A DNA stretch of 64,000 nt from Blastococcus sp. LR1. Its GTDB lineage: Bacteria > Actinomycetota > Actinomycetes > Mycobacteriales > Geodermatophilaceae. The notes under the pieces are model-generated. The model was given only the letters and a program-made list of their open reading frames with translations. It did no database searches and had not been told where the DNA came from. Shown in pieces: positions 1 to 64,000 of this stretch (position 1 is its first letter; the number at the start of each line of letters is the position of its first letter). A program made the position numbers and the translations under genes. The DNA lies in NCBI RefSeq assembly GCF_020166105.1, contig NZ_JAIUJY010000004.1, positions 1 through 64,000 of the forward strand, read 5' to 3'.

Positions 1-1
1 C

Positions 2-61
2 GCCGCGTTGGCGCGCTGGCCCCCCGACCGGCGCACCCGGGGGGGCCGCTCCACCACCTGA
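2..61 (+). CDS. Possible 3' end of a truncated upstream gene
   Basis: Reading from base 2 gives about 19 codons (AALARWPPDRR...RSTT) ending in TGA at 59-61, followed by a GC-rich hairpin at 83-118. The position before a terminator-like hairpin fits the C-terminus of a gene that begins outside the window, but the fragment is too short to identify. It could equally be non-coding. Confidence 0.3.
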   Translation, partial: AALARWPPDRRTRGGRSTT

Positions 62-82
62 GCCGCACCCCCCTCACCCCCA

Positions 83-118
83 CCCGGGGTGGCCCCCGAC
101 CCCGGGCCCCACCCCGGG
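83..118 (+). terminator. GC hairpin before the chemotaxis cluster
   Basis: CCCGGGGT (83-90) pairs with ACCCCGGG (111-118), followed by a T-rich stretch (ATTGTTCTT). It looks like an intrinsic terminator of an upstream gene and separates it from the more AT-rich promoter region (about 119-327) of the first transducer gene. Confidence 0.5.
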
Positions 119-339
119 ATTGTTCTTGCCGCCATTCGTAGGCAACAAATGGCGCCATGTCGACTTCGCCGAAACGGCTGCCGAGCAATCCTCCCGACAC
201 GGTTTGATTTCGTCCGTCGCTGATTCGTAATTGTTCTACGTTTTCCGCGATCCCCACGGCACCCCGGAACGGACAGTGCGGTCCTTCCGCCGGGGCGAGC
301 CTTGCTCACCAGCCCCCTCATTTCTCCAGGAGCACCACC
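119..339 (+). promoter_or_regulatory. Leader/promoter region of the chemotaxis cluster
   Basis: This stretch is clearly less GC-rich than the genes around it and carries no convincing reading frame. It holds a GCCGAAAC octamer (168-175), similar to the -10 element of FliA/WhiG-type sigma factors, with an AACAAA stretch at 144-149. It ends in a good ribosome binding site, AGGAG at 328-332, 7 nt before the ATG at 340. The promoter call is inference. Confidence 0.35.
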
Positions 340-2010
340 ATGACCGCCGCCGCCCGCATCCCGTCCGGCACCCCGCACGAACGGCCCGCATCGTCGAGCG
401 CCCGAGAGAGCCGATCGGTGACCCGCTGGTGGGCCGACCGCGGTGTTCGCACCAAGATCCTCACCGGTGTGGCCGTGGCCGCTGTGGCAGCCACCGCCGT
501 CGGTGTCCAGGGCCTCGGGGCGCTCTCCACGTCCGCGGACCGGACCCAGCAGATGTACGCGACGAACGTCGCCGGGACCCGGTTGGCGGAGGAGATGCGC
601 TTCTCGCTGATGAACGTCCGGTTCAACAGCACGAGCCGCTCCTACGCGTCCACCCCGGAGCTGAAGCAGGTCTACACCGACGGCCGCGAGGCCGCCCGTG
701 TCGAGTTCCTCGCCGCCGGCGAGGGGTACAGGACTCTCTCGGGAGTCAGCGCGGAGGAGGTTGCGATCGTCGACGAGGTGGTCCTCGACATGGAGGAGTA
801 CTTCGCTCTCGGGCTCCAGATGGACCAGCTCGTCGCCGCGGGAAACATGGCGCAGTTCAACGTCGTCCGCAAGGAGCAGATCACCCCGCTCACAGAGGAG
901 ATGGTCGCCGACCTGGAGGGCCTCACCGCCCTGCAGAACGAATCCGCCGCCGCCGACGCAGCAGCCGCACAGGCCTCCTACGACGACACTCGGACCGCCC
1001 TGCTCGCCGCCCTGATCGTGGGTGTGCTCGCCGCGCTCACCTGCGGAACGCTCATCGCCGCGAGCTTCGCCCGTGGCCTCCGGCGCATGCAGGACACGAC
1101 GGAAGCCCTCGCCGCCGGCGACCTGACCCGTCAGGTGGGACTCACCAGCAAGGACGAGCTGGGCCGGATGAGCGCCTCGCTGGACTCCGCCGTCGCCAGC
1201 ATGCGCGACGTGATGGCCGGAGTCGTCGCCTCAGCGGATGCGGTCGCAGCGTCGTCGGAGGAGCTGTCGGCCTCCTCGGCGCAGATCGCAGCCTCGGCCG
1301 GTGAGACCTCCGCCCAGTCCGGCGTGGTCGCCGGTGCCGCGGAGGAGGTCTCGCGCAGCGTGCAGACCGTGGCCGCGGGTGCGGAGGAGATGGGTGCCTC
1401 GATCCGGGAGATCGCCAGCAACGCCGCCGAGGCCAGCCAGGTCGCCGCTCGCGCCGTGGACGCCGCGGCCGCCACCACCGCCACCGTCGCCAAGCTCGGT
1501 GACTCGTCCGCGGAGATCGGCAACGTCGTCAAGGTCATCACCTCGATCGCGGAGCAGACCAACCTGCTGGCCCTGAACGCCACCATCGAGGCCGCTCGCG
1601 CCGGGGAGGCGGGCAAGGGCTTCGCGGTGGTCGCCAACGAGGTCAAGGAGCTGGCCCAGGAGACCGCGAAGGCGACCGAGGACATCGCCCGCAGGGTGCT
1701 GGCCATCCAGGGCGACACCACCGCCGCGGTGACCGCGATCGAGGAGATCTCGAGCATCGTCGCGCAGATCTCCGACCGGCAGACGACGATCGCCTCGGCC
1801 GTGGAGGAGCAGACCGCCACCACCAGCGAGATGTCTCGCTCGGTACAGGAGGCCGCGGGCGGCACCACCCAGATCGCCGACAACATCACCGGCGTCTCCG
1901 GCGCCGCCGATGCGACCAACCAGGCGTTGGGTCAGACCCGCGTCGCCGTCGACGAGCTGTCCCGGATGGCTGCCGACCTCCGCACCACGGTCGGCCGGTT
2001 CACCTACTGA
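340..2010 (+). CDS. Methyl-accepting chemotaxis protein (transducer 1)
   Basis: A 556-aa membrane receptor that passes ligand signals to CheA/CheW. The order is a cytoplasmic N-terminus, TM1 (about 39-61), an extracytoplasmic four-helix-type sensor region (62-219), TM2 (220-243), HAMP (244-296) and a signalling domain to the C-terminus. The conserved hairpin tip around 404-440 contains [18 protein letters not shown]. It ends GRFTY with no NWETF-type CheB/CheR tether. Start: ATG with AGGAG 7 nt upstream. The signalling half is almost identical to that of the next gene, while the sensor regions differ, so the pair arose by duplication and probably senses different ligands; those ligands cannot be read from the sequence. 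Confidence 0.95.
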
Positions 2011-2225
2011 CGAGCTGAGCGCACCTCTCGGACGGGGTGATCAGTCGACATGGGAAATGCGGTCGTCGTCCCTTCTCGACGGGCTCTCCCGACACGCCGG
2101 ACACGCGAGTCCGCGCGGTTCTTCCCGCCCTATCTTTCCCCCACCGCACAGCGCACCGAGCCGGTCGCACTCGCCCGGCGCATCCCGTGTGAACGGTGCC
2201 GTCGCACATTCCCAGGAGCCTTTCC

Positions 2226-3899
2226 TTGTCGCACGCCCGCACCGCTCCCGCTCTCGAGGGCCCCCGCCGCGGTCTCCCGCTGCTCGGCCGGCTGGGCGAC
2301 GTCCGCATCGGTCGCCGCCTCGGCCTGGCCTTCGGCACCGTCGGCTGCCTGGTCCTGGTCAGCACCGGCGCCGGCCTGATCGCGGTGGGCGAGCAGCGCG
2401 ACATCGCCACCGAGCTGAGCGACGTCGCCGGCGTGCTGCAGGAGGCCGAGACGGCGCGGTTCCAGATCGCCGACGTGAGTGGTTGGCAGGGCCTCGTCAT
2501 GGCCGACGTCGCCGCGTTCGGCCCCGCGGCGGGTCTCGCGCCCGACGCCTACAACCGCAACGGCATGATCGAGAGCAAGGCGGCCGTGTACGACTGGCTG
2601 GCCGAGGTCGACACCTCGGCCATGGATGCGGACGAGCGGGCCACCTGGAGCGAGCTCGAGCCGGCCTGGGACAAGTACTTCGCCATGGACGACCAGGTGG
2701 TCGCGTGGATCTCCGACGGCTCGCCCTCGGGCTTCCGCACCGCGGTGGAGAGCATCAACGGCGGGGAGGCGGGGGAGGGGTACGGACTCGTCCTCGACGT
2801 CGCCGATCGTGTCGAGGTCTCGGCCAGCGAGCGCGTCGAGCTCCTCACCGAGCGGCAGCGCGACGCGCAGAGCCGGGCCACGATCCTGCTGAGCGTCGTC
2901 GGCGGCCTGGCCGTCCTGTTCGCCGTCATCGCCTCGGTCGCCGCCGCCCGCTCGGTCGTGCGCCCGCTGCGCCGGGTCCAGGCCTCGCTCGACGCCGTCG
3001 CGCAGGGCGACCTGACCCGCCCGGCGGGCGTGCACTCCCGCGACGAGGTGGGTCAGATGGCCGCCGCGCTGACCACGGCGCAGGACAGCCTCCGCCGGCT
3101 GGTGAGCTCCGTCGTCGCCTCGGCCGACGCGGTCGCCGCGAGCTCGGAGGAGCTCTCGGCCTCGTCCGGTCAGATCTCGGCGTCCGCGGAGGAGACCTCG
3201 GCGCAGTCCGGCGTAGTCGCCGGTGCTGCCGAGGAGGTGTCGCGCAGCGTGCAGACGGTCGCCGCCGGTGCGGAGGAGATGGGGCTGTCGATCCGGGAGA
3301 TCTCCCAGAACGCCGCGGAGGCCAGCCAGGTGGCGGCGCGCGCGGTGACCGCGGCCGAGACGACGACGGTGACGGTGGCGAAACTGGGGGAGTCCTCGGC
3401 GGAGATCGGCAACGTCGTCAAGGTGATCACGAGCATCGCGGAGCAGACGAACCTGCTGGCGCTGAACGCCACCATCGAGGCCGCCCGGGCAGGCGAGGCC
3501 GGCAAGGGCTTCGCGGTCGTGGCCAACGAGGTCAAGGAGCTCGCGCAGGAGACGGCGAAGGCCACCGAGGACATCGCCCGCCGGGTCGAGGCGATCCAGA
3601 AGGACACCGGTGCCGCGGTCGGCGCGATCGAGGAGATCTCCGCGATCGTCGGCCAGATCTCCGACCGGCAGACCACCATCGCCTCCGCCGTGGAGGAGCA
3701 GACCGCCACCACCAGCGAGATGTCGCGCTCGGTCCAGGAGGCCGCGGGCGGCGCCGGTCAGATCGCCGACAACATCGGCAGCGTCTCGACGGCGGCCGAG
3801 TCGACCACCCAGGCGCTCGCCCAGACCCGCACCGCGGTGGACGAGCTGTCCCGCATGGCCGCGGACCTCCGCACCGAGGTCGGCCGCTTCACCTACTAG
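2226..3899 (+). CDS. Methyl-accepting chemotaxis protein (transducer 2)
   Basis: A 557-aa paralogue of the preceding receptor. It has TM1 near residues 28-50, a sensor region to about 215, TM2 near 220-240 ([20 protein letters not shown]), HAMP with a DLTRPAG signature, then the methyl-accepting domain with the same tip sequence as transducer 1. I place the start at TTG 2226 because AGGAG at 2214-2218 is exactly 7 nt upstream, the same spacing as in the first gene; an in-frame ATG at 2196 lacks a binding site. The stop codon touches a dispersed hairpin repeat (3899-3955). The sensor region differs from transducer 1; ligand unknown. Confidence 0.93.
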
Positions 3900-3955
3900 A
3901 AGGACCCCGTCCTCCTCACCCCTCGCAGGCTCGGGGCGAGCTTCGGGACGGGGCC
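3899..3955. repeat. Dispersed double-hairpin repeat, copy 1
   Basis: Starts GAAGGACCCC at the stop codon of transducer 2 and ends GGGGCC. The outer stem is CCCCGTCC with GGACGGGG. The inner stem is CTCACCCC with GGGGCGAG (one A-C mismatch) around TCGCAGGCTC. Other copies lie at 6972, 25765, 58705 and 59882. It could act as a terminator or processing signal, but it has no T-tract. Confidence 0.75.
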
Positions 3956-3987
3956 GAACGCCGATGGTCGGTTGCGGGCGATCGGCT

Positions 3988-3995
3988 GCCGATAA
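3988..3995 (+). promoter_or_regulatory. GCCGATAA octamer upstream of cheA
   Basis: GCCGATAA matches the -10 element known for FliA/WhiG-type sigma factors and lies 105 nt before cheA. The identical octamer recurs at 7056 and close variants at 168, 8219 and 8444, all within gaps of this cluster. No consistent -35 element was found, so the promoter role is tentative. Confidence 0.35.
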
Positions 3996-4100
3996 CAGCA
4001 CAGACGGCGCGGGCCGACGGGTTCACCTTGACCCCGCTGCACGCCCGCCGATGACACCCCCGGAGCCGATCGCGCTCCCGGAAGCAGAGAGAAGGCAGCA

Positions 4101-6515
4101 GTGGACGGTCTGGACGACATCGTCGAGGAATTCCTCGTCGAGAGCCACGAGAACCTCGACCAGCTGGACGCCGACCTGGTGGCTCTCGAGAAGGAGCCCA
4201 ACTCGCGCGAGCGCCTGTCGAGCATCTTCCGGACCATCCACACGATCAAGGGCACCAGCGGCTTCCTGGCCTTCAACCGGCTGGAGGAGGTCACGCACGT
4301 CGGCGAGAACATGCTCTCCCGGCTGCGCGACGGCGAGCTGGCGCTGACCCCGCACCGCACCAGCGTGCTGCTGCAGATGGTCGACGTCGTCCGCGCGCTG
4401 CTCACCACGATCGAGGCCAGCGGCGGGGAGGGCGGCGTGGACGTGTCCGCCGCCGTCTCCGCCATCAGCGCCGCGATGGAGAACGGCGACGGCCCGGCCG
4501 CCGAGGCGCCCGCCGCCGAAGCTCCTGCCGCGGCCCCCGTCGCCGAGGTGGCCGCCCCGGTCGCCGCCGCCGAGAAGGCCCCCGCCAAGAAGGCCCCCGC
4601 CAAGCGCGCCAGCCGCGCGAAGGCCGCCCCCGCCCCCGCCCCCGCCGCCCCCGTCGAGGAGCCGGTGGCGGCGCCGGCCGCGGAACTGCCCGCAGACCTA
4701 CCCGTAGAGCCGGCCCTGCCGGCCGTTGCCGAGGAGCACCCGGTGTCCGAGCCCGCCGTCGCCGACCACCCCGAGGGCGAGGTCGCCTCCCCCGACGCCG
4801 CAGCCGGCTCGGGCCGCCGCGCCGTCGCCGACAGCACGATCCGCGTCGACGTCGACCTGCTCGACGAGCTGATGCTGCTCGTCGGCGAGCTGGTGCTGAC
4901 CCGCAACCAGATCGTCCAGTACGTCGGCCGTTCCAACGACACCGACCTGCTGCGCGCCTCCCAGCGGCTGAACCTGATCGCCAGCGAGCTGCAGGAAGGC
5001 GTCATGAAGACGCGCATGCAGCCGATCGACCACATCTGGTCGAAGCTGCCGCGCGTCGTCCGGGACCTGGGCCTGCAGCTGAAGAAGTCGATCCGCCTGG
5101 AGATGGAGGGCCGGGAGACCGAGCTCGACAAGACCCTCCTCGAGGCGGTCAAGGACCCGTTGACCCACCTCGTCCGCAACGGTGTCGACCACGGCATCGA
5201 GTCGCCGGAGGAGCGCAAGGCCGCCGGGAAGCCGGCCGAGGGCGTGCTCACCCTGCGCGCCCGCCACGAGAGCGGCCAGGTCGTGGTCGAGGTCGCCGAC
5301 GACGGCGCGGGCATCGACCCGGTCAAGCTCGGTGCCAAGGCCGTGCAGCGCGGTCTGCTCACCCAGGACGCGCTCGGCCGCATGAGCCCGGCAGACATCC
5401 TGCAGCTGATCTTCCTGCCCGGCTTCTCGACGGCGGCCGCGGTCACCAACGTCTCCGGCCGCGGTGTCGGCATGGACGTCGTGAAGACCAACATCGAGTC
5501 GATCGGCGGCACGATCGAGGTCGAGTCGGACGCCGGCAAGGGCACCGTCTGCCGGCTGCGCATCCCGCTGACGCTGGCGATCGTCCCGGCGCTCACCGTC
5601 GAGTGCGCCACCGACCGCTACGCCATCCCGCAGATCAGCCTGCAGGAGCTGGTCAGCCTGGACGCCGAGAAGGCCGTCAACGCGGTCGAGGAGGTCGGTG
5701 GCGCGCAGGTCTACCGCCTCCGCGGCGAACTGCTCCCGCTGGTGCGGCTCACCGACGTCCTGGGCATCACCTCCGAGCGGCACGACGGCCACGTGGTCAT
5801 CGCCGTCCTCCGGTCCGAGGGCCGGCGCTTCGGCCTGGTGGTCGACCGCGTCATCAACACCGAGGAGATCGTCGTCAAGGCGGTCGGCGGGCAGCTGAAG
5901 TCCATCGGCCTCTACTCCGGCGCCACGGTGCTCGGCGACGGCACCGTGGCCCTCATCCTCGACGTCCAGGCCCTCGCCCGGCGCGCGCTGCGCACCGAGA
6001 GCCTCGACCGCCAGGAGTCCCGCGCGTCGGTCGGCCAGAGCACGGCGGCCGAGACGGAGCGCCAGCGCATGCTGCTGGCCTCCATCGGTGGCGGCCGCCG
6101 CGTCGCCATCCCGCTCGACACCGTCACCCGCCTCGAGCAGGTGCGCACCGACTCGGTGGAGAAGGTCGGCAACCGGGAGGTCGTGCAGTACCGCGGCGCG
6201 ATCCTGCCGATCGTCCGTCTCGACCGGCACCTGGGCGCCTACGGCGAGACCGACCACGAGGTCCTCGAGGTCATCGTCTACAGCGACCACGGCCGCAGCG
6301 TCGCCATCGTGGTCGAGGAGATCCTCGACATCGTCGACGGCGAGGCGGCCGTCCGCAGCGACATCGAGGACATGGGCCTGCTCGGCTCCGCCGTCCTCGG
6401 CGACAGGGTGACCGAGCTGCTCGACGTCCGCGCCGCCATCCTCGCCGCCGACCCGGCGTTCTACTCATCCCCCACGACGCCGGCCGGCGTCTCCGACTCC
6501 CTGCTGGAGGTCTGA
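4101..6515 (+). CDS. cheA: Chemotaxis histidine kinase CheA with two CheW domains
   Basis: An 804-aa cytoplasmic kinase that autophosphorylates and passes phosphate to CheY and CheB. The HPt domain (1-105) has its phospho-His at H47 (IHTIKGTSGF). A long Ala/Pro/Lys linker (about 130-240) stands where a P2 CheY-docking domain would be, and none is recognisable. The dimerisation domain (about 245-310) and HATPase follow, with the N box (LTHLVRNGVDHGIE), G1 (DDGAGID) and G2 (GRGVGMD). Two CheW-like regulatory domains lie at about 507-640 and 655-790, whereas classical CheA has one. Start GTG 4101 has AGAAGG just upstream. It ends one base before cheW. Confidence 0.96.
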   Translation: MDGLDDIVEEFLVESHENLDQLDADLVALEKEPNSRERLSSIFRTIHTIKGTSGFLAFNRLEEVTHVGENMLSRLRDGELALTPHRTSVLLQMVDVVRALLTTIEASGGEGGVDVSAAVSAISAAMENGDGPAAEAPAAEAPAAAPVAEVAAPVAAAEKAPAKKAPAKRASRAKAAPAPAPAAPVEEPVAAPAAELPADLPVEPALPAVAEEHPVSEPAVADHPEGEVASPDAAAGSGRRAVADSTIRVDVDLLDELMLLVGELVLTRNQIVQYVGRSNDTDLLRASQRLNLIASELQEGVMKTRMQPIDHIWSKLPRVVRDLGLQLKKSIRLEMEGRETELDKTLLEAVKDPLTHLVRNGVDHGIESPEERKAAGKPAEGVLTLRARHESGQVVVEVADDGAGIDPVKLGAKAVQRGLLTQDALGRMSPADILQLIFLPGFSTAAAVTNVSGRGVGMDVVKTNIESIGGTIEVESDAGKGTVCRLRIPLTLAIVPALTVECATDRYAIPQISLQELVSLDAEKAVNAVEEVGGAQVYRLRGELLPLVRLTDVLGITSERHDGHVVIAVLRSEGRRFGLVVDRVINTEEIVVKAVGGQLKSIGLYSGATVLGDGTVALILDVQALARRALRTESLDRQESRASVGQSTAAETERQRMLLASIGGGRRVAIPLDTVTRLEQVRTDSVEKVGNREVVQYRGAILPIVRLDRHLGAYGETDHEVLEVIVYSDHGRSVAIVVEEILDIVDGEAAVRSDIEDMGLLGSAVLGDRVTELLDVRAAILAADPAFYSSPTTPAGVSDSLLEV

Positions 6516-6516
6516 C

Positions 6517-6969
6517 ATGACCGCCCCCACCACCACCGCTGCTCCCGCCACCAGCGGGCAGCTGGCCACCTTCCGGCTCGACGGCGACCTGTACGGCGTG
6601 GAGGTGGAGCACGTGCAGGAGGTGCTCCGCAGCCAGCAGCTGACCCGGGTCCCGCTCGCGCCGACCGCCGTCGCCGGGCTGATCAACCTCCGCGGCCAGG
6701 TGGTGACCGCGATCGAGCTGCGCGAGCGGCTCGGCCGGCCGCCGCGCCCCGAGGGCACCGACGCCGTCGTCATCGTCGTGCGGCTGCACGGCGAGGCGGT
6801 CAGCCTCCTGGTGGACTCCATCGCCGATGTCGTCGACGTGGACGCCAACGACTTCGAGGCTCCGCCGGACACCCTCGAGGGCCAGGCCCGCGACCTGATC
6901 CGCGGGGCCTACAAGCTCGACGGGCAGCTGCTGCTCGCCCTGGACGTCCAGAAGGCCGTCAGCGCCTGA
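6517..6969 (+). CDS. cheW: Chemotaxis coupling protein CheW
   Basis: A 150-aa adaptor that links transducers to CheA. It is a single CheW domain: LATFRLDGDLYGVEVEHVQEV, RVPLAPTAVAGLINLRGQ and a C-terminal GAYKLDGQLLLALDV segment. It begins one base after the cheA stop, so the two are co-transcribed and probably translationally coupled. A copy of the dispersed double-hairpin repeat starts two bases after the stop codon. Confidence 0.95.
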   Translation: MTAPTTTAAPATSGQLATFRLDGDLYGVEVEHVQEVLRSQQLTRVPLAPTAVAGLINLRGQVVTAIELRERLGRPPRPEGTDAVVIVVRLHGEAVSLLVDSIADVVDVDANDFEAPPDTLEGQARDLIRGAYKLDGQLLLALDVQKAVSA

Positions 6970-6971
6970 TC

Positions 6972-7029
6972 GAAGGACCCCCGTGCCCCCCGCCGCTCGC
7001 ACGCTCGCGGCGGGACCCTGCACGGGGCC
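6972..7029. repeat. Dispersed double-hairpin repeat, copy 2
   Basis: Outer stem CCCCGTGC with GCACGGGG; inner stem CCCGCCG with CGGCGGG around CTCGCACGCTCG. Both stems are perfect although the bases differ from the other copies, which is the strongest covariation in the set. It lies directly after cheW. Confidence 0.78.
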
Positions 7030-7055
7030 GACCGTTCCATCACCTTCTGTGATGG

Positions 7056-7063
7056 GCCGATAA
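7056..7063 (+). promoter_or_regulatory. GCCGATAA octamer after cheW
   Basis: Identical to the octamer upstream of cheA, and the following bases (CACAG) are also shared with the variant at 8444. It lies 18 nt before a terminator-like hairpin, so if it is a promoter the transcript would begin with that hairpin. Tentative. Confidence 0.3.
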
Positions 7064-7080
7064 CACAGCTCACCCGGACA

Positions 7081-7126
7081 CGCGGCCGTCACTCCCTCGC
7101 TCTCCTGCGAAGGGGTGACGGCCGCG
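7081..7126 (+). terminator. Terminator after cheA-cheW
   Basis: CGCGGCCGTCAC (7081-7092) and GTGACGGCCGCG (7115-7126) form a perfect 12-bp stem that extends inward by a few pairs. A TGGCTTTT stretch follows. This is a good intrinsic terminator for the upstream operon and speaks against using the in-frame GTG at 7115 as a start codon. Confidence 0.65.
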
Positions 7127-7195
7127 TGGCTTTTCCGGCACCGGGGCACCAGCATGGGACGACCGTTCGGTCCCGAGACGCTGGAGGCGCTAGCC

Positions 7196-8101
7196 ATGCC
7201 CTATTCGCTGGTGAGTGCCGCCACGCTGGGATTCGACCTCGTCCGCCTGCCCGCCGGCCGCGCGGTGGCGGAGGTCCTGCTCACCGGCCTCGGCGCCGAC
7301 GAGGACGCCGTCTCGCGGCTGGCCGCCGTGCACCCCGCCCGCGGGCTGGACCGCGAGCACCGCGGCGTACGCGTCATCCGGGGCCGCCGGGCCCGGGAGA
7401 TGGCGGCCGGGGTGCCGCACATGCGCTCGGCCGCCGACGCCGGCGCGGCCGCGGGAGACCGCACCGCGCTGCTCGTCGCCCAGCTGGAGCAGGGCACGAT
7501 CGGCGACGCGCCCACCCTGGAGCGCCTCCTGCGCGAGGACGTCCTGGGCTCCGAGCACGCGCTGCGCGCCGAGCTCGACGTCGACCTGTGGGACGAGGCC
7601 ACCGAGGTGCTGGCCGACGCCGCCGTCGGCTTCTGGGCCGCCGGCGTGCTGCCGCCCCTGGTGCGCCGCGACCTGACCGCGGCCTTCGACCGCGCCCAGG
7701 ACGCCGGCCCGCTGGTCGGCACCGCCGGCTGGGGGCTCGGCCCCGCCGAGCCCGAGCTCACGTCCTTCCTGGCCTCGGTCCGCGATCTGGACGACGCCGG
7801 ACGCACCCGCTGGCGGGTCGCCGTCGACGAGGGGCGCGCCGCGCACCGCCCGTGGGCGACCGCCATGCACGAGGCCTCCTGGGCGGCGCACGTCTCCGGT
7901 CGTACCCGGGCGCTCGCCGCCGCTCAGCTGCTGGCCGTCCAGGCGTTCCTCGACGGCGGGTTCGACCTGCGCGACGGGGCGGCGGGCGTCTGGAACGCCG
8001 TCGCCGGCTGCGTGCAGGCGATCGTGCTCGCCGACCTGCTCGGTGAGGAGTCCGCGACGGTGCTGCTCGCACCCCGTACGCGGACGGCGCCGCCCGCCTG
8101 A
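7196..8101 (+). CDS. Unrecognised protein within the chemotaxis cluster
   Basis: A 301-aa soluble, Ala-rich and mainly helical protein that I do not recognise; no signal peptide, membrane segment or catalytic motif is obvious. I chose ATG 7196 (MPYSLVSAATLGF) because GGAGGC lies about 10 nt upstream; in-frame ATG 7154 and GTG 7115 are alternatives, the latter lying inside a hairpin. It sits between the cheA-cheW and cheB-cheR blocks on the same strand and is closed by its own strong terminator at 8115-8146, so it is probably a separate transcript. Location suggests, but does not prove, a role linked to chemotaxis. Confidence 0.75.
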   Translation: MPYSLVSAATLGFDLVRLPAGRAVAEVLLTGLGADEDAVSRLAAVHPARGLDREHRGVRVIRGRRAREMAAGVPHMRSAADAGAAAGDRTALLVAQLEQGTIGDAPTLERLLREDVLGSEHALRAELDVDLWDEATEVLADAAVGFWAAGVLPPLVRRDLTAAFDRAQDAGPLVGTAGWGLGPAEPELTSFLASVRDLDDAGRTRWRVAVDEGRAAHRPWATAMHEASWAAHVSGRTRALAAAQLLAVQAFLDGGFDLRDGAAGVWNAVAGCVQAIVLADLLGEESATVLLAPRTRTAPPA

Positions 8102-8114
8102 CCTCCGCTTCTTC

Positions 8115-8146
8115 GACGGCCCCCGGGGATTTCCCCGGGGGCCGTC
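8115..8146. terminator. Strong perfect-stem terminator
   Basis: GACGGCCCCCGGGGA (8115-8129) pairs perfectly with TCCCCGGGGGCCGTC (8132-8146) across a 2-nt loop, shortly after the stop codon at 8101. A weak T run follows. It is the probable end of the transcript carrying the unrecognised gene. Confidence 0.75.
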
Positions 8147-8218
8147 GTCATTTCCGCGGCAATTTGTCGATCATGCCGAAGTCGGTCACCGAATAGGCAG
8201 AAGTCGACATTTATTGAC

Positions 8219-8226
8219 GCCGAAAA
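8219..8226 (+). promoter_or_regulatory. GCCGAAAA octamer upstream of cheB
   Basis: Fits the GCCGA-A/T-A pattern of FliA-type -10 elements, with CAGAAG 15 nt upstream as a poor -35. It lies 271 nt before the cheB start. Weak on its own; it counts mainly because variants recur in the other gaps of the cluster. Confidence 0.25.
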
Positions 8227-8423
8227 GATTGCGCCAGACATTCTGCGTGTCGGCTGAAATCCGGCTCCCGGACGCCGAGAATCTCTCCGACAGCAGCAGC
8301 CCGCCCCCGCATCGTCGCGACGTGCAGGCTGAAGCGCTCAGAGCGCGCGACGTCCTCGTCCTCCGGTCCCCGTTCCCCCTGCCCGCGTGGCGTCGGAGAG
8401 CGGCGACCCCGGGCGTCGCAGCG

Positions 8424-8451
8424 CTCAAGCCGGGCGTGCAGATGCCGATAC
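8424..8451 (+). promoter_or_regulatory. Candidate flagellar-type promoter for cheB
   Basis: CTCAAG (8424-8429), a 14-nt spacer, then GCCGATAC (8444-8451), 45 nt before the cheB start. This is the best -35/-10 pairing of the GCCGATA sites in the cluster and is similar to FliA-dependent promoters described in motile actinobacteria (CTCAAA...GCCGAA). Inference from sequence only. Confidence 0.4.
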
Positions 8452-8496
8452 ACAGAACGAGCCCGCCGGTCGCCGGGGGCAGGCCCAGGAGGACGT

Positions 8497-9606
8497 GTGA
8501 ATCCGATCAAGGTGATGGTGGTCGACGACTCCGTCGTCGTCCGCAAGATCGTCACCGACGTGCTCTCCGAGGACCCTGGTATCGAGGTCGTGGGCACCGC
8601 CGTCAACGGCAAGGCCGCCGTGAGCAAGCTCGAGCTGCTCAAGCCCGACCTGATCACGATGGACATCGAGATGCCGGAGATGAACGGCATCGAGGCGGTG
8701 CGCGCCATCCGCGGCCTGCGCTCCCGCGTGCCCATCATCATGTTCAGCACGCTGACCGAGCGCGGTGCGACCGCCACCCTGGACGCGTTGTCCGCCGGCG
8801 CCAACGACTACGTCACGAAGCCGGCCAACGTCGGCAGCGTCGCCCAGTCGATGGAGAGCGTCCGCCAGCAGCTCATCCCCAAGATCAAGGCGCTCCTCGG
8901 TCGCCCGGTCGGGTACCAGCGGGGGGCTGCACCGCCGCCCCCGCCGCCCAAGCCGGCCGCACCGCGGACAGGGCCGGGCAAGAAGCCGGCCGTCCTGGTG
9001 ATCGGCTCCTCGACGGGTGGCCCCGAGGCCCTCGCCCGCGTCATCCCGGCCCTGCCGGCGAACCTGCCGGTGCCGATCCTGCTGGTCCAGCACATGCCGC
9101 CGGTCTTCACCCGGCAGTTCGCCCAGCGCCTCGACCGGCTGAGCGCGCTGCGCGTGGTCGAGGCCGTCGACGGGACCCCGCTGATGCCGGGCACCGTGCA
9201 CCTCGCCCCGGGCGACCACCACCTCGTGGTGCGCGCCAACGCCCGCGCGGCGCTCAGCACGTCGCTCAACCAGAACCCGCCGGAGAACTTCTGCCGGCCG
9301 GCGGTCGACCCGCTGTTCCGCTCCGCCGTGGCGGCCTACGACGGCGCCGTCCTCGGGGTCGTCCTGACGGGCATGGGCTCCGACGGGCGCAACGGCTGCG
9401 GCGAGATCCGCAACGCCGGCGGCACCGTCGTCGTGCAGGACCAGTCGACCTCCGTCGTCTGGGGCATGCCCGGCGCCGTCCAGCAGGCCGGCTACGCCGA
9501 CGAGGTCCTGCCGCTCGACCGGATCGCCGAGGCGATCCAGCGCCACCTCTCCGGTGCCGCAGTCCTCAACTCTGCAACAACCATGGCCGTGGGAGGTCGT
9601 CGATGA
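8497..9606 (+). CDS. cheB: Protein-glutamate methylesterase/glutaminase CheB
   Basis: A 369-aa response regulator that removes methyl groups from transducers when phosphorylated by CheA, giving adaptation. The receiver domain (1-125) has phospho-Asp D56 (TMDIEMPEM) and the TKPA lysine. A Pro-rich linker (about 140-160) leads to the CheB esterase domain with catalytic triad candidates S172 (GSSTGG), H199 (VQHMPP) and D296 (TGMGSDG). GTG start with AGGAGG 4 nt upstream. The stop overlaps the cheR start (ATGA), so the pair is coupled. Confidence 0.96.
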   Translation: MNPIKVMVVDDSVVVRKIVTDVLSEDPGIEVVGTAVNGKAAVSKLELLKPDLITMDIEMPEMNGIEAVRAIRGLRSRVPIIMFSTLTERGATATLDALSAGANDYVTKPANVGSVAQSMESVRQQLIPKIKALLGRPVGYQRGAAPPPPPPKPAAPRTGPGKKPAVLVIGSSTGGPEALARVIPALPANLPVPILLVQHMPPVFTRQFAQRLDRLSALRVVEAVDGTPLMPGTVHLAPGDHHLVVRANARAALSTSLNQNPPENFCRPAVDPLFRSAVAAYDGAVLGVVLTGMGSDGRNGCGEIRNAGGTVVVQDQSTSVVWGMPGAVQQAGYADEVLPLDRIAEAIQRHLSGAAVLNSATTMAVGGRR

Positions 9607-10427
9607 GCCTGACCGCGACCAGTTTCGACTGGGTCCGTGAACTCGTCCGCAAGGAGAGCGCCATCGTTCTCCAGCCGGGCAAGGAGTACCTGGTGGAGGC
9701 CCGCCTCCTGCCGATCGCCCGGCAGATGGGGCTGGCCGACGTCAGCAAGCTGGTGGAGACGGTGCGCGTGCGCCCCGACGCCGAGAACACCCGGCGGATC
9801 GTCGAGGCTCTCACCACCAACGAGACCTCGTGGTTCCGCGACGGTGACCCGTTCACCGCGCTGACCTCCACGGTGGTGCCGGCGCTGCTGGCGGCCCGCG
9901 GGCCGAACGAGCGCCTGCAGATCTGGTCGGCGGCCAGCTCCAGCGGCCAGGAGCCGTACACGATCGCGATGCTCCTCGACGACGCGCTGCCGAACGCGGC
10001 ATCCCGCGTCTCGATCACCGCGACCGATCTCTCCCGGGAGATGGTGCAGCGCACCAAGGCCGGGAAGTTCAGCCAGCTGGAGGTCAACCGCGGCCTGCCC
10101 GCCCCGATGCTCGTCCGCCACTTCCAGCGGGCCGGCACCGAGTGGGAGGTCTCCCCGACCCTGCGGCGCATGGTCACCGCCAGCGAGTGCAACCTCGCCG
10201 CGCCGCTGCCCCGGATGGGTCCGTTCGACGTGGTCTACCTGCGCAACGTGCTCATCTACTTCGACCTGCCCACGAAGCAGACGATCCTCCGCCGTGTGCG
10301 GGACCTGATGCGGCCTGACGGGTGGCTCTTCCTCGGCGCCGCCGAGACCACCCTCGGTGTCGACGACTCATGGGAGCGGGTCGTCATCGGCCGCAGCTCC
10401 GCCTACCGCCCACTGAAGGGGGCCTGA
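9603..10427 (+). CDS. cheR: Chemotaxis methyltransferase CheR
   Basis: A 274-aa SAM-dependent methyltransferase that methylates transducer glutamates. The N-terminal helical CheR domain (EALTTNETSWFRD) is followed by the methyltransferase fold with IWSAASSSGQEPYTIAM as SAM-binding motif and FDVVYLRNVLIYFD. ATG 9603 overlaps the cheB stop and has GGGAGG upstream. The open frame continues far upstream without a stop, but that part is antisense-like noise over cheB. No TPR or tether-binding extension is present, in keeping with transducers that lack a C-terminal pentapeptide. Confidence 0.95.
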   Translation: MSLTATSFDWVRELVRKESAIVLQPGKEYLVEARLLPIARQMGLADVSKLVETVRVRPDAENTRRIVEALTTNETSWFRDGDPFTALTSTVVPALLAARGPNERLQIWSAASSSGQEPYTIAMLLDDALPNAASRVSITATDLSREMVQRTKAGKFSQLEVNRGLPAPMLVRHFQRAGTEWEVSPTLRRMVTASECNLAAPLPRMGPFDVVYLRNVLIYFDLPTKQTILRRVRDLMRPDGWLFLGAAETTLGVDDSWERVVIGRSSAYRPLKGA

Positions 10428-10428
10428 C

Positions 10429-10812
10429 ATGCGTGCCTTGGTGATCGACGATTCGCGCGCCATGCGCCGGATCGTCACCGGCATTCTCACCAACCTCGGG
10501 TACGAGGTGCGGGATGCCGGTCACGGTCGGGAGGCGCTCGACGTCCTCGACGAGGGCTGGGTCCCCGACCTCGCCACGATCGACTGGAACATGCCGGTGA
10601 TGGACGGGCTGCAGTTCGTCTCCGCCGTCCGCTCCAACCCGGCCTGGCGCCGGATGACGATGATGATGGTGACCTCGGAGAGCGAGCACACCCAGATCGT
10701 CCGCGCGCTGGCCGCCGGCGCCCACGAGTACATGATCAAGCCGTTCACCGCCGACGCGTTCCGCGACAAGCTCGCCCTGCTCGGCCTGCTCCCGCAGGAG
10801 GTCGCCCTGTGA
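10429..10812 (+). CDS. cheY: CheY-type response regulator (first of two)
   Basis: A 127-aa single receiver domain. Acidic pocket DD at residues 7-8, phospho-Asp D52 (TIDWNMPVMDG), switch Thr in MMMVTSE and Lys in YMIKPF. It starts one base after cheR and its stop overlaps the GTG of the next gene, a CheX-like phosphatase candidate. It probably carries the signal to the flagellar motor or acts as a phosphate sink; which of the two CheY proteins binds the motor cannot be told here. Confidence 0.93.
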   Translation: MRALVIDDSRAMRRIVTGILTNLGYEVRDAGHGREALDVLDEGWVPDLATIDWNMPVMDGLQFVSAVRSNPAWRRMTMMMVTSESEHTQIVRALAAGAHEYMIKPFTADAFRDKLALLGLLPQEVAL

Positions 10813-11324
10813 GCACCACCGACACCGGCCAGCGCCGCCGCGGCAGCGACTCGCGTCCGGTCATCACCGACCTGATGGACGAGGACACCATTCTCGCCGT
10901 GGCCGGCGACGCCTGGATCTCCCTGGTCGGCGAGGACGAGGTCCTCGTGCCGATCCCGGGTGAGATGCCCGGCGACGTGCTGTCCAGCTGGGTCGACGTC
11001 GTCGGTCCGTGGACCGGCAGCGTCGTCCTGACGACCGGCCGGGCCACCGCCGAGGCCCTCTCCCGGGCGCTCCTGCGGGAGTCCGCTCCCGAGGTGCTCG
11101 ACGACGAGGACGTCGAGGACGCCTTCGGCGAGATCGCCAACGTCGTCGGCGGCAGCATCAAGGCCGCACTCCCGGGACCTTCGGGGCTGAGCCTGCCGCA
11201 GGTCGGTCACTCCCCGCTGGTGCGCAACCCCGCCGACGTGTGCCGCGTCGAGGTCCTCTGGCGCGGCGAGCCGCTCACCATCTCCGTGCAGGGCGCTCTG
11301 CCGCCCCTGCCCGTCACGCACTGA
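10809..11324 (+). CDS. CheX-like CheY-P phosphatase candidate
   Basis: A 171-aa soluble protein of the CheC/CheX type. The segment EDAFGEIANVVGGSIKAALP fits the phosphatase signature D/S-x3-E-x2-N followed by a Pro, as known for CheX and CheC. The C-terminal half (SLPQVGHSPL...VEVLWRGEPLTISVQG) looks like the beta part of that fold. GTG 10809 overlaps the preceding cheY stop (GTGA). It probably dephosphorylates CheY-P. The family call rests on the motif and position; activity is inferred. Confidence 0.75.
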   Translation: MSTTDTGQRRRGSDSRPVITDLMDEDTILAVAGDAWISLVGEDEVLVPIPGEMPGDVLSSWVDVVGPWTGSVVLTTGRATAEALSRALLRESAPEVLDDEDVEDAFGEIANVVGGSIKAALPGPSGLSLPQVGHSPLVRNPADVCRVEVLWRGEPLTISVQGALPPLPVTH

Positions 11325-11364
11325 TCCACCGACCCAGCCCACCGACCGAGAACGAGGTGCTCCT

Positions 11365-11727
11365 GTGAAGATCCTGATCGCCGACGACAGCCGCGTGATG
11401 CGGCAGATCGTCATCCGCACCCTGCGTCAGGCGGGGTACGACGACCACGACATCGTCGAGGCCGAGGACGGCGCCGAGGCGCTGGCCAAGGTCGGCTCCG
11501 AGAGCCCCGACCTGATCCTGTCCGACTGGAACATGCCGAACATGACCGGCATCGAGTGCCTGGAGGCGCTGCGCGCCCAGGGTTCGAGCGTGCCGTTCGG
11601 GTTCGTCACCTCGGAGGGCTCCGCGGAGATGCGGGAGAAGGCCGCCAACGCCGGCGCGCTGTTCCTCATCGCCAAGCCCTTCACCGAGGACACCTTCAAG
11701 GAGCACCTGGACGGGGTGATCGCATGA
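11365..11727 (+). CDS. CheY-type response regulator (second of two)
   Basis: A 120-aa receiver domain: acidic pair DD at 7-8, phospho-Asp near D54 (LSDWNMPNMTG), FVTSEGS switch region and IAKPF lysine. GTG start with GAGGTG about 9 nt upstream. It resembles the first CheY in its DWNMP motif and is followed, with stop/start overlap (ATGA), by a protein that may be another phosphatase of the CheC/CheX type. The order repeats that of the first CheY/CheX pair. Confidence 0.92.
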   Translation: MKILIADDSRVMRQIVIRTLRQAGYDDHDIVEAEDGAEALAKVGSESPDLILSDWNMPNMTGIECLEALRAQGSSVPFGFVTSEGSAEMREKAANAGALFLIAKPFTEDTFKEHLDGVIA

Positions 11728-12215
11728 CCGCCCCCACCGGCGTCCTGGTCCCCGGCGCCAAGGAGGTCCGCGACATGCTGAGCGGCCTGGTCGGCAAGCC
11801 GGTCGGGGTCAGCCCCGGCGCGCCCGTCACCCCGGCGCCCGACCGTCCGGTCTCCGTGGCCGTCTACGTGGACCCGCAGATGAACGTCAACGCGCTGTGC
11901 CTGATGGACCTGGCGGCGTCGGCCTACACCGGCTCCGCCCTGGCCCTGCTGCCCCCCGGTGGTGCCCAGGACGCGGTCGAGGAGGACGGCGAGCTCTCCG
12001 GCATGCAGGTCGAGGCGCTGTACGAGGTGGTGAACGTGCTCTCCGCGCTGTTCAACACCCCGGGTGCCCCGCACTCCAAGCTGCACAAGCTCTACGCCCC
12101 CGGCGAGGACGTGCCCGGCGACCTGGCCGGCATGCTCTCCGCCTTCAACCGGGTGGACCTCGCGATCGAGGTGCCGACCTACGGCAAGGGAGCTCTCAGC
12201 CTCGTGGTGCCGTGA
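11724..12215 (+). CDS. Possible second CheC/CheX-like protein of the chemotaxis operon
   Basis: A 163-aa protein whose start overlaps the cheY stop. I do not recognise it outright. The segment VEALYEVVNVLSALFNTPG contains E-x3-E-x2-N followed by a Pro, close to the CheC/CheX phosphatase signature, and the flanks (VSVAVYVDPQMNVNALCLMDLAA..., VDLAIEVPTYGKGALSLVV) could form the matching beta strands. Paired position after a CheY supports a phosphatase or adaptor role. If the motif is chance, it is simply a conserved-looking hypothetical chemotaxis protein. A perfect-stem bidirectional terminator follows. Confidence 0.7.
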   Translation: MTAPTGVLVPGAKEVRDMLSGLVGKPVGVSPGAPVTPAPDRPVSVAVYVDPQMNVNALCLMDLAASAYTGSALALLPPGGAQDAVEEDGELSGMQVEALYEVVNVLSALFNTPGAPHSKLHKLYAPGEDVPGDLAGMLSAFNRVDLAIEVPTYGKGALSLVVP

Positions 12216-12257
12216 CGCATGCGGCCCGAGCGCCGCATGTTGCACGTGGAACTGACC

Positions 12258-12297
12258 AGCGAGACCCCTGTCGCCCGAGCGCGACAGGGGTCTCGCT
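12258..12297. terminator. Bidirectional terminator between convergent genes
   Basis: A 17-bp perfect stem: AGCGAGACCCCTGTCGC (12258-12274) with GCGACAGGGGTCTCGCT (12281-12297), 6-nt loop. It sits between the end of the chemotaxis operon (12215) and the end of the convergent ATPase gene (12310) and can serve both. Confidence 0.85.
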
Positions 12298-12309
12298 GCG
12301 TCATCGGCC

Positions 12310-12756
12310 TCAGGCCGTCGCGGCGCACTCCGTGGGCAGGCAGGCCCAGACGTGCTTGCACTCGTCGTCGACGTACCAGCCGTGCGCGACCGAGAGCCGG
12401 GCGACGAGCTGCAGGCCCATGCCGCCCTTCGCGGGGTCGCGGTCGACGGTCGGGGCGGGCATCGTTTCCGGGGCCCGGTCGCTCACGTCCAGCAGCCAGC
12501 CACCGCTGCCGGCGACCACCGTCGCGACCACCGGGTGCTCACCGTGGCGGAGGGCGTTGGAGGCGAGCTCGTCGAAAGCGAGGATCAGCTCCTCGCTCGA
12601 CGGGTCGTCGCCCTCGGGCGGATGGCCGAGGCGGCTGAGCTGGGCGCGCAGGGCGGCCCTCGCTCGTGGGAGCTCCGACACCGCGTTGAGTCGCCAGCGC
12701 CACATCTCGCCCCGGCCGTCGGGTAACGGGCGCAGCGGCCACGCGAGTCGCACCAT
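12310..12756 (-). CDS. RsbW-like ATP-binding protein (anti-sigma factor/serine kinase family)
   Basis: A 148-aa GHKL ATPase domain: N box ELILAFDELASNALRHG, a G1-like segment VSDRAPE, and KGGMGLQLVARL as G2. It matches the HATPase_c_2 proteins that act as anti-sigma factors or serine kinases in actinobacterial partner switching; no sigma-binding partner is visible next to it. ATG with a purine-rich GAGGGGGAGG upstream. It is divergent from a SpoIIE-type phosphatase gene (gap about 219 nt), which suggests that kinase and phosphatase oppose each other on an unknown STAS-domain antagonist. Confidence 0.85.
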   Translation of the reverse strand: MVRLAWPLRPLPDGRGEMWRWRLNAVSELPRARAALRAQLSRLGHPPEGDDPSSEELILAFDELASNALRHGEHPVVATVVAGSGGWLLDVSDRAPETMPAPTVDRDPAKGGMGLQLVARLSVAHGWYVDDECKHVWACLPTECAATA

Positions 12757-12975
12757 GCCTCCCCCTCGGCTCGGGTCGTCGACGGTTCAGTGGTGCCCCG
12801 TCCGGGACCGTGTCAACCCCCGGGCCCGGGTGCTGTGCGTTCAGATGTGGTGAGGGTCACTCCACCCGCGGGTGGGGAGTTCCGGATCCGCCACGTTGCT
12901 TTCCGGTGCACGACCGGTCACGCTGAGCCTCTTCTGCTGCCATCGCGCGGCCGAGCAGGCTGGAGCGGGCGAGGC

Positions 12976-14739
12976 ATGGGGCGGGACGACACGGCAGTGC
13001 TGCGTGGTGACCTGCTGCTCCAGGCAGTCGAGGGCATGGAGCGCCCGCTGTTCGTCCTCGACGAGGACTGGAAGTTCGCGTACGTGAATCCGGCCGGCGC
13101 GAGGGTCCTGGACCGTTCGGTCGGTGACCTCCTGGGGCACGACGTCTGGGTCGAGTTCCCCGAGGCGGTCGGCGGCCCTTTCGAGCTGCTGTACCGCTCG
13201 GTGCGGCAGACCGGGCGCGCGGCCAGCACCGAGGCCTGGTTCGGGCCGCTGGAGAAGTGGTTCCGGGCCGATGCCTTCCTGACCGACGCAGGCCTGGTGG
13301 TCAGCTACGACGACGTCACCGAGCGCCGCCGTGCCGACGACGAGCGCGTGGCCGCCGTCGCCGCCCGCGAGGAGGCCGCCGCCGAGGCGGCCGATGCGGG
13401 GCGGCGGGCCGAGGAGGCCGGCCGGCACCTGATGGTGCTCGGCGACATCAGCCAGGCGATGACCTCCACGCTGGACTCCGACGAGGCGGCGAGCCGGTTC
13501 GCCGCCCGCGTCGTCCCCCTGCTGGCCGACTGGTGCCTGGTCAGCGTGGTCGGTCTGGACGGCCGGCGCCGCGACGTCGGGCGGGCGCACCGCGATCCGG
13601 CGATGGTCGAGGACATGCACCGCTACGCCGATGCCCGCGTCGCCTCGAACGACGCGAGCGCGCCGGTGCTTACCGCGCTGCGCAGCGCCGCGCCGGTGGT
13701 CATCGAGCAGCTCACGGACCACCACCTGCAGACGATGATCAACGACGCCGAGAGCCGGGAGGCGCTCGCTCCGCTCGCGCCGTCGGCGGTCGCCACCTTC
13801 CCGCTGGTCGCCCGCGGTGAGGTCTTCGGCGCGCTCACCCTGGTCAACGGGGCCGAGCGGGGACCGCACACCGCCACCGAGCTCCGCACGGCGGAGATCG
13901 CCTCCCGCCGCGCGGCCCTCGCGCTGGACAACGCCCGCCTGGTCTCGCTGCACGCCCAGGTGGCTGAGCGGCTGCAGATGAGTCTGCTCTCGCCACCCGT
14001 CCAGCCGGACAACCTGGAGCTGGCGGTCCGCTACCGGCCGGCCACCCAGGGGATCTCGATCGGCGGGGACTGGTACGACAGCTTCCTCCAGCCCGACGGC
14101 GACACGGTGCTGGTGATCGGCGACGTGATGGGCCACGACATCGAAGCCGCTGCGGCGATGGGCCAGATCAAGACCCTGGTCCGGGCGATCGCCTTCGACC
14201 GCCAGGAGGACCCGGCCGGCGTGCTCGGCCGGGTCGACCACGCCCTCGTCGGCCTCGCCGTGCCGGCCATGGCCACCGCGCTGGTGTGCCGGATCGAGCA
14301 GGACGAGGCGGAGCGGGCCGCCGGGACCCGCCGGCTGCACTGGGCCACCGCCGGCCACCCCGACCCGATGCTGCTGCTGCCCGACGGCCGGGTCCAGGAC
14401 CTCAGCGCGATCGTCGGGCCCCCGCTGGGCATCGGCTGGCTCGAGGCCCGGGCGGGTGGCGCGACCGCGCTGCCCGACGGCAGCACCCTGGTGCTCTTCA
14501 CCGACGGGCTCTTCGAGCGTCGCGGGCTACCCCTCGACGACGGCCGGGCCCAGGTGCGTGCGCTGCTGGAGTCCTCGGACGGGTTGACGCTCACCGAGCT
14601 GTGCGACCGGCTGCTCGCCGAGATGCTGGGGGAGGGCGTGGAGGACGACGTCGCCGTCCTGGCCGTCCGCGTGCACCCGGGCCAGATCGAGCGGCCCGCC
14701 GAGGCCGGCCCGGAGATCCTGCCGCCGCTGCTCGGCTGA
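12976..14739 (+). CDS. PAS-GAF-SpoIIE (PP2C-type) phosphatase
   Basis: A 587-aa cytoplasmic sensor phosphatase. PAS domain (about 10-115, FVLDEDWKFAYVNPAGARVL), a short Ala/Glu-rich coiled coil (about 120-155), a GAF domain (about 160-325) and a SpoIIE/PP2C domain (about 340-575) with the metal-binding motifs GGDWYDSF, VIGDVMGHD and EDDVAVLAV. It would dephosphorylate a Ser/Thr-phosphorylated anti-anti-sigma factor. I chose ATG 12976 (MGRDDTAVL), since the open frame further upstream (to 12790) covers probable promoter DNA. First of three related phosphatases in the window. Confidence 0.9.
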   Translation: MGRDDTAVLRGDLLLQAVEGMERPLFVLDEDWKFAYVNPAGARVLDRSVGDLLGHDVWVEFPEAVGGPFELLYRSVRQTGRAASTEAWFGPLEKWFRADAFLTDAGLVVSYDDVTERRRADDERVAAVAAREEAAAEAADAGRRAEEAGRHLMVLGDISQAMTSTLDSDEAASRFAARVVPLLADWCLVSVVGLDGRRRDVGRAHRDPAMVEDMHRYADARVASNDASAPVLTALRSAAPVVIEQLTDHHLQTMINDAESREALAPLAPSAVATFPLVARGEVFGALTLVNGAERGPHTATELRTAEIASRRAALALDNARLVSLHAQVAERLQMSLLSPPVQPDNLELAVRYRPATQGISIGGDWYDSFLQPDGDTVLVIGDVMGHDIEAAAAMGQIKTLVRAIAFDRQEDPAGVLGRVDHALVGLAVPAMATALVCRIEQDEAERAAGTRRLHWATAGHPDPMLLLPDGRVQDLSAIVGPPLGIGWLEARAGGATALPDGSTLVLFTDGLFERRGLPLDDGRAQVRALLESSDGLTLTELCDRLLAEMLGEGVEDDVAVLAVRVHPGQIERPAEAGPEILPPLLG

Positions 14740-14759
14740 CTCCGGTCAGCTGGATCCGG

Positions 14760-14946
14760 TCAGGCCCGCGCCCGCTCGATGGCGAAGGCGACCAGGAATC
14801 CGAGGCTGGTGATCAGGCCGGTCCAGAGAGCGCACGAACCAGGCCACGAGCGCCCCGAGCACCAGCGCGCCGCCGCCGAGCAGCCCCCACAGTCCCGCTT
14901 CCACCCACACCGGCACGGAGGCCGCTGTGCCCAGGGCCAGGCCGGT
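14760..14946 (-). pseudogene. Remnant of a ZIP-family metal transporter
   Basis: Read on the minus strand, 14946 to about 14820 encodes a membrane-like N-terminus (VPVWVEAGLWGLL followed by GGGALVLGALVAWFVR). About 14819 to 14760 in another frame encodes a hydrophobic C-terminus (GLITSLGFLVAFAIER) ending in TGA. Both resemble the two ends of actinobacterial ZIP zinc/iron permeases (normally about 240 aa); the middle is missing and the join is out of frame. No start codon with a ribosome binding site remains. The identification rests on remembered family features. Confidence 0.5.
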
Positions 14947-14955
14947 GAATCTTCC

Positions 14956-16149
14956 CTAGTCGGGGTGGCGGAGGAGGTAGCGGCCGAAGTGGGGAACCGT
15001 GAAGGCGATCTGGCCGCGCTCGGCGGAGTAGACCAGGCCCTTCTTGATCAGCGAGTCCCGCGCGGGGGAGAGGGAGGCGGGCTTGCGGCTCAGGGAGACC
15101 GCGACCTCCGACGTCGCCACCGCGGCGCCGCCGGGTCCGCCCAGCTCGGCCATGGCGTGCATGTACTCACGCTCGGCGGGCGTCGCCCGGTCGTACCGGG
15201 AGCCGAAGAAGCCGACCGCGAGCTCGGCCTCGGCCACCGGCGCGGCCATGGCGACGTCGGCGGCGGTGATGGGGGAGGCGGCGGCGACGTCCCAGGTGAC
15301 CTTGCCGTAGGCCTGCACGAAGTACGGATAGCCGTCGGCGGCCTCGTAGAGGGCGTCCAGCGCCGCCTGCTCGAACTCGACGTCCTCCCGCTCGGCGGGG
15401 GCGATCAGCGCCCGGTCGGCCGCCTCGCGCTCGAGCCGGTCGATGCGGAGGTACCGGAACAGCCGCTCCGAGTAGCTCTTGCTCGCGCTGAGCACCGCGG
15501 GCAGGTGGGGGAGGCCCGCGCCGACGACGATCAGCGGGGCGCCCTGCTGCGACAGCTCGTGGCAGGCCGCGCAGATGGCGGAGACGTCGTCGGGCTGGAT
15601 GTCCTGCATCTCGTCGATGAACAGGGCGATGCCGCTGCCGATGTCGGCGGCCACGCCGGCGGCGTCGCTGAGCAGCTCGACCAGGTCGATCTCCATGTCG
15701 CCGGAGTCCGCGCGGCCGGTGGCGGCGGGGACGTCGATGCCCGGCTGCCAACGGTCGCGCACCTTCGCGTCACTCGGCGCCACCCGCTGCGCGAACGCCT
15801 TCACCACGCCGAGCACCTCGGCCACGGACTCCTGGTCCCCATGCCGCGGCCCGAGCTCCCGCAGCGCCATGTGCAGGGCGGAGCTGACCGGGCGGCGCAG
15901 CGACTGGTCCGGGCGGGCCTCGATCTTGCCGGTGCCCCAGCCGCGCGAGATGGCCGCCGACCGCAGCTGGTTGAGCAGCACCGTCTTGCCGACGCCGCGC
16001 AGCCCGGTGAGCACCAGCGACCGCTCGGGGCGCCCGTGCGCGATCCGCTCGAGGACGACGTCGAAGGCCGACAGCTGGGTGTCCCGGCCGGCGAGCTCGG
16101 GCGGCCGCTGACCGGCGCCGGGGGCGTACGGGTTCCGCACGGGGTCCAT
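14956..16149 (-). CDS. AAA-type ATP-binding protein (Orc1/Cdc6-like ATPase)
   Basis: A 397-aa P-loop ATPase: Walker A LTGLRGVGKT, Walker B IALFIDEMQD, then a helical lid and a C-terminal winged-helix-like part (ATSEVAVSLSRKPASLSPARDSLIKKGLV). Such proteins are commonly annotated as ATP-binding proteins of unknown function; a DNA-binding or regulatory role is only inferred. I start at ATG 16149; an in-frame GTG at 16179 is possible. TACGGT lies 7 nt upstream of the ATG, so the mRNA may be leaderless, and an 18-bp palindrome (16171-16188) overlaps the expected -35 region, suggesting repression. Confidence 0.85.
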   Translation of the reverse strand: MDPVRNPYAPGAGQRPPELAGRDTQLSAFDVVLERIAHGRPERSLVLTGLRGVGKTVLLNQLRSAAISRGWGTGKIEARPDQSLRRPVSSALHMALRELGPRHGDQESVAEVLGVVKAFAQRVAPSDAKVRDRWQPGIDVPAATGRADSGDMEIDLVELLSDAAGVAADIGSGIALFIDEMQDIQPDDVSAICAACHELSQQGAPLIVVGAGLPHLPAVLSASKSYSERLFRYLRIDRLEREAADRALIAPAEREDVEFEQAALDALYEAADGYPYFVQAYGKVTWDVAAASPITAADVAMAAPVAEAELAVGFFGSRYDRATPAEREYMHAMAELGGPGGAAVATSEVAVSLSRKPASLSPARDSLIKKGLVYSAERGQIAFTVPHFGRYLLRHPD

Positions 16150-16156
16150 GTCGACC

Positions 16157-16162
16157 ACCGTA
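16157..16162 (-). promoter_or_regulatory. -10-like hexamer of the AAA ATPase gene
   Basis: TACGGT on the minus strand, separated by 7 nt from the ATG at 16149, fits a leaderless actinobacterial promoter. Confidence 0.4.
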
Positions 16163-16169
16163 TGGCTTC

Positions 16170-16201
16170 GTCTAGCCACTGCCCTAGAGATCGGTAGAAC
16201 G
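16170..16201. repeat. 32-bp motif, copy A (TCTAG...CTAGA palindrome)
   Basis: Shares 23 of 32 positions, without gaps, with 22514-22545. It contains the 18-bp imperfect palindrome TCTAGCCACTGCCCTAGA (16171-16188) and a conserved GTAGAACG tail. It lies just upstream of the ATPase start, in the expected -35 region. The form resembles TetR-type operators; the binding protein is unknown. Confidence 0.55.
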
Positions 16202-16329
16202 CCCTAGCGCGTGTCGGAGGACGCCTGCGCGGGCTGTGGACAGCGTGGCCGGTCGATCACCGCGGGTGGATAGGGTCTCGCTCGGTGCCGGATCGGCACC
16301 GTCCCCGAACGGAAAGACGTCTCGACCCG

Positions 16330-16935
16330 ATGCTTCGTACCTCCCGGCTCGCTCCCGCGCTCCTGATCCCCGCGCTGCTGCTTCCCGCCTGCGGCGGGGA
16401 GGAGTCGGCGGACACCGCTGATCGCGCCCCCTCGGCGGAGACGTCGTCGTCGGCGCCTGCCACCAGCGAGGCGCCCGCTGCGATGAGCGACCCGATCCCG
16501 GTCGGCGAGACCATCAGCGACCCGGTGCTGGGGCACCAGATCAGCGTGAAGAACGTGATCCGCAACTTCCCCGTCCCGGCCGACTCCCCGATGGCCGACA
16601 AGGAGCTCGTCCTCGTGGAGATCGAGGCCACCGCCGGCAGCGAGTTCTACGGCGGTCTGTACGGCAGCGAGTTCCGGCTCGTCGAGCCCGGTGAGGAGAT
16701 CCCCTCGCCGTCCACCGGCGCCTTCGACGAGACCATCACGGCCGAGGGCCTCACCCCGTGGGTCGAGCTCGACCGCGGCGCGACCGGCACCGGCTGGCTG
16801 GCCTTCTTCGCCTACCAGCCCGGCGTTCCCGGTCTCGAGCTCCAGTACAAGCGCTCGGCCGCCACCGTGATGGGCTCCGACCAGCAGATCGAGGAAGAGC
16901 TCTTCACGGTTCCGCTGCCCGACCCCACCTCCTGA
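16330..16935 (+). CDS. Lipoprotein with a DUF4352-like domain
   Basis: A 201-aa secreted lipoprotein: signal peptide LAPALLIPALLLPAC with the lipidated Cys at residue 21, an Asp/Ser/Ala-rich linker to about residue 55, then a compact beta-rich domain (GETISDPVLGHQISVKNV, ...WLAFFAYQPG) similar to DUF4352/telokin-like lipoproteins. Start ATG 16330 is the codon right before the signal sequence; an upstream in-frame ATG (16285) would add a charged extension. TAGGGT at 16271-16276 may be the -10 element. Role unknown. Confidence 0.85.
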   Translation: MLRTSRLAPALLIPALLLPACGGEESADTADRAPSAETSSSAPATSEAPAAMSDPIPVGETISDPVLGHQISVKNVIRNFPVPADSPMADKELVLVEIEATAGSEFYGGLYGSEFRLVEPGEEIPSPSTGAFDETITAEGLTPWVELDRGATGTGWLAFFAYQPGVPGLELQYKRSAATVMGSDQQIEEELFTVPLPDPTS

Positions 16936-16980
16936 GCCCAACACGCCCGCCGGAGCGGCTGCCCCGGCGGGCGTGGGCGC

Positions 16981-16986
16981 TAGCGT
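16981..16986 (+). promoter_or_regulatory. -10-like hexamer of the YvlD-type gene
   Basis: TAGCGT followed by 7 nt and the GTG start at 16994 fits a leaderless transcript. Confidence 0.45.
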
Positions 16987-16993
16987 GGGGCGC

Positions 16994-17365
16994 GTGATCA
17001 AGTTCCTGCTCAAGGTCGTCCTCCTCGGCGCGGTCTTCTTCCTGCTCACGAAGTACGACGTGCTGCCGGGGTTGAACGTCCAGGAGAACCCGGACGGGCC
17101 GCTCGGGATCTACGGCTCCTACCTCTGGATCGCCCTGATCTTCGGCGTCGTCAACGCCGTCGTCGGGCCGATCCTGCGGCTGCTGTCGCTGCCGTTCGTG
17201 CTGCTGACGTTGGGGCTCTTCCTGATCGTCATCAACGCGGCCCTCCTCGGGCTGACCGCGGCGCTCACCACGCGCCTGGAGATCGACGGCATCGGCACCG
17301 CCATCCTGGGCGGGCTGATCCTCGCCGTGGCCGGCTGGGTGGCCGACCAGCTGCTCGACCGCTGA
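16994..17365 (+). CDS. Phage holin family (YvlD/PF04020-type) membrane protein
   Basis: A 123-aa integral membrane protein with an N-terminal hydrophobic helix (FLLKVVLLGAVFFLL), then three more membrane segments (LWIALIFGVVNAVVGPILRL; LPFVLLTLGLFLIVINAALL; a C-terminal GTAILGGLILAVAGWVA). The NAVVGPILRLLSLP...LTLGLF signature is typical of YvlD-like proteins labelled phage holin family; there is no phage context here and the function is unknown. GTG 16994 is preceded by TAGCGT 7 nt upstream. An alternative GTG lies at 16973. Confidence 0.85.
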   Translation: MIKFLLKVVLLGAVFFLLTKYDVLPGLNVQENPDGPLGIYGSYLWIALIFGVVNAVVGPILRLLSLPFVLLTLGLFLIVINAALLGLTAALTTRLEIDGIGTAILGGLILAVAGWVADQLLDR

Positions 17366-17436
17366 GCCCGCTGAGCCTCCCGGGCGGCCGGCCCGGGTGC
17401 GCGTCGCGTCGCCGTGACGGGGCTCTCAGGGAGCAG

Positions 17437-17442
17437 TAACGT
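17437..17442 (+). promoter_or_regulatory. -10-like hexamer of the NAD-GDH gene
   Basis: TAACGT, 8 nt before the ATG at 17451 and without any ribosome binding site, indicates a leaderless mRNA. Confidence 0.5.
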
Positions 17443-17450
17443 GGCCGTTC

Positions 17451-20400
17451 ATGGCCAGTGACACCGGGATCGCCACCGAGCTGGCCGCGCTGGAAGCCGC
17501 CCGCGACGAGAAGCGCCACCTGCTCGACCGGGCCGCGGAGCTCGCGGGCGCCGATGCCGGCCCGGTGGGCGAGCTGCCCGCCGGCTGCCGCGCGGAGGAC
17601 CTGCCGGCCTTCCTGCGCCGGTACTACTGGAGCGAGCCGGCCCAGGAGGTCGTCGGCCGCTCGCCCGATCTGCTCGCGGACCTGGCGCTCGGCCACCTCG
17701 CGCTGGCCGAGGTGCGCCCGCCCGGCTCGGCGACCGTCGACGTGCAGCAGCCGGCGGGGGAGCGTCCGCACGCCGTCGTGCGGCTGGTCACCGACGACAT
17801 GCCGCACCTGGTCGACTCGGTCACCGCGGAGGTCGTCCGCCAGGGCTTCGCGCTGGAGCACATCGTGCACCCGGTGCTCGTCGTCCGCCGCGACCTGCGC
17901 GGCCGGATCACGGCGTTCTGCGACAGCGCCGACGCCGCGGCGTGCGGCGCCGACGCCGTCGCCGAGTCGTGGATGGCCGTCGTCCTGGACGGGCCCCTGG
18001 ACGACGAGGCCGCCGAGGACCTGGTCGCCGGGCTGCGCACGGTGCTGGACGACGTCCGGGCCGTCTGCGAGGACACCGTCCGGCTGCGCGAGCGGGTCCG
18101 CGAGCTGGCCGCCCGGCTGGACCAGATGGCGCCGGACGAGGCCGCCGGCCCCTCCGACGACCCGGCCGAGGCCGCCGCGCTGCTGCGCTGGCTGGCGGAC
18201 GGCAACTTCGTGCTGCTCGGCGCCCGCGAGGTGGAGCTCCCCGCGGACCCCCGGGCGGCCGTCCGCGCGGTCCCCGGGACCGGCCTCGGGGTGCTGCGCA
18301 GCGACACCGACATGAGCGGCGGCTCGGCCACCCCGGAGGCGGCCCAGGCGCCCGCCGGCCATCTGCTGGTCGTCACCAAGGCGGACTCCCGGGCCACCGT
18401 GCACCGGCGGTCCTGGCTGGACCTGATCGCCCTCACCACGCCCGCGGACCCTTCCGGCGCCCGGCGCCAGTACCGGTTCGTCGGGCTCTTCCCGTCGGTG
18501 GCCTACTCCAGCAGCGTGCTGGACGTGCCCCTCGTCCGGCGCCGGGTCGCGGAGGTGGTCGCCCGGTCCGGCGTGCCGGCCGACAGCCACACCGGCAAGG
18601 AGCTGCTCGAAGTCCTGGAGACCTATCCGCGCGACGAGCTGATGCAGGTCGACGCGGACGAGCTGCTGCCGGTCGCGATGGGCGTCCTGCACCTGCAGGA
18701 GCGCCGGCAGACGCGGCTGTTCCTCCGGCAGGACCCGACGAAGCGGTTCTGGTCCGCGCTGGTCTACCTGCCGCGGGACCGCTACACGACCGAGGTCCGC
18801 CTGGCGATGCAGCAGCAGCTGCTCGAGCGGCTGGGCGGGAGCAGCATCGAGTTCACGGCCCGCTCGACGGAGTCGGTGCTGGCCCGCCTGCACTTCGTCG
18901 TCCGGCTGCCGATCGGCCGCAAGGGCGCCCCCCGGCAGGTGCGCGTCGACGTCGACGCCCTGCAGGCGGAGCTGGCGGCGGCGGCGCGCAGCTGGAACGA
19001 CGAGCTCTCCGCCGCGCTGACCGCCCGCTTCGGCGCCGACGCCGAGACCGTGTTCGCGCGGGTGGCCGACGCCTTCCCCGCCGCCTACCAGGAGGACTTC
19101 ACGGCGGAGCGGGCCGTGGAGGACCTCGTCCGGCTCGAGGAGCTGGCCCCGGGGGGTCTGGCGCTGCGGCTGTGGACGCCGACCGGCGCCGAGCCGGGCG
19201 AGCGCCGGCTGTCGGTGTACCGGGTCGGCGAGCGGCTGCTGCTCTCGCACATCCTCCCGATGCTGCAGAACATGGGTGTCGACGTCGTCGACGAGCGGCC
19301 CTACGAGCTGGACCGGATCGGCGCCCCGCCCACCTGGATCTACGACTTCGGCATCGCCGTCCCGCAGGTCGAGCTGCCGCTGGTGCGCTCCCTGCCGGAG
19401 CGGTTCACCGAGGCGGTCGGCGCCGTCTGGCGCGGCGAGGCCGAGGACGACGGCCTCGGCGCGCTGGTGATGCTGGCCGGGCTCAACTGGCGGCAGGTCG
19501 CCGTGGTCCGCGCCTACGTGCAGTGGCTGCGCCAGGCCGGCCTGCCGTTCAGCCAGTCCTACGTGCAGCAGACGCTGGCCGCTCACCCCGGTGTCGTCGC
19601 CCGGCTGGTCGCGCTCTTCGAGACCCGGTTCTCCCCGGGCCGGGTCAACGGCCGGGAGGAGCGCCAGGCCGACCTGGTCGCGGCGCTGCGGCGCTCGATC
19701 GGCGAGGTCGCCTCGCTCGACGCCGACCGCGTGCTCAGCTCGCTGCTCGCCGCGGTCACCGCCACCCAGCGGACCACCTACTACGCGATGTCCACCGCCG
19801 CCCGGCCGGCGCTGGCGTTGAAGCTGGACCCCGCCGAGGTGCCGGACCTCCCCGATCCGCGACCGAAGCACGAGGTGTGGGTGAGCTCGCCGCGCGTGAT
19901 GGGCGTGCACCTGCGGTTCGGCAAGGTCGCCCGCGGCGGGCTGCGGTGGTCCGACCGACGCGAGGACCTGCGGACGGAGATCCTGGGCCTGGTCAAGGCG
20001 CAGATGGTGAAGAACACCGTCATCGTGCCGACCGGCGCCAAGGGCGGGTTCGTCGTCAAGCGGCCCGCGGTGGAGGGCGCCACGCGCGACGAGATCCTCG
20101 CCGAGGGGCAGGCCTGCTACCGGATCTTCATCGGCTCGCTGCTGGCCCTGACCGACAATCTCGTCGACGGCGAGGTCGTGCCACCTCCACGGGTCGTGCG
20201 CCACGACGGCGACGACTCCTACCTGGTCGTCGCCGCGGACAAGGGGACGGCGACCTTCTCCGACCTGGCCAACTCCGTGTCGCTCGAGCGCGGCTTCTGG
20301 CTCGGCGACGCCTTCGCCTCGGGCGGTTCCGTCGGCTACGACCACAAGGCCATGGGCATCACCGCCCGTGGCGCGTGGGAGTCGGTCACCCGGCACTTCC

Positions 20401-22406
20401 GCGAGCTGGACCTGGACGTGCAGCGCCAGGACTTCACCGTCGTCGGCGTCGGCGACATGTCCGGTGACGTGTTCGGCAACGGGATGCTGCTGTCGGAGCA
20501 CATCCGGCTGGTCGCCGCGTTCGACCACCGCCACGTCTTCGTCGACCCCTCGCCCGATGCCGCCACCTCGTTCCGCGAGCGGCAGCGGCTGTTCGACCTC
20601 CCCCGGTCGAGCTGGGAGGACTACGACCCGCAGCTGATCAGCGCCGGTGGCGGGGTCTGGCCGCGCTCGGCGAAGTCGATCCCGGTGTCCGAGCAGATGC
20701 GGAGCGCGCTCGGGATCGCCGACGGCGCCACCTCGATGAGCCCGGTCGACCTGATGCGGGCGATCCTGCTGGCTCCGGCGGACCTGCTGTTCAACGGCGG
20801 CATCGGCACGTACGCGAAGGCCGCGTCGGAGAGCCACCTGGAGGTGGGCGACCGGGCCAACGACGCCCTGCGCGTGAACGGCGGGGAGCTGCGCGTCCGC
20901 GTCGTGGGGGAGGGCGGCAACCTCGGGCTCACCCAGCGCGGGCGGGTCGAGTACGCCCTCGCCGGCGGCAAGGTGAACACCGACGCGATCGACAACTCCG
21001 CGGGCGTGGACACCTCCGACCACGAGGTCAACATCAAGATCGCGCTGAACCGCCCGGTCGCCGCGGGTGCCATCGACGCCGAGGGCCGCGCGGCGCTGCT
21101 GGGCGAGATGACCGACGACGTCGCCGTCGACGTCCTCACCGACAACCACGCGCAGAACGCCACCCTGGCCGTGGAGACGGTGTCGGCGCGAAGCCTCATG
21201 GACTCCCACGAGCGCTTCATCCGGTCGCTGGAGCGCTCCGGCCGGCTGCGCCGGGCGGTGGAGTTCCTGCCCGACGACCGGGCCCTCGCCGAGCGCCGCC
21301 GCGACGGGCAGGCGCTGACCAGCCCCGAGCTCTCGGTGCTGCTGGCCTACGCGAAGCTCGAGGCCGGCGACGCCGTGCTGCACTCCGCGCTGCCGGACGA
21401 CCCGGCGCTCGAGGCGCTGCTGGTGGAGTACTTCCCGGCGCCCCTGCGCGACCGCTTCCCGGATGCGATCACCGGCCATCCGCTGCGCCGGGAGATCATC
21501 GCGACGGCGCTGACGAACCGGGCGGTCAACGTCGCCGGCGTCACCGGGCTGTTCCGGCTCGGCGAGGAGACCGGCGTACCGCTGGCGGCCGTGGTCCGGG
21601 CGCACGTGGTCGCCCGCGCGGTGTTCGGCATCGACGGGATCTGGGACGCCGCGAGGCCGCTGGACAACCGCGTTCCCGCCGTCGTGCAGGTGGAGGCGCG
21701 CACCGAGGCCACCCGCCTGGCCGAACGCGCCACCCGCTGGCTGCTCCGCCAGCCCGACCTGACCGCGGACAACCCGCCGCCGCTGGCGGAGGTCGTCGCG
21801 CGCTTCGCCGGTTCCGTGGCCGAGGTGCAGGCGGGGCTGCCCGGTTGGCTGATGGGCCGGGAGGCCGAGGCGTTCGCCGCCCGGACCGCCCGGCTGCGCG
21901 AGGCGGGTCTGCCCGCGGAGCTCGCCGCTCGGGTCACCACCGCGCCGCTGCTGCCGGCCGCCCTGGACCTCGCCGTCGTCGGCGAGCGGACCGGTGCGCC
22001 TGTGGCGCTGGCCGCCCAGGTGATGCAGCGCCTGGCCGAGCGCCTGGGCCTGGCGCCACTGCGCGACCAGGTGACGGCGCTGCCGCGCGACCGCCGCTGG
22101 CCGTCGATGGCGCGGGCCTCGCTGCGCGACGACCTGGCGATGGAGCAGTCGTCGCTGACCGAGGACGTGCTGGGGCTGCGGACCTCCGACGCCGAGTCGC
22201 CGGCGGAGCTCGTGACGCGCTGGGAGGAGAACTGGGACGCCGCTCAGCGCCGCGCGGCCGGGCAGCTCGCGGACATCACCGCCGGCGACCGGCAGGAACT
22301 CGCCGAGCTGCTGGTCGCGGTGCGGACCCTGCGCGGGCTGCGGAAGCGCCGTCAGGCCCGCCGCGTCGCCCGCCCCGGCGAGGAGAAGCAGATCCCGGGC
22401 GCCTGA
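17451..22406 (+). CDS. gdh: NAD-dependent glutamate dehydrogenase, 180-kDa class
   Basis: A 1651-aa cytoplasmic enzyme that deaminates L-glutamate to 2-oxoglutarate with NAD+. The length and layout match the GDH-180 class: a long N-terminal region with ACT-like folds (about 1-680), the catalytic core (about 780-1220) with KVARGGLRWSDR, the substrate-lysine motif TGAKGGFVVKRP (near 863-874), GVGDMSGDVFGNGM and NGGIGTYAK, and a helical C-terminal domain. It is a monocistronic-looking gene with a leaderless-type start, followed by a short hairpin-bearing gap and a convergent amidase gene. In actinomycetes this class is used mainly for glutamate catabolism. Confidence 0.95.
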   Translation: MASDTGIATELAALEAARDEKRHLLDRAAELAGADAGPVGELPAGCRAEDLPAFLRRYYWSEPAQEVVGRSPDLLADLALGHLALAEVRPPGSATVDVQQPAGERPHAVVRLVTDDMPHLVDSVTAEVVRQGFALEHIVHPVLVVRRDLRGRITAFCDSADAAACGADAVAESWMAVVLDGPLDDEAAEDLVAGLRTVLDDVRAVCEDTVRLRERVRELAARLDQMAPDEAAGPSDDPAEAAALLRWLADGNFVLLGAREVELPADPRAAVRAVPGTGLGVLRSDTDMSGGSATPEAAQAPAGHLLVVTKADSRATVHRRSWLDLIALTTPADPSGARRQYRFVGLFPSVAYSSSVLDVPLVRRRVAEVVARSGVPADSHTGKELLEVLETYPRDELMQVDADELLPVAMGVLHLQERRQTRLFLRQDPTKRFWSALVYLPRDRYTTEVRLAMQQQLLERLGGSSIEFTARSTESVLARLHFVVRLPIGRKGAPRQVRVDVDALQAELAAAARSWNDELSAALTARFGADAETVFARVADAFPAAYQEDFTAERAVEDLVRLEELAPGGLALRLWTPTGAEPGERRLSVYRVGERLLLSHILPMLQNMGVDVVDERPYELDRIGAPPTWIYDFGIAVPQVELPLVRSLPERFTEAVGAVWRGEAEDDGLGALVMLAGLNWRQVAVVRAYVQWLRQAGLPFSQSYVQQTLAAHPGVVARLVALFETRFSPGRVNGREERQADLVAALRRSIGEVASLDADRVLSSLLAAVTATQRTTYYAMSTAARPALALKLDPAEVPDLPDPRPKHEVWVSSPRVMGVHLRFGKVARGGLRWSDRREDLRTEILGLVKAQMVKNTVIVPTGAKGGFVVKRPAVEGATRDEILAEGQACYRIFIGSLLALTDNLVDGEVVPPPRVVRHDGDDSYLVVAADKGTATFSDLANSVSLERGFWLGDAFASGGSVGYDHKAMGITARGAWESVTRHFRELDLDVQRQDFTVVGVGDMSGDVFGNGMLLSEHIRLVAAFDHRHVFVDPSPDAATSFRERQRLFDLPRSSWEDYDPQLISAGGGVWPRSAKSIPVSEQMRSALGIADGATSMSPVDLMRAILLAPADLLFNGGIGTYAKAASESHLEVGDRANDALRVNGGELRVRVVGEGGNLGLTQRGRVEYALAGGKVNTDAIDNSAGVDTSDHEVNIKIALNRPVAAGAIDAEGRAALLGEMTDDVAVDVLTDNHAQNATLAVETVSARSLMDSHERFIRSLERSGRLRRAVEFLPDDRALAERRRDGQALTSPELSVLLAYAKLEAGDAVLHSALPDDPALEALLVEYFPAPLRDRFPDAITGHPLRREIIATALTNRAVNVAGVTGLFRLGEETGVPLAAVVRAHVVARAVFGIDGIWDAARPLDNRVPAVVQVEARTEATRLAERATRWLLRQPDLTADNPPPLAEVVARFAGSVAEVQAGLPGWLMGREAEAFAARTARLREAGLPAELAARVTTAPLLPAALDLAVVGERTGAPVALAAQVMQRLAERLGLAPLRDQVTALPRDRRWPSMARASLRDDLAMEQSSLTEDVLGLRTSDAESPAELVTRWEENWDAAQRRAAGQLADITAGDRQELAELLVAVRTLRGLRKRRQARRVARPGEEKQIPGA

Positions 22407-22513
22407 CGCGCGGCCGTCGAGATATGAACGCCCGGATGCGGATGAGCGCGGTATCGCAGGCCGCGGATATCACTCGCAGGCGCACGTGGGCGGCTATGGC
22501 GGCATCTCGGGCT

Positions 22514-22545
22514 GTCTAGCGCTCCCGCTAGAGAGTCGTAGAACG
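22514..22545. repeat. 32-bp motif, copy B (TCTAG...CTAGA hairpin)
   Basis: Contains the perfect-arm hairpin TCTAGCG-CTCC-CGCTAGA (22515-22532) and GTAGAACG, matching copy A at 16170 in 23 of 32 positions. It lies in the 141-nt gap between the convergent NAD-GDH and amidase genes, where it could serve as a terminator hairpin or an operator. Nothing else was found in that gap. Confidence 0.5.
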
Positions 22546-22547
22546 GT

Positions 22548-23966
22548 TCAGACGAGCGGACGGCGCTCGCCGAAGCGGGTGGCCTGCTCGAAGGCGTGCC
22601 CCACCTCGAGCACCCGCCGGTCGGCGCGCGGCGGCCCCACGACCTGCAACCCGACCGGCAGCCCGTCGGGCGTGAACCCGCCCGGCACCGACAGCGCCGG
22701 GCAGCCGGTGGGGGAGAGCAGCGTGCAGGAGCGCATCCAGGCCAGGTAGTCCTCCTGCGGCTCGCCCGCGATCTCGGTCGGGTACTCCAGCTCCACCGGG
22801 AACGGCAGCACCTGGGTCGTGGGGCACAGCAGGACGTCGTAGCGCGTGAAGAACTCGACCATCCGCTCGTAGAGCCTCGTGTGCCGCTGCTCGGCGCGGG
22901 CCAGGTCGGTGCCGGTGAGCCGCGCACCGAGCGCGGCGTTCCAGCGGATCGTCTCCTTGACCTGGTCCGGATGCCGCCGGATCAGGTCGCTGAAGGTGGC
23001 GTCGAACAGCCAGGCGCGCAGCGTGCCGAACACCTCGTCGGCGCCGTCCAGGTCCGGGCACGCCTCCTCGACGACCGCGCCGAGCTCCTCGACCACCGGC
23101 AGCGACGCCGCCAGCACGGCGGTGATCGCCGGATCCACCGTCACCCGCCCACCGAGATCCGGCGCCCAGGCCACCCGCAGCCCGTCCAGCCGCTCGGGCA
23201 GGGGAGCGGCGAACCCGGCCGGGTCGTCCGAGAGCGAGAGCGGCACCCGGGGGTCGGGGCCGGCCAGGGCCGAGAGCTGCAGCGCGACGTCGGCGACCGT
23301 GCGGCCCAGCGGCCCCTGCACCGAGAGCGTCGACCAGCCCATCGCCGCCGGCCACGAGGGCACCCGCCCCGGCGTGGGGCGCAGCCCGACCACGTTGCAG
23401 AACGCCGCCGGGTTGCGCAGCGAGCCGCCCATGTCGCTGCCCTCGGCGAGCGGCACCAGCCCGGCGGCCAGCGCCGCCGTCGCCCCGCCGCTCGAACCGC
23501 CTGCCGAGAGCCCGTGCCGGTAGGGGTTGTGGGTGGCCCCGAACACCGGGTTGACGGTGTGCGAGCCGGCCGCGAACTCCGGCACATTGGTCTTGCCGAT
23601 CCGGATCGCGCCGGCCGCCTTGAGCCGGGCGACCACGAGCTCGTCGCGCAGCGGCACGGTGTCGCGGTGCAGCGGCGAGCCCCACGTCGTGCGCATGCCG
23701 CCGGTGGCGTGGGTGTCCTTGTGCGCGACCGGGAGCCCGTGCAGCGGCCCGAGCGGTTCCCCCGCGGCCTGCGCGGCGTCGGCGGCGTCCGCGGCGGCCC
23801 GCGCGCCGTCGACGTCCAGCGTGACCACGGCGTTGAGCTGCGGGTTCAGCCGGTCGATCCGGCCCAGGTGCGCCTCGAGCAGCTCCCGCGCCGACACCTC
23901 CCCGGTCCGGACCAGCGCCGCCAGCTCGGTCGCGGGGCGGGTGCAGAGCTCGTCGGCGGAGGTCAC
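22548..23966 (-). CDS. Amidase signature family hydrolase
   Basis: A 472-aa enzyme hydrolysing a C-N amide bond. The Ser-cisSer-Lys triad is visible: K83 (PVAHKDTHATGG), the GGSSGG box at about 156-161 and nucleophile S182 (GSDMGGSLRNPA). The length is typical of the family; the substrate cannot be predicted, and the glutamyl-tRNA amidotransferase subunit GatA is unlikely because no gatB/gatC is nearby and the ATHATGG segment differs. It is divergent from the DEAD-box helicase gene with a 53-nt shared upstream region. Confidence 0.9.
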   Translation of the reverse strand: MTSADELCTRPATELAALVRTGEVSARELLEAHLGRIDRLNPQLNAVVTLDVDGARAAADAADAAQAAGEPLGPLHGLPVAHKDTHATGGMRTTWGSPLHRDTVPLRDELVVARLKAAGAIRIGKTNVPEFAAGSHTVNPVFGATHNPYRHGLSAGGSSGGATAALAAGLVPLAEGSDMGGSLRNPAAFCNVVGLRPTPGRVPSWPAAMGWSTLSVQGPLGRTVADVALQLSALAGPDPRVPLSLSDDPAGFAAPLPERLDGLRVAWAPDLGGRVTVDPAITAVLAASLPVVEELGAVVEEACPDLDGADEVFGTLRAWLFDATFSDLIRRHPDQVKETIRWNAALGARLTGTDLARAEQRHTRLYERMVEFFTRYDVLLCPTTQVLPFPVELEYPTEIAGEPQEDYLAWMRSCTLLSPTGCPALSVPGGFTPDGLPVGLQVVGPPRADRRVLEVGHAFEQATRFGERRPLV

Positions 23967-24019
23967 CGGACCAGCCTCGCAGAAACCCGGGTGCGCGCGA
24001 CCCGCGTCACCGGTGAACG

Positions 24020-25765
24020 ATGGAGGGGATGAGCGACGAACGAACGACCCCCGGCGACGAGTACTCAGCCCCCGACGAGCACTCGGCCCCGGACGAGCAC
24101 GCCACCTTCGAGGACCTCGGCCTGCGCCCGGAGCTGCTGAAGGCGCTCTCCGCCCTCGGCTACGAGGAGCCCACGCCGATCCAGCAGGAGGCGATCCCGC
24201 CGCTGGTCGGAGGCCGCGACCTGCTCGGCCAGGCGGCGACCGGCACGGGGAAGACCGCGGCGTTCTCGCTGCCGGTGCTCCAGCAGCTGTCCGCCCACCG
24301 CCGCGACAAGCCGCCGGTGGCGCTGGTCCTGGTGCCCACCCGCGAGCTCGCCGTCCAGGTGTCGGAGGCGCTGCACAAGTACGGCCGCGACCTCGGCGCC
24401 CGCGTGCTCCCGGTGTACGGCGGCGCCCCGATCGTGCGCCAGCTGCGGAGCCTGGAATCCGGTGTCGACGTCGTCGTCGCCACCCCGGGCCGGGCGCTGG
24501 ACCTGCTCAACCGGGGCTCCCTGCAGCTCGGCGAGATCGCGACCGTCGTGCTCGACGAGGCCGACGAGATGCTCGACATGGGCTTCGCCGAGGACCTCGA
24601 GGCGATCCTCGACGAGACGCCGCGGGAGCGGCAGACGGTGCTGTTCTCCGCGACCATGCCGCGCCGGCTCGACGCCCTGGCCCGCCGGCACCTGAACGAC
24701 CCGGTACGGATCACCATCGCCAAGGAGAAGGCGGCGGCGGGCGAGGCCCCGCGCGTGCGGCAGACCGCCTACGTGGTGCCGCGCGGCGCGAAGCCGGCGG
24801 CGCTGGGCCGGATCCTCGACATCGAGGCGCCGACGGCGGCGATCGTCTTCTGCCGCACCCGCGAGGAGGTCGACACCCTCACCGAGACGCTCAACGGGCG
24901 TGGCTACCGGGCCGAGCCGCTGCACGGCGGGATGAGCCAGGAGCAGCGGGACAAGGCGATGGGCCGGCTGCGCAGCGGGACGGCGGACCTCCTGATCGCC
25001 ACCGACGTCGCCGCCCGCGGGCTGGACATCGACCTGCTCACGCACGTCGTGAACTATGACGTCCCGTCGGCGCCGGAGTCCTACGTGCACCGCATCGGCC
25101 GGGTCGGCCGCGCCGGGCGCGAGGGCGTCGCCATCACCCTGGCCGAGCCCCGGGAGCACCGGCAGCTCAAGACGATCGAGAAGGTCGCCGGTGCGACGAT
25201 CTCGGTGCAGACCGTGCCGACCGTCGCGGACCTGCGCGCGCGGCGGCTGGACCTGACCCGGGCGGCGCTGCGGGAGAGCCTGCTCGGCGACGAGCTCGAC
25301 CGGTTCCGGGTCGTGGTCGAGACCCTGGCCGACGAGTTCGACCTCATGGAGGTCGCGCTGGCCGCGGTCAAGCTCGCGCACGAGGCCGGGGGAGGGGTCG
25401 ACGACGACGAGGAGATCCCGCAGGTCGGCTTCCGGCCGGACTCCGGCCGCCCCGACACCCGCGGTGGGAGCCGCGACGGCGGGCGGGGTGCGGGCGACGG
25501 CGGCCGGCCGCCCCGGCGCTCGTCGGGTCCGGCGGGCCGGCTCTTCGTGGGCCTCGGCCGCGAGGCCGGCATCCGTCCCGGCGACCTGGTCGGCGCGATC
25601 ACCGGCGAGACCGAGCTGACCGGCCGGGACGTCGGCTCCATCGAGATCCACCAGCGCTTCGCGCTCGTCGAGGTGCCCGAGGGCGCTGTCGACGACGTCG
25701 TGAACGCCCTGCGCGCCACGATGATCAAAGGCCGCAAGGCGACGATCCGGCGGGACCGCTCTTAG
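24020..25765 (+). CDS. deaD: DEAD-box RNA helicase of the DeaD/CsdA type
   Basis: A 581-aa RNA helicase for ribosome assembly, mRNA turnover and cold adaptation. It has the Q motif (TPIQQEAI), motif I AATGTGKT, Ia PTRELAVQ, DEAD box VLDEADEMLD, SAT (FSATMP), motif V ATDVAARGLDID and VI HRIGRVGRAG. After about residue 380 come a helical dimerisation-type region, an Arg/Gly-rich linker (about 460-500) and a C-terminal DbpA-like RNA-binding fold (FVGLGREAGIRPGDLVGAI). ATG 24020 and ATG 24029 are both possible; GGAGGGG between them is too close to serve the second well. A dispersed hairpin repeat begins at the stop codon. Confidence 0.95.
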   Translation: MEGMSDERTTPGDEYSAPDEHSAPDEHATFEDLGLRPELLKALSALGYEEPTPIQQEAIPPLVGGRDLLGQAATGTGKTAAFSLPVLQQLSAHRRDKPPVALVLVPTRELAVQVSEALHKYGRDLGARVLPVYGGAPIVRQLRSLESGVDVVVATPGRALDLLNRGSLQLGEIATVVLDEADEMLDMGFAEDLEAILDETPRERQTVLFSATMPRRLDALARRHLNDPVRITIAKEKAAAGEAPRVRQTAYVVPRGAKPAALGRILDIEAPTAAIVFCRTREEVDTLTETLNGRGYRAEPLHGGMSQEQRDKAMGRLRSGTADLLIATDVAARGLDIDLLTHVVNYDVPSAPESYVHRIGRVGRAGREGVAITLAEPREHRQLKTIEKVAGATISVQTVPTVADLRARRLDLTRAALRESLLGDELDRFRVVVETLADEFDLMEVALAAVKLAHEAGGGVDDDEEIPQVGFRPDSGRPDTRGGSRDGGRGAGDGGRPPRRSSGPAGRLFVGLGREAGIRPGDLVGAITGETELTGRDVGSIEIHQRFALVEVPEGAVDDVVNALRATMIKGRKATIRRDRS

Positions 25766-25821
25766 AAGGACCCCTTGCCCCCCACCACTCGCATGCTCGC
25801 GGTGGGGCCCTGCAAGGGGCC
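25765..25821. repeat. Dispersed double-hairpin repeat, copy 3
   Basis: Outer stem CCCCTTGC with GCAAGGGG; inner stem CCCACC with GGTGGG around the conserved CTCGCATGCTCG. Both stems keep pairing with bases unlike those of copies 1, 2 and 4. It fills the gap between the helicase stop and the end of the convergent phosphatase gene, so it may end both transcripts. Confidence 0.78.
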
Positions 25822-25832
25822 GTTCCAGCACG

Positions 25833-28433
25833 TCACGAAGCGACGTCCGGTGGCACGGTCGGGGGGACCCGGTTCGGGCCGGCCTCGCGCGGCCGGGGCC
25901 GGTCCTGGCGGTGCAGCCGGACGGCGACGAGTGCGACGTCGTCCTCCGGGCGCCCGTGGACGAGTCGCTCCAGCAGCTCGTCGAGCAGCTTCTCCAGCGG
26001 CAGGCCGGCGAGCTCGATCAGCGCCTCGCGCAGCCGGTGGATGCCCTCGTCGAGGTCGGAGTCGCGGCGCTCGACGAGGCCGTCGGTGTAGAGCAGGACC
26101 GTCGAGCCGCGGTCGAGCGTGATCACCGACTCGCGGCGCTTGCTCGCCGGGTCGACGCCGAGCAGCAGGTCGCCGTTCCACTCCGCGAGCTCGGCGACGC
26201 TCCCGTCGGGATGGATGACCAGCGGAGGCAGGTGGCCGGCGTTGGCCCAGCGCATGCGGGTGAGGCCGCGGGCGAGCTCGTCGGGAGTCTGCTCGAAGCG
26301 CGCCACCGCCGCGGTCGCCAGCGTCTGCATCTGCAGCGTGGTCATCGACATGTCCAGGCCGCGCAGGACCTCCACCGGGCCGGCGTCGCTGTAGGTCGCG
26401 ATCCCGCGCAGCAGCCCGCGCAGCTGCCCCATCGCGGCGGCGGCCTCGGTGTCGTGGCCGACGACGTCACCGATGACCAGCATCGTCGTGCCGCCCGGCT
26501 GCATGAACGCGTCGTACCAGTCGCCACCCACCCGGGCCGCCTCGGCGGCCGGCAGGTAGCGGACGGCGATCTCGGCGTGGTCGGGCTCCGGCGGCTCGGT
26601 GAGCAGGCTGCGCTGGAGCCCCTCGGCCAGCTGCTGGTGGGCGCTGTAGAGCCGGACGTTGTCCAGCGCCAGGCCGGCGCGGTCGGCCACGTCCTGTGCG
26701 GTGCTCAGGTCGGCCTCCCGCACCGGGGTGCCGTCGGCGTAGAACACGGTGAGCAGACCGACGACCCGGTTCCGGCCGCGCAGGGGGATGACCACGGCCT
26801 CGCGGGGGGCCAGCTGGTGCAGCACCTCGCGGATCTCGCCGTCGGGGAACATCTCCCGCACCTCGGGGCCGTCCCGGCGGATCACCTCTCCCGTCCGAAG
26901 CGCGACCGAGGCCGGGGAGTCCGGCGGCATGGCGTCGAGGCGGAGCTCGGTGTACCGCTCCAGCGCCGGGCGCAGCTCGGGATCGGCGTGCCAGCAGCCG
27001 ACGTCGCGTGCTCGACCGTCGGCGTCGACGACGGTCACGATGCAGAAGTCGGCGAGCGCGGGGACGACCAGCCGGGGCAGGTGGGCGGTGGCGGCCAGCG
27101 GGTCCAGGGCGCCGGCCAGCTCGGCGCTGACCTCGGCCAGCAGGGCCAGCCGCCGGGTGGCGTCCTCGACCTGGGCCTGCACGCGCCGGCGCTCGGTGAC
27201 CTCGACGAAGTAGACCGAGAGCCCGTCGGGGCTCGGCCAGGCGCGCACCTCGTACCAGCCGTCGAGGGGGGGCGGGTAGTAGGCGTCGAACGAGGTCGGG
27301 TTCCCCGTGCGGACCGCCTCGCGGTACTCCTCGTCGAAGACGCTGTCGACCGCGTCGGGGAACTCGTCCCAGAGCACCCGGCCGAGCAGGTCGTCCCGCG
27401 AGCGCTGCAGCAGGCGCTCGGCGACGGCGTTGACGTAGGTGAACCGCCACTCCCGGTCCACGCTGTAGAAGGCCGCCGGCATCGCCTCGAGGACGCGGGT
27501 GACGAGGGTGGCCGCCTCCCGCTCGCCGGTCACGTCGTAAGCGGTGCCGAGGATGCGGGCGGTCGTCCCGTCAGCGCCCAGCAGCGAGCGTCCGCGGGCG
27601 TGGATCCAGCGTGTGTCGCCGTGGGGCAGCACGATCCGGTACGTGGCGTCGTACTCGCCGCCGGTGTCGACCGCCTGCGTCAGCGCCTCGCCCACCCAAC
27701 CGGCGTCCTCGGGATGCAGGCGGGCGTCGAAGGCGTCGATCGTGCGGCCGAAGGTGCCCGGCTCGTAGCCGAACATGGCCATGAGCTGGTCGTCCCACAC
27801 GAGTTCGCCGGTCGTCTGGTCCCAGTCCCAGGTGCCGACGCCGCCGGCATCGGTCGCCAGTTCCCAGCGCACGCGGTCGTCCTCGTAGCGCCGCAGCAGA
27901 GCGGAGAGCTGGAGCTCGGTCATGACGGAGCCGGCCAGCTGCTGCAGGGTCGCGAGCTCCGAGGGGGCCCAGGGTCGGGGCTCGGCGTCGAAGACGCACA
28001 GCGCGCCGATCGGATGTCCGTCGTCGTCGGTCAGCGGTGTTCCGAGGTAGGAGCCCACGATCCCGGCCCGTACCGGAGGCAGGTCGCGGACCCGCGGGTC
28101 GCTCGCCGCGTCGGTGACCACGAGGACATCGCCGGGTGGGAGCGCGGCGGTGACCGTGCAGAGCGACTCCTCGAGCGGGCCGGTGGTGCCGGCGGTGGCC
28201 GCGCCCGTACCGGCCGCGACGTGCTGGACATCGGTCAGCAGCGCGACCTGGCTCCCCGACGTCCCGAGGAGGCGGGCGGCCAGCTCGGCCAACCGGTGCA
28301 GGCCGGGGCGGTCCCCCCGCGGCAGGATCCGCCGCGCGGCCTCGGTCCTGGAGGGGTCCTGGCGGAGCTGGGCTGCCGCGTGATCGGCGGAGGTGGCCTC
28401 CGCTGCGACCGCGCGGTCAGAGGATCCGTCCAC
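25833..28433 (-). CDS. GAF-PAS-PAS-GAF-SpoIIE phosphatase
   Basis: An 866-aa multi-sensor PP2C-type phosphatase, the longest of three in the window. Order: GAF (about 35-190), PAS with the PAC segment (about 200-310, LATDAGGVGTWDWDQTTGEL), a second PAS (about 315-425, FYSVDREWRFTYVNAVAERLL), GAF (about 430-610) and SpoIIE (about 625-845) with GGDWYDAF, VIGDVVGHD and EDDVALVAV. GTG 28433 is favoured by AGAAGGG 5 nt upstream; GTG 28481 is possible. The PP2C part is nearly identical in places to the gene at 47717. Probable target: a phosphorylated anti-anti-sigma protein; ligands unknown. Confidence 0.92.
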   Translation of the reverse strand: MDGSSDRAVAAEATSADHAAAQLRQDPSRTEAARRILPRGDRPGLHRLAELAARLLGTSGSQVALLTDVQHVAAGTGAATAGTTGPLEESLCTVTAALPPGDVLVVTDAASDPRVRDLPPVRAGIVGSYLGTPLTDDDGHPIGALCVFDAEPRPWAPSELATLQQLAGSVMTELQLSALLRRYEDDRVRWELATDAGGVGTWDWDQTTGELVWDDQLMAMFGYEPGTFGRTIDAFDARLHPEDAGWVGEALTQAVDTGGEYDATYRIVLPHGDTRWIHARGRSLLGADGTTARILGTAYDVTGEREAATLVTRVLEAMPAAFYSVDREWRFTYVNAVAERLLQRSRDDLLGRVLWDEFPDAVDSVFDEEYREAVRTGNPTSFDAYYPPPLDGWYEVRAWPSPDGLSVYFVEVTERRRVQAQVEDATRRLALLAEVSAELAGALDPLAATAHLPRLVVPALADFCIVTVVDADGRARDVGCWHADPELRPALERYTELRLDAMPPDSPASVALRTGEVIRRDGPEVREMFPDGEIREVLHQLAPREAVVIPLRGRNRVVGLLTVFYADGTPVREADLSTAQDVADRAGLALDNVRLYSAHQQLAEGLQRSLLTEPPEPDHAEIAVRYLPAAEAARVGGDWYDAFMQPGGTTMLVIGDVVGHDTEAAAAMGQLRGLLRGIATYSDAGPVEVLRGLDMSMTTLQMQTLATAAVARFEQTPDELARGLTRMRWANAGHLPPLVIHPDGSVAELAEWNGDLLLGVDPASKRRESVITLDRGSTVLLYTDGLVERRDSDLDEGIHRLREALIELAGLPLEKLLDELLERLVHGRPEDDVALVAVRLHRQDRPRPREAGPNRVPPTVPPDVAS

Positions 28434-28588
28434 CGATGCCCTTCTGCCCGGCGTCGCCGGAAGTCCTCGACCGATCCGCACCCGGCTCTTCGAGTGGCGC
28501 GGTCCAGCGCAGTTATGTCACGGGTTGCCTGTTGTGTGCAACCAACCACCCGGAATGCGAGCGATCTCTCCGGCCCGGCCGGGATCGA

Positions 28589-29332
28589 TCAGGCTGGCAC
28601 CACCAGCGTCAGGGCCGTTCCGCCGTCATGTTCCACGTGCAACCCCGCGCGACGCAGAAGCGCGCGCAGCCGCACGACGTCCGTCGGCTCGGCGGTCGTG
28701 GTGGCCAGCAGACGGGCCAACCGACCTTTGTGCGCCTTGTTGAAGTGCGAGACGACCAACCGCTTCCCGTCGGGGCGTTCGCTCAGCACGTCCACCGTGA
28801 CCGCACCCGGCACAGGGGCCAGCGCGGCGTAGGACCCGCTGCGCAGGTCGACGACGAGCTGGTCGACCGCGGCGAGCACGGGCGAGAGGGCCGGCTTCCA
28901 CAGGGCCCGCAGCGTGGGCAGCCCGGGCAGCGTCGAGCCCGCCGACAGCCGGTACGCCGGGATCAGGTCGCTCGCAGAGACCAGGCCGAACAGCGCCGAG
29001 CCCACGGCCAGGCGCCGGTCGGCGCGCGCCCGCTGGGCGCGGTTGAGGGAACCGACGTCGAGGGCGTCGTAGAGCACGCCGGTGTAGCGCTCCAGCGCCG
29101 GGCGGGTGGGGCTGGTCCACAGCTCGGCGTTGCGGGCGATCTCGTCGTCCTGCTTCGGCGAGAGGCCGAGCGCGGCCCGCGACGCCGGCACGTCCGCGGC
29201 GAGCTCTCCCAGCGCCTCGGTGATCTCGGTGCGGACCGGCGTGAGCTCGGGTGCGGTGAGCGCGCCCAGGTCCAGCGGGGCGCCGTCCCCGCCGGGAGCC
29301 TTCGTCTCCGACGGCGGGAGGAGGATCAGCAC
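28589..29332 (-). CDS. yaaA: YaaA family protein (UPF0246, peroxide stress)
   Basis: A 247-aa protein of the YaaA/DUF328 family, which lowers intracellular iron-driven oxidative DNA damage in E. coli. N-terminal LILLPPSETKAPGG, the LSPKQDDEIARNAELW segment, YTGVLYDALD and the C-terminal VVSHFNKAHKGRLARLL are diagnostic. GTG 29332 begins 5 nt after the exonuclease III stop codon on the same strand, so the two form an operon joining oxidative-stress protection with DNA repair. The open frame continues upstream through the exonuclease gene but that extension is not coding. Confidence 0.92.
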   Translation of the reverse strand: MLILLPPSETKAPGGDGAPLDLGALTAPELTPVRTEITEALGELAADVPASRAALGLSPKQDDEIARNAELWTSPTRPALERYTGVLYDALDVGSLNRAQRARADRRLAVGSALFGLVSASDLIPAYRLSAGSTLPGLPTLRALWKPALSPVLAAVDQLVVDLRSGSYAALAPVPGAVTVDVLSERPDGKRLVVSHFNKAHKGRLARLLATTTAEPTDVVRLRALLRRAGLHVEHDGGTALTLVVPA

Positions 29333-29337
29333 CGCTG

Positions 29338-30141
29338 CTACTCGGCGATGTCGACGATCACCGGCGCGTGGTCGCTGGCGCCCTTGCCCTTGCGCTCCTC
29401 GCGGTCGATGAAGGCGTGCTCCACGCGGGCCTCCAGCGCGGGGGAGCCGAGCACGAAGTCGATCCGCATCCCCTCGCGGCGCGGAAAGCGCAGCTGGGTG
29501 TAGTCCCAGTACGTGTAGACGCCCGGCCCGGGGGCGTGCGGGCGCACCACGTCGGCGTACCCGGCGTCCACGATCGCCCGGAAGGCGGCGCGCTCCGGGG
29601 GCGAGACGTGCGTGGAGTGGGCGAAGACGTTCATGTCCCAGACGTCGTCGTTCTCCGGGGCGATGTTCCAGTCGCCGACCAGGGCCACCGGCGCCGACGG
29701 GTCCTCGGCCAGCCAGCCCGCGGCGTTCTCCCGCAGGGCGGCGAGCCACTCGAGCTTGTACTGCAGGTGCGGGTCGGCGAGCGTCCGGCCGTTGGGCACG
29801 TACAGGCTCCACACCCGCACCCCGCCGCAGACGGCGCCCAGCGCCCGGGCCTCGGCCGTGGGGTCCTGCCCCTCCTTGGCCGACCAGGTCGGCATGCCGT
29901 CGAAGCCGGTCCGGACGTCCTCCAGCCCGACCTTGGAGATGACGGCCACGCCGTTCCACTGCGAGTGGCCGACGTGCGCGACCTCGTACCCGAGGTCGGT
30001 GAACCGCGACTCCGGGAACTGGTCGTCGCGGCACTTGGTCTCCTGCAGGGCCAGCACGTCGACGTCGTGCCGCTCCAGGAAGGCCGCCACCCGGTCGACG
30101 CGGGTACGGATGGAGTTCACGTTCCAGGTGGCCAGTCGCAC
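29338..30141 (-). CDS. xth: Exodeoxyribonuclease III
   Basis: A 267-aa AP endonuclease/3' exonuclease for base-excision repair. It has the endonuclease/exonuclease/phosphatase fold with WNVNSIRTRV, metal-binding LQETKC, WNGVAVISK, GDWNIAPEND and the C-terminal SDHAPVIVD. The length is typical. GTG 30141 carries no ribosome binding site, while TAAGCT lies 8 nt upstream on the same strand, so it is probably leaderless. yaaA follows immediately. Confidence 0.95.
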   Translation of the reverse strand: MRLATWNVNSIRTRVDRVAAFLERHDVDVLALQETKCRDDQFPESRFTDLGYEVAHVGHSQWNGVAVISKVGLEDVRTGFDGMPTWSAKEGQDPTAEARALGAVCGGVRVWSLYVPNGRTLADPHLQYKLEWLAALRENAAGWLAEDPSAPVALVGDWNIAPENDDVWDMNVFAHSTHVSPPERAAFRAIVDAGYADVVRPHAPGPGVYTYWDYTQLRFPRREGMRIDFVLGSPALEARVEHAFIDREERKGKGASDHAPVIVDIAE

Positions 30142-30149
30142 GGGGCCCG

Positions 30150-30155
30150 AGCTTA
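30150..30155 (-). promoter_or_regulatory. -10-like hexamer of the exonuclease III gene
   Basis: TAAGCT on the minus strand, 8 nt before the GTG start at 30141; leaderless-type arrangement. Confidence 0.45.
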
Positions 30156-30270
30156 CGGTTCGTCGTGTCCCTGGATCGGGCGGTCCCGGTGCCCCGGGAC
30201 GCCGTCGGCCCCCCGACCTGGCCGGACGGTGCGATCATGGTCGGATGAGCGGGCGGCGAGGGGGGGCGCG

Positions 30271-31815
30271 GTGACCGCCGGTACGGACCGGTCCGCCCCC
30301 GAGCAGGGCAGCGGGGCCTCCGGGCAGGGCACGAACCGGGCCTCGCGCAGCTTCGGTGCCGCGCTCGGCTGGAGCGTCCTGGGCACGCTGCTCCCGGGCG
30401 TCGGCTACCTCGCGGCCGGCCGTCGCCGGCTGGGCGCCGTCGTCCTCGGCCTCTTCCTCGTGCTGGTCGGCACGGTGGTGTGGCTGGCCACCGGGGGACG
30501 CCGGTTCGCCGCCCGGGCGGCGGTGGACACCGACGTCCTGCTCTGGGCGACGGTCGGCATCGGCGTCCTCGCAGCGCTGTGGGCGGTGGTCGTCGTGACC
30601 GGCTACCGCATGCTGCTGCCGCGCCCCACCTCCGGCGGCCGCCACGCGGTCGGCGGCCTGCTGGTGGCGCTCCTGGTCGCCGGCATCGCCGGCCCGGCGG
30701 TGCTGGCCGGGCAGTTCGTGATCACCTCGCGGGACCTGATCGACGGCGTCTTCGCCGACGACCGGCGGTCGGCGACGGTGCCGGACACCCCCGACCCGTT
30801 CGGCAGCAAGGACCGCGTGAACGTCCTGCTGCTCGGTGGCGACGGCGGCGAGGGCCGCGAGGGCGTGCGCACCGACACGGTGATCGTGGCGAGCTCCGAC
30901 ACCGAGACCGGCGAGACGACGCTGTTCAGCCTGCCGCGCAACCTGGAGGACCTGCCCTTCCCGGCCTCGAGCCCGTTGCGCGAGGTCTACCCCGAGGGCT
31001 TCGACGCCGGCAGCGAGGCGGAGAGCCTGCTCAACGCCGTCTACCGGAACGGGCCGGCGGAGTACCCCGACATCCTGGGCCCCACCGACGACCCCGGCGC
31101 CGACTTCCTCAAGCTGGGCGTCGGTGAGGCGCTGGGCCTTCCCATCGACTACTACGTGCTGGTCAACCTCGAGGGCTTCAGCCGGCTGGTCGACGCCCTC
31201 GGTGGCATCACGGTGAACGTCAACTACTACGTGCCGGTCAACGGCATCCCCGACACCCGCGAGCTCCCCGACGCCTACATCGCGCCCGGGCCGGATCAGG
31301 AGATGGACGGCGCCACCGCGCTGGCCTTCGCCCGCGGCCGGTTCGGGCTCACCGACTACGACCGCATGGCGCGGCAGCGCTGCACCATCGACGCCATCGT
31401 GGAAGCCGCGGATCCGGTGACGCTGCTGCAGCGCTACCAGGACCTGGCCGCGACCACCGAGGACATCGTCAGCACCGACATCCCGCGGGACGTCCTCGAC
31501 GACTTCGTCGACCTGGCGTTCCTCGTGAAGGACGCCGGGCTGCGCAGCGTCGTCTTCGATCCGGAGGTCATCGACCCGGCCTATCCGGACTACGAGCTGA
31601 TGCGGCAGCTGGTGCAGGACGCGATCGAGCCGCCCGTGGCCCCGCCGCCGGCCGAGCCGGAGGGCGAGCCCGGGTCCGACATCGCTGCCGGGTCCGAGAC
31701 CGCGCCGCCGCCCCCTCCGGGACCGGTCGCCGACGTCGGCGACGCGTGCGCCTACGACCCGGTGCAGGCCCGCGAGGCGCGGGAGCAGGGCGAGCCGCCG
31801 ACCCGCCAGGGCTGA
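30271..31815 (+). CDS. LytR-CpsA-Psr family cell-wall protein
   Basis: A 514-aa membrane protein that would attach polymers to peptidoglycan. About four N-terminal hydrophobic segments (GWSVLGTLLPGVGYL; LGAVVLGLFLVLVGTVVWLA; LLWATVGIGVLAALWAVVVV; GGLLVALLVAGIAGPAVLAG) precede the extracytoplasmic LCP domain: NVLLLGGDGGEGREGVRTDT, LFSLPRNL, VDALGGITVNV and FARGRFGLTDYDRMARQR. The C-terminus is Pro-rich. Most LCP proteins have one membrane helix, so the multi-helix start is less usual. GTG 30271 has a GAGGGGGG stretch upstream and overlaps the stop of a 9-codon frame starting at ATG 30245. Confidence 0.92.
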   Translation: MTAGTDRSAPEQGSGASGQGTNRASRSFGAALGWSVLGTLLPGVGYLAAGRRRLGAVVLGLFLVLVGTVVWLATGGRRFAARAAVDTDVLLWATVGIGVLAALWAVVVVTGYRMLLPRPTSGGRHAVGGLLVALLVAGIAGPAVLAGQFVITSRDLIDGVFADDRRSATVPDTPDPFGSKDRVNVLLLGGDGGEGREGVRTDTVIVASSDTETGETTLFSLPRNLEDLPFPASSPLREVYPEGFDAGSEAESLLNAVYRNGPAEYPDILGPTDDPGADFLKLGVGEALGLPIDYYVLVNLEGFSRLVDALGGITVNVNYYVPVNGIPDTRELPDAYIAPGPDQEMDGATALAFARGRFGLTDYDRMARQRCTIDAIVEAADPVTLLQRYQDLAATTEDIVSTDIPRDVLDDFVDLAFLVKDAGLRSVVFDPEVIDPAYPDYELMRQLVQDAIEPPVAPPPAEPEGEPGSDIAAGSETAPPPPPGPVADVGDACAYDPVQAREAREQGEPPTRQG

Positions 31816-31844
31816 GCGCCACCCCCTGGGCGGAGAATGGTCGC

Positions 31845-32360
31845 GTGCCAGTAGCCGTCCGCCCCGTGACCGCCGTCGACGACGCCCTGCGGGCCGAGTT
31901 GCTGGCGTGCTGGATCGACGTCACCAACGCCGGCGGCGCCGTGGGCTTCGTCCCGCCGGTGACCCGGGACGACGTCGCCCCCGTGCTGGACCGGCTGCTC
32001 GACGGCGTCCGCTCCGGTCGGGACGTGCTCTGCCTGCTCACCGACGACGGCCGCACCGCCGGGTTCGCCGCGCTGGTCGGCCTCACCGGGCCGCTGCGCC
32101 GGCACTGGGGGACCGTCCTGCGCGTGCAGGTGCACCCGTCCCGGCAGGGAGAAGGGCTCGGGCGGGTCCTGATGGAGGGCGTGCACGAGGTCGCCCGCTC
32201 GCGCGGTTACGAGTTCCTGCACCTCACCGCCCGCGACGGGACCGGGGTGGACGCGTTCTACCGGCGGCTGGGATACCGCGAGGTGGGCCGGGTGCCCGGC
32301 GCGATCCGGGTCGCGCCCGCGGACGACCGCGACGAGATCGCGCTGGTCCGCACGCTCTAG
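31845..32360 (+). CDS. GNAT family N-acetyltransferase
   Basis: A 171-aa acetyl-CoA-dependent acyltransferase. The core signature VLRVQVHPSRQGEGLGRVLM is the motif A acetyl-CoA loop, followed by a motif B-like GVDAFYRRLGYREVGRVPG. The substrate is unknown. GTG 31845 is preceded by GAGAAT at a 6-nt distance and no ribosome binding site, so it may be leaderless. Confidence 0.88.
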   Translation: MPVAVRPVTAVDDALRAELLACWIDVTNAGGAVGFVPPVTRDDVAPVLDRLLDGVRSGRDVLCLLTDDGRTAGFAALVGLTGPLRRHWGTVLRVQVHPSRQGEGLGRVLMEGVHEVARSRGYEFLHLTARDGTGVDAFYRRLGYREVGRVPGAIRVAPADDRDEIALVRTL

Positions 32361-32405
32361 CCCCGTGCGCCCAGGCCACGTCGGGGCTCTGGCACCGTGG
32401 ACGGC

Positions 32406-32609
32406 ATGACCACTCCGGAGCCGTCGCCCATCGCCCGCCGCGAGCGCCTCGTGGGGCTGCTCGTGCTCGGTATCGCCTTCGTGCTGCTGGTCTCGTCGCC
32501 GACGTGGTTCGCCAGCGACCGGACCGGGGTCGGGGTGGCCCAGGTCGTCGTGGCCGTCCTGCTGGGCGGCGTCGGCGCCTACCTGCTGCGCCGCGCCGCC
32601 CGCGCCTGA
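32406..32609 (+). CDS. Small two-helix membrane protein
   Basis: A 67-aa protein with a polar N-terminus and two hydrophobic segments (LVGLLVLGIAFVLLVSS and AQVVVAVLLGGVGAYLL) separated by a short polar loop, ending in a basic RRAARA tail. Not recognised; no partner gene. ATG 32406 is preferred to the in-frame GTG at 32397. It converges on the acyl-CoA dehydrogenase gene. Confidence 0.65.
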   Translation: MTTPEPSPIARRERLVGLLVLGIAFVLLVSSPTWFASDRTGVGVAQVVVAVLLGGVGAYLLRRAARA

Positions 32610-32625
32610 ACCCCGGCCCGCTCGA

Positions 32626-33837
32626 TCAGCCGCTGAAGGGGCGCTCGCGCGCCAGCTCCTCCTTGGCGACGCCGCGGATGTGCACCGCGTCGGGGCCGTC
32701 GACGATGCGCAGCGTGCGGGCGCTGGCGTAGAAGCGGGCGAGCACGGTGTCGTTGCTGACGCCGGCGCCGCCGTGCACCTGGATCGCGCGGTCGATGACG
32801 TCCAGCGCGACCTTCGGGGCGGCGACCTTGATCGCGGAGATCTCCGTCTTCGCGCCCTTCGCGCCGTACTTGTCGATCAGGTCGGCCGTCTTCAGCACGT
32901 AGAGCCGGGCCTGGTCGATCTCGATGCGGGAGAGGGCGATCGCCTCGCGGACGGTGCCCTGGTCGGCCAGCGGGCGACCGAAGGCGACCCGGTTCTTGGT
33001 GCGCTCCACCATCAGCGCCAGCGCCCGCTCGGCCATGCCGATGGCGCGCATGCAGTGGTGGATGCGGCCGGGGCCCAGGCGGGCCTGGGCGATCATGAAG
33101 CCGTCGCCCTCGCCGGAGAGGATGTTGCTCACCGGCACGCGGACGTCGGTGAACTTCAGCTCGGAGTGGCCGTGCTGGTCCTGGTACCCGAACACCGGCA
33201 GGTGGCGGACGATCTCCAGGCCGGGGGTGTCGCGGGGCACGAGGACCATCGACTGCTGCCGGTGCGGCGGGCCGTCGGGGTCGGTCTTGCCCATGACGAT
33301 GAAGATCTGGCAGCGCGGGTCGGCCGTTCCGGTGATCCACCACTTGCGGCCGTTGATCACGTACTCGTCGCCGTCACGGACGATCGACGTCTGGATGTTG
33401 CGGGCGTCGGAGCTGGCGACGTCGGGCTCGGTCATCGCGAAGCCGGAGCGGATCTCGCCCTCCAGGAGCGGGTTGAGCCACCGCTCCTTCTGCTCGGGCG
33501 TGCCGAACAGCATCAGGGTCTCCATGTTGCCGGTGTCCGGCGCGCCGACGTTCATCGCCTCGGGGGCGATGACGGGCGACCAGCCGGTGATCTCGGCGAC
33601 GGAGGCGTACTCGAGGTTGGAGAGGCCGCCGACCTCGTGGTGGAAGAGGTTCCACAGGCCGCGCTTGCGCGCCTCGGCCTTGAGCTCCTCGAGCACCGGG
33701 GGGTGGTCGTGGTTGTCGTGACCCTGCTCGGCCCGCCACTGGTCGTAGACGGCCTCGGCGGGGAACACGTGCTCGCGCATGAAGTCCCATGCGCGCGCGC
33801 AGACGTCCTCGGCCTTGGCGGAGAGAGCGAAGTCCAT
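32626..33837 (-). CDS. Acyl-CoA dehydrogenase
   Basis: A 403-aa FAD flavoenzyme that introduces a 2,3-double bond into an acyl-CoA. Helical N-domain, the middle beta domain with [19 protein letters not shown] and KWWITG, and the C-terminal helical domain with [27 protein letters not shown] and [18 protein letters not shown]. This looks like the ACAD10/11-type or long-chain subgroup; the chain-length preference is not readable. ATG 33837 has TACGTT 6 nt upstream and no ribosome binding site, suggesting a leaderless mRNA. Confidence 0.93.
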
Positions 33838-33843
33838 GCCTGG

Positions 33844-33849
33844 AACGTA
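33844..33849 (-). promoter_or_regulatory. -10-like hexamer of the acyl-CoA dehydrogenase gene
   Basis: TACGTT on the minus strand, 6 nt before the ATG at 33837; leaderless-type arrangement. Confidence 0.45.
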
Positions 33850-33905
33850 GCGCCGGACGTGACCGCCGTCGCACCTGGGGTCCGCGCTCCCGGGCCCGGA
33901 ACGAC

Positions 33906-33955
33906 GCGAGCCGGGCCCCGGCCGTCCCCGAGGGGAGGTCCGGAGCCCGGCTCGC
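33906..33955. terminator. Terminator downstream of the DUF4383 gene
   Basis: GCGAGCCGGGC (33906-33916) pairs with GCCCGGCTCGC (33945-33955); the loop contains a second small stem, TCCCCGAGGGGA. It lies 15 nt beyond the DUF4383 stop codon and before the acyl-CoA dehydrogenase promoter on the minus strand. Confidence 0.65.
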
Positions 33956-33969
33956 GGCCGGGGTGCTGG

Positions 33970-34410
33970 TTACACGCGGCGGTTGTCGACGGCGTTGCGC
34001 ACCGGCAGGAGCGCGATCACGAGGCCGACGATCGCCGTGGCGATGTGCAGGACGTTGTCGGCACCGTTGATGCTGAGGAAGTCCCAGTCCTTGCCGATGG
34101 CGATCAGGCCGTAGACGAACGCGGCGCCGTAGCCGATCGCGAGCAGCCAGCCGTAGGTGCGGGCGCCGGCCAGCGTGCGGGACAGCACCAGACCGGCGAT
34201 GCCGATCAGGATGTGCACGACGTTGTGCATCCCGTTGATCTCGAAGATGCCGAGCAGCTTCTCCTCGGTGTTGTGCGCGAAGAAGTCGTCGAAGCCGGTG
34301 ACGAAGAAGCCGACGATCCCGACGAGCAGGTAGATCGCGCCGAACGCGAGTCCGAGGATCTCGGGGACGGTCTTGCCCCGGCCCGCGGCGTTGTGGCCCG
34401 AAGCGGCCAT
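33970..34410 (-). CDS. DUF4383 membrane protein
   Basis: A 146-aa integral membrane protein with four predicted helices (ILGLAFGAIYLLVGIVGFFV; VVHILIGIAGLVLSRTL; YGWLLAIGYGAAFVYGLIAI; LHIATAIVGLVIALLPV). Paired HNVVHI and DNVLHI motifs repeat, which is typical of DUF4383; the histidines could bind metal or haem but no function is known. ATG 34410 has GGAGG 6 nt upstream, so it is preferred over ATG 34422. The leader contains a CCCGTCA/TGACGGG hairpin (34432-34450). Confidence 0.88.
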   Translation of the reverse strand: MAASGHNAAGRGKTVPEILGLAFGAIYLLVGIVGFFVTGFDDFFAHNTEEKLLGIFEINGMHNVVHILIGIAGLVLSRTLAGARTYGWLLAIGYGAAFVYGLIAIGKDWDFLSINGADNVLHIATAIVGLVIALLPVRNAVDNRRV

Positions 34411-34603
34411 GATGTCCTCCAAGGTGATGGTCCCGTCAGGGGCTGACGGGGGTTGTCAGGCCTGTACCCCCGGCTGAGCAGGAGTAACGGGCGTCCCCCG
34501 TTGGAGCGACGGTCGTTGCCGAACCGTCATCCGGGCGGGGAGCCCGTCAGGCCCTCGTCCCGGTGTTCGGGGCCCAGGGCGGTGCCGGTTCACCTCCGCC
34601 GGT

Positions 34604-36259
34604 TCAGACCTGCCCTGTACGGGGGGTGGGCCGGGACCGGCGCACGACGAACGGGCCGATGGCCAGCAGGTCCACGGGAGCCGATCCGAAGCACTCCAGG
34701 GCGTCCCGCGGGTCGTCGACCATCGGGCGGCCGGCGGTGTTGAGGCTGGTGTTCACGACCACGGGGATGCCGGTGCGCCGCTCGAAGCACTCGAGCATGC
34801 GTGCCACCAGTGGCTCCTCGGCGCGGTCGACGGTCTGGATGCGCGCGGTGCCGTCGACGTGGGTGACGGTGGGGATGCGGGCCTTCCACTCCTGCGCGAC
34901 GTCGTGCACGAACAGCATGTAGCGCGAGGGGACCGGGCCGCGGCTGAAGATCTCCGGTGCCCGTTCGGCGAGCACCATCGGCGCGACGGGGCGGAACTGC
35001 TCCCGGCCCTTGACGTCGTTCATGCGCTCGAGGTTGGCCTCGTAGCCGGGGTGGGCCAGGAGGCTCCGGTGGCCCAGCGCGCGGGGGCCGTACTCGCTGC
35101 GCCCCTGGAACCAGGCGACGATGCCGTTGTCCGCCAGCACCTCGGCGACCGCGTCCGCGACGTCGCGCGGGCGTTCGTACTCGATCGCCGCCGTCGTCAG
35201 GTACTGCTCGATCTCGTCGTCGGACCAGCCGCGGCCCAGATCGGCGCCGGGCATGGGCTCGGTGGTCTCGCCGAGCCCGCGGGCGACGTGCAGGGCGCTG
35301 CCCAGCGCCGTCCCGGCGTCGCCCGCGGCCGGCTGGACCCAGACGTGCTCGAACGGGGTCTCGGCGAAGATGCGCGTGTTGGCGACGCAGTTGAGCGCGA
35401 CGCCGCCGGCCAGGGTGAGCGTCGTGTCGCCGGTGCGGTCGTGCAGCCAGCGGGCCAGGTCCAGCAGCACCTCCTCGGTGCGCTGCTGCACGCTCGCGGC
35501 GAGGTCGGCGTGGGCTTCCGTCCAGTCCTCGCCCTTGCGCAGGCGGGGAGCGAATGCGGAGAAGTCGATCTTCGGTGTGCGGAAGCCGCCGTCCTCGGTG
35601 GCCACGACCAGCTCCGACAGCTCGCCCACGAACCGCGGCTTGCCGTACGAGGCCATCGCCATGACCTTGAACTCGTCGCTGCTGCGCAGGAAGCCGAGGT
35701 GGTCGGTGAGGTCCTCGTAGAGGAGGCCCAGGGAGTGCGGGAGGGCCTGCCCGGCGAGGATCTCCAGCTGCCCGTCGACGTAGCGGCCGGCGAGGTGGCT
35801 GTGCGCCTCGCCGCGGCCGTCGAGGACCAGGACCGAGTTGTCCTGCGTGGGAGCGGCCAGGCCTGCCGACGCCGCGTGCGCGACGTGGTGCTTCACGTAG
35901 CGGACCTTCGCCGGGTCGAGCCCGGGCAGGGCATGGGCGAGGAACTCCGGGGCCTTCTCGGCGTACATCTTGCGCATGACGTCGCCGTCATCACCGAGGC
36001 CGGAGTCCTCGGGCGTGCCCATGAGGGAAGGGTCGAAGGAGTAGGCGACCGCGTCGAGCTCCTCGGGGTGGATGCCCGCTTCGGCCAGGCACCAGGCGGC
36101 CGAGAGCTCGGGGAGCTCCCACGCGCTCCACGGCAGCGGCCGCTTGCCGTGCTTGCGGCGGCTGAAGCGCTCCTCCTCGGCGGCGGCCACGATCCGGCCG
36201 TCGACGACGAGGGCCGCTGCCGGGTCGTGGTAGATGGCGTTGATGCCCAGGACCTTCAC
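34604..36259 (-). CDS. NodU/CmcH-type carbamoyltransferase
   Basis: A 551-aa enzyme that moves a carbamoyl group from carbamoyl phosphate via carbamoyl-AMP to a hydroxyl of an unknown acceptor. The N-terminal actin-like fold starts VLGINAIYHDPAAAL and includes KHHVAHAASA and the LTLAGGVALNC box. The C-terminal carbamoyltransferase domain has GRSEYGPRALGHRS, KGREQFRPVAPMVL and VVNTSLNTAGRPMV. GTG 36259 (VKVLGINA) has GAGGAG 7 nt upstream. No sugar, Nod-factor or antibiotic genes surround it, so the acceptor is unclear. Confidence 0.9.
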   Translation of the reverse strand: MKVLGINAIYHDPAAALVVDGRIVAAAEEERFSRRKHGKRPLPWSAWELPELSAAWCLAEAGIHPEELDAVAYSFDPSLMGTPEDSGLGDDGDVMRKMYAEKAPEFLAHALPGLDPAKVRYVKHHVAHAASAGLAAPTQDNSVLVLDGRGEAHSHLAGRYVDGQLEILAGQALPHSLGLLYEDLTDHLGFLRSSDEFKVMAMASYGKPRFVGELSELVVATEDGGFRTPKIDFSAFAPRLRKGEDWTEAHADLAASVQQRTEEVLLDLARWLHDRTGDTTLTLAGGVALNCVANTRIFAETPFEHVWVQPAAGDAGTALGSALHVARGLGETTEPMPGADLGRGWSDDEIEQYLTTAAIEYERPRDVADAVAEVLADNGIVAWFQGRSEYGPRALGHRSLLAHPGYEANLERMNDVKGREQFRPVAPMVLAERAPEIFSRGPVPSRYMLFVHDVAQEWKARIPTVTHVDGTARIQTVDRAEEPLVARMLECFERRTGIPVVVNTSLNTAGRPMVDDPRDALECFGSAPVDLLAIGPFVVRRSRPTPRTGQV

Positions 36260-36364
36260 GCAGAACTCCTCGGTCTGGGGGCCCGACCCGTCGTCTCCAG
36301 GTGCGTCCCCGTCGTCGCGATCTTCATGGCGGCGCGGCATCGCCGCAGCCCGAAGCCGCTCGGG

Positions 36365-38122
36365 TCAGCCGCGGGGGCGCAGCAGGTCGTGCTCGAGGAC
36401 GGCGGCCAGCGCGAGGGTCTTGTAGCCGACCTCGTCGAACAGCACCGTGATCCGGTCGTCCTCCACCCGCATCACGGCGCCGGCGCCCCATCCGGTGTGC
36501 TCGACGGCCGTCCCGACGGGGAACGGGGTGTCGAAGTCGGGTTCACCGGCGTTGTCGTGCGCCGTGCCGGCGGTGCAGTTGTCGCAGTTGCCGCACGGGG
36601 AGTCGAGCTGCTCGCCGAAGTAGCCGAGGAGGAACTGGCGCCGGCAGTCGGTGGTCTCGGCGTAGCCGCGCATCATCTCCACGCGGCTCTGGTCCACCTT
36701 CTCGTGGTGCTCGGCCAGCTGCCGGGCGCGTTCGGCGGCCTCGCCGGGGGGAGGGGCGCCCTCGGCCGGGAAGGCGGCGCCCTCCTCGTCCAGGACGACG
36801 GCGGCGACCTGCTCCAGGAGGTTGAGGTCGCGCGCCAGCGGGGTCGCGGCGCGGCCGGTCTCCTCGCGCAGGGCCGGCACGTCCACGCCGTCGTCGATCC
36901 CGGCGGCGGCCGCGGCCTGCACCAGGCCGGCGACCTGCTGGAGCTCCTCCTCGGCGGGGGTGCCGGCAGCGAAGAACCGGCGCAGCCCCAGGTCCTCCTG
37001 CCGGTACACGAGGACGGCGAGCGCGGGTTCGCCGTCCCGGCCCGCCCGGCCGATCTCCTGGTAGTAGCTGTCGACCGAGTCGGCCGGCTCGGCGTGGATC
37101 ACGAAGCGGGTGTCGGGCTTGTCGATGCCCATGCCGAACGCGGTGGTCGCGACGACGACGTCGAGCTCGTCGGCCATCCACGCGCGCTGGGTGTCCTCGC
37201 GCAGGGCCTTGTTCAGGCCGGCGTGGTAGTGCCGCGCGCGGAGGCCCCGGTCGGTCAGCTGCCCGGCGATGGTCTCCGTGCCCTTGCGGGTGGCGCTGTA
37301 GACGATGCCGGGCCCGCGCCCCTCGCCGATCTCGGCCAGGACGCGGTCGAGCACGCCCTGCTCCTTGCCGTGCGCGTCGGCGTAGTGGTCGACCTCCAGC
37401 CGGATCTCGGGGCGGTCGAAGCCGGCCACGACGACCTCCGCGTCGCGCATGCTCAGCAGCTCCACGATCTCGGCGCGGACCGGCGGCGCGGCGGTGGCGG
37501 TCAGCGCCAGGACCGTCGGGCGGCCGAGCTGGTCGATGACGCTGCCCAGGCGCAGGTAGTCGGGGCGGAAGTCGTGCCCCCACGCCGACACGCAGTGCGC
37601 CTCGTCGACGACGAACAGCGCCGGCTTGGCCTCGGCGATGGCCTCGACGACCTCGCCCTTGGTCAGCTGCTCGGGGGCGAGGAAGAGGAAGCGGACCGTT
37701 CCGTCACGCAGGCCGTCCAGCGCTTCCTGCTGGGCGCCGGCGGACAGCGTGGAGTTCAGCTGCGCGGCGCGGCCGGCGCGCTCCTCGAGTTCGGAGAGCC
37801 GGTCGACCTGGTCCCGCTGGAGGGCGATGAGCGGGGAGACGACGACCACCGGGCCGTCGAGGAGCTGCCCGGCGACCTGGTAGATCGCCGTCTTCCCGGC
37901 GCCGGAGGGGAGGACGGCCAGGGTGTCGCTCCCGCCGACGACGGCCTGCATCGCGCGTTCCTGCCCGGGGCGGAAGCCCTCGTAGCCGAGGACCTCGCGG
38001 GCGAACTCCCGGATGCGGCGGGTGCGGACCGAGGCGCTGTTCCCCGCGGGGTTGTCGTCGGACGCGGCAGGGGTGGTGGTGCGGGGCACCGGCTCCGGCT
38101 GCCCGGTCCCCGCGACCGGCAA
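36365..38122 (-). CDS. recQ: RecQ-like ATP-dependent DNA helicase
   Basis: A 585-aa superfamily 2 helicase. It has motif 0 YEGFRPGQERAM, Walker A LPSGAGKTAIYQ, DEAH box VVDEAHCVSAWGHDFRPDY, TATAAP and motif VI QEIGRAGRDG. A Cys cluster (CRRQFLLGYFGEQ...CGNCDNC) forms the RecQ zinc site, followed by a short domain (VEHTGWGAGAVMRVEDDRITVLFDEVGYKTL) in place of an HRDC domain. The N-terminal 30 residues are disordered and a downstream start (VRTRRIREF) is possible. It probably unwinds recombination or repair intermediates. Confidence 0.93.
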   Translation of the reverse strand: MPVAGTGQPEPVPRTTTPAASDDNPAGNSASVRTRRIREFAREVLGYEGFRPGQERAMQAVVGGSDTLAVLPSGAGKTAIYQVAGQLLDGPVVVVSPLIALQRDQVDRLSELEERAGRAAQLNSTLSAGAQQEALDGLRDGTVRFLFLAPEQLTKGEVVEAIAEAKPALFVVDEAHCVSAWGHDFRPDYLRLGSVIDQLGRPTVLALTATAAPPVRAEIVELLSMRDAEVVVAGFDRPEIRLEVDHYADAHGKEQGVLDRVLAEIGEGRGPGIVYSATRKGTETIAGQLTDRGLRARHYHAGLNKALREDTQRAWMADELDVVVATTAFGMGIDKPDTRFVIHAEPADSVDSYYQEIGRAGRDGEPALAVLVYRQEDLGLRRFFAAGTPAEEELQQVAGLVQAAAAAGIDDGVDVPALREETGRAATPLARDLNLLEQVAAVVLDEEGAAFPAEGAPPPGEAAERARQLAEHHEKVDQSRVEMMRGYAETTDCRRQFLLGYFGEQLDSPCGNCDNCTAGTAHDNAGEPDFDTPFPVGTAVEHTGWGAGAVMRVEDDRITVLFDEVGYKTLALAAVLEHDLLRPRG

Positions 38123-38229
38123 ACCGGGCCGCGGGCGAAGAGCTGCGCGCGCCCCTCCATCCCGTGGCGTGGATGACGGGGTGGCCGGGTCACCCCAGTC
38201 AAGGCCCCGGGTGGAGGCGCACGTACCAC

Positions 38230-38259
38230 TTGTTACGGATTGACTCCGTGCAGTAACTT
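38230..38259 (+). promoter_or_regulatory. Promoter candidate of the LuxR-type gene
   Basis: TTGTTA (38230-38235), an 18-nt spacer and TAACTT (38254-38259), with the ATG 12 nt further on. It lies in a locally AT-richer stretch between two divergent genes. Confidence 0.4.
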
Positions 38260-38271
38260 GGCCCGGCCTCG

Positions 38272-38637
38272 ATGGTGGCGGCCATGGTCGCCATCTGCCG
38301 AGCAGCCGGGGGAACCGACGGGATCGACTTCGGAGGTGGCTGGAGAGTGCCTTCGGGGGAGGTGTGCGGCCAGACCCAGCGGGCCTGCCGGTGGCGGTTC
38401 ACGGACTCGGAGTTGGAGATCCTGCGCCTGGTGGCAACCGGCATGACCGACGACGCCGTCGCCACCAGGCGAGGATCCAGCTCCCACACGGTGCGTCACC
38501 ACATGGCATCAGCGATGAGGCGAGCGGCAGCGTGCTCGCGCACCGAACTCGTTGCCAAGTGCTTTGCGGCGGGGGTCCTGACGTCCACCTGGCCGCCGGA
38601 CATCTCCGTGACCCACTGCCTGTGCAGTCTCGACTGA
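38272..38637 (+). CDS. LuxR-type helix-turn-helix protein
   Basis: A 121-aa protein whose middle (about 43-101) is a LuxR/GerE DNA-binding domain: FTDSELEILRLVATGMTDDAVATRRGSSSHTVRHHM with the recognition helix HTVRHHMASAMRR. There is no receiver, PAS or autoinducer domain; the N-terminal 42 residues show no known fold. ATG 38272 is assumed, ATG 38284 being possible. It lies 109 nt before the secreted-protein/ABC genes on the same strand and is the obvious candidate regulator for them. Codon use is less GC-biased than in the flanking genes, which suggests transfer. Confidence 0.75.
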   Translation: MVAAMVAICRAAGGTDGIDFGGGWRVPSGEVCGQTQRACRWRFTDSELEILRLVATGMTDDAVATRRGSSSHTVRHHMASAMRRAAACSRTELVAKCFAAGVLTSTWPPDISVTHCLCSLD

Positions 38638-38708
38638 ACCTGCCCGGCGGAATTGCCTAGTCGAAACCGGCGATGTGCGGGGGAGCGGAAAGCCACCACG
38701 ATCTCCCT

Positions 38709-38725
38709 GAACCGAACAACGGTTC
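38709..38725. promoter_or_regulatory. Inverted repeat in the leader of the secreted-protein gene
   Basis: GAACCG-AACAA-CGGTTC, a 6-bp-arm inverted repeat 21 nt before the start codon and just upstream of the GAGAGG ribosome binding site. It could be an operator, for instance for the adjacent LuxR-type protein, or an mRNA hairpin. Confidence 0.4.
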
Positions 38726-38746
38726 CCGACAGATCGAGAGGTAAAC

Positions 38747-39106
38747 ATGTCCAGTGCACGGAATGTCACAGCGGGAGCGGCGCTCTTCGCGGCGATGCTC
38801 TTGTCGGTTGCCCCGGCAACGGCCGCCATCGGCTTGATCTCGTACGAGGGGAGCGACTTCTCCCAGGACGTGAACACGTCGAGCGCTGTGCGGGCCTGCG
38901 ACGGCGAGAGCGACTCGCACGGCGTCCACGCGGACTTCACGACCAAGGGGTCGGGCGTCGTTCAGCAGATCCGGGACGGAAACGGGGCCAACAACAGCTG
39001 CGCGTACACCGGCAACTACGGCAACTACAACATCTATTCGCACCGGGCCGTCGAAGAGATCAATGCCGCCCCGGACAACTTCGGCCCTTGGAAGTACCCG
39101 TCCTGA
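38747..39106 (+). CDS. Small secreted protein of an ABC cassette
   Basis: A 119-aa precursor with a Sec-type signal peptide (ALFAAMLLSVAPATA, probable cut after ATA at residue 26) and a 93-aa mature part rich in Gly, Asn, Ser and Tyr. There are two Cys (C51 and C85), likely a disulfide, a TGNYGNYNIYSHR segment and the end FGPWKYPS. Not recognised. ATG 38747 has GAGAGG 7 nt upstream. Its stop overlaps the start of an ABC ATPase (TGATG), so the three genes are translationally coupled. The layout recalls lactococcin-972-type bacteriocin loci, but the sequence lacks that family's motifs. Bacteriocin-like, signal or self-protection roles are all open. Confidence 0.75.
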   Translation: MSSARNVTAGAALFAAMLLSVAPATAAIGLISYEGSDFSQDVNTSSAVRACDGESDSHGVHADFTTKGSGVVQQIRDGNGANNSCAYTGNYGNYNIYSHRAVEEINAAPDNFGPWKYPS

Positions 39107-39774
39107 TGCACCTCGGAGTTGATGTTCGGGAAGTGGTGGTAGAGGCCGGTGACCACCTGGTGCTGGCCTCTACCACCCTTTTCGCCGCTCCTGGGGAGGT
39201 CGTTGCCATCATGGGCCCCTCAGGATCAGGAAAGACGACCCTGCTGGCCTGCGTGGGCGGAACGGCGGTGCCGACGAGCGGCACGGTCGACGTCGACGGG
39301 ACGCGCGTCTCCGGCCTCGCCCCCGCTGCGCGCGCGCGATTCCGTCGTGAGCACGTCGGTCTGATCTTCCAGGATCCTGAGCTGCTGGACGAGCTGACGG
39401 TGGGCGAGAACGTGGCGCTGCAGCTGATCTTCTCCGGGGTGCCCCGATCCGAGGCGCGGAAGCAGGCGATGACAGCTCTGGATCGAGTCTCGCTGGCACA
39501 TCTGGTCGATTCGCCGATCCAGCACCTGTCCGGAGGAGAAGCTCAACGGGTCGCCGTGGCGCGCGCAACCGTGCGCCGGACTGCTGTGATCCTGGCTGAC
39601 GAGCCGACTGCATCGCTGGATGCGACCAATGCGCGCCTCGTCACCGACCTCCTCATCGACGCAGCCCGCGACCAGGGGTCCGCAGTGCTGCTGGCCACCC
39701 ATGACGCTGACGTCGCTGCCGCCTGCGACCGAGTGGTCTCCCTACGCGGAACGAGAGTCGACACGGTGCGATGA
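39106..39774 (+). CDS. ABC transporter ATP-binding protein (MacB/LolD type)
   Basis: A 222-aa ATPase subunit: Walker A MGPSGSGKTT, Q-loop FQDPELLDELTVGENV, signature LSGGEAQRVAVARA, Walker B VILADEPTASLD and H-loop ATHD. This is the MacB/LolD/FtsE subclass that works with FtsX-like permeases by mechanotransmission rather than classic transport. The start overlaps the stop of the secreted-protein gene, and the end overlaps the permease start. The open frame upstream of 39106 lies over the secreted-protein gene and is not coding. Confidence 0.93.
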   Translation: MHLGVDVREVVVEAGDHLVLASTTLFAAPGEVVAIMGPSGSGKTTLLACVGGTAVPTSGTVDVDGTRVSGLAPAARARFRREHVGLIFQDPELLDELTVGENVALQLIFSGVPRSEARKQAMTALDRVSLAHLVDSPIQHLSGGEAQRVAVARATVRRTAVILADEPTASLDATNARLVTDLLIDAARDQGSAVLLATHDADVAAACDRVVSLRGTRVDTVR

Positions 39775-41879
39775 GGTTGTTGCTACGCCTCGCTCTGCGC
39801 TTCGCGTTCTCCCGTGACCGGACTCAGCGATGGCGACAGGTCAGCGTCACCGTGTCCGCGCTGCTGGCCACTCTCGCCGTCCTGCTCGGCATCGGGGTCG
39901 TCGGTCTGGCTGCGGGAGCGGAGCAGCGCCGTGCGGACCGCATGCCCGTGCTGACCCGCGAGGAGCCGGCACCTGCTCCGTTGACGATGTCGCTGCGGGG
40001 AGAGATCTGGGCTGAGCGCCAGTTTCCCGTGCTCTGGCTCGACGTCGGCTCCGACCCCGACCCGTCGGTCCTCCCCCCCGGCCTGGAGCGGTTGCCCGAG
40101 CCGGGAACGGTGGTGGCATCCCCAGGGCTCGTGGAGTCCGGAGCCGTCGACGGGTTGGGTCTGGTCACCAGTCCCGTCGGCACCGGCCCCGACGGCACGA
40201 TCGGACCCGAAGGGTTGGCTGTCCCCTCGGAGTGGCTGGCGTACGCACGTCCGCCCGCCGGCCGTTCCCTGGGCACCGGCGGCGCGCTCATCTCCGTCGT
40301 CGGCTTCGGGCCTGGCCCGCACGACCCGACGATCACCTTCGAGACCGACCCTGCCGCGCCGTCTCTCGCCGCGGCGCTGTTCACCAGTGGATGGCTGTTC
40401 CTGCTTCCGGCCCTGGTGCTCGCCGCGAGTGCCGCCGCTGCGTTGTCGCCACTGCGGACCCGCCGACTCCACCTGCTGCACCGGTTCGGTCTGACCGGGG
40501 TCCAGCTACGGGCTCTCGCCGCCGTCGAGACCTCCGCACTGGCGGGTGTCGGTGTCCTCGGCGCCCTCGCCGGCTGGGTGCTCGTCGCTCCGCGGCTGTC
40601 GGATCTGCCGTTCTCGGGCATCGCCCTGCCACCAGGAGGGCTGGCGATCCCCCCGGCCCTGGTCGGCGGCGCCGCGGTCGGCGCGCTCGTCCTCTTCGCC
40701 GTGCTCGGCGCCCTGACCACCGGGGTGGGCAGGTCTTCCTCAGCACGGTCCAGCAGCCGCCGCCCGGCAGCGTCCGTCTCCGCGTGGAAGCTCACGCCAC
40801 TGGTCCTGGCAGGCCTGCTGCTGCTGCTCAGCCGTCTCCTCGGCGCCCAGTCCGGAGCTCCGCTGATCTGGGCGTCCCTCCTCGTCCTCCTCGCCGGCAT
40901 CCCCGTGGCCCTGCCGTGGCTCGTGCAGCGCTTCGGCAGCAGGCTCGCAGCCTCCCGGAACGCCCCTCGCTGGCTGGCCGGCCAGCGGCTGCGCTTCTCC
41001 CCGACAGCCCTTGCCCGGCCCGCCGTAGCCATCGCCGCGCTGGTCTTCGTCGCCGGCGCCCTCACCGGCATCCACCAGCGATTCACCGCCTCGGCCGCTC
41101 TCGAGGGCCCTCCCGGGACCATGTACCTGCTCGACTGGCGGGATTCGCGACCGGGCGACGCGGAGCTCGTCGCCGACCTTCTGGCTCCTGCGTCCGTCAT
41201 CCCGTTGCACCAGGCCGAGGGTGAGACCCCTCGGGCCTACCTGCCCACCTGCCAGGCCGTGCTCCCGGTCATCGGCGGACCTGCGGCGCGAGCGTGCGTC
41301 AACGGCGAACTCAGCGCCGGTGCCGCCCAGGCCTGGCAGGACGCCACGTCCAGCGTGCCGGTCCTCGGCGCCCCTCCCGAGCTCCCCGCCGGAAGCGTCC
41401 AGACCGTCCTCATCACCGGCGATCCCACACCGACCGACTCCGCTGTCTGGCGGGCCGTCAACCCGACCTTGTCAGCCGTCAACCTGAGCGTCCTCGGCGC
41501 TCAGGCCCTCGCCCCACCCCTTGCCCAGCAGTGGCTGCTCGCCGCCAGCTCCGTCGGGCTCCTCCTGCTGCTGCTGGCCTTCCTGCAGTCCTACGGCAAC
41601 CGGGTCCTCGCCGTCGTGGACGAGGATCGACGGCTCATCCGCGTAGCCCTCTCCGCCGGCGAGGTGCGGGCCGTCCAGCGCTGGACCCTCGCCGGCCCGC
41701 TGCTCATCGCCGCACCCACGGGGTTCGTGTGCGCGACCGTGTTCCTCGTCGCCGCCAACGACCTCGAACTCGCCGTGACCGCCACCGGTTGGGTCCTCGT
41801 CGAGACACTCGTCTGCGGGCTGACGAGTGCTCTCGTCGCCCTCGGTCTCGCTCGGCTCCAGCGCTCCTGGCTCAGCTAG
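39771..41879 (+). CDS. FtsX-like ABC transporter permease
   Basis: A 702-aa membrane protein, overlapping the ATPase stop by 4 nt (ATGA). It has an N-terminal helix (VTVSALLATLAVLLGIGVVGLAAG), an extracytoplasmic domain (about 55-200), a first bundle of membrane helices (about 205-320), a central pair (about 345-385), another helix near 418-440, a second extracytoplasmic domain with two Cys (LPTCQAV...ARACVNG, about 455-580) and three C-terminal helices (585-695). This duplicated layout resembles the large membrane proteins associated with bacteriocin or antimicrobial-peptide ABC systems. It probably exports or expels a peptide or lipid at the membrane, plausibly tied to the secreted protein. 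Confidence 0.88.
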   Translation: MRLLLRLALRFAFSRDRTQRWRQVSVTVSALLATLAVLLGIGVVGLAAGAEQRRADRMPVLTREEPAPAPLTMSLRGEIWAERQFPVLWLDVGSDPDPSVLPPGLERLPEPGTVVASPGLVESGAVDGLGLVTSPVGTGPDGTIGPEGLAVPSEWLAYARPPAGRSLGTGGALISVVGFGPGPHDPTITFETDPAAPSLAAALFTSGWLFLLPALVLAASAAAALSPLRTRRLHLLHRFGLTGVQLRALAAVETSALAGVGVLGALAGWVLVAPRLSDLPFSGIALPPGGLAIPPALVGGAAVGALVLFAVLGALTTGVGRSSSARSSSRRPAASVSAWKLTPLVLAGLLLLLSRLLGAQSGAPLIWASLLVLLAGIPVALPWLVQRFGSRLAASRNAPRWLAGQRLRFSPTALARPAVAIAALVFVAGALTGIHQRFTASAALEGPPGTMYLLDWRDSRPGDAELVADLLAPASVIPLHQAEGETPRAYLPTCQAVLPVIGGPAARACVNGELSAGAAQAWQDATSSVPVLGAPPELPAGSVQTVLITGDPTPTDSAVWRAVNPTLSAVNLSVLGAQALAPPLAQQWLLAASSVGLLLLLLAFLQSYGNRVLAVVDEDRRLIRVALSAGEVRAVQRWTLAGPLLIAAPTGFVCATVFLVAANDLELAVTATGWVLVETLVCGLTSALVALGLARLQRSWLS

Positions 41880-41934
41880 GCCGCTGCCCGGAGGGGCGAG
41901 GAGCCGGGGTTTGCCGTCTCCGCAGACGCGGATC

Positions 41935-41940
41935 TAGGGT
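41935..41940 (+). promoter_or_regulatory. -10-like hexamer of the molybdate gene block
   Basis: TAGGGT, 7 nt before the GTG start at 41948; leaderless-type promoter heading the HTH-TOBE/modABC block. Confidence 0.5.
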
Positions 41941-41947
41941 GCGGTCC

Positions 41948-42340
41948 GTGGCGACCTCCTACCGGATCGCCGAGGCGGCGGCGCTGCTCGGCGTCAGCGA
42001 CGACACCGTCCGACGGTGGGTCGACAGCGGCCGCCTCCCCGCGCGGCGCGACGCCGCAGGTCCGACAGTGGTGGAGGGCGCCGAGCTGGCGAGGCTCGCC
42101 ACCCAGCTGCGCGAGGCGCCCGAGCCCGGAACCACGCCGTCGTCGGCCCGGAACCGGCTGGCCGGCATCGTCACCCACGTCGTCCGGGACACCGTCATGG
42201 CGCAGGTGGAGATCCAGGCCGGCCCCTTCCGCGTCGTCTCGCTGATGTCCCGCGAGGCGGCCGACGAGCTCGGGCTGGAGCCGGGCGTCCGGGCCGTCGC
42301 GACGGTGAAGGCCACCCAGGTGAGCATCGACGTCCCCTGA
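41948..42340 (+). CDS. HTH protein with a molybdate-binding TOBE (Mop) domain
   Basis: A 130-aa protein with an N-terminal MerR/excisionase-type helix-turn-helix (SYRIAEAAALLGVSDDTVRRWVDSGRLPA) and a C-terminal Mop/TOBE domain (about 68-130; SARNRLAGIVTHVVRDTVMAQVEI..., VSLMSREAADELGLEPGVRAVATVKAT). It is a small ModE-like molybdate-responsive regulator or storage protein. It directly precedes modA on the same strand (66-nt gap) and has a leaderless-type start, so it probably senses molybdate and controls modABC. DNA target unknown. Confidence 0.88.
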   Translation: MATSYRIAEAAALLGVSDDTVRRWVDSGRLPARRDAAGPTVVEGAELARLATQLREAPEPGTTPSSARNRLAGIVTHVVRDTVMAQVEIQAGPFRVVSLMSREAADELGLEPGVRAVATVKATQVSIDVP

Positions 42341-42406
42341 GCGCAGTTGCGGCTCGGGGTGGCAGCCCCTTGCGCAGATGCGGAGAAATCTGCTCTGCTC
42401 TGCCGC

Positions 42407-43225
42407 ATGCGCGTCCCGGTACTGCTGCTGCCGCTCCTGCTGGCGCTCTCCGCCTGCACCGCCCAGGACGCCGACGCGCCCCCGGAGGAGGCGGCGGCCG
42501 GGAGTGCGGCGCCCGCCGCCGACGAGCTGTCCGGCACGCTCACGGTCTTCGCCGCCGCCTCGCTGACCGACGTCTTCACCGCGCTCGGGGAGGAGCTGGA
42601 GGCGCAGCACCCGCGCCTGGAGGTGGAGTTCAACTTCGCCGGGAGTTCGGCGCTGGCCGGCCAGATCGCGCAGGGCGCCCCCGCGGACGTCTTCGCCTCC
42701 GCCGACGAGGTCCAGATGGACCGGCTGACCGGCGAGGCGCTCGTCGAGAGCACCGACGTCTTCGCCCAGAACGCGATGATGCTCGCCGTTCCCGTGGAGA
42801 ACCCCGCCGGGATCGCGCTCCCCGGAGGTGGTGGCGTCCCGACTCTCGCCACGCTGCTCCCGGACGACGTCACCATGGCCGTGTGTGCGCCGGAGGTGCC
42901 CTGCGGGGCGCTGTCCGCGCAGCTCCTCGAGGCGGCCGGCCTGGCCGATGTGCCCGACACCTACGAGGAGGACGTGCGCGCCGTCCTCACCAAGGTCCAG
43001 CTCGGCGAGGTGGACGCCGGCCTGGTCTACGTCACCGACGTCCGCGCCTCGGGCGGCTCGGTTCTCGCCTTCGGCTTCCGCGAGGGCATCGCGCCGAGGA
43101 ACGCGTATCCGGTCGGCGTGCTCGAGGACGCCCCGAACCCGGCCGCGGCCCGGGCCTTCACCGACCTGCTGCTCTCGGAAGAGGGACAGCGCGTGCTGAC
43201 CGACGCCGGCTTCTTCGAACCGTGA
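42407..43225 (+). CDS. modA: Molybdate ABC transporter substrate-binding lipoprotein ModA
   Basis: A 272-aa lipoprotein with lipobox LSAC (C17), followed by an acidic linker and the periplasmic-binding fold: LTVFAAASLTDVFTALGEEL, FNFAGSSALAGQI and GAPADVFASAD, the oxyanion-binding serines being in the AASLT and GSSAL loops. The chosen ATG 42407 directly precedes the signal sequence. It captures molybdate or tungstate outside the membrane for ModBC. The stop overlaps modB (GTGA). Confidence 0.94.
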   Translation: MRVPVLLLPLLLALSACTAQDADAPPEEAAAGSAAPAADELSGTLTVFAAASLTDVFTALGEELEAQHPRLEVEFNFAGSSALAGQIAQGAPADVFASADEVQMDRLTGEALVESTDVFAQNAMMLAVPVENPAGIALPGGGGVPTLATLLPDDVTMAVCAPEVPCGALSAQLLEAAGLADVPDTYEEDVRAVLTKVQLGEVDAGLVYVTDVRASGGSVLAFGFREGIAPRNAYPVGVLEDAPNPAAARAFTDLLLSEEGQRVLTDAGFFEP

Positions 43226-44028
43226 GCCGCACCCGCGAGGGGACGCGGGTCCCGGCGCCGCTGCTGATCCCCGCCGCGATCGGCGTCCTCTTCCTGACGC
43301 TGCCGCTGGCTGGGCTGCTGATCCGCACCCCGTGGTCGCAGCTCGGCACCCAGCTCACCGCGCCCGGCGTGGGGCAGGCGCTGCGGCTGTCGCTGGTGTC
43401 GGCCACGCTGGCGACCGGTCTCTCGCTGCTGCTCGGCGTGCCGCTCGCCTGGGTCCTGGCCCGTTCGCGGGCGCGCGGGCGCACGGTGCTGCGCGCCCTG
43501 GTCACCGTGCCGCTCATGCTGCCCCCGGTCGTGGGCGGCGTCGCGCTCTTCCTCGTGCTCGGCCGCCAGGGCATCGTCGGCAGCTGGCTGGACCAGGCCT
43601 TCGGCCTCACCATCCCGTTCACCACGACCGCCGTCGTCATCGCCGAGACGTTCGTGGCGATGCCGTTCCTGGTGATCAGCGTCGAGGGTGCGCTGCGCGC
43701 GGCCGACGCCCGGTTCGAGGACGTCGCCGCCACGCTCGGCGCCGGCCGCTGGACGACGTTCCGCCGGGTCACGCTCCCGCTCGTCGCGCCCGGGATCGCC
43801 GCGGGCGCCGTGCTCTGCTGGGCCCGCGCGCTGGGCGAGTTCGGCGCCACGATCACCTTCGCCGGCAACTTCCCGGGGACGACGCAGACGATGCCGCTGA
43901 GCGTCTACCTGGCCCTCCAGCGCGACCCGGACGCCGCGATCGTGCTCTCGGTGCTGCTGCTGGGCGTCTCGCTGGCCACCCTGCTGCTGCTCCGCGACCG
44001 CTGGCTCGGCCGGGCGGGCACCGCGTGA
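43222..44028 (+). CDS. modB: Molybdate ABC transporter permease ModB
   Basis: A 268-aa permease with about six membrane helices and the BPD transport EAA loop (VEGALRAADARFEDVAATLGAGRWTTF split over two lines of helix). RALGEFGATITFAGNFPGTT is a strong ModB/CysT-type signature. GTG 43222 overlaps the modA stop and the end overlaps modC, so the three subunits are translated as a coupled unit. The open frame running far upstream across modA is not coding. Confidence 0.94.
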   Translation: MSRTREGTRVPAPLLIPAAIGVLFLTLPLAGLLIRTPWSQLGTQLTAPGVGQALRLSLVSATLATGLSLLLGVPLAWVLARSRARGRTVLRALVTVPLMLPPVVGGVALFLVLGRQGIVGSWLDQAFGLTIPFTTTAVVIAETFVAMPFLVISVEGALRAADARFEDVAATLGAGRWTTFRRVTLPLVAPGIAAGAVLCWARALGEFGATITFAGNFPGTTQTMPLSVYLALQRDPDAAIVLSVLLLGVSLATLLLLRDRWLGRAGTA

Positions 44029-45071
44029 GCCTGCGCGCCGCCGTCGCCGTCCGCCGCGGCACCCTCGACCTGCAGCTCGACGTCGAGGTCGCCGACGGCG
44101 AGGTGCTCGCCGTCCTCGGACCGAACGGCGCCGGCAAGTCCACGCTCCTGCGCGTGCTGGCCGGGCTGCTGCCGCCGGACGGCGGCAGCGTCGTCGTCGA
44201 CGGCGAGGTCTGGGACGGCGACGGCGCGCACCGCCCCGCGCACCGCCGACCGCTGGGCATGGTCTTCCAGGACGCGCTGCTCTTCCCGCACCTGAGCGTC
44301 GCCGACAACGTCGCCTTCGGGCTGCGCACCCGTGGCACGGGGAAGCCGGCCGCGCGCCGGTCGGCCGACGAGTGGCTGACGCGGGTCGGCCTCGACGGGC
44401 TGGGCGGCCGGCGGCCGGCCGAGCTCTCCGGCGGTCAGGCGCAGCGGGCGGCGCTGGCCCGTGCCCTGGTGGGGCAGCCGGCCCTGCTGCTGCTCGACGA
44501 GCCGCTCTCCGCGCTGGACGCCCGCACCCGGCTGACCGTCCGGGCCGAGCTGCGGCGGCACCTCGCCGAGTTCCGCGGCAGCACGGTGCTGGTCACCCAC
44601 GACCCGGTGGACGCGATGGCGCTGGCCGACCGCGTCGTCGTCGTGGAGGAGGGCCGGGTGGTCCAGGCCGGAACGCCGCAGGAGATCGCCCGCCGCCCGC
44701 GCACCGACTACGTCGCCCGGCTGGTCGGGCTCGCCCTGCTGCCGGGGACGGCGGAGGGGCGCACGGTGCGCGTGGACGGCGGGGGAGCGGTCTCCGTCGC
44801 GGAGGAGGCGACCGGCGCGGTGTTCGCCGCGATCCGGCCGGAGTCCGTGGCGCTCTACCTGTCGCGCCCCGACGGAAGCCCGCGCAACGTCTGGCCGGTC
44901 ACCCTGGTCGGCGCCACCCCGCACGGGGCCACCGTCCGCTGCGACCTCGCCGGCGAGGTCCCGCTGGTCGCGGACGTCACCGCGACCGCCTTCGCCGAGC
45001 TCGGCCTCGTCGTCGGCGGGCAGGTGTGGGCCGCGGTGAAGGCCTCCGAGGTCGCCGTCTACGAGCGCTGA
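44025..45071 (+). CDS. modC: Molybdate ABC transporter ATPase ModC
   Basis: A 348-aa ATPase: Walker A LGPNGAGKST, Q-loop VFQDALLFPHLSV, signature LSGGQAQRAALARAL, Walker B LLLLDEPLSALD and H-loop VTHD. After about residue 235 comes a C-terminal regulatory TOBE region (AAIRPESVALYLS...GGQVWAAVKASEVAVY). GTG 44025 overlaps the modB stop. The stop codon abuts the first of three inverted repeats in the gap before the MocA-like gene. Confidence 0.94.
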   Translation: MSLRAAVAVRRGTLDLQLDVEVADGEVLAVLGPNGAGKSTLLRVLAGLLPPDGGSVVVDGEVWDGDGAHRPAHRRPLGMVFQDALLFPHLSVADNVAFGLRTRGTGKPAARRSADEWLTRVGLDGLGGRRPAELSGGQAQRAALARALVGQPALLLLDEPLSALDARTRLTVRAELRRHLAEFRGSTVLVTHDPVDAMALADRVVVVEEGRVVQAGTPQEIARRPRTDYVARLVGLALLPGTAEGRTVRVDGGGAVSVAEEATGAVFAAIRPESVALYLSRPDGSPRNVWPVTLVGATPHGATVRCDLAGEVPLVADVTATAFAELGLVVGGQVWAAVKASEVAVYER

Positions 45072-45153
45072 TGATCAGGAGACCTGATCGTTACGGGTCC
45101 TAGCTCACCGTCGACCGTGAGGTAGGACCCAGATTGATCAGGTGACCTGATCA
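45072..45153. promoter_or_regulatory. Triple inverted-repeat region before the MocA-like gene
   Basis: IR1 is TGATCAGGAGACCTGATCG (45072-45090) and IR3 is TGATCAGGTGACCTGATCA (45135-45153), two nearly identical palindromes whose centres lie 63 bp apart, about six helical turns. Between them, IR2 has arms GGGTCCTAGCTCAC (45095-45108) and GTGAGGTAGGACCC (45117-45130) with a single mismatch. It may be a paired operator with DNA looping, a terminator for modC, or both. The binding protein is unknown. Confidence 0.65.
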
Positions 45154-45188
45154 CCAACGTCCTGGTCGGCTCCTGGGAGGGTGGGGGC

Positions 45189-45770
45189 ATGAGCAACGCC
45201 GCAGCCGTCGTCCTCGCCGCCGGGGGCGGCCGCCGCTACGGGATGCCGAAGGCGCTGGTCGAGTACGAGGGCAGCCTGCTGGTCGAGCGGGCGGTGCGGA
45301 CGGCGCGGGCGGCGTGCGACGTCGTCCTCGTCGTCCTCGGCGCGCAGGCGGTCGACGTCTGGCGCAGCGCGGACCTCACCGGCGCCACCGTGCTGGCGAA
45401 CAAGGACTGGGAGACCGGCATGGCCTCCTCGCTGCGCACCGGCCTGGACGGGCTGCGCGGCTTCCCCGGCACGGTCGACGCCGCGCTGATCACGCTGGTC
45501 GACATGCCCGGCATGACGCCGGGAGCGCTGCAGCAGCTGGCCGGGCACGCCGCTCCCGACGCCCTCGCCGTCGCCACCTACGACGGCGTCCGCAGCCATC
45601 CGGTGCTTCTCGGCCGCGAGCACTGGGCGGGGGTGATCGAGACGCTCACCGGCGACGAGGGTGCCCGCCGCTACCTGGCGGCGCACGATGTCACCGAGGT
45701 CGACTGCACCGGCCTCGCGGATCCGGCGGACCTGGACGTGCCGCCGTCGGGGGTACCTTCGGCGCCGTGA
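45189..45770 (+). CDS. MobA/MocA-like nucleotidyltransferase
   Basis: A 193-aa NTP-transferase: VVLAAGGGRRYGMPKALVEY is the nucleotide-binding signature, with LITLVDMPGMTP as the metal-binding Asp segment and VRSHPVLLGREHW. It is most like CTP:molybdopterin cytidylyltransferase (MocA), which makes the dinucleotide form used by xanthine- and CO-dehydrogenase-type enzymes; GTP-using MobA is the alternative. A GGAGGG binding site precedes ATG 45189. The stop overlaps moaE. The maturation genes at 56.7-60.5 kb support the MocA reading. Confidence 0.88.
   Translation: MSNAAAVVLAAGGGRRYGMPKALVEYEGSLLVERAVRTARAACDVVLVVLGAQAVDVWRSADLTGATVLANKDWETGMASSLRTGLDGLRGFPGTVDAALITLVDMPGMTPGALQQLAGHAAPDALAVATYDGVRSHPVLLGREHWAGVIETLTGDEGARRYLAAHDVTEVDCTGLADPADLDVPPSGVPSAP
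45754..45759 (+). promoter_or_regulatory. -10-like hexamer inside the MocA-like gene, before moaE
   Basis: TACCTT, 7 nt upstream of the moaE GTG at 45767. It could provide an internal leaderless promoter in addition to read-through from the upstream gene. Confidence 0.35.
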
Positions 45771-46177
45771 TCGCTCAGGTGGTTGACGAGCCGCTGTCCG
45801 TCGCCGAGCACGAGGACGCCGTCGCCGACAAGGCGGCCGGAGCTGTCGTGTCGTTCTCCGGCGTCGTCCGCGACCATGACGGCGGCCGGTCGGTGACCGA
45901 GCTGGAGTACGTCGGCCACCCCACCGCGGCCGACGTCATCACCGAGCTGGCCGAGGAGTTCGCCGCCCGGCCGGGCATCCACGCCGTCGCGGTCAGCCAC
46001 CGCATCGGCCTGCTCGGCATCGGCGACGTCGCGCTGGCCTGCGCGGTCAGCGCGTCGCACCGGGGTGAGGCCTTCACCGCCTGCGCCGATCTCGTCGACG
46101 AGGTGAAGAAGCGGCTGCCGATCTGGAAGCGGCAGGTCTTCACCGACGGCGAGGAGGAGTGGGTCGCCTGTCCCTGA
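45767..46177 (+). CDS. moaE: Molybdopterin synthase large subunit MoaE
   Basis: A 136-aa subunit that, with MoaD, adds two sulfurs to precursor Z to give molybdopterin. Motifs: GAVVSFSGVVRDHDGG, LEYVGHPTAADV, SHRIGLLGIGDVA, VSASHRGEAFTAC and the active-site region KKRLPIWKRQVF. GTG 45767 overlaps the stop of the upstream gene. Its partner moaD lies 3.3 kb away on the other strand (49514-49771). Confidence 0.94.
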   Translation: MIAQVVDEPLSVAEHEDAVADKAAGAVVSFSGVVRDHDGGRSVTELEYVGHPTAADVITELAEEFAARPGIHAVAVSHRIGLLGIGDVALACAVSASHRGEAFTACADLVDEVKKRLPIWKRQVFTDGEEEWVACP

Positions 46178-46181
46178 CCGG

Positions 46182-47027
46182 TCAGCCGGCGTACTCCCGA
46201 ACCGGCAGGCCGCGGACGCCGGGGGTCGCGCGGAACAGGCAGCCGGCCCGTGGGTCAGCGTCGGGCTCCATGCCCTGCCGGGACGTCGTGATGAACAGCT
46301 GGTCCAGGCCGGGCCCGCCGAAGGTGCAGGCGGTCACCTGGGCAGTGGGCACCTCGACCACCGCGTCGAGCCGGCCGGCCGCGTCGTACCGGTGCACCGC
46401 CCCGCCCCCGAACAGCGCCACCCACACGCCGCCCTCGGCATCGACGGTCAGGCCGTCGGGGTTCTGCTCGGTGGTCATGGTCACGAAGGGACGGCGCCCG
46501 GTGAGCCCGGCGTCGGTGTCGTAGTCGAAGACGTCGACCCGGTGGGTCGCGGTGTCGGCGTAATACGCCTGCGTCCCGTCGGGGCTCCACTCCAGGCCGT
46601 TGGAGACGGTGACGTCCCCGAACACCCGCCGCACGCCACCGTCGGGGTCCAGCCGGTACATCGAGGCGGCGCCGGCTGCCTGGTCGTAGGCCATGGAGCC
46701 GCACCAGAAGCGCCCGTCGGGGTCGCAGCCGCCCTCGTTCATCCGGACCCCCTCGTCCGCCCACACGGGGGGCAGGGGGACGAGCGACCCGTCGGCGTCC
46801 TCGAGAGCGAAGCCGCGCTCGACGGCGAGGACGGCGCCACCGCCCCGTCGCGGACGCACAGCCGCCGCGACCGCGCCCACGGAGAACCGCTGGACCCCGC
46901 CGTCGGCGGACAGGGTGAGGACGTCCCCGGCGTGCATGTCCACGAAGCGCAGCCCACCCCAGCCGGGCCACCAGACCGGCCCCTCGCCGTGGTGGGCGAC
47001 CGGCCCGGTCACCTGCTCCGCCCGCAT
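46182..47027 (-). CDS. SMP-30/gluconolactonase family protein
   Basis: A 281-aa six-bladed beta-propeller: GEGPVWWPGWGGLRFVDMHAG, MNEGGCDPDGRFWCGSM (metal-binding Asn/Asp), VSNGLEWSPDGTQAYYADT and NPDGLTVDAEGGVWVALFGG. Such enzymes hydrolyse sugar lactones or related esters in a metal-dependent manner; the substrate is unknown. ATG 47027 (MRAEQVTGP) is chosen over a longer frame beginning at 47066 because the extension is not family-like. It converges on moaE with a 4-nt gap. Confidence 0.9.
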   Translation of the reverse strand: MRAEQVTGPVAHHGEGPVWWPGWGGLRFVDMHAGDVLTLSADGGVQRFSVGAVAAAVRPRRGGGAVLAVERGFALEDADGSLVPLPPVWADEGVRMNEGGCDPDGRFWCGSMAYDQAAGAASMYRLDPDGGVRRVFGDVTVSNGLEWSPDGTQAYYADTATHRVDVFDYDTDAGLTGRRPFVTMTTEQNPDGLTVDAEGGVWVALFGGGAVHRYDAAGRLDAVVEVPTAQVTACTFGGPGLDQLFITTSRQGMEPDADPRAGCLFRATPGVRGLPVREYAG

Positions 47028-47076
47028 GGGCGCGATCCTGCCGCAGGTGGGGTGCCGTCGGCGCACCGGCCGGCTC

Positions 47077-47580
47077 CTACTCCGGGGGAGGAGGTGCCGC
47101 CGGCGGCTGCATTCCGGCCGCCATCAGGCTGCTCAGCGTGCGGGCCGCCGCCTCGATCACCGAGAGCTCGCGGGCGGCGCTGCGCGGCTTGGCCCGCGAG
47201 GAGACGCCGCACAGCGTGCCGAAGAGCTCGAGGTCCCGCGTGAGGAGCGGGATGCCGACGTAGGCGCCCACGGTTCCGAGGGGCTGCTGCGCGTGCGCCG
47301 CGTACTCGGGCACGATCGCGGTGACCGTGGCCATCCGCGGAGCCTTGCCCTCGACCATCTGCCGGCAGAGGGTGTCGGCCCACGGAACCCGGGTCCCGGG
47401 CCGGACGACGCGGTCGGGCCAGGCCCGCAGGACGACCTGATGGTCACCCACCAGCCGGGTCACCATCCACAGGTCCCAGCCGACGTGGTGGTGCAGGAAG
47501 CGCAGCGCATCGTCCGCGGCGGACGTCCAGTCCCGCCACGGTGCGACGTCGGCGACGTGCGCCGGAACCATGTCGTCCAT
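47077..47580 (-). CDS. GAF domain protein
   Basis: A 167-aa cytoplasmic protein consisting of one GAF-like sensor domain: ADDALRFLHHHVGWDLWMVTRL, WADTLCRQMVEGKAPRMATV, GTVGAYVGIPLLTRDLELFGTLCGVS, then a short Pro-rich tail. The CRQM and VGAYVGIP features are frequent in GAF domains of actinobacterial signalling proteins. No output domain is present. ATG 47580 is chosen because it is the first start after the divergent promoter region; it faces away from the SpoIIE phosphatase at 47717, and the two share a 136-nt gap. Confidence 0.82.
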   Translation of the reverse strand: MDDMVPAHVADVAPWRDWTSAADDALRFLHHHVGWDLWMVTRLVGDHQVVLRAWPDRVVRPGTRVPWADTLCRQMVEGKAPRMATVTAIVPEYAAHAQQPLGTVGAYVGIPLLTRDLELFGTLCGVSSRAKPRSAARELSVIEAAARTLSSLMAAGMQPPAAPPPPE

Positions 47581-47716
47581 TATCCCCGTGCAGCCGGATC
47601 CTGCACGGGCTCGGCGCTCACGGTTCCGGGCCGACGTGGCGTACGCTGCGCAGGCTCCAACAGCGGGGTGGGATCCGCCCTGTCTGCGCGGGAAGCGCAA
47701 CAGGTGGAGGTCGGCG

Positions 47717-49300
47717 GTGCCGCTCCCGCTCGACCCCCTGCTCGAGGCGATGCCGGTCGGCTTCATGGCCATCAACCACGACTGGGTCGTCACCCACCTG
47801 AACCCGGCCGGTTCCGCGGTCGTCGGCACGACGCCGGCGGAGCTCATCGGCACGAACTTCTTCGAGGCGTTCCCGGCGAACCTGCACAACGAGTTCGGCC
47901 GGGTCTACCGCCACGCGATGGACGCCCGGGTTCCCCAGATGATCGAGGCGTTCTACCCCGATCCGCTCAATGCCTGGTTCGAGGCCTACGCCGTGCCCGT
48001 GGACACCGGGCTCGCGCTCTACTTCAGCGACGTCACCGAACGCCGTGCCGCGCAGGGCCGGCTGGCGATGCTGGCGCGGGTCGGAGCCGAGATGACCGGC
48101 ACCCTCGACGTCGCCGACGCCATCCGCCGGATCCCGCGGCTGCTCACCCCGGAGCTCGGCGACGGCAGTCTGCTCACCGTCCTCGACGAGAGCGGTCGCC
48201 CGCGGGACGCCGGCTCCTGGCACGTGGACCCGGAGAAGCGCGACCTGCTCGCCGGATACGCGGAGCGGCGGCTGTCCGGGCTGCCGGCCGACGCGCCGGT
48301 GCTGCGGTCGCTGCGCGGCGAGACGGTGGTGACCACCGGACAGGCGGCCTTCGACGGCCTGCCCGATCCCGAGATGCGCGCGATCTTCGGCAAGCTCGGG
48401 CCGCCCTCGGTCACCACGCTCCCGCTGCTCGGGAACGCCCGGGTGGTCGGGGCACTCACCCTGCTGTCGGCGAGCGGACGAGCCCCGTCGGCGGAGAACC
48501 TGCTCACCGCGCGGGAGGTCGCCGACCGCGTCGGGCTGGCGCTGCACAACGCCTGGCTGTTCGACCAGCACAAGCAGCTGGCCGAGGGTCTCCAGCGCCG
48601 GCTGCTCAGCGCGCCGGTGCAGCCCGAGGGCGCGGAGGTCGTCGTCCGCTACACCCCGGCCGCCGAGGCGGCGCGGGTCGGCGGTGACTGGCACGACTCG
48701 TTCCGGCAGCCCGGTGGGGCCACGGTGCTGGTCATCGGGGACGTCGTCGGGCACGACACCGAGGCCGCCGCTGCCATGGGCCAGATCCGCGCGCTGCTGC
48801 GCGGCATCGCCGCGTACAGCGACGCCGGCCCCGCCGAGGTGCTGCGCGGGCTCGACGCGGCCATGACGCAGCTGGACGTCGGCACCTACGCGACCGCGGC
48901 GGTCGCCCGCTTCGAGCCGGGCGCCGCGGGGTGCACGCGGCTGCGGTGGTCCAACGCCGGGCACCTGCCGCTGCTGGTCGTCGAGCCGGGCGGCGCGGTG
49001 CACCAGGTCGGGTCGTGGCGCGGAGAGCGGCTGCTCGGCTCGGGCACGGACGCCCCGCGCAGCGAGTCGGTGCTCGACCTGGCCCCGGGGTCGACCGTGC
49101 TCCTGGTCACCGACGGGCTGATCGAGCGGCGGGACAGCGACCTCGACGTCGGCATGGACCTGCTGCGGGGCGTCGTCACGGAGCTCGCGGCCCTGCCGCT
49201 GCCGGAGCTGTGCGACGAGCTGATCGACCGGCTGGTCAGCGGGCGGCCCGACGACGACGTCGCCCTGGTGGCGATCCGGCTGGACGCCCCGACGCCTTAG
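47717..49300 (+). CDS. PAS-GAF-SpoIIE phosphatase
   Basis: A 527-aa sensor phosphatase. PAS (about 1-110, PVGFMAINHDWVVTHLNPAG), GAF (about 115-285) and SpoIIE/PP2C (about 300-515) with GGDWHDSF, VIGDVVGHD and DDDVALVAI. GTG 47717 has GGAGG 6 nt upstream; the longer frame to 47570 covers the promoter and is rejected. The PP2C half closely matches the phosphatase at 25833-28433, for example in VGHDTEAAAAMGQ and AYSDAGPAEVLRGLD, so the two are paralogues. Probable role: reactivation of a phosphorylated anti-anti-sigma factor. Confidence 0.92.
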   Translation: MPLPLDPLLEAMPVGFMAINHDWVVTHLNPAGSAVVGTTPAELIGTNFFEAFPANLHNEFGRVYRHAMDARVPQMIEAFYPDPLNAWFEAYAVPVDTGLALYFSDVTERRAAQGRLAMLARVGAEMTGTLDVADAIRRIPRLLTPELGDGSLLTVLDESGRPRDAGSWHVDPEKRDLLAGYAERRLSGLPADAPVLRSLRGETVVTTGQAAFDGLPDPEMRAIFGKLGPPSVTTLPLLGNARVVGALTLLSASGRAPSAENLLTAREVADRVGLALHNAWLFDQHKQLAEGLQRRLLSAPVQPEGAEVVVRYTPAAEAARVGGDWHDSFRQPGGATVLVIGDVVGHDTEAAAAMGQIRALLRGIAAYSDAGPAEVLRGLDAAMTQLDVGTYATAAVARFEPGAAGCTRLRWSNAGHLPLLVVEPGGAVHQVGSWRGERLLGSGTDAPRSESVLDLAPGSTVLLVTDGLIERRDSDLDVGMDLLRGVVTELAALPLPELCDELIDRLVSGRPDDDVALVAIRLDAPTP

Positions 49301-49494
49301 CGCGCCGCCGCGGTCCCCTCGTCGTCCGGACGGCGCTCCCCGCGCTCCAGGGCTTCTTCCTCGGCCTCGGCCTTGCCCACGTGCGCCTCGCCGGCGACCG
49401 TGGCGGCGGCGTCGCCGTGCGACTCGCCGTACAACTCCTCGGCGCGACCCAGCAGCTCCTCGGCCTTGGCCTTCGCCCTCTCAAAGATGCTCAT
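49297..49494 (-). CDS. Small charged helical protein (CsbD-like)
   Basis: A 65-aa protein, strongly helical and rich in Ala, Glu and Lys (MSIFERAKAKAEELLGRAEE). The KAEELLGRA repeat pattern recalls CsbD-type stress proteins, but it is not a full match. ATG 49494 has AGGAGG 8 nt upstream, a strong binding site. It overlaps the end of the convergent phosphatase gene by 4 nt. Confidence 0.75.
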   Translation of the reverse strand: MSIFERAKAKAEELLGRAEELYGESHGDAAATVAGEAHVGKAEAEEEALERGERRPDDEGTAAAR

Positions 49495-49513
49495 GGGCAC
49501 ATCCTCCTGCAGG

Positions 49514-49771
49514 TCAGCCGCCGGCGAAGGGCGGGAGGACGTCGACCACCGCTCCGGGCGACAGCGCCACGGCCCGGTCGCGGGTGGTGGTGCCGTCGAT
49601 CAGGAACGAGCAGGCGGTGAGCACCCGCTCCAGCCGCTCGCCGTGGTCGGCCACGATCTGCCCGACCAGCTCGTCGAGGCTGCCGGCCTCGCGGGACTCG
49701 GTGTCCACACCGACCGCGGCCCGGGCGCCGGCGAAGTACCGCACGGTCACGGTTCCGGGAACGTCGGCCAT
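49514..49771 (-). CDS. moaD: MoaD/ThiS family sulfur carrier
   Basis: An 85-aa ubiquitin-like protein ending in the Gly-Gly tail (VLPPFAGG) that carries the thiocarboxylate sulfur for molybdopterin synthase. TVTVRYFAGARAAVG at the start is the MoaD signature. ATG 49771 lies one base beyond the moaA stop, so it is co-translated with moaA; this context favours MoaD over ThiS. Confidence 0.92.
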   Translation of the reverse strand: MADVPGTVTVRYFAGARAAVGVDTESREAGSLDELVGQIVADHGERLERVLTACSFLIDGTTTRDRAVALSPGAVVDVLPPFAGG

Positions 49772-49772
49772 C

Positions 49773-50828
49773 TCAGCCGCCGATCGCCGACATCGGCCGG
49801 GTCGGCTGCAGGAAGCTCGGGTCGTCGATGCCGTGCCCGGGCAGCTTGCCGAGCGTGGCGATCCGCCAGCGGTCGGCGATCTCCTGGTCGGTGGCGCCGT
49901 CGCGCATCGCGGTGCGCAGGTCGGACTCCTCGCGGGCGAACAGGCAGTTGCGGATCTGCCCGTCGGCGGTGAGCCGGGTGCGGTCGCAGGTGCCGCAGAA
50001 CGACCGGGTCACCGACGCGATGACGCCCACGGTGGCCGGTCCGCCGTCGACCAGCCAGCGCTCGGCCGGCGCCGAGCCCCGCTCCTCGGTGTCCGGCGTG
50101 AGCGTGTGCGCCGTCGAGAGCCGCTCGAGGATGTCCTCGGCGGTGACCATCCGGCCACGCGTCCAGGCGTGGTGGGCGTCCAGTGGCATCTGCTCGATGA
50201 ACCGCAGCTGGTAGCCGTGCTCCAGGCAGAAGTCGAGCAGCGGGACGGCGTCGATGTCGTTGATGCCGTGCAGCAGGACGGCGTTCACCTTGACCGGCGT
50301 CAGCCCGGCGGCCTGCGCAGCGGCGAGCCCGGCCAGGACGTCGTCGAGCCGGTCGCGGTAGGTGAGCTGCTTGAACCGGTCCCGGTCGAGGGTGTCGAGG
50401 CTGACGTTGATCCGGTCGAGCCCGGCCTCGGCCAGCGCGGGGGCCATCCGGGACAGCCCGATCGCGTTCGTCGTCAGGCTCACCTCGGGGCGCGGCGAGA
50501 GCGCCGTCGCCGCCGCCACGATGCCGGGCAGCCCGGGCCGCAGCAGCGGCTCCCCACCGGTGAAGCGGACCTCGCGGATGCCCAGGTGCTCGACGCCGAT
50601 GCGCACCAGCCGGGCGATCTCGTCGTCGGTGAGCACCTCGACCTTGGGCAGCCAGTCCAGGCCCTCGGGCGGCATGCAGTACGTGCAGCGCAGGTTGCAG
50701 CGGTCGGTCAGCGAGACGCGCAGGTCGGTGGCGGTGCGGCCGTACCGGTCGACCAGCCCGCCACTGCCCGGGGCGGGCGCCTCGGGGACGCGCACCCGGG
50801 GATCGGGGAGCGGGCTGCTGCTGGTCAC
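49773..50828 (-). CDS. moaA: GTP 3',8-cyclase MoaA
   Basis: A 351-aa radical-SAM enzyme for the first step of molybdenum cofactor synthesis. N-terminal 4Fe-4S motif CNLRCTYC, SAM-binding FTGGEPLLRPG and the C-terminal cluster motif CGTCDRTRLTADGQIRNC. The C-terminus ends in the conserved Gly-Gly needed for activity (SAIGG). GTG 50828 has TACATT 6 nt upstream and no ribosome binding site, i.e. a leaderless start. moaD follows after one base. Confidence 0.96.
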   Translation of the reverse strand: MTSSSPLPDPRVRVPEAPAPGSGGLVDRYGRTATDLRVSLTDRCNLRCTYCMPPEGLDWLPKVEVLTDDEIARLVRIGVEHLGIREVRFTGGEPLLRPGLPGIVAAATALSPRPEVSLTTNAIGLSRMAPALAEAGLDRINVSLDTLDRDRFKQLTYRDRLDDVLAGLAAAQAAGLTPVKVNAVLLHGINDIDAVPLLDFCLEHGYQLRFIEQMPLDAHHAWTRGRMVTAEDILERLSTAHTLTPDTEERGSAPAERWLVDGGPATVGVIASVTRSFCGTCDRTRLTADGQIRNCLFAREESDLRTAMRDGATDQEIADRWRIATLGKLPGHGIDDPSFLQPTRPMSAIGG

Positions 50829-50834
50829 AGCCCG

Positions 50835-50840
50835 AATGTA
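50835..50840 (-). promoter_or_regulatory. -10-like hexamer of moaA
   Basis: TACATT on the minus strand, 6 nt before the GTG at 50828; leaderless-type promoter of moaA-moaD. Confidence 0.5.
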
Positions 50841-50940
50841 GCCGCGCCGACCGACGAATGCGGCGGCGTCGGCTCCCGGACCCCCGTTAGGCTCCCCCTG
50901 CCACCCGAGGTACCGGCGGACGAATCACCCGCACTCGCCT

Positions 50941-52206
50941 GTGGCCAGGAAGCGCGAGACGAACCCCGTGTCACCCCGCACCCTCTTCGGGCCCTACCTC
51001 CGCCTGTTCGCCGTTCCCGGCTCGGGCTCCTTCTCCACCGCCGCCTGGCTCGGTCGCTTCCCGGCGCCGATGCTGGGTCTGGGCGCCGTCCTCCTCGTGG
51101 AGGGCGAGACCGGCAGCTACGGCCTGGCCGGCGCCGTCTCCGGCACGCTGGCGCTGGCCTTCGCGGTGGCCGGCCCGCAGTGGGCCCGGCTGATGGACCG
51201 GCGCGGGCAGGGCGTGATCCTCCGCGTGGCCGTGACCGCCACCCTGCTGACCGGTATCGCCTTCGTCGTCGCTGTCGTCAGCGGGGCGCCGCGCTGGAGC
51301 TGGTTCCTGCTCGCCGCCGCGACCGGTCTCAGCAGCCCGAACATCGGCTCGCTCGTGCGCGCGCGCTGGTCGGCGGTGCTCGATCCGGCCGGCCGGCAGA
51401 CGGCGTACGCCTTCGAGGCGGTGGTCGACGAGGTGGTGTTCGTGCTCGGCCCGCCCCTCGTGACGCTGTTGGCGACCCTCATCGCGCCTCCGGTCGGCTT
51501 CCTCACCGGGATCGTGCTCGGGGTGGTCGGCGGCTGGTGGCTGGCCTCCCAGCGCGACACCGAACCGCCGCTGCACCAGGCCGACCCGGGTGCCCCGAAG
51601 CGGCGCCGGTCGGTGATGACGCCGACGCTGCTCGTCGTCGTCGTCGCGTACGTGGCGGTGGGCACGGTGTTCGGCGGCCTCGACGTCGTCGTCGTCGGGT
51701 TCGCCGAGGAGGAGGGCGCGCCGGCGCTCTCCGGCCTCGCCCTTGCCGTCTTCGCCTTCGGCAGCCTCCTGGCCGGGCTGGCCTACGGCCTGGCGAAGCT
51801 GCCCGGCACGCTCGCCGCCCGCTTCGTCGGCACCGCGGTCGCCTTCGGCCTGGCCGCGCAGCTGCTGTGGAGCGTCGGGTCGCTCCCCGTGCTGGTCGGC
51901 GTCGGGTTCCTCGCCGGGCTCACGATCGCGCCGGTGCTCGTCTCGGGGACGTCGCTGGTGGAGTCCCGCGTGGCGCCCGGTGTGCTCACCGAGTCGCTGG
52001 CCTGGACGATCACCGGCCTCACGCTGGGCGTCACCGCCGGATCGGCGCTGGCCGGTGCCGCCGTGGACGCCTGGGGAGCGGAGGCGGCGTTCGCCGTCCC
52101 CGCGCTCGCGGCCGCGGCCGCAGGGGCGCTGGCGCTCGCCGGATCGGCGCTCATCGGCGAGGGGCGGGCTCCGGCCGAGGTGGTTGAGGGCCGCACCACC
52201 GGGTAG
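50941..52206 (+). CDS. MFS transporter
   Basis: A 421-aa membrane protein with about 12 hydrophobic segments in two halves separated by a charged loop near residues 200-225 (SQRDTEPPLHQADPGAPKRRR). MDRRGQG after the second or third helix matches the MFS loop 2-3 region. The family resembles exporters of unknown substrate. GTG 50941 is used; GTG 50971 (VSPRTLF) is an alternative. TAGGCT at 50888-50893 may be the -10 element with a leader of about 40 nt. Confidence 0.87.
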   Translation: MARKRETNPVSPRTLFGPYLRLFAVPGSGSFSTAAWLGRFPAPMLGLGAVLLVEGETGSYGLAGAVSGTLALAFAVAGPQWARLMDRRGQGVILRVAVTATLLTGIAFVVAVVSGAPRWSWFLLAAATGLSSPNIGSLVRARWSAVLDPAGRQTAYAFEAVVDEVVFVLGPPLVTLLATLIAPPVGFLTGIVLGVVGGWWLASQRDTEPPLHQADPGAPKRRRSVMTPTLLVVVVAYVAVGTVFGGLDVVVVGFAEEEGAPALSGLALAVFAFGSLLAGLAYGLAKLPGTLAARFVGTAVAFGLAAQLLWSVGSLPVLVGVGFLAGLTIAPVLVSGTSLVESRVAPGVLTESLAWTITGLTLGVTAGSALAGAAVDAWGAEAAFAVPALAAAAAGALALAGSALIGEGRAPAEVVEGRTTG

Positions 52207-52278
52207 GCGGAGCCGGGGTCGATCGCGCACGACCTATCGGTGCGCGGCCCCCCGGAACCCCGATCGGAAGGATCAGTC

Positions 52279-53118
52279 TTGGCTTCAGCAGTGCCCACCA
52301 TCGACCTCAACAACGGCGTGCGGATCCCGCAGCTCGGCTTCGGCGTCTACCAGGTCCCGCCGGAGAAGACCGCGGATGCCGTGAGCACCGCCCTCGAGGT
52401 CGGCTACCGCCACATCGACACCGCCGAGATGTACGGCAACGAGAAGGGCGTCGGCGAGGCCGTCGCGCGGTCGGGCATCGACCGCGGCGAGATCTTCGTG
52501 ACCAGCAAGCTGAACAACGGCTTCCACCGTCGCGACGACGCCCTGCGCGCCTTCGACCAGAGCCTGGCCGACCTCGGCTTCGACTACCTGGACCTCTTCC
52601 TCATCCACTGGCCGCTGCCGGGCATCGACGTCGACTTCGTGGAGACCTGGAAGGCGTTCGAGGAGATCTACGCCAGCGGCCGGGCCAAGGCCATCGGCGT
52701 CTCGAACTTCAACCCACACCACCTGCAGCGGCTGTTCGACCAGACCGAGATCAAGCCCGCGGTGAACCAGATCGAGGTGCACCCCTTCCTCGCGCAGGAC
52801 GACGTCCGGGCGTTCAACGCCGAGCACGAGATCGTCACCGAGGCCTGGTCGCCCATCGCCCAGGGCAAGGTGCTCGACGACCCGGCGATCGTCGCGATCG
52901 CCGAGCGGCTCGGCCGGACTCCGGCGCAGGTCGTGCTCCGCTGGCACATCGAGCGCGGCGACGTCGTCTTCCCGAAGTCCTCCTCCCGCGAGCGTATGGC
53001 GGAGAACTTCGCGCTGTTCGACTTCGAGCTGGAGACCGGCGACCTCGCCTCGATCAGCGGTCTCGACCGCCGCGAGCGCACCGGCCCCGACCCGGAGACC
53101 TTCAACTACATCCCCTGA
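52279..53118 (+). CDS. Aldo/keto reductase
   Basis: A 279-aa NADPH-dependent oxidoreductase of the AKR5 (2,5-diketo-D-gluconate reductase) type. The catalytic tetrad is visible in DTAEMYGNE (Asp/Tyr), the VTSKLNN Lys and LIHWPLP His. Later come GVSNFNPHHLQ, NQIEVHPF and the cofactor-binding PKSSSRERMAEN. TTG 52279 is the probable start because GGAAGG lies 7 nt upstream; an upstream in-frame start at 52240 has none. The stop codon is part of a small hairpin. Confidence 0.92.
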   Translation: MASAVPTIDLNNGVRIPQLGFGVYQVPPEKTADAVSTALEVGYRHIDTAEMYGNEKGVGEAVARSGIDRGEIFVTSKLNNGFHRRDDALRAFDQSLADLGFDYLDLFLIHWPLPGIDVDFVETWKAFEEIYASGRAKAIGVSNFNPHHLQRLFDQTEIKPAVNQIEVHPFLAQDDVRAFNAEHEIVTEAWSPIAQGKVLDDPAIVAIAERLGRTPAQVVLRWHIERGDVVFPKSSSRERMAENFALFDFELETGDLASISGLDRRERTGPDPETFNYIP

Positions 53119-53285
53119 CGCTCCGCGTCAGGACCGCGGCCAGCAGCCGTCCCCGGCACAGCTGAGCCGGGGACGAGCCGCTGGGTGTCTCGCGGTGTGG
53201 GGCCGGAGGCTCCCGCCGCGAGGCACTGGTGGGCTCAACCCACCAAGGGGACGGCACCTGGCCGCGGTGTGATCCGGAGGATCAC
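53116..53285. other. Convergent gap with four consecutive hairpins
   Basis: Between the aldo/keto reductase and DUF3097 stops lie TGACGC/GCGTCA (53116-53130), CGTCCCCGGC/GCCGGGGACG (53148-53175), TGGTGGG/CCCACCA (53227-53245) and GTGATCC/GGATCAC (53269-53285). The first and last include the stop codons. Together they would end transcription from both sides; a structured RNA is also possible. No gene was found here. Confidence 0.55.
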
Positions 53286-54094
53286 GGTGCGTCGGTGACG
53301 AAGTCGATGAGCTCCTCGACCCGGCCGATGAGCGTGGGCTCCAGGTCGGTCCAGGTGCGTACCCGGGCCAGGATCCGCTGCGCCCAGACGTAGCCGGTGT
53401 CGTCCTCCCAGCCCAGCCGCGTGCAGACGCCGGTCTTCCAGTCCTCACCGCGGGGCACCGTCGGCCACGCCTTGATGCCGACGACGGACGGCTTGACGGC
53501 CTGCCAGATGTCGATGAACGGGTGTCCCACGACGAGCGCGTGGTCGCCGGTGATCTGGTCGGCGATCCGGGACTCCTTGGAGCCCTTCACCAGGTGGTCG
53601 ACCAGCACGCCGAGCCGCCGACCGGAGGCCGGGCGGAACTCCTTCACGATCGCGGGCAGGTCGTCCACGCCGTGCAGGGGTTCGACGACGACGCCCTCGA
53701 TGCGCAGGTCGTGGCCCCAGACCTTCTCGACGAGTTCGGCGTCGTGCTTGCCCTCGACGTAGATGCGGCCCTCGCGGGCGACCCGCGCCCGGGCGTTGGC
53801 CACGTAGGTGGAGCCCGAGGCGCTGCGGGTCGGTGCCGTGGCGACCGCGTGCTTCGGCCGCACCAGCACGACCGGCCGGCCGTCGACCCAGAAGCCGGGG
53901 CCGAGCGGGTAGCCGCGGGTCCGGCCGAAGCGGTCCTCGAGGTGGACGACGTCCTTCTCGCAGCGCACCACCGCGCCGACGAAGCCCGAGCTCGGGTCCT
54001 CGACCACGAGGTCCTTCTCGGCCTCCACCTGCGGCACCGGCTTCTTCACGGTTCGCGGGTGGACGAGGTTGTCGTAGGGAGAACGGGGAGGCAC
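53282..54094 (-). CDS. DUF3097 family protein
   Basis: A 270-aa soluble protein conserved in actinobacteria. Motifs: PPRSPYDNLVHPRTVKKP at the N-terminus, GFVGAVVRCEKDVVHLEDRFG, RIYVEGKHDAELVEKVWG (a Toprim-like acidic motif), VVGHPFIDIWQAVKP and TWTDLEPTLIGRVEELIDFV. The function is unknown; the Toprim-like segment would suggest nucleic-acid metabolism, but that is inference. GTG 54094 is used; GGAGG is unusually close to it. Confidence 0.88.
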   Translation of the reverse strand: MPPRSPYDNLVHPRTVKKPVPQVEAEKDLVVEDPSSGFVGAVVRCEKDVVHLEDRFGRTRGYPLGPGFWVDGRPVVLVRPKHAVATAPTRSASGSTYVANARARVAREGRIYVEGKHDAELVEKVWGHDLRIEGVVVEPLHGVDDLPAIVKEFRPASGRRLGVLVDHLVKGSKESRIADQITGDHALVVGHPFIDIWQAVKPSVVGIKAWPTVPRGEDWKTGVCTRLGWEDDTGYVWAQRILARVRTWTDLEPTLIGRVEELIDFVTDAP

Positions 54095-54441
54095 GCCTCC
54101 ATGCTGAGCAACGAAACCGTCTACGCGTGGGCGACGCGCCGGACGGACGGACGGGACCGATCCGTGACGACACGCCCGCGCCGACGGGTGTCACGCAGAG
54201 TGATCGGAACTACGACGGTTGCGGCACTCAACGGTCCACCCGGTCGTGCACGACCATCTGTCTGCTGACCTGCGAGTAAACCGCGAAAGCGTGATCATCT
54301 CCGAGTGTCACGATGGCCGTTACCGTTCGTAACGGGTTTCTGAGCGGTTCCGACGGGCCTCGCCTCGTTTCGCGGTGATCTCCCCGGTCACCCATTGGAG
54401 TGACGGACACGAACTCGAGCTCAGTGAGGAGCCACACCCCG
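54095..54441. other. 347-nt gap with palindromes upstream of the PRC-barrel gene
   Basis: No credible gene. It contains a perfect 14-bp palindrome GGTCGTGCACGACC (54242-54255) and the inverted repeat CCGTTAC-CGTTC-GTAACGG (54317-54335). A GAGGAG binding site (54425-54430) precedes the ATG at 54442. The middle part is less GC-rich than the genes, as expected for a promoter. Confidence 0.5.
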
Positions 54442-55266
54442 ATGATCGGTACCGACACCATCAGCCGCGTGATCGGCCAGGACGTCTACGACGAGGCCGG
54501 CGAGAAGATCGGCTCGGCCTCCGAGGTCTACCTCGACGACGAGACCGGTCAGCCCGAGTGGGTCACGGTTCGCACCGGCCTGTTCGGCACCAAGGAGTCC
54601 TTCGTCCCCATCCGGGATGCCGACCTGACCAACGACGGCGTCCGCGTACCGGTGACCAAGGCCCGCGTGAAGGACGCCCCGAAGATCGACACCGACGGGC
54701 ACCTCTCCCCGCAGGAGGAGCAGGAGCTCTACGCCTACTACGGCCTCGGCGGCGGCAGCGACGCCGGCATGCAGACCGACACCACCACCACGGGCATGGT
54801 CGACACGGGGCGCACCGACACGGCCCGCACCGACATGACGAACGAGCACGGCACCGTGGGCCACGACACCTCCGGCCCGACCACCGACAACGCGATGACG
54901 CGGTCGGAGGAGCGCCTGAGCGTGGGCACCCGGTCCGAGGAGGTCGGCCGCGCCCGTCTCCGCAAGTACGTGGTGAGCGAGAACGTCACCGAGACCGTCC
55001 CGGTCGCCCGGGAAGAGGTCCGCGTCGAGCGCGAGCCGATCACCGAGGCCAACGCCGGCAACGCGATGGACGGGCCGGCCATCTCCGAGGAGGAGCACGA
55101 GGTCACGCTGCACGCCGAGCGTCCCGTGGTCGCCAAGGAGGCCGTCCCGGTCGAGCGGGTCCGCCTGGACACCGAGACCGTCACCGAGCAGGTGCAGGTG
55201 GACGAGACCCTCCGCAAGGAGGAGATCGAGGTGGACGGCGCCACGGACACCGACCGGCGCGTCTGA
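54442..55266 (+). CDS. PRC-barrel and DUF2382 domain protein
   Basis: A 274-aa soluble protein. N-terminal PRC-barrel (about 1-75: IGQDVYDEAGEKIGSASEVYLDD...), a low-complexity Thr/Asp/Gly linker (about 105-155) and a C-terminal DUF2382 domain (about 158-260) with SEERLSVGTRSEEVGRARL, TVPVAREEVRVEREPI and VPVERVRLDTETV. Proteins with this layout are usually linked to general stress responses; the role is unknown. ATG 54442 is preferred for its binding site, GTG 54400 being possible. A strong terminator pair follows. Confidence 0.9.
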   Translation: MIGTDTISRVIGQDVYDEAGEKIGSASEVYLDDETGQPEWVTVRTGLFGTKESFVPIRDADLTNDGVRVPVTKARVKDAPKIDTDGHLSPQEEQELYAYYGLGGGSDAGMQTDTTTTGMVDTGRTDTARTDMTNEHGTVGHDTSGPTTDNAMTRSEERLSVGTRSEEVGRARLRKYVVSENVTETVPVAREEVRVEREPITEANAGNAMDGPAISEEEHEVTLHAERPVVAKEAVPVERVRLDTETVTEQVQVDETLRKEEIEVDGATDTDRRV

Positions 55267-55268
55267 TC

Positions 55269-55288
55269 GAAGGACCCCCTAGGGGGTC
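55269..55288. repeat. Degenerate or shortened relative of the dispersed repeat
   Basis: GAAGGACCCCC followed directly by TAGGGGGTC. It begins like the dispersed double-hairpin repeats and in the same place relative to a stop codon, but the inner hairpin is missing and only a perfect 16-bp palindrome (55273-55288) remains. Confidence 0.45.
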
Positions 55289-55335
55289 GGCACCGAAACG
55301 GCGGCCGACCGGGTTCCGACCCGGCCGGCCGCCGT
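55273..55335. terminator. Bidirectional terminator region
   Basis: Two hairpins: GACCCCCTAGGGGGTC (55273-55288) and a long stem ACGGCGGCCG/CGGCCGCCGT with inner CCGGGT/ACCCGG (55298-55335). They separate the DUF2382 gene and the convergent aminopeptidase gene. Confidence 0.7.
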
Positions 55336-55349
55336 TCGCCTGTCCGGAG

Positions 55350-56642
55350 CTAGTCCGCCAGGCAGGCGGTGAGCGCGCCGACCATGAGCGGGACGTCGTC
55401 GGCGGAGGCGAGCTCGCGGCAGGAGTGCATCGCGAGCTGCGGCGCACCGACGTCGACGGTCGGGACGCCCAGCCGGGTCGCGGTCAGCGGGCCGATCGTG
55501 CTGCCGCAGGGCAGGTCCGCCCGGGTCACGAAGGTCTGCAGCGGAACACCGGCGGCGTCGCAGCGTTCGCGGAACCAGCCGCCGGTCGTCGCGTCGGTGG
55601 CGTAGGCCTGGTTGGCGTTCACCTTGAGCACCGGGCCACCGCCGAGCTGCGGCCGGTGGGACGGCTCGTGCCGCTCCGAGCGGGTGGGGTGCACGGCATG
55701 AGCCATGTCCGCCGAGACCAGCACCGATCGGGCCAGCGCGCGGTGCACCGCCTGCGGATCGGCGGGGTCGGCGGCCAGGCGCTGGACGACGTCCTCCAGG
55801 AAGCTGCCGCGCGCCCCGGACATGGAGCCGCTGCCCACCTCCTCGTGGTCGTTGCACACGAGCACCTGGGTGCGATCCCCGGCGGGCGCGGCGAGCAGCG
55901 CCAGCACGCCGGAGTGGCAGGAGAACTGGTTGTCCAGCCGCGGCGCGGCGATCCACGTCCCGTCGGCGCCGGCCCGGGCGGCGGGCTGGGTGTCGGCGAG
56001 CACCAGGTCGTGGCCGACGACGTCGCCCGCCGAGACCCCGGCGGCCGCTGCGAGGGCCTCCACCAGACCCGGCTCGCTGCCGAGGTCGCGGTCCCACACC
56101 GGCACCAGGTGCTGCTGGGCGTCCAGCGTCAGCCCCTCGCGCACGCTGCGGTCGAGGTGGATGGCCAGCGAGGGGAGCCGCAGCGGCGCCCCGGGCAGCC
56201 GGACCAGCGCCGTCGTCCCGCCGCGCAGGGCCAGGCGGCCTGCGACGGTCAGCTCGCGGTCCAGCCAGGTGTGCCACAGCCCGCCGCCGTAGGGCTCGAC
56301 GCCGACCAGCCGGTAGCCGGCCTGCCGGACGTCGTTGTTCGGCCGGACCTTGAACGTGGGGGAGTCGGTGTGCGCGCCGACGATCCGCAGCCCCGACTCC
56401 GCCGGTGCACCGGAGCCCACCCGGAAGGCGATCAGGCTGCCGTGCCGGACGACGAAGTGCTGCCCGCCGGGCGCGGGCGCCCAGGAGTCGGCCTCGGCCA
56501 GCTCGGTGAACCCGGCGGCGCGCAGCCGGCGGGCCAGTTCGGCGACGGCGTGCGAGGGCGAGGGGGAGGCGTCGACGAAGGCCCGCAGGTCGTCGCCGAG
56601 CGGGAGCGCGTCGGGAGCAGCGGTCGGCATCGGGTCCGGCAT
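55350..56642 (-). CDS. M18 family aminopeptidase
   Basis: A 430-aa zinc metallopeptidase of the aspartyl-aminopeptidase/ApeB type. Metal ligands: H91 and D93 (VGAHTDSPTFK), the Asp in PRLDNQFSC, the Glu pair in CNDHEEVGS, Asp in VSADMAHAVHP and a C-terminal His in LAMHSCRE. N-terminal DASPSPSHAVAELARRL is typical. It removes N-terminal, often acidic, residues from peptides. ATG 56642 is used; ATG 56630 is possible. Confidence 0.93.
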   Translation of the reverse strand: MPDPMPTAAPDALPLGDDLRAFVDASPSPSHAVAELARRLRAAGFTELAEADSWAPAPGGQHFVVRHGSLIAFRVGSGAPAESGLRIVGAHTDSPTFKVRPNNDVRQAGYRLVGVEPYGGGLWHTWLDRELTVAGRLALRGGTTALVRLPGAPLRLPSLAIHLDRSVREGLTLDAQQHLVPVWDRDLGSEPGLVEALAAAAGVSAGDVVGHDLVLADTQPAARAGADGTWIAAPRLDNQFSCHSGVLALLAAPAGDRTQVLVCNDHEEVGSGSMSGARGSFLEDVVQRLAADPADPQAVHRALARSVLVSADMAHAVHPTRSERHEPSHRPQLGGGPVLKVNANQAYATDATTGGWFRERCDAAGVPLQTFVTRADLPCGSTIGPLTATRLGVPTVDVGAPQLAMHSCRELASADDVPLMVGALTACLAD

Positions 56643-56701
56643 GGGGCCATCGTCTCCCGCGCCGGTGTGCGTGCGCCCGCCCGGGTGGGATGCTGCCCGG
56701 T

Positions 56702-57589
56702 GTGAGCGAGCGCACAGGCCCCGGTGGTCCCGCGGAACTGGCCGCTGCGCTGGAGGCGACCGGCTACCTCCCCGACGAGGGGCTGGCCACCGCCGCGTAC
56801 CTGGCGCTGGCGATGCACCGGCCGCTGTTCCTCGAGGGCGAGGCCGGCGTCGGGAAGACGGCGCTGGCGCACGCGCTGGCCGAGATCACCGGTCGGCCGC
56901 TGCACCGGCTGCAGTGCTACGAGGGCCTCGAGGCGTCCCAGGCCCTGTACGACTGGGACTTCGGCCGCCAGCTGCTGCACCTGCGGGCCGCCGAGGCCGC
57001 GCACGTGGATGCCGACACGGCGAGCCTCGAGGCCTCCCTCTACGACCGCCGGTTCCTGCTGGCCCGGCCGCTGCTGCGCGCGCTGGAGGACTCGCCCAGC
57101 GTGCTGCTGGTCGACGAGATCGACCGCGCCGACGACGAGTTCGAGGCGTTCCTGCTGGAGCTGCTGTCGGACTTCACCATCTCCATCCCCGAGCTGGGCA
57201 CAATCCGGGCGGAGACGCCGCCGCTGGTCGTCCTCACTTCCAACCGCACCCGCGAGGTGCACGACGCGCTCAAGCGCCGCTGCCTCTACCACTGGCTGGC
57301 GCATCCCGACTTCGACCGCGAGGTGGCGATCCTGCGCCGCCGGCTGCCCGACGTCACCGAGCAGCTCGCCCGCCAGGTGGCCCGGGCGACGGCGACGCTG
57401 CGCACGCTGGACCTGCTGAAGCCGCCGGGCATCGCCGAGGCCATGGACTGGGCCACCGCGTTGCACACCCTCGGCGCCCGCGAGCTCGATCCGGACCTCG
57501 CCGCACGGACCCTGGGAGCGGTGCTCAAGTACCGGGAGGACACCGAGCGGGTGCAGGCGCTGGGCACGGGGGCGCTCGTCGGTGCCTGA
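56702..57589 (+). CDS. MoxR-type AAA ATPase (CoxD-like)
   Basis: A 295-aa AAA+ ATPase: Walker A EGEAGVGKTALA, Walker B LLVDEIDRADDEFEAFLLE, sensor 1 TSNRTREV and ALKRRCLYHW. It belongs to the MoxR branch that, with a VWA partner, inserts or remodels metal centres. Its 3' end overlaps the CoxE-like gene by 8 nt. In CO-dehydrogenase clusters the equivalent CoxD/CoxE pair matures the Mo-Cu site. GTG 56702 has GATGCT 7 nt upstream, a possible leaderless -10. Confidence 0.9.
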   Translation: MSERTGPGGPAELAAALEATGYLPDEGLATAAYLALAMHRPLFLEGEAGVGKTALAHALAEITGRPLHRLQCYEGLEASQALYDWDFGRQLLHLRAAEAAHVDADTASLEASLYDRRFLLARPLLRALEDSPSVLLVDEIDRADDEFEAFLLELLSDFTISIPELGTIRAETPPLVVLTSNRTREVHDALKRRCLYHWLAHPDFDREVAILRRRLPDVTEQLARQVARATATLRTLDLLKPPGIAEAMDWATALHTLGARELDPDLAARTLGAVLKYREDTERVQALGTGALVGA

Positions 57590-58703
57590 ACGGGACGCGC
57601 CTGAGCGGGACATGGTGGACACGGTGCTGGCGTTCGCCCGCACGCTGCGGCACGCCGGGGTGCCGGCGTCGCCGGACCGGGTCGAGGCGATGCTCGCCGC
57701 GCTCGCGCACCTCCGCGTGCTGGACCGGGGCGACGTCTACTGGGCCGGCCGGCTGACCCTCTGCGGCGGCCCCGACGACCTCGATCGCTACGACGCCGCC
57801 TTCGCCGCCTTCTTCTCCGGTGAGCGCCCGCGGACGTCGCGAGCGAGGACGACCACGCCACCCCGGCTCGCCGCCTCCGCGCCCCTGGACGCCGGCAGCG
57901 GCGAGGGCGACGACGCGGACGCCCCCGACCTGGCGGCCCGGGCCAGCGCCGACGAGGTGCTGCGGCACCGCGACGTCGGGACGATGAGCCCGGCCGAGCG
58001 GGAGCACCTGCGGCGGCTGTTCGCCCTGCTGGTGCCGGCCGCCCCGATGCGCCCGTCCCGGCGGCGGCGGCCGGCGACGCGCGGCGCCGTCCACCCGGCC
58101 CGGACCGTCCGCTCCGCCCTGCGCGACGGCGGGGAGGTGCGCCGGCTGCGGCACCGGCGCGCGCGCCCGCGACCGCGGCGGGTCGTGCTGCTGGTCGACG
58201 TCTCGGGCTCGATGACCCCCTACGCCGACGCGATGCTGCGGTTCGCGCACGCGGCGGTGCGGGCGCGGCCGACGTCGACCGAGGTGTTCACGATCGGCAC
58301 GCGGTTGACCCGGCTGACCCGCGAGTTGCGCCGTCGGGACGCCGACCGGGCGCTGGAGGCGAGCGGCCAGGCGATTCCCGACTGGTCCGGCGGAACCCGC
58401 CTGGGCGAGGTGCTCAAGGCGTTCCTCGATCGCTGGGGCCAGCGCGGCACGGCGCGGGGCGCGGTGGTCGTCGTCTGCAGCGACGGCTGGGAGCGGGGCG
58501 ACGCCGGGCTGCTGGGCGAGCAGATGGTCCGGCTGCGCCGGCTCGCGCACGCCGTCGTCTGGGTGAACCCGCACAAGGGCCGGGACGGGTACGAGCCGCT
58601 CACCGGCGGGATGCAGGCGGTGCTGCCCTCGGTGGACCACTTCGTGGCCGGCCACAGCATGGCCGCGTTCGAGCAGCTGTCCGGGGTGATCCACCGTGCC
58701 TGA
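57582..58703 (+). CDS. CoxE-like VWA domain protein
   Basis: A 373-aa protein with an N-terminal helical region (about 1-85), a disordered acidic/basic middle and a C-terminal von Willebrand A domain with the MIDAS motif DVSGSM (about 207-212), SDGWERGD and VWVNPHKG. It is the partner of the overlapping MoxR ATPase; such pairs deliver or load metals in molybdenum hydroxylases. A dispersed hairpin repeat begins 2 nt after the stop codon. Confidence 0.9.
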   Translation: MPERDAPERDMVDTVLAFARTLRHAGVPASPDRVEAMLAALAHLRVLDRGDVYWAGRLTLCGGPDDLDRYDAAFAAFFSGERPRTSRARTTTPPRLAASAPLDAGSGEGDDADAPDLAARASADEVLRHRDVGTMSPAEREHLRRLFALLVPAAPMRPSRRRRPATRGAVHPARTVRSALRDGGEVRRLRHRRARPRPRRVVLLVDVSGSMTPYADAMLRFAHAAVRARPTSTEVFTIGTRLTRLTRELRRRDADRALEASGQAIPDWSGGTRLGEVLKAFLDRWGQRGTARGAVVVVCSDGWERGDAGLLGEQMVRLRRLAHAVVWVNPHKGRDGYEPLTGGMQAVLPSVDHFVAGHSMAAFEQLSGVIHRA

Positions 58704-58704
58704 A

Positions 58705-58761
58705 GAAGGACCCCGTCCTCCTCATCCCTCGCGAGCTCGGGATGAGCCTCTGGACGGGGCC
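58705..58761. repeat. Dispersed double-hairpin repeat, copy 4
   Basis: Outer stem CCCCGTCC with GGACGGGG; inner stem CTCATCCC with GGGATGAG, perfect here, around TCGCGAGCTC. It lies between the CoxE-like and XdhC genes and covers an in-frame ATG at 58742, which therefore is unlikely to be the xdhC start. Confidence 0.78.
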
Positions 58762-58777
58762 GGAGAGGATGAACTCC

Positions 58778-59944
58778 ATGCGTGATGTCCTGGACGAGCT
58801 GGTGGGCTGGTGGCAGGCGGGGGAGACCGTCGGCGTCGGCACCGTCGTCGCCACCTGGCGCTCGGCGCCGCGTCCGGCCGGCGCCTCGATGCTGGTGGGC
58901 CCCGACGGCACCGCGGTCGGCAGCGTCTCCGGCGGCTGCGTCGAGGGTGCGGTCTACGAGGAGGCCAAGGACGTCGTCGAGACCGGCGTGCCCACGCTCG
59001 AGCGCTACGGCGTCAGCGACGACGACGCCTTCGCCGTCGGCCTGACCTGCGGCGGCATCCTCGACGTCTTCGTCGAGCAGATCTCGCGCGAGTCCTTTCC
59101 CGAGCTCGGCGAGGTCGCGGCCTCGGTGGGCCGGCACGAGCCGGTCGCCGTCGTCACAGTGGTGGCCGGGCCGGACGACCGGCTGGGCCGGCGCCTGGTG
59201 CTCTGGCCGGACCGCGCCGCCGGAACGCTCGGCTCCGCGCGGCTCGACGACGCCGTGGCCGCGGACGCCCGCGGCATGCTCGCCGCCGGCCGGACGGCGC
59301 TGCTGCACGTCGGGCACGACGGCGAGCGCCGCGGTGACGACCTGACCCTGTTCGTGAACTCCTTCGCCCCCGCGGCCCGCATGGTCGTGTTCGGCGCGAT
59401 CGACTTCGCGGCGGCGGTGGCCCGGGTCGGCGCCTTCCTCGGCTACCGGGTGACGGTCTGCGACGCCCGGCCGGTGTTCGCGACGCCGAAGCGCTTCCCG
59501 GAGGCGCACGAGGTCGTGGTCGAGTGGCCGCACCGCTACCTGTCGGCGGAGGTCGAGGGCGGGCGGATCGACGAGCGCACCGTGCTGTGCGTGCTCACCC
59601 ACGACCCGAAGTTCGACGTCCCCCTGCTGGAGGTCGCGCTGCGCACGCCGGTCGCCTTCGTCGGGGCCATGGGGTCCCGCCGCACGCACGACGAGCGGCT
59701 GGACCGGCTGCGCGAGGCGGGGCTGAGCGACGAGGAGATCGGACGGCTCTCCTCGCCGATCGGCCTGGACCTCGGCGCCCGCACCCCGGAGGAGACGGCG
59801 GTCTCGATCGCCGCGGAGATCATCGCCGGTCGCTGGGGCGGCACCGGCGAGCGGCTGGCCGCCACCGACGGCCCGATCCATAAAGGACCCCCCGGCCCCC
59901 CACCACTCGCAGGCTCGCGGCGGGACCCTGCCGCGGGGCCATGA
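58778..59944 (+). CDS. XdhC/CoxI family maturation protein
   Basis: A 388-aa protein of the XdhC/CoxI family, which binds and sulfurates molybdenum cofactor for xanthine-dehydrogenase-like enzymes. N-terminal half VGTVVATWRSAPRPAGASML with SGGCVEGAVYEEA and LTCGGILDVF; C-terminal Rossmann half VVFGAIDFAAAVARVGAFLG and VAFVGAMGSRRTHDERL. ATG 58778 is preferred over 58769 and 58742. The last 20 or so residues (KGPPGPPPLAGSRRDPAAGP) are encoded by a dispersed repeat, so the natural C-terminus seems to have been replaced. The stop overlaps the MOSC gene. Confidence 0.9.
   Translation: MRDVLDELVGWWQAGETVGVGTVVATWRSAPRPAGASMLVGPDGTAVGSVSGGCVEGAVYEEAKDVVETGVPTLERYGVSDDDAFAVGLTCGGILDVFVEQISRESFPELGEVAASVGRHEPVAVVTVVAGPDDRLGRRLVLWPDRAAGTLGSARLDDAVAADARGMLAAGRTALLHVGHDGERRGDDLTLFVNSFAPAARMVVFGAIDFAAAVARVGAFLGYRVTVCDARPVFATPKRFPEAHEVVVEWPHRYLSAEVEGGRIDERTVLCVLTHDPKFDVPLLEVALRTPVAFVGAMGSRRTHDERLDRLREAGLSDEEIGRLSSPIGLDLGARTPEETAVSIAAEIIAGRWGGTGERLAATDGPIHKGPPGPPPLAGSRRDPAAGP
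59882..59940. repeat. Dispersed double-hairpin repeat, copy 5 (inside xdhC 3' end)
   Basis: AAAGGACCCC...GGGGCC. The outer stem is CCCC-C-CGGC with GCCG-C-GGGG and the inner CCC-A-CC with GG-C-GGG, each with one mismatch, around CTCGCAGGCTCG. Unlike the other copies it is read as codons of XdhC and ends immediately before the ATG of the MOSC gene. Confidence 0.75.
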
Positions 59945-60504
59945 CCTACGCGTACGACACCGAGATCGTGGGCCTGGTGGCGTCCGAGGGGCACCGGTAC
60001 GACGGCCGCCCGAGCGTGGTGATCCCTGAGCAGGCGGCCGACCGGCGGGAGCGGCTCGAGGTGCGCGCCGGCTTCGGCATCGTCGGCGACCGCTACGCGG
60101 GAAAGCAGGCCCATCGCGACGCGCAGGTCACGGTGCTGGCGGCCGAGTCGCTGGAGGCGCTGGCCGCCGAGCTGGGAACCGGCCGCGTCGACCCGCTGCT
60201 GGCCCGCCGGAACGTGGTCCTGCGCGGGGTCGAGGTGGAGGCGCTGCGCGGCCAGGAGTTCACGCTGGACTGCGGCGAAGGCGCTGTGGTGCTCCGGGGT
60301 GGCCGGCCGGCGAATCCGTGTGCCTGGATGGACGTCGTGCTCGCGCCCGGCGCACACCGCGGGCTGCGCGGACGGGCCGGGGTCCGCTGCGCCGCGCTGT
60401 CCGACGGGGTGCTGGGCATCGGCGCCGCCGTCCTGACCTGCGGCGTTCCGCTGGACCCCGCGGCGGCAGGCGCGGTACGGGCCCTGGCGCCGCACCGGCG
60501 CTGA
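59941..60504 (+). CDS. MOSC domain protein
   Basis: A 187-aa single MOSC domain (molybdenum cofactor sulfurase C-terminal type): FGIVGDRYAGKQAHRDAQVTVL, ARRNVVLRGVEVEAL and the conserved Cys in RPANPCAWMD (C127). Such proteins bind or transfer Moco or its sulfur. It starts inside the xdhC stop (ATGA) directly behind a repeat element and has no ribosome binding site of its own, so it depends on coupling with xdhC translation. It completes the maturation set MoxR-CoxE-XdhC-MOSC. Confidence 0.88.
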   Translation: MTYAYDTEIVGLVASEGHRYDGRPSVVIPEQAADRRERLEVRAGFGIVGDRYAGKQAHRDAQVTVLAAESLEALAAELGTGRVDPLLARRNVVLRGVEVEALRGQEFTLDCGEGAVVLRGGRPANPCAWMDVVLAPGAHRGLRGRAGVRCAALSDGVLGIGAAVLTCGVPLDPAAAGAVRALAPHRR

Positions 60505-60572
60505 GCGGCGGGGGAGGATCGGGGGACCGGCTCCCGGACCACGGGAGTCGGCACCACGACGGACGGAGTTCC

Positions 60573-61280
60573 ATGCACATGCGACGACTCGCCCTTGCCG
60601 GGGCGGCGGCCCTCCTGCTGGCCGGCTGTAGCGGCTCCGACGAGTCCGGCTCGGACTCCGCGTCGGGCGCGAGCGGCAGCGAGCTCAGCCGGATGGAGGC
60701 CGCCGAGGTCGTCGACGCCTCCTTCACCGCGCTGGAGGAGTCCGGCGCGGCCCACGTCGTCGGCTCCATCGATGAGAACGGCGCGGTCCAGGAGCTCGAC
60801 CTCCAGCTCGAGGGGGATGACGTCGCCGGCAGCATCACGATGGACGGCGTCAGCGTCGAGCTCATCTCCGTCGGCGGGCAGGCCTACGTCCAGGCGCCGG
60901 CCGACTTCTGGGCCTCCTTCGGCATGCCGGCCGAGTTCGCCGGGCAGCTCGAGGGCCAGTGGGTGCTCATGCCGGCCGAGGCGGCCGGGTCGTTCGCGTC
61001 CCTCACGCTGTCGGGCCTGGTGGCGGAGCTCCGCGCTTCCGGCGGCGACACGGTGAAGGGCGAGGTCACCACCGACGAGCTGGACGGCGAGAAGGTCGTC
61101 GTCGTCACCCAGGAGAACGGCAGCACCTTCACCACCCGGGACGACGACGAGAACCCCTACCCGCTGGTGATCGAGGAGCAGGGCGACGCTCCGGCAATGG
61201 TGGAGTTCAGCGACTTCGGCGAGCCCGCTGGGATCGCCGCCCCGCCGAACCCGGTTGACCTGACCACCCTCGGGGGCTGA
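60573..61280 (+). CDS. Lipoprotein A of a tandem pair (LppX/LprG-like fold suspected)
   Basis: A 235-aa lipoprotein with lipobox LLAGC (C19), an acidic Ser/Asp linker and a beta-rich domain: AAEVVDASFTALEESGAAHVVG, SITMDGVSVELISVGGQAYVQAP, FWASFGMPAEF and EVTTDELDGEKVVVVTQENG. The layout suggests the lipid-carrying LppX/LprG (LolA-like) fold, but that is a structural guess. ATG 60573 has GGAG upstream. The next gene is a clear paralogue. Confidence 0.85.
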   Translation: MHMRRLALAGAAALLLAGCSGSDESGSDSASGASGSELSRMEAAEVVDASFTALEESGAAHVVGSIDENGAVQELDLQLEGDDVAGSITMDGVSVELISVGGQAYVQAPADFWASFGMPAEFAGQLEGQWVLMPAEAAGSFASLTLSGLVAELRASGGDTVKGEVTTDELDGEKVVVVTQENGSTFTTRDDDENPYPLVIEEQGDAPAMVEFSDFGEPAGIAAPPNPVDLTTLGG

Positions 61281-61359
61281 TCGTCCACCCGTCCGGTCGG
61301 GCCCCCGGGCCCGGCCGGACGTAGGTTCTGCGCGACACCCGCTCCCCCGGAGGACTCCC

Positions 61360-62034
61360 ATGCGCATCCGTCAGCTCACCGCCGCCAGCACGGTCGCGGC
61401 CGCCACCCTGCTGCTCAGCGCCTGCGGCGGCGGTCCGCTGGAGGGCAAGACCGGCCCCGAGGTCGCCGACGCCGCGGCCGACGCCCTCGAGAAGGCGGAC
61501 TCGGTGCACATGGCCGGCGAGATCGAGCAGGACGGCGAGATGTCCTCGGTCGATATCCACCTGCAGGGCGAGGACGCCACCGGCACGCTGTCCTTCGGCG
61601 ACATCGAGCTGCAGCTGCTCACCGTCGACGGCGTCTCCCACCTGCAGGCCGCGCCGGAGTTCTGGGCGTCGTTCGGCATGCCCGAGTCGATCGCCGCGAA
61701 CTTCGACGGCCGCTGGGTGCTCGTCCCGGAGGACGTCGCCGGTGACTTCAGCGAGTTCTCCCTTGCCGGCATGGTCGACCAGCTCCGCAATCCGGAGAGC
61801 GAGGTCAAGGACGAGGTCCGCTCCGAGGAGGTCGACGGCGAGGACGTCGTCGTCGTCGAGCAGGAGGACGGCAGCGAGCTCACCGTCCGGGACGACGACC
61901 CGTCGTACCCGGTGTCCATCCGCAACGACGGGGACTCCGCCGGCACCATCGAGTTCAGCCGGTTCGGCGAGAAGGAGGACATCTCCGCGCCCGAGGACCC
62001 CATCGACCTCACGGAGATGATGGGCGGCTCCTGA
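61360..62034 (+). CDS. Lipoprotein B of a tandem pair
   Basis: A 224-aa lipoprotein with lipobox LLSAC (C22). It shares with the previous gene the FWASFGMP motif, GRWVLVPEDVAG versus GQWVLMPAEAAG, and a DELDGE/SEEVDGE-VVVV segment, so the two arose by tandem duplication with about a third of residues kept. TAGGTT at 61322-61327 may be its -10 element and GGAGGA its binding site. Probable extracytoplasmic ligand or lipid carrier; role unknown. Confidence 0.87.
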   Translation: MRIRQLTAASTVAAATLLLSACGGGPLEGKTGPEVADAAADALEKADSVHMAGEIEQDGEMSSVDIHLQGEDATGTLSFGDIELQLLTVDGVSHLQAAPEFWASFGMPESIAANFDGRWVLVPEDVAGDFSEFSLAGMVDQLRNPESEVKDEVRSEEVDGEDVVVVEQEDGSELTVRDDDPSYPVSIRNDGDSAGTIEFSRFGEKEDISAPEDPIDLTEMMGGS

Positions 62035-62127
62035 CCGGAGGGGTTCCGGCCGGTCCGGCCTGACCGCTTCCCGGTGGGCCGTCGGCAGGGCAGACTCGGC
62101 GGCATCGTCTCGCAGGAGAGGAGCCCG

Positions 62128-64000
62128 GTGACCGACGGTCGCGCGCTGCCCGGTCCCGTCATCGGTCTCCGCCGCGAGCGCGAGGTGCTCACCGTCGCGC
62201 TCGAGACCAACCGGCACGTCGTCCTCGAAGGGCCGCCGGGCACGGGCAAGTCGACCCTGCTGCGGGCCGTGGCGGGGGAGACCGGGCACGACGTCGTCTT
62301 CGTCGAGGGCAACGCCGAGCTGACGCCCGCCCGCCTGGTCGGTTCCTACGATCCGGCCGCGGTCATGGCGGAGGGCTACCTGCCCGGCAGCTTCGTGGAC
62401 GGCCCGCTGCTCACCGCGATGCGCGGCTCGGGGCTGCTGTACCTCGAGGAGCTCAACCGCATCCCCGAGGAGACGCTCAACGTCCTGATCACGGTGCTCA
62501 CCGAGGGCGAGATCGCCGTGCCCCGGCTGGGCACCGTGCGGGCGACGGCGGGATTCCGGCTGATCGCGGCGATGAACCCCTTCGACGCGATCGGCACCGC
62601 CCGGGTGGGGCAGGCGATCGCCGACCGGATGTGCCGGGTGGTGCTCGGCTACCAGAGCGAGGACGCCGAACGGGAGATCGTCGCGGCGGTCACCGGCGGC
62701 GCGCCCTCTCGCGTGCAGCTGGCCGTGGCCCTGGTGCGGGCGACCCGGGAGCACCGCGACCTGCGCACCGGCTCTTCGGTCCGCGGCGCCATCGACCTGG
62801 TGCTGCTGCTCGACGGGCTGCTGCGGCTGCGTGGGCTCACCGGATTGGACGACCCGGGCGCGCGCGAGGCGACCCGCGACGCGCTGCACGCGGCGCTGTC
62901 CGGCCGGATCCGGGTGACCGAGGGCGTGGAGCGGACGCCGGAGAGCGTGCTCGACGAGCTGCTCGACGGCGTGTGGCCCGCCGACGCCGAGCCGCCGGGC
63001 GGCGATGCGCCGGATGCAGTGCCGCCGGCTCCCGGGGACGGCCCGGGAAAAGCGGCGGGCCTGCCGTCTGAGACGGCGGGCCCGGACAGCGGGGAGAGCC
63101 GCCAGGATCGGCCGGACCGGGCGGGACGGCGCGGCCCGAAGCAGACCGCGCGGCGGGAGCTGCAGCTGCGGCACGCCTCCTTCGACGAGGTCAGCCCCGA
63201 GGTGGGCGAGCTCGACGAGGAGGCCTTCGCGGCGCTGATGGGCGCCGATCCGGATGCGGCGGCGGCGCTGCTGGCCGACCTCGCGCTGGCCACCGACCGC
63301 GAGCTGCGCTCGGCCGCGCGGCGGCTGGCGGCCCGGGTGTTCGTGCAGGTGGGCCGGGTGGGCGCGGCGCGCGCCCGCGGCACCCGGCGGCTGACCCCGG
63401 CCCGTGGCGGCGACGGCGACCTGGACCTGGAGCGGACGCTGGACCGGTGGACGGGCCCGTGGCCGCCGGCGCCCGAGGACCTGGTGGCCCGGCGGTGGAC
63501 GGGGTCCCGCCGTGCGGTCTGCCTGGTGGTGGACCGCTCGGGGTCGATGAGCGGGCTGGGAGTGGCGATCGCCGCCGTGGCGGCCGCCGGCGTCGTGCTG
63601 GCGTCCGGGGAGCGGCTGGAGACCAGCGTGCTGGCCTTCTCCGACCGGGTGGAGGTGCTGCAGGGGCACGGCCGGCACCGGGCGCCGGAGGACCTGGTGC
63701 TGGCGCTGGTGGGGCTGCGCGGTCATGGGAGGACCGACGTCGCCGCTGCGCTCCGGGCGGCCGCGGTGCAGCTGCGCTCGGCGGCGCACGCCGACGAGCG
63801 GATCGTGGTGCTGCTCTCGGACTGCCTCTCCACCGCCGGGGATCCGGCCGAGTCGGCGTTGGCCGGGATCGACCGGCTGGACGTGCTCTGCCCGCTGCCC
63901 GACGGCGGGGACGAGGACGGGGCGCTCACCGCGTCCCGGACGCTGGCCGCCCGCGGCGGCGGCTCGGTGGCCGCCGTGCGGTCGCTGAGGGACCTGGGCC
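62128..64000 (+). CDS. MoxR-type AAA ATPase fused to a VWA domain (partial, runs off the window)
   Basis: At least 624 codons without a stop. The N-terminal AAA+ domain (about 1-270) has Walker A EGPPGTGKST, Walker B LLYLEELNRIPEETLN and AAMNPFDAIGTARV. A disordered Pro/Asp/Glu/Arg region follows (about 285-350), then a helical segment and a C-terminal VWA domain with MIDAS motif DRSGSMSG (near 470-477), GRTDVAAALRAAA and LLSDCLS. GTG 62128 has GGAGAGGAG upstream. Layout and motifs resemble magnesium-chelatase-like or CbbQ/CbbO-like remodelling ATPases joined in one chain; the target is unknown. Confidence 0.9.
   Translation, partial: MTDGRALPGPVIGLRREREVLTVALETNRHVVLEGPPGTGKSTLLRAVAGETGHDVVFVEGNAELTPARLVGSYDPAAVMAEGYLPGSFVDGPLLTAMRGSGLLYLEELNRIPEETLNVLITVLTEGEIAVPRLGTVRATAGFRLIAAMNPFDAIGTARVGQAIADRMCRVVLGYQSEDAEREIVAAVTGGAPSRVQLAVALVRATREHRDLRTGSSVRGAIDLVLLLDGLLRLRGLTGLDDPGAREATRDALHAALSGRIRVTEGVERTPESVLDELLDGVWPADAEPPGGDAPDAVPPAPGDGPGKAAGLPSETAGPDSGESRQDRPDRAGRRGPKQTARRELQLRHASFDEVSPEVGELDEEAFAALMGADPDAAAALLADLALATDRELRSAARRLAARVFVQVGRVGAARARGTRRLTPARGGDGDLDLERTLDRWTGPWPPAPEDLVARRWTGSRRAVCLVVDRSGSMSGLGVAIAAVAAAGVVLASGERLETSVLAFSDRVEVLQGHGRHRAPEDLVLALVGLRGHGRTDVAAALRAAAVQLRSAAHADERIVVLLSDCLSTAGDPAESALAGIDRLDVLCPLPDGGDEDGALTASRTLAARGGGSVAAVRSLRDLG

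Follow-up and report, generated by a model that had tools for sequence, protein, structure and literature searches.

A small secreted actinobacterial protein encoded with one clade of FtsX-like ABC transporters, possibly an antagonist with self-protection

What does a small secreted protein do when its gene is joined to those of an ABC transporter? The question is raised by a compact cassette of Blastococcus sp. LR1, which lies in a window of 64,000 nucleotides (the whole stretch of DNA analysed; contig NZ_JAIUJY010000004.1, positions 1 to 64,000) and is flanked by genes that Pfam names recQ, carbamoyltransferase and modA-like. Its features are as follows.

38272..38637, + strand: LuxR-type HTH open reading frame, 121 aa, with a GerE match; accessory, outside the conserved core
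38398..38553, + strand: GerE/LuxR HTH domain, residues 43-94 of that protein (Pfam PF00196)
38747..39106, + strand: SP1, small secreted protein, 119 aa, by sequence reading; no family match
38897..38899, + strand: codon of Cys51, the N-terminal member of Cys pair A (family alignment)
38999..39001, + strand: codon of Cys85, the C-terminal member of Cys pair A (family alignment)
39106..39774, + strand: ABC ATPase, 222 aa (PF00005, E 3.9e-33; Walker A/B and signature)
39771..41879, + strand: S-subfamily FtsX-like permease, 702 aa (hydropathy, clade and subfamily HMM)

Direct reading of the sequence agrees with the 1-nt and 4-nt gene overlaps claimed in a first-pass annotation: the SP1 stop codon (TGA, 39104-39106) shares one nucleotide with the ATPase ATG (39106), and the ATPase stop codon (39772-39774) overlaps the permease gene, whose ATG begins at 39771, by 4 nt. 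The LuxR open reading frame, which that annotation began at 38230, starts at 38272. Across loci, the conserved core consists of SP1, the ABC ATPase and the permease, and the LuxR gene is accessory.

The cassette also differs from its surroundings in base composition. Codon choice is less GC-biased than in the flanks, as had been claimed, with GC3 at 0.75-0.88 (LuxR 0.84, SP1 0.88, ATPase 0.75, permease 0.86) compared with 0.92-0.98 (recQ 0.98, carbamoyltransferase 0.95, modA-like 0.92). Relative to Blastococcus sp. TF02-8, dN/dS is 0.16 for SP1, 0.19 for the ATPase, 0.28 for the permease and 0.22 for the LuxR core, with recQ, at 0.18, as a yardstick; because all are under purifying selection, the open reading frames of the cassette are real genes. 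The distribution is patchy: SP1 was detected in 2 genomes out of 11 from the genus (leaving out of the count a third match, E 0.6), and of 15 loci examined at the recQ flank, drawn from 23 genus genomes, 2 have the cassette. Since TF02-8 carries the cassette at the same genomic place as LR1, the cassette predates the split between the two species; the horizontal acquisition inferred in the first-pass annotation is a putative one.

SP1 has a signal peptide of about residues 1-26, called from sequence and simple hydropathy, and a mature part of about 93 aa. It has no family in Pfam, NCBIfam or PHROGs, and neither Pfam nor NCBIfam yielded the match to an unrelated housekeeping family that would have spoken against a new secreted system. 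Two scans found no relatives in viral contigs, and a plasmid search returned nothing at E<=0.1. By sequence comparison, SP1 is without a solved relative: a PDB search with a profile of 6 SP1 members gave zero matches, and one with a profile of 13 members gave five weak matches (best E 0.66). Three "SAKe" PDB entries found with phmmer (best whole-sequence E 8.6e-9) were set aside as summed repeat matches to LR1 SP1, the individual stretches all failing a limit as loose as E 10. The predicted structure of the mature protein, based on a three-row alignment, is of poor quality (mean pLDDT 32.9).

A family alignment of 20 members, reduced from 22 by dropping the near-copies L087 and L145, showed conservation of G80 (20/20), D52 (19/20) and W115 (17/20, with Y in the other 3). 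Two Cys pairs characterize the family, 51/85 (pair A) and 102/112, so the earlier description of a "two-Cys protein" holds for LR1 SP1, which has the 51/85 pair together with D52, G80 and W115, but not for the family, which carries up to two pairs. The Cys rule is broken in L165, L144 and L085, and in most cases Cys loss goes by whole pairs. At least one Cys pair is missing or moved in 8 of 11 ABC-linked members and in 0 of 9 others (Fisher p 0.0014, with kinship ignored), where slight one-Cys shifts in L151 and L172 were taken as alignment noise. The stretch D52-x-E54-x-D56 may be a DxDxDG-like calcium loop. Many SP1 homologues, some with signal peptides, stand without this ABC transporter, and four SP1-type genes are consecutive in genome G421.

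The pairing of SP1 with the transporter recurs beyond LR1; besides TF02-8, the non-pathogen Sediminihabitans luteus DSM 25478 is among the carriers of the cassette. SP1 lies immediately 5' of the ATPase and permease genes in 14 loci from two classes (LR1 included, one locus broken), 10 of which were found via the permease rather than via SP1; the expectation that SP1 homologues would be found beside this ABC pair was thus borne out. The SP1 and ATPase genes overlap by 1, 4 or 19 nt in six loci (LR1, TF02-8, L105, L143, L144 and L145), the 19-nt value hinging on the start codon chosen. All five cassettes retrieved through the closest permease matches (L105, L143, L144, L145 and L146) contain SP1, broken in L146. 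The S permeases form a single branch (SH-aLRT 98.5) in which 14 of 16 rows have SP1, apart from the PadR-linked relatives, and in leave-one-out tests they scored 276-375 bits with the S-HMM compared with 55-132 bits with a PadR-linked model. Over 11 loci, SP1 divergence correlates with that of the permease (Mantel r 0.50-0.51, p 0.0002-0.0004), the corresponding values for the ATPase being r 0.22 and p 0.07. Hairpins occupy the SP1-ATPase gap in L165 (z -6.5), L084 (-6.3) and L176 (-4.3), with weaker ones in L172 (-2.2) and L173 (-1.9). In G1061 the ATPase gene is split by transposase genes (Pfam) and the SP1 gene runs across two frames, a joint loss of both parts, with the permease frame open. 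The pairing is not described in the titles and abstract openings searched, a set with few subscription papers or preprints.

The ATPase has the motifs GPSGSGKT (Walker A), LSGGE (signature) and ILADEP (Walker B). Its best NCBIfam models (TIGR03608, LolD, FtsE, DevA and MacB; E 2e-53 to 4e-46, all below cut-offs) place it in the MacB/LolD/FtsE group of type VII transporters. The permease of LR1 had zero Pfam or NCBIfam matches at E<=1; we call it FtsX-like because the L105 permease, 38% identical to it, has a sub-threshold FtsX match (E 0.015, 15.7 bits against 25.5), and because PadR-linked permeases, which share its architecture, are homologous to it. A simple hydropathy count gives the S-subfamily permeases about 10-13 membrane segments, and two large extracytoplasmic stretches were placed by eye at about residues 50-205 and 440-585; the predicted structure, from a three-row alignment, has a mean pLDDT of 37.0, too low for a fold comparison. 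PADLOC matches of the ATPase and the LuxR protein were dismissed as generic ATPase and HTH similarity.

Several known systems resemble the cassette. Like lactococcin 972, it combines a signal-peptide protein of about 90-100 aa with an adjoining multi-span protein of about 700 aa and a MacB-type ATPase, and TIGR03608 is the best NCBIfam model of the LR1 ATPase (181 bits, short of the cut-off of 254.85, as is the lactococcin-972-type control L223 at 223 bits). Nevertheless, judged by family models, profile comparisons and gene order, the cassette is not a lactococcin 972 system. SP1 lacks that family's motifs, as had been noted: LR1 SP1 matches neither PF09683 nor TIGR01653 at E<=1 and reaches an HH probability of 0.08-0.16% against a profile of three actinobacterial Lcn972-type proteins, whereas the L223 protein passes TIGR01653 (37.1 vs 32.1 bits). 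A search of 197 class genomes at E<=0.01 recovered PF09683 in 4, G000 not among them. Likewise, the permeases of LR1, L105 and L084 have zero NCBIfam matches at E<=1, TIGR01654 included, compared with 45.6 bits, under the cut-off of 189.35, for the L223 permease, and the S permease reaches an HH probability of 0.1% against a two-sequence profile of Lcn972-type permeases. The order is bacteriocin-permease-ATPase in L223 but SP1-ATPase-permease in LR1.

Closer relatives are the PadR-linked actinobacterial ABC pairs, which consist of PadR, ATPase and a permease of about 720-800 aa. Their ATPase and permease are homologous to those of the cassette (HH probability 99.8% for the permeases), stand in the same order and mostly overlap by 4 nt, yet the two kinds of permease occupy separate parts of the tree, and 39 of the 64 lower-scoring loci surveyed have a PadR-type gene (called by motif, one example confirmed as PF03551) where the cassette has its secreted protein. 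BceAB, YknXYZ, LolCDE and FtsEX likewise have a separate ATPase and FtsX-like permease and deal with extracytoplasmic molecules (PMC5985334, in excerpt); the SP1 operon has no MacA-like adaptor gene and its permease matches no curated model.

The explanation that we tentatively favor, short of calling it probable, is that SP1 is a secreted antagonist and the ATPase-permease pair a self-protecting type VII ABC transporter. SP1 would be exported via the Sec pathway, fold outside the cell with up to two disulfides, and act on the envelope of competitors, probably related actinobacteria. The transporter, as a type VII (mechanotransmission) machine, would strip SP1 from the membrane or its target and shield the producer, on the model of proposals for lactococcin 972 orf2-orf3, a putative immunity ABC transporter (PMC4055356, in excerpt), and for BceAB-type transporters; YknXYZ, which acts against SDP, and BceAB offer precedents (PMC5985334, in excerpt). 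Coupling of transporter translation to that of SP1 would secure protection, a hairpin after the SP1 stop codon in loci with an intergenic gap would leave a surplus of SP1, and in LR1 the timing may lie with the LuxR-type protein. Arguing for an antagonist are the 14 adjoining loci, the six overlaps and the five cassettes found through the top permeases; the single S branch, the separation by S-HMM and the co-divergence of SP1 and permease; and the hairpins, the G421 array, the joint loss in G1061 and the lcn972, YknXYZ and BceAB precedents. Against it count the acidity of LR1 SP1 (pI 4.6, charge -6), the 1-nt overlap in LR1, which suggests near-equal amounts rather than an excess of SP1, the SP1 dN/dS, which carries no arms-race signature, and the 49-nt gap of L085, where a hairpin is absent (z +1.0). 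Moreover, since an S-type permease was found only in G620 among 19 SP1-bearing genomes (30 of 32 permease places examined; weak homologues, E up to 0.004, included), other SP1 proteins manage without S-type protection, a poor fit for a toxin.

Much of the same evidence would suit a different role, less likely in our judgment but a serious contender, in which SP1 works with the transporter as a soluble extracytoplasmic partner (carrier, ligand-binding or regulatory) that docks on the outer domains of the permease, analogous to LolA, MacA or EnvC, and the machine acts on a lipid, lipoprotein, wall enzyme or foreign peptide. S permeases nearly always come with SP1 while SP1 also occurs without them; translational coupling, co-divergence with the permease and the conserved D52/G80/W115 core are all consistent with a partner. 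So is the NCBIfam result for the ATPases of L084 and L105, whose best model is LolD, with scores of 208 and 171 bits that stay far below its cut-off of 307.75. If the hairpins do mean more SP1 than transporter, that surplus suits a binding protein too. However, once membrane regions are controlled, SP1 does not track the outer permease domains in particular (partial r 0.185/0.195, p 0.12/0.09), leaving specific co-evolution with those domains unsupported; SP1 homologues in genomes without S permeases would require a separate role; and SP1 shows neither a lipid anchor nor a second membrane segment that would retain it at the membrane.

The LuxR-type gene bears on a third and unlikely reading, that SP1 is an extracellular signal, with the ABC pair as its sensor and the LuxR-type protein as the read-out, in the manner of BceAB-like flux sensing or a pheromone; BceAB-type transporters sense antibiotics together with a two-component system (PMC5985334, in excerpt). 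The gene is immediately 5' in LR1 and TF02-8, and a receiver-plus-LuxR response regulator (PF00072 and PF00196) lies upstream in G402 (L084). Yet a tblastn search with two LuxR queries (E 0.01; 2.5 to 6.4 kb 5' of the ATPase) of LR1 and 13 other loci placed such a gene near these three cassettes only, the other 11 having no similar gene within 2.5 to 4.8 kb upstream; the LuxR gene assigned to the cassette is thus present in LR1 but accessory. The LR1 protein matches GerE PF00196 with 31.1 bits against a cut-off of 23.5 (E 1.8e-7) and has no second Pfam domain above cut-off, hence neither sensor nor receiver, which tells against a read-out and accords with the sensorless HTH protein described earlier; only about 82 of its residues (28-109) align with TF02-8. 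Quite improbable is a last reading, with SP1 as an unremarkable small secreted protein (e.g. a protease inhibitor or wall-binding protein) and an ABC pair that does no more than export or release it. Members with signal peptides do exist away from such pairs, but with a Sec-type signal peptide SP1 would need no exporter of its own, and type VII permeases are not known to export proteins in monoderms.

What stands in any case is a defined pairing, in actinobacteria, of an unnamed secreted family with one branch of FtsX-like ABC transporters. Actinobacteria are the source of many antibiotics; a toxin with protection would amount to a new family of protein antibiotics that brings its own resistance gene, and a transporter partner would reveal what some of the many uncharacterized monoderm FtsX-like transporters work with. 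More speculatively, and less likely than not, these loci may belong to an unnamed actinobacterial class of type VII ABC transporters whose partner is a small, soluble, disulfide-bonded protein secreted into the wall space, different permease clades having recruited different secreted partners; within such a class the transporter would depend on the secreted protein but not the reverse. If true, a secreted protein plus a type VII ABC transporter would be a general monoderm design, embracing SP1, lactococcin-972-type proteins and a further protein that emerged from the survey of neighbors of homologous permeases suggested by the first-pass annotation. At L149 and L197 this other small signal-peptide protein is encoded, as SP1 is, immediately 5' of the ATPase and permease genes; it shows no profile similarity to SP1 (HH probabilities 3.0 and 8.8%), and the permeases lie elsewhere in the tree.

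SP1, the small secreted protein of the cassette, carries a signal peptide as judged by sequence and is encoded in an operon with an ABC ATPase and an FtsX-like permease. The cassette and its flanks, the latter assigned by Pfam, are as follows.

38272-41879, one strand, in this order: LuxR-type HTH protein, SP1 (119 aa), ABC ATPase, permease (702 aa)
36365-38122, minus strand: recQ
Behind recQ: carbamoyltransferase
From 41948, other flank: HTH-TOBE regulator
After the HTH-TOBE regulator: modA-like binding protein

The SP1 and ATPase genes overlap by 1 nt, and the ATPase and permease genes by 4 nt. As the first-pass annotation had anticipated, GC3 of all four genes (LuxR-type 0.84, SP1 0.88, ATPase 0.75, permease 0.86) is below that of three flanking genes (0.92-0.98). 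Blastococcus sp. TF02-8 carries the identical gene set at the identical place (92% identity for SP1, 91-92% for the ATPase and 89% for the permease; dN/dS of 0.16-0.28 for the cassette genes). Outside these two strains the cassette is rare in the genus: SP1 is present in 2 of 11 genomes, a match in G158 (E 0.6) being left out of the count, and no cassette match lies within 1.5 kb of recQ at 13 of the 15 genus loci examined, recQ itself occurring in 23 of 23 genomes. This distribution fits an insertion into a variable slot that predates the split of the window species and TF02-8; it may have come about by horizontal acquisition, as proposed earlier. The recQ-side slot (38123-41947 in the window; loci L205-L217) varies in gene content among genomes of the genus, and in two of these loci (L207 and L213) the HTH-TOBE regulator lies ~1.4 kb from recQ.

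SP1 had no Pfam match at E≤1, a sole NCBIfam match far under the cut-off (E 0.07), no match in PHROGs and no relative in a search for solved structures; neither SP1 nor its permease was matched by any model in the libraries searched. Among 249 genomes of the order, 82 gave an SP1 match at E≤1; at E<1e-3 the matches came down to 14 places, one lying inside a 585-aa frame. A profile built from 13 SP1 sequences (A1) detected SP1 at 23 places in 15 of 396 genomes of the phylum (E≤0.001), a search that was incomplete, as the SP1 of locus L165 in G620 was not reported.

At 14 loci SP1 lies directly 5' of the ATPase and permease genes, in families f1, f20, f32, f18, f103 and that of Sediminihabitans; the module is present in at least four families other than that of the window.

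Loci with an SP1 cassette
window: G000
L087: TF02-8
L084: G402, different class of the phylum
L085: G432
L105: Sediminihabitans luteus DSM 25478
L143: G933
L144: G1010
L145: G1047
L146: G1061, broken
L151: G816, genus g78
L165: G620, genus g78
L172: G970, genus g78
L173: G886, genus g78
L176: G1007, family f103

The window, L087, L084 and L085 were reached via SP1, and the five loci taken from among the closest permease-search matches (L105, L143, L144, L145 and L146) all had SP1. For lower-scoring permeases, we surveyed signal-peptide ORFs, using hand-set thresholds and no homology, at 64 loci hand-picked from match lists (16 + 8 + 40) rather than drawn at random. SP1 was found at 5, another small secreted protein at 2, a PadR-type gene at 39 and none of these at 18, the survey under-counting, since the SP1 genes already known at L085 and L105 escaped it. 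L165, L172, L173 and L176 were first noticed in this way, and L151 earlier by similarity. An HMM of the window group only recovered the five survey SP1s with E-values between 1e-14 and 3e-6, against 0.03 for the best among 2000 shuffled decoys; the reverse HMM recovered the window-group SP1s with E-values from 8e-17 to 2e-8, its best decoy reaching 0.045. From the SP1 side, a window-like ATPase and permease occur within 1.5 kb at 3 of the 23 A1 places (L061, which is the window, L062 and L067); another of the 23, L063, is truncated by a contig end.

Two loci are irregular. L144 has two ATPase-permease pairs near each other (3629-6797 and ~9190-11001), the second preceded by a frame resembling SP1 in which a stop lies close to the start (an alternative start codon, or a broken gene). 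L146 (5507-7800, minus strand) is a decaying cassette: transposase genes split the ATPase, SP1 is distributed over two frames, and the permease frame is open.

The SP1-linked permeases (S permeases) form a distinct transporter clade. In a quick tree of 71 permeases, with several long branches, a branch with SH-aLRT support of 98.5 separates the 14 SP1-linked rows, joined by L093 and L150, from all other rows. On this tree the SP1 label required 3 changes; shuffled labels needed 13.0 on average and none of 500 shuffles came as low, two near-copy pairs favouring such clustering. Leave-one-out HMMs scored S rows at 276-375 bits, versus 55-132 with the model of PadR-linked pairs, which have a PadR-type gene in place of SP1. 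Other rows preferring the S model were L093 (313 bits; the protein encoded upstream has 267 aa, begins like a lipoprotein and matches nothing in Pfam), L150 (209; preceded by a LacI-type gene) and, narrowly, L200 (130 vs 119). Across 19 genomes with SP1 homologues, the permease profile matched at 32 places in 15, with one G434 locus at a contig end and G648 only 77% complete; of 30 places examined, 26 were PadR-like, 3 of the L149/L163/L197 type and 1 of S type, the last (L226) being the same locus as SP1-linked L165. S permeases are thus nearly always accompanied by SP1, and SP1 often occurs without an S permease. Over 11 loci, SP1 distances correlated with permease distances (r 0.50-0.51); the correlation with ATPase distances was not significant (r 0.22, p 0.07), and SP1 distances did not particularly track the permease outer domains. 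The other small secreted protein (L149 of G929, 5956-6447, minus strand, 163 aa; L197 of G320, 142 aa) lies directly 5' of an ATPase and permease of another clade and has no profile similarity to SP1; L163 has this permease type and no such secreted protein in the stretch examined.

The secreted-peptide system proposed beside the ABC pair is real and conserved; its suggested role in antagonism or signalling is more tentative. SP1 could be a toxin and the ABC pair its self-protection, a reading we favor at somewhat under an even chance; SP1 homologues without a transporter are the strongest fact opposing it. The transporter's nearly constant company of SP1 is shared by this reading and by its main rival, SP1 as a soluble partner of the transporter, which we hold somewhat less likely. 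Structure predictions of SP1 and the permease were too poor for fold to choose between readings. Signalling appears improbable, and export of an ordinary protein by the ABC pair more improbable still.

In an alignment of 22 SP1 members (counts on 20, two near-copies removed), G80 is conserved in 20, D52 in 19, W115 in 17 and D56 in 15. Cysteines occur as two pairs, 51/85 and 102/112. The first alone is found in the window, L105 and L143, the second alone in L173 and L176, and both in L084, L151, L172 (one cysteine slightly displaced in the latter two) and nine other members; L165 has none, L144 has a pair relocated to 55/81, and L085, with a single cysteine, is the exception. Because cysteines are lost pairwise, the pattern argues for two predicted disulfides. 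Pairs are missing or relocated in 8 of 11 ABC-linked members and 0 of 9 others, relatedness being ignored. One genome (G421:C1:5363529-5365098, minus strand; L155) has a tandem array of four SP1-type genes and a fifth elsewhere.

Genes resembling the LuxR-type gene of either the window or L084, the latter coding for a response regulator with a receiver domain, were found in the vicinity of the L087 and L084 cassettes; the 11 other cassettes searched had none. At most loci the ATPase gene shares 4 nt with the permease gene. At six loci the SP1 gene runs 1, 4 or 19 nt into the ATPase gene; elsewhere the two are separated by 20 nt in L151, 49 nt in L085 and 83-126 nt, with a hairpin, in L084, L165, L172, L173 and L176 (100 approximate dinucleotide shuffles per locus, L146 left out). 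Three hairpins are strong: those of L165 and L176 and, at the same position, a perfect 17-bp hairpin without a T run in L084 (G402, 4601-4717; whole-gap z -6.3). For the loci with hairpins, these structures suggest an excess of SP1 over transporter; for the group of the window, the SP1/ATPase overlaps suggest the reverse.

In the lactococcin 972 (Lcn972) cluster a structural gene is accompanied by orf2-orf3, which putatively encode an ABC transporter for immunity (PMC4055356). Gene order in the Lcn972-type control locus L223 is bacteriocin-permease-ATPase, whereas that in the window is SP1-ATPase-permease. Neither SP1, which had been noted to lack features of this family, nor the S permease has profile-level similarity to Lcn972-type proteins, whose profiles held only three and two sequences and leave room for distant kinship. 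We therefore reject membership of the cassette in the lactococcin 972 family on present evidence. As an analogy the lead was apt, and the cassette may work in a similar manner. The module probably belongs with secreted-protein-plus-type-VII-ABC systems, as a variant whose SP1 and permease match no model in the libraries searched. PF09683 matched 4 of the 197 genomes searched in the class, 3 of them above the cut-off; G432 has both an SP1 cassette (L085) and a PF09683 match (G432:C5:28170-28367), the latter amid transposase-like genes.
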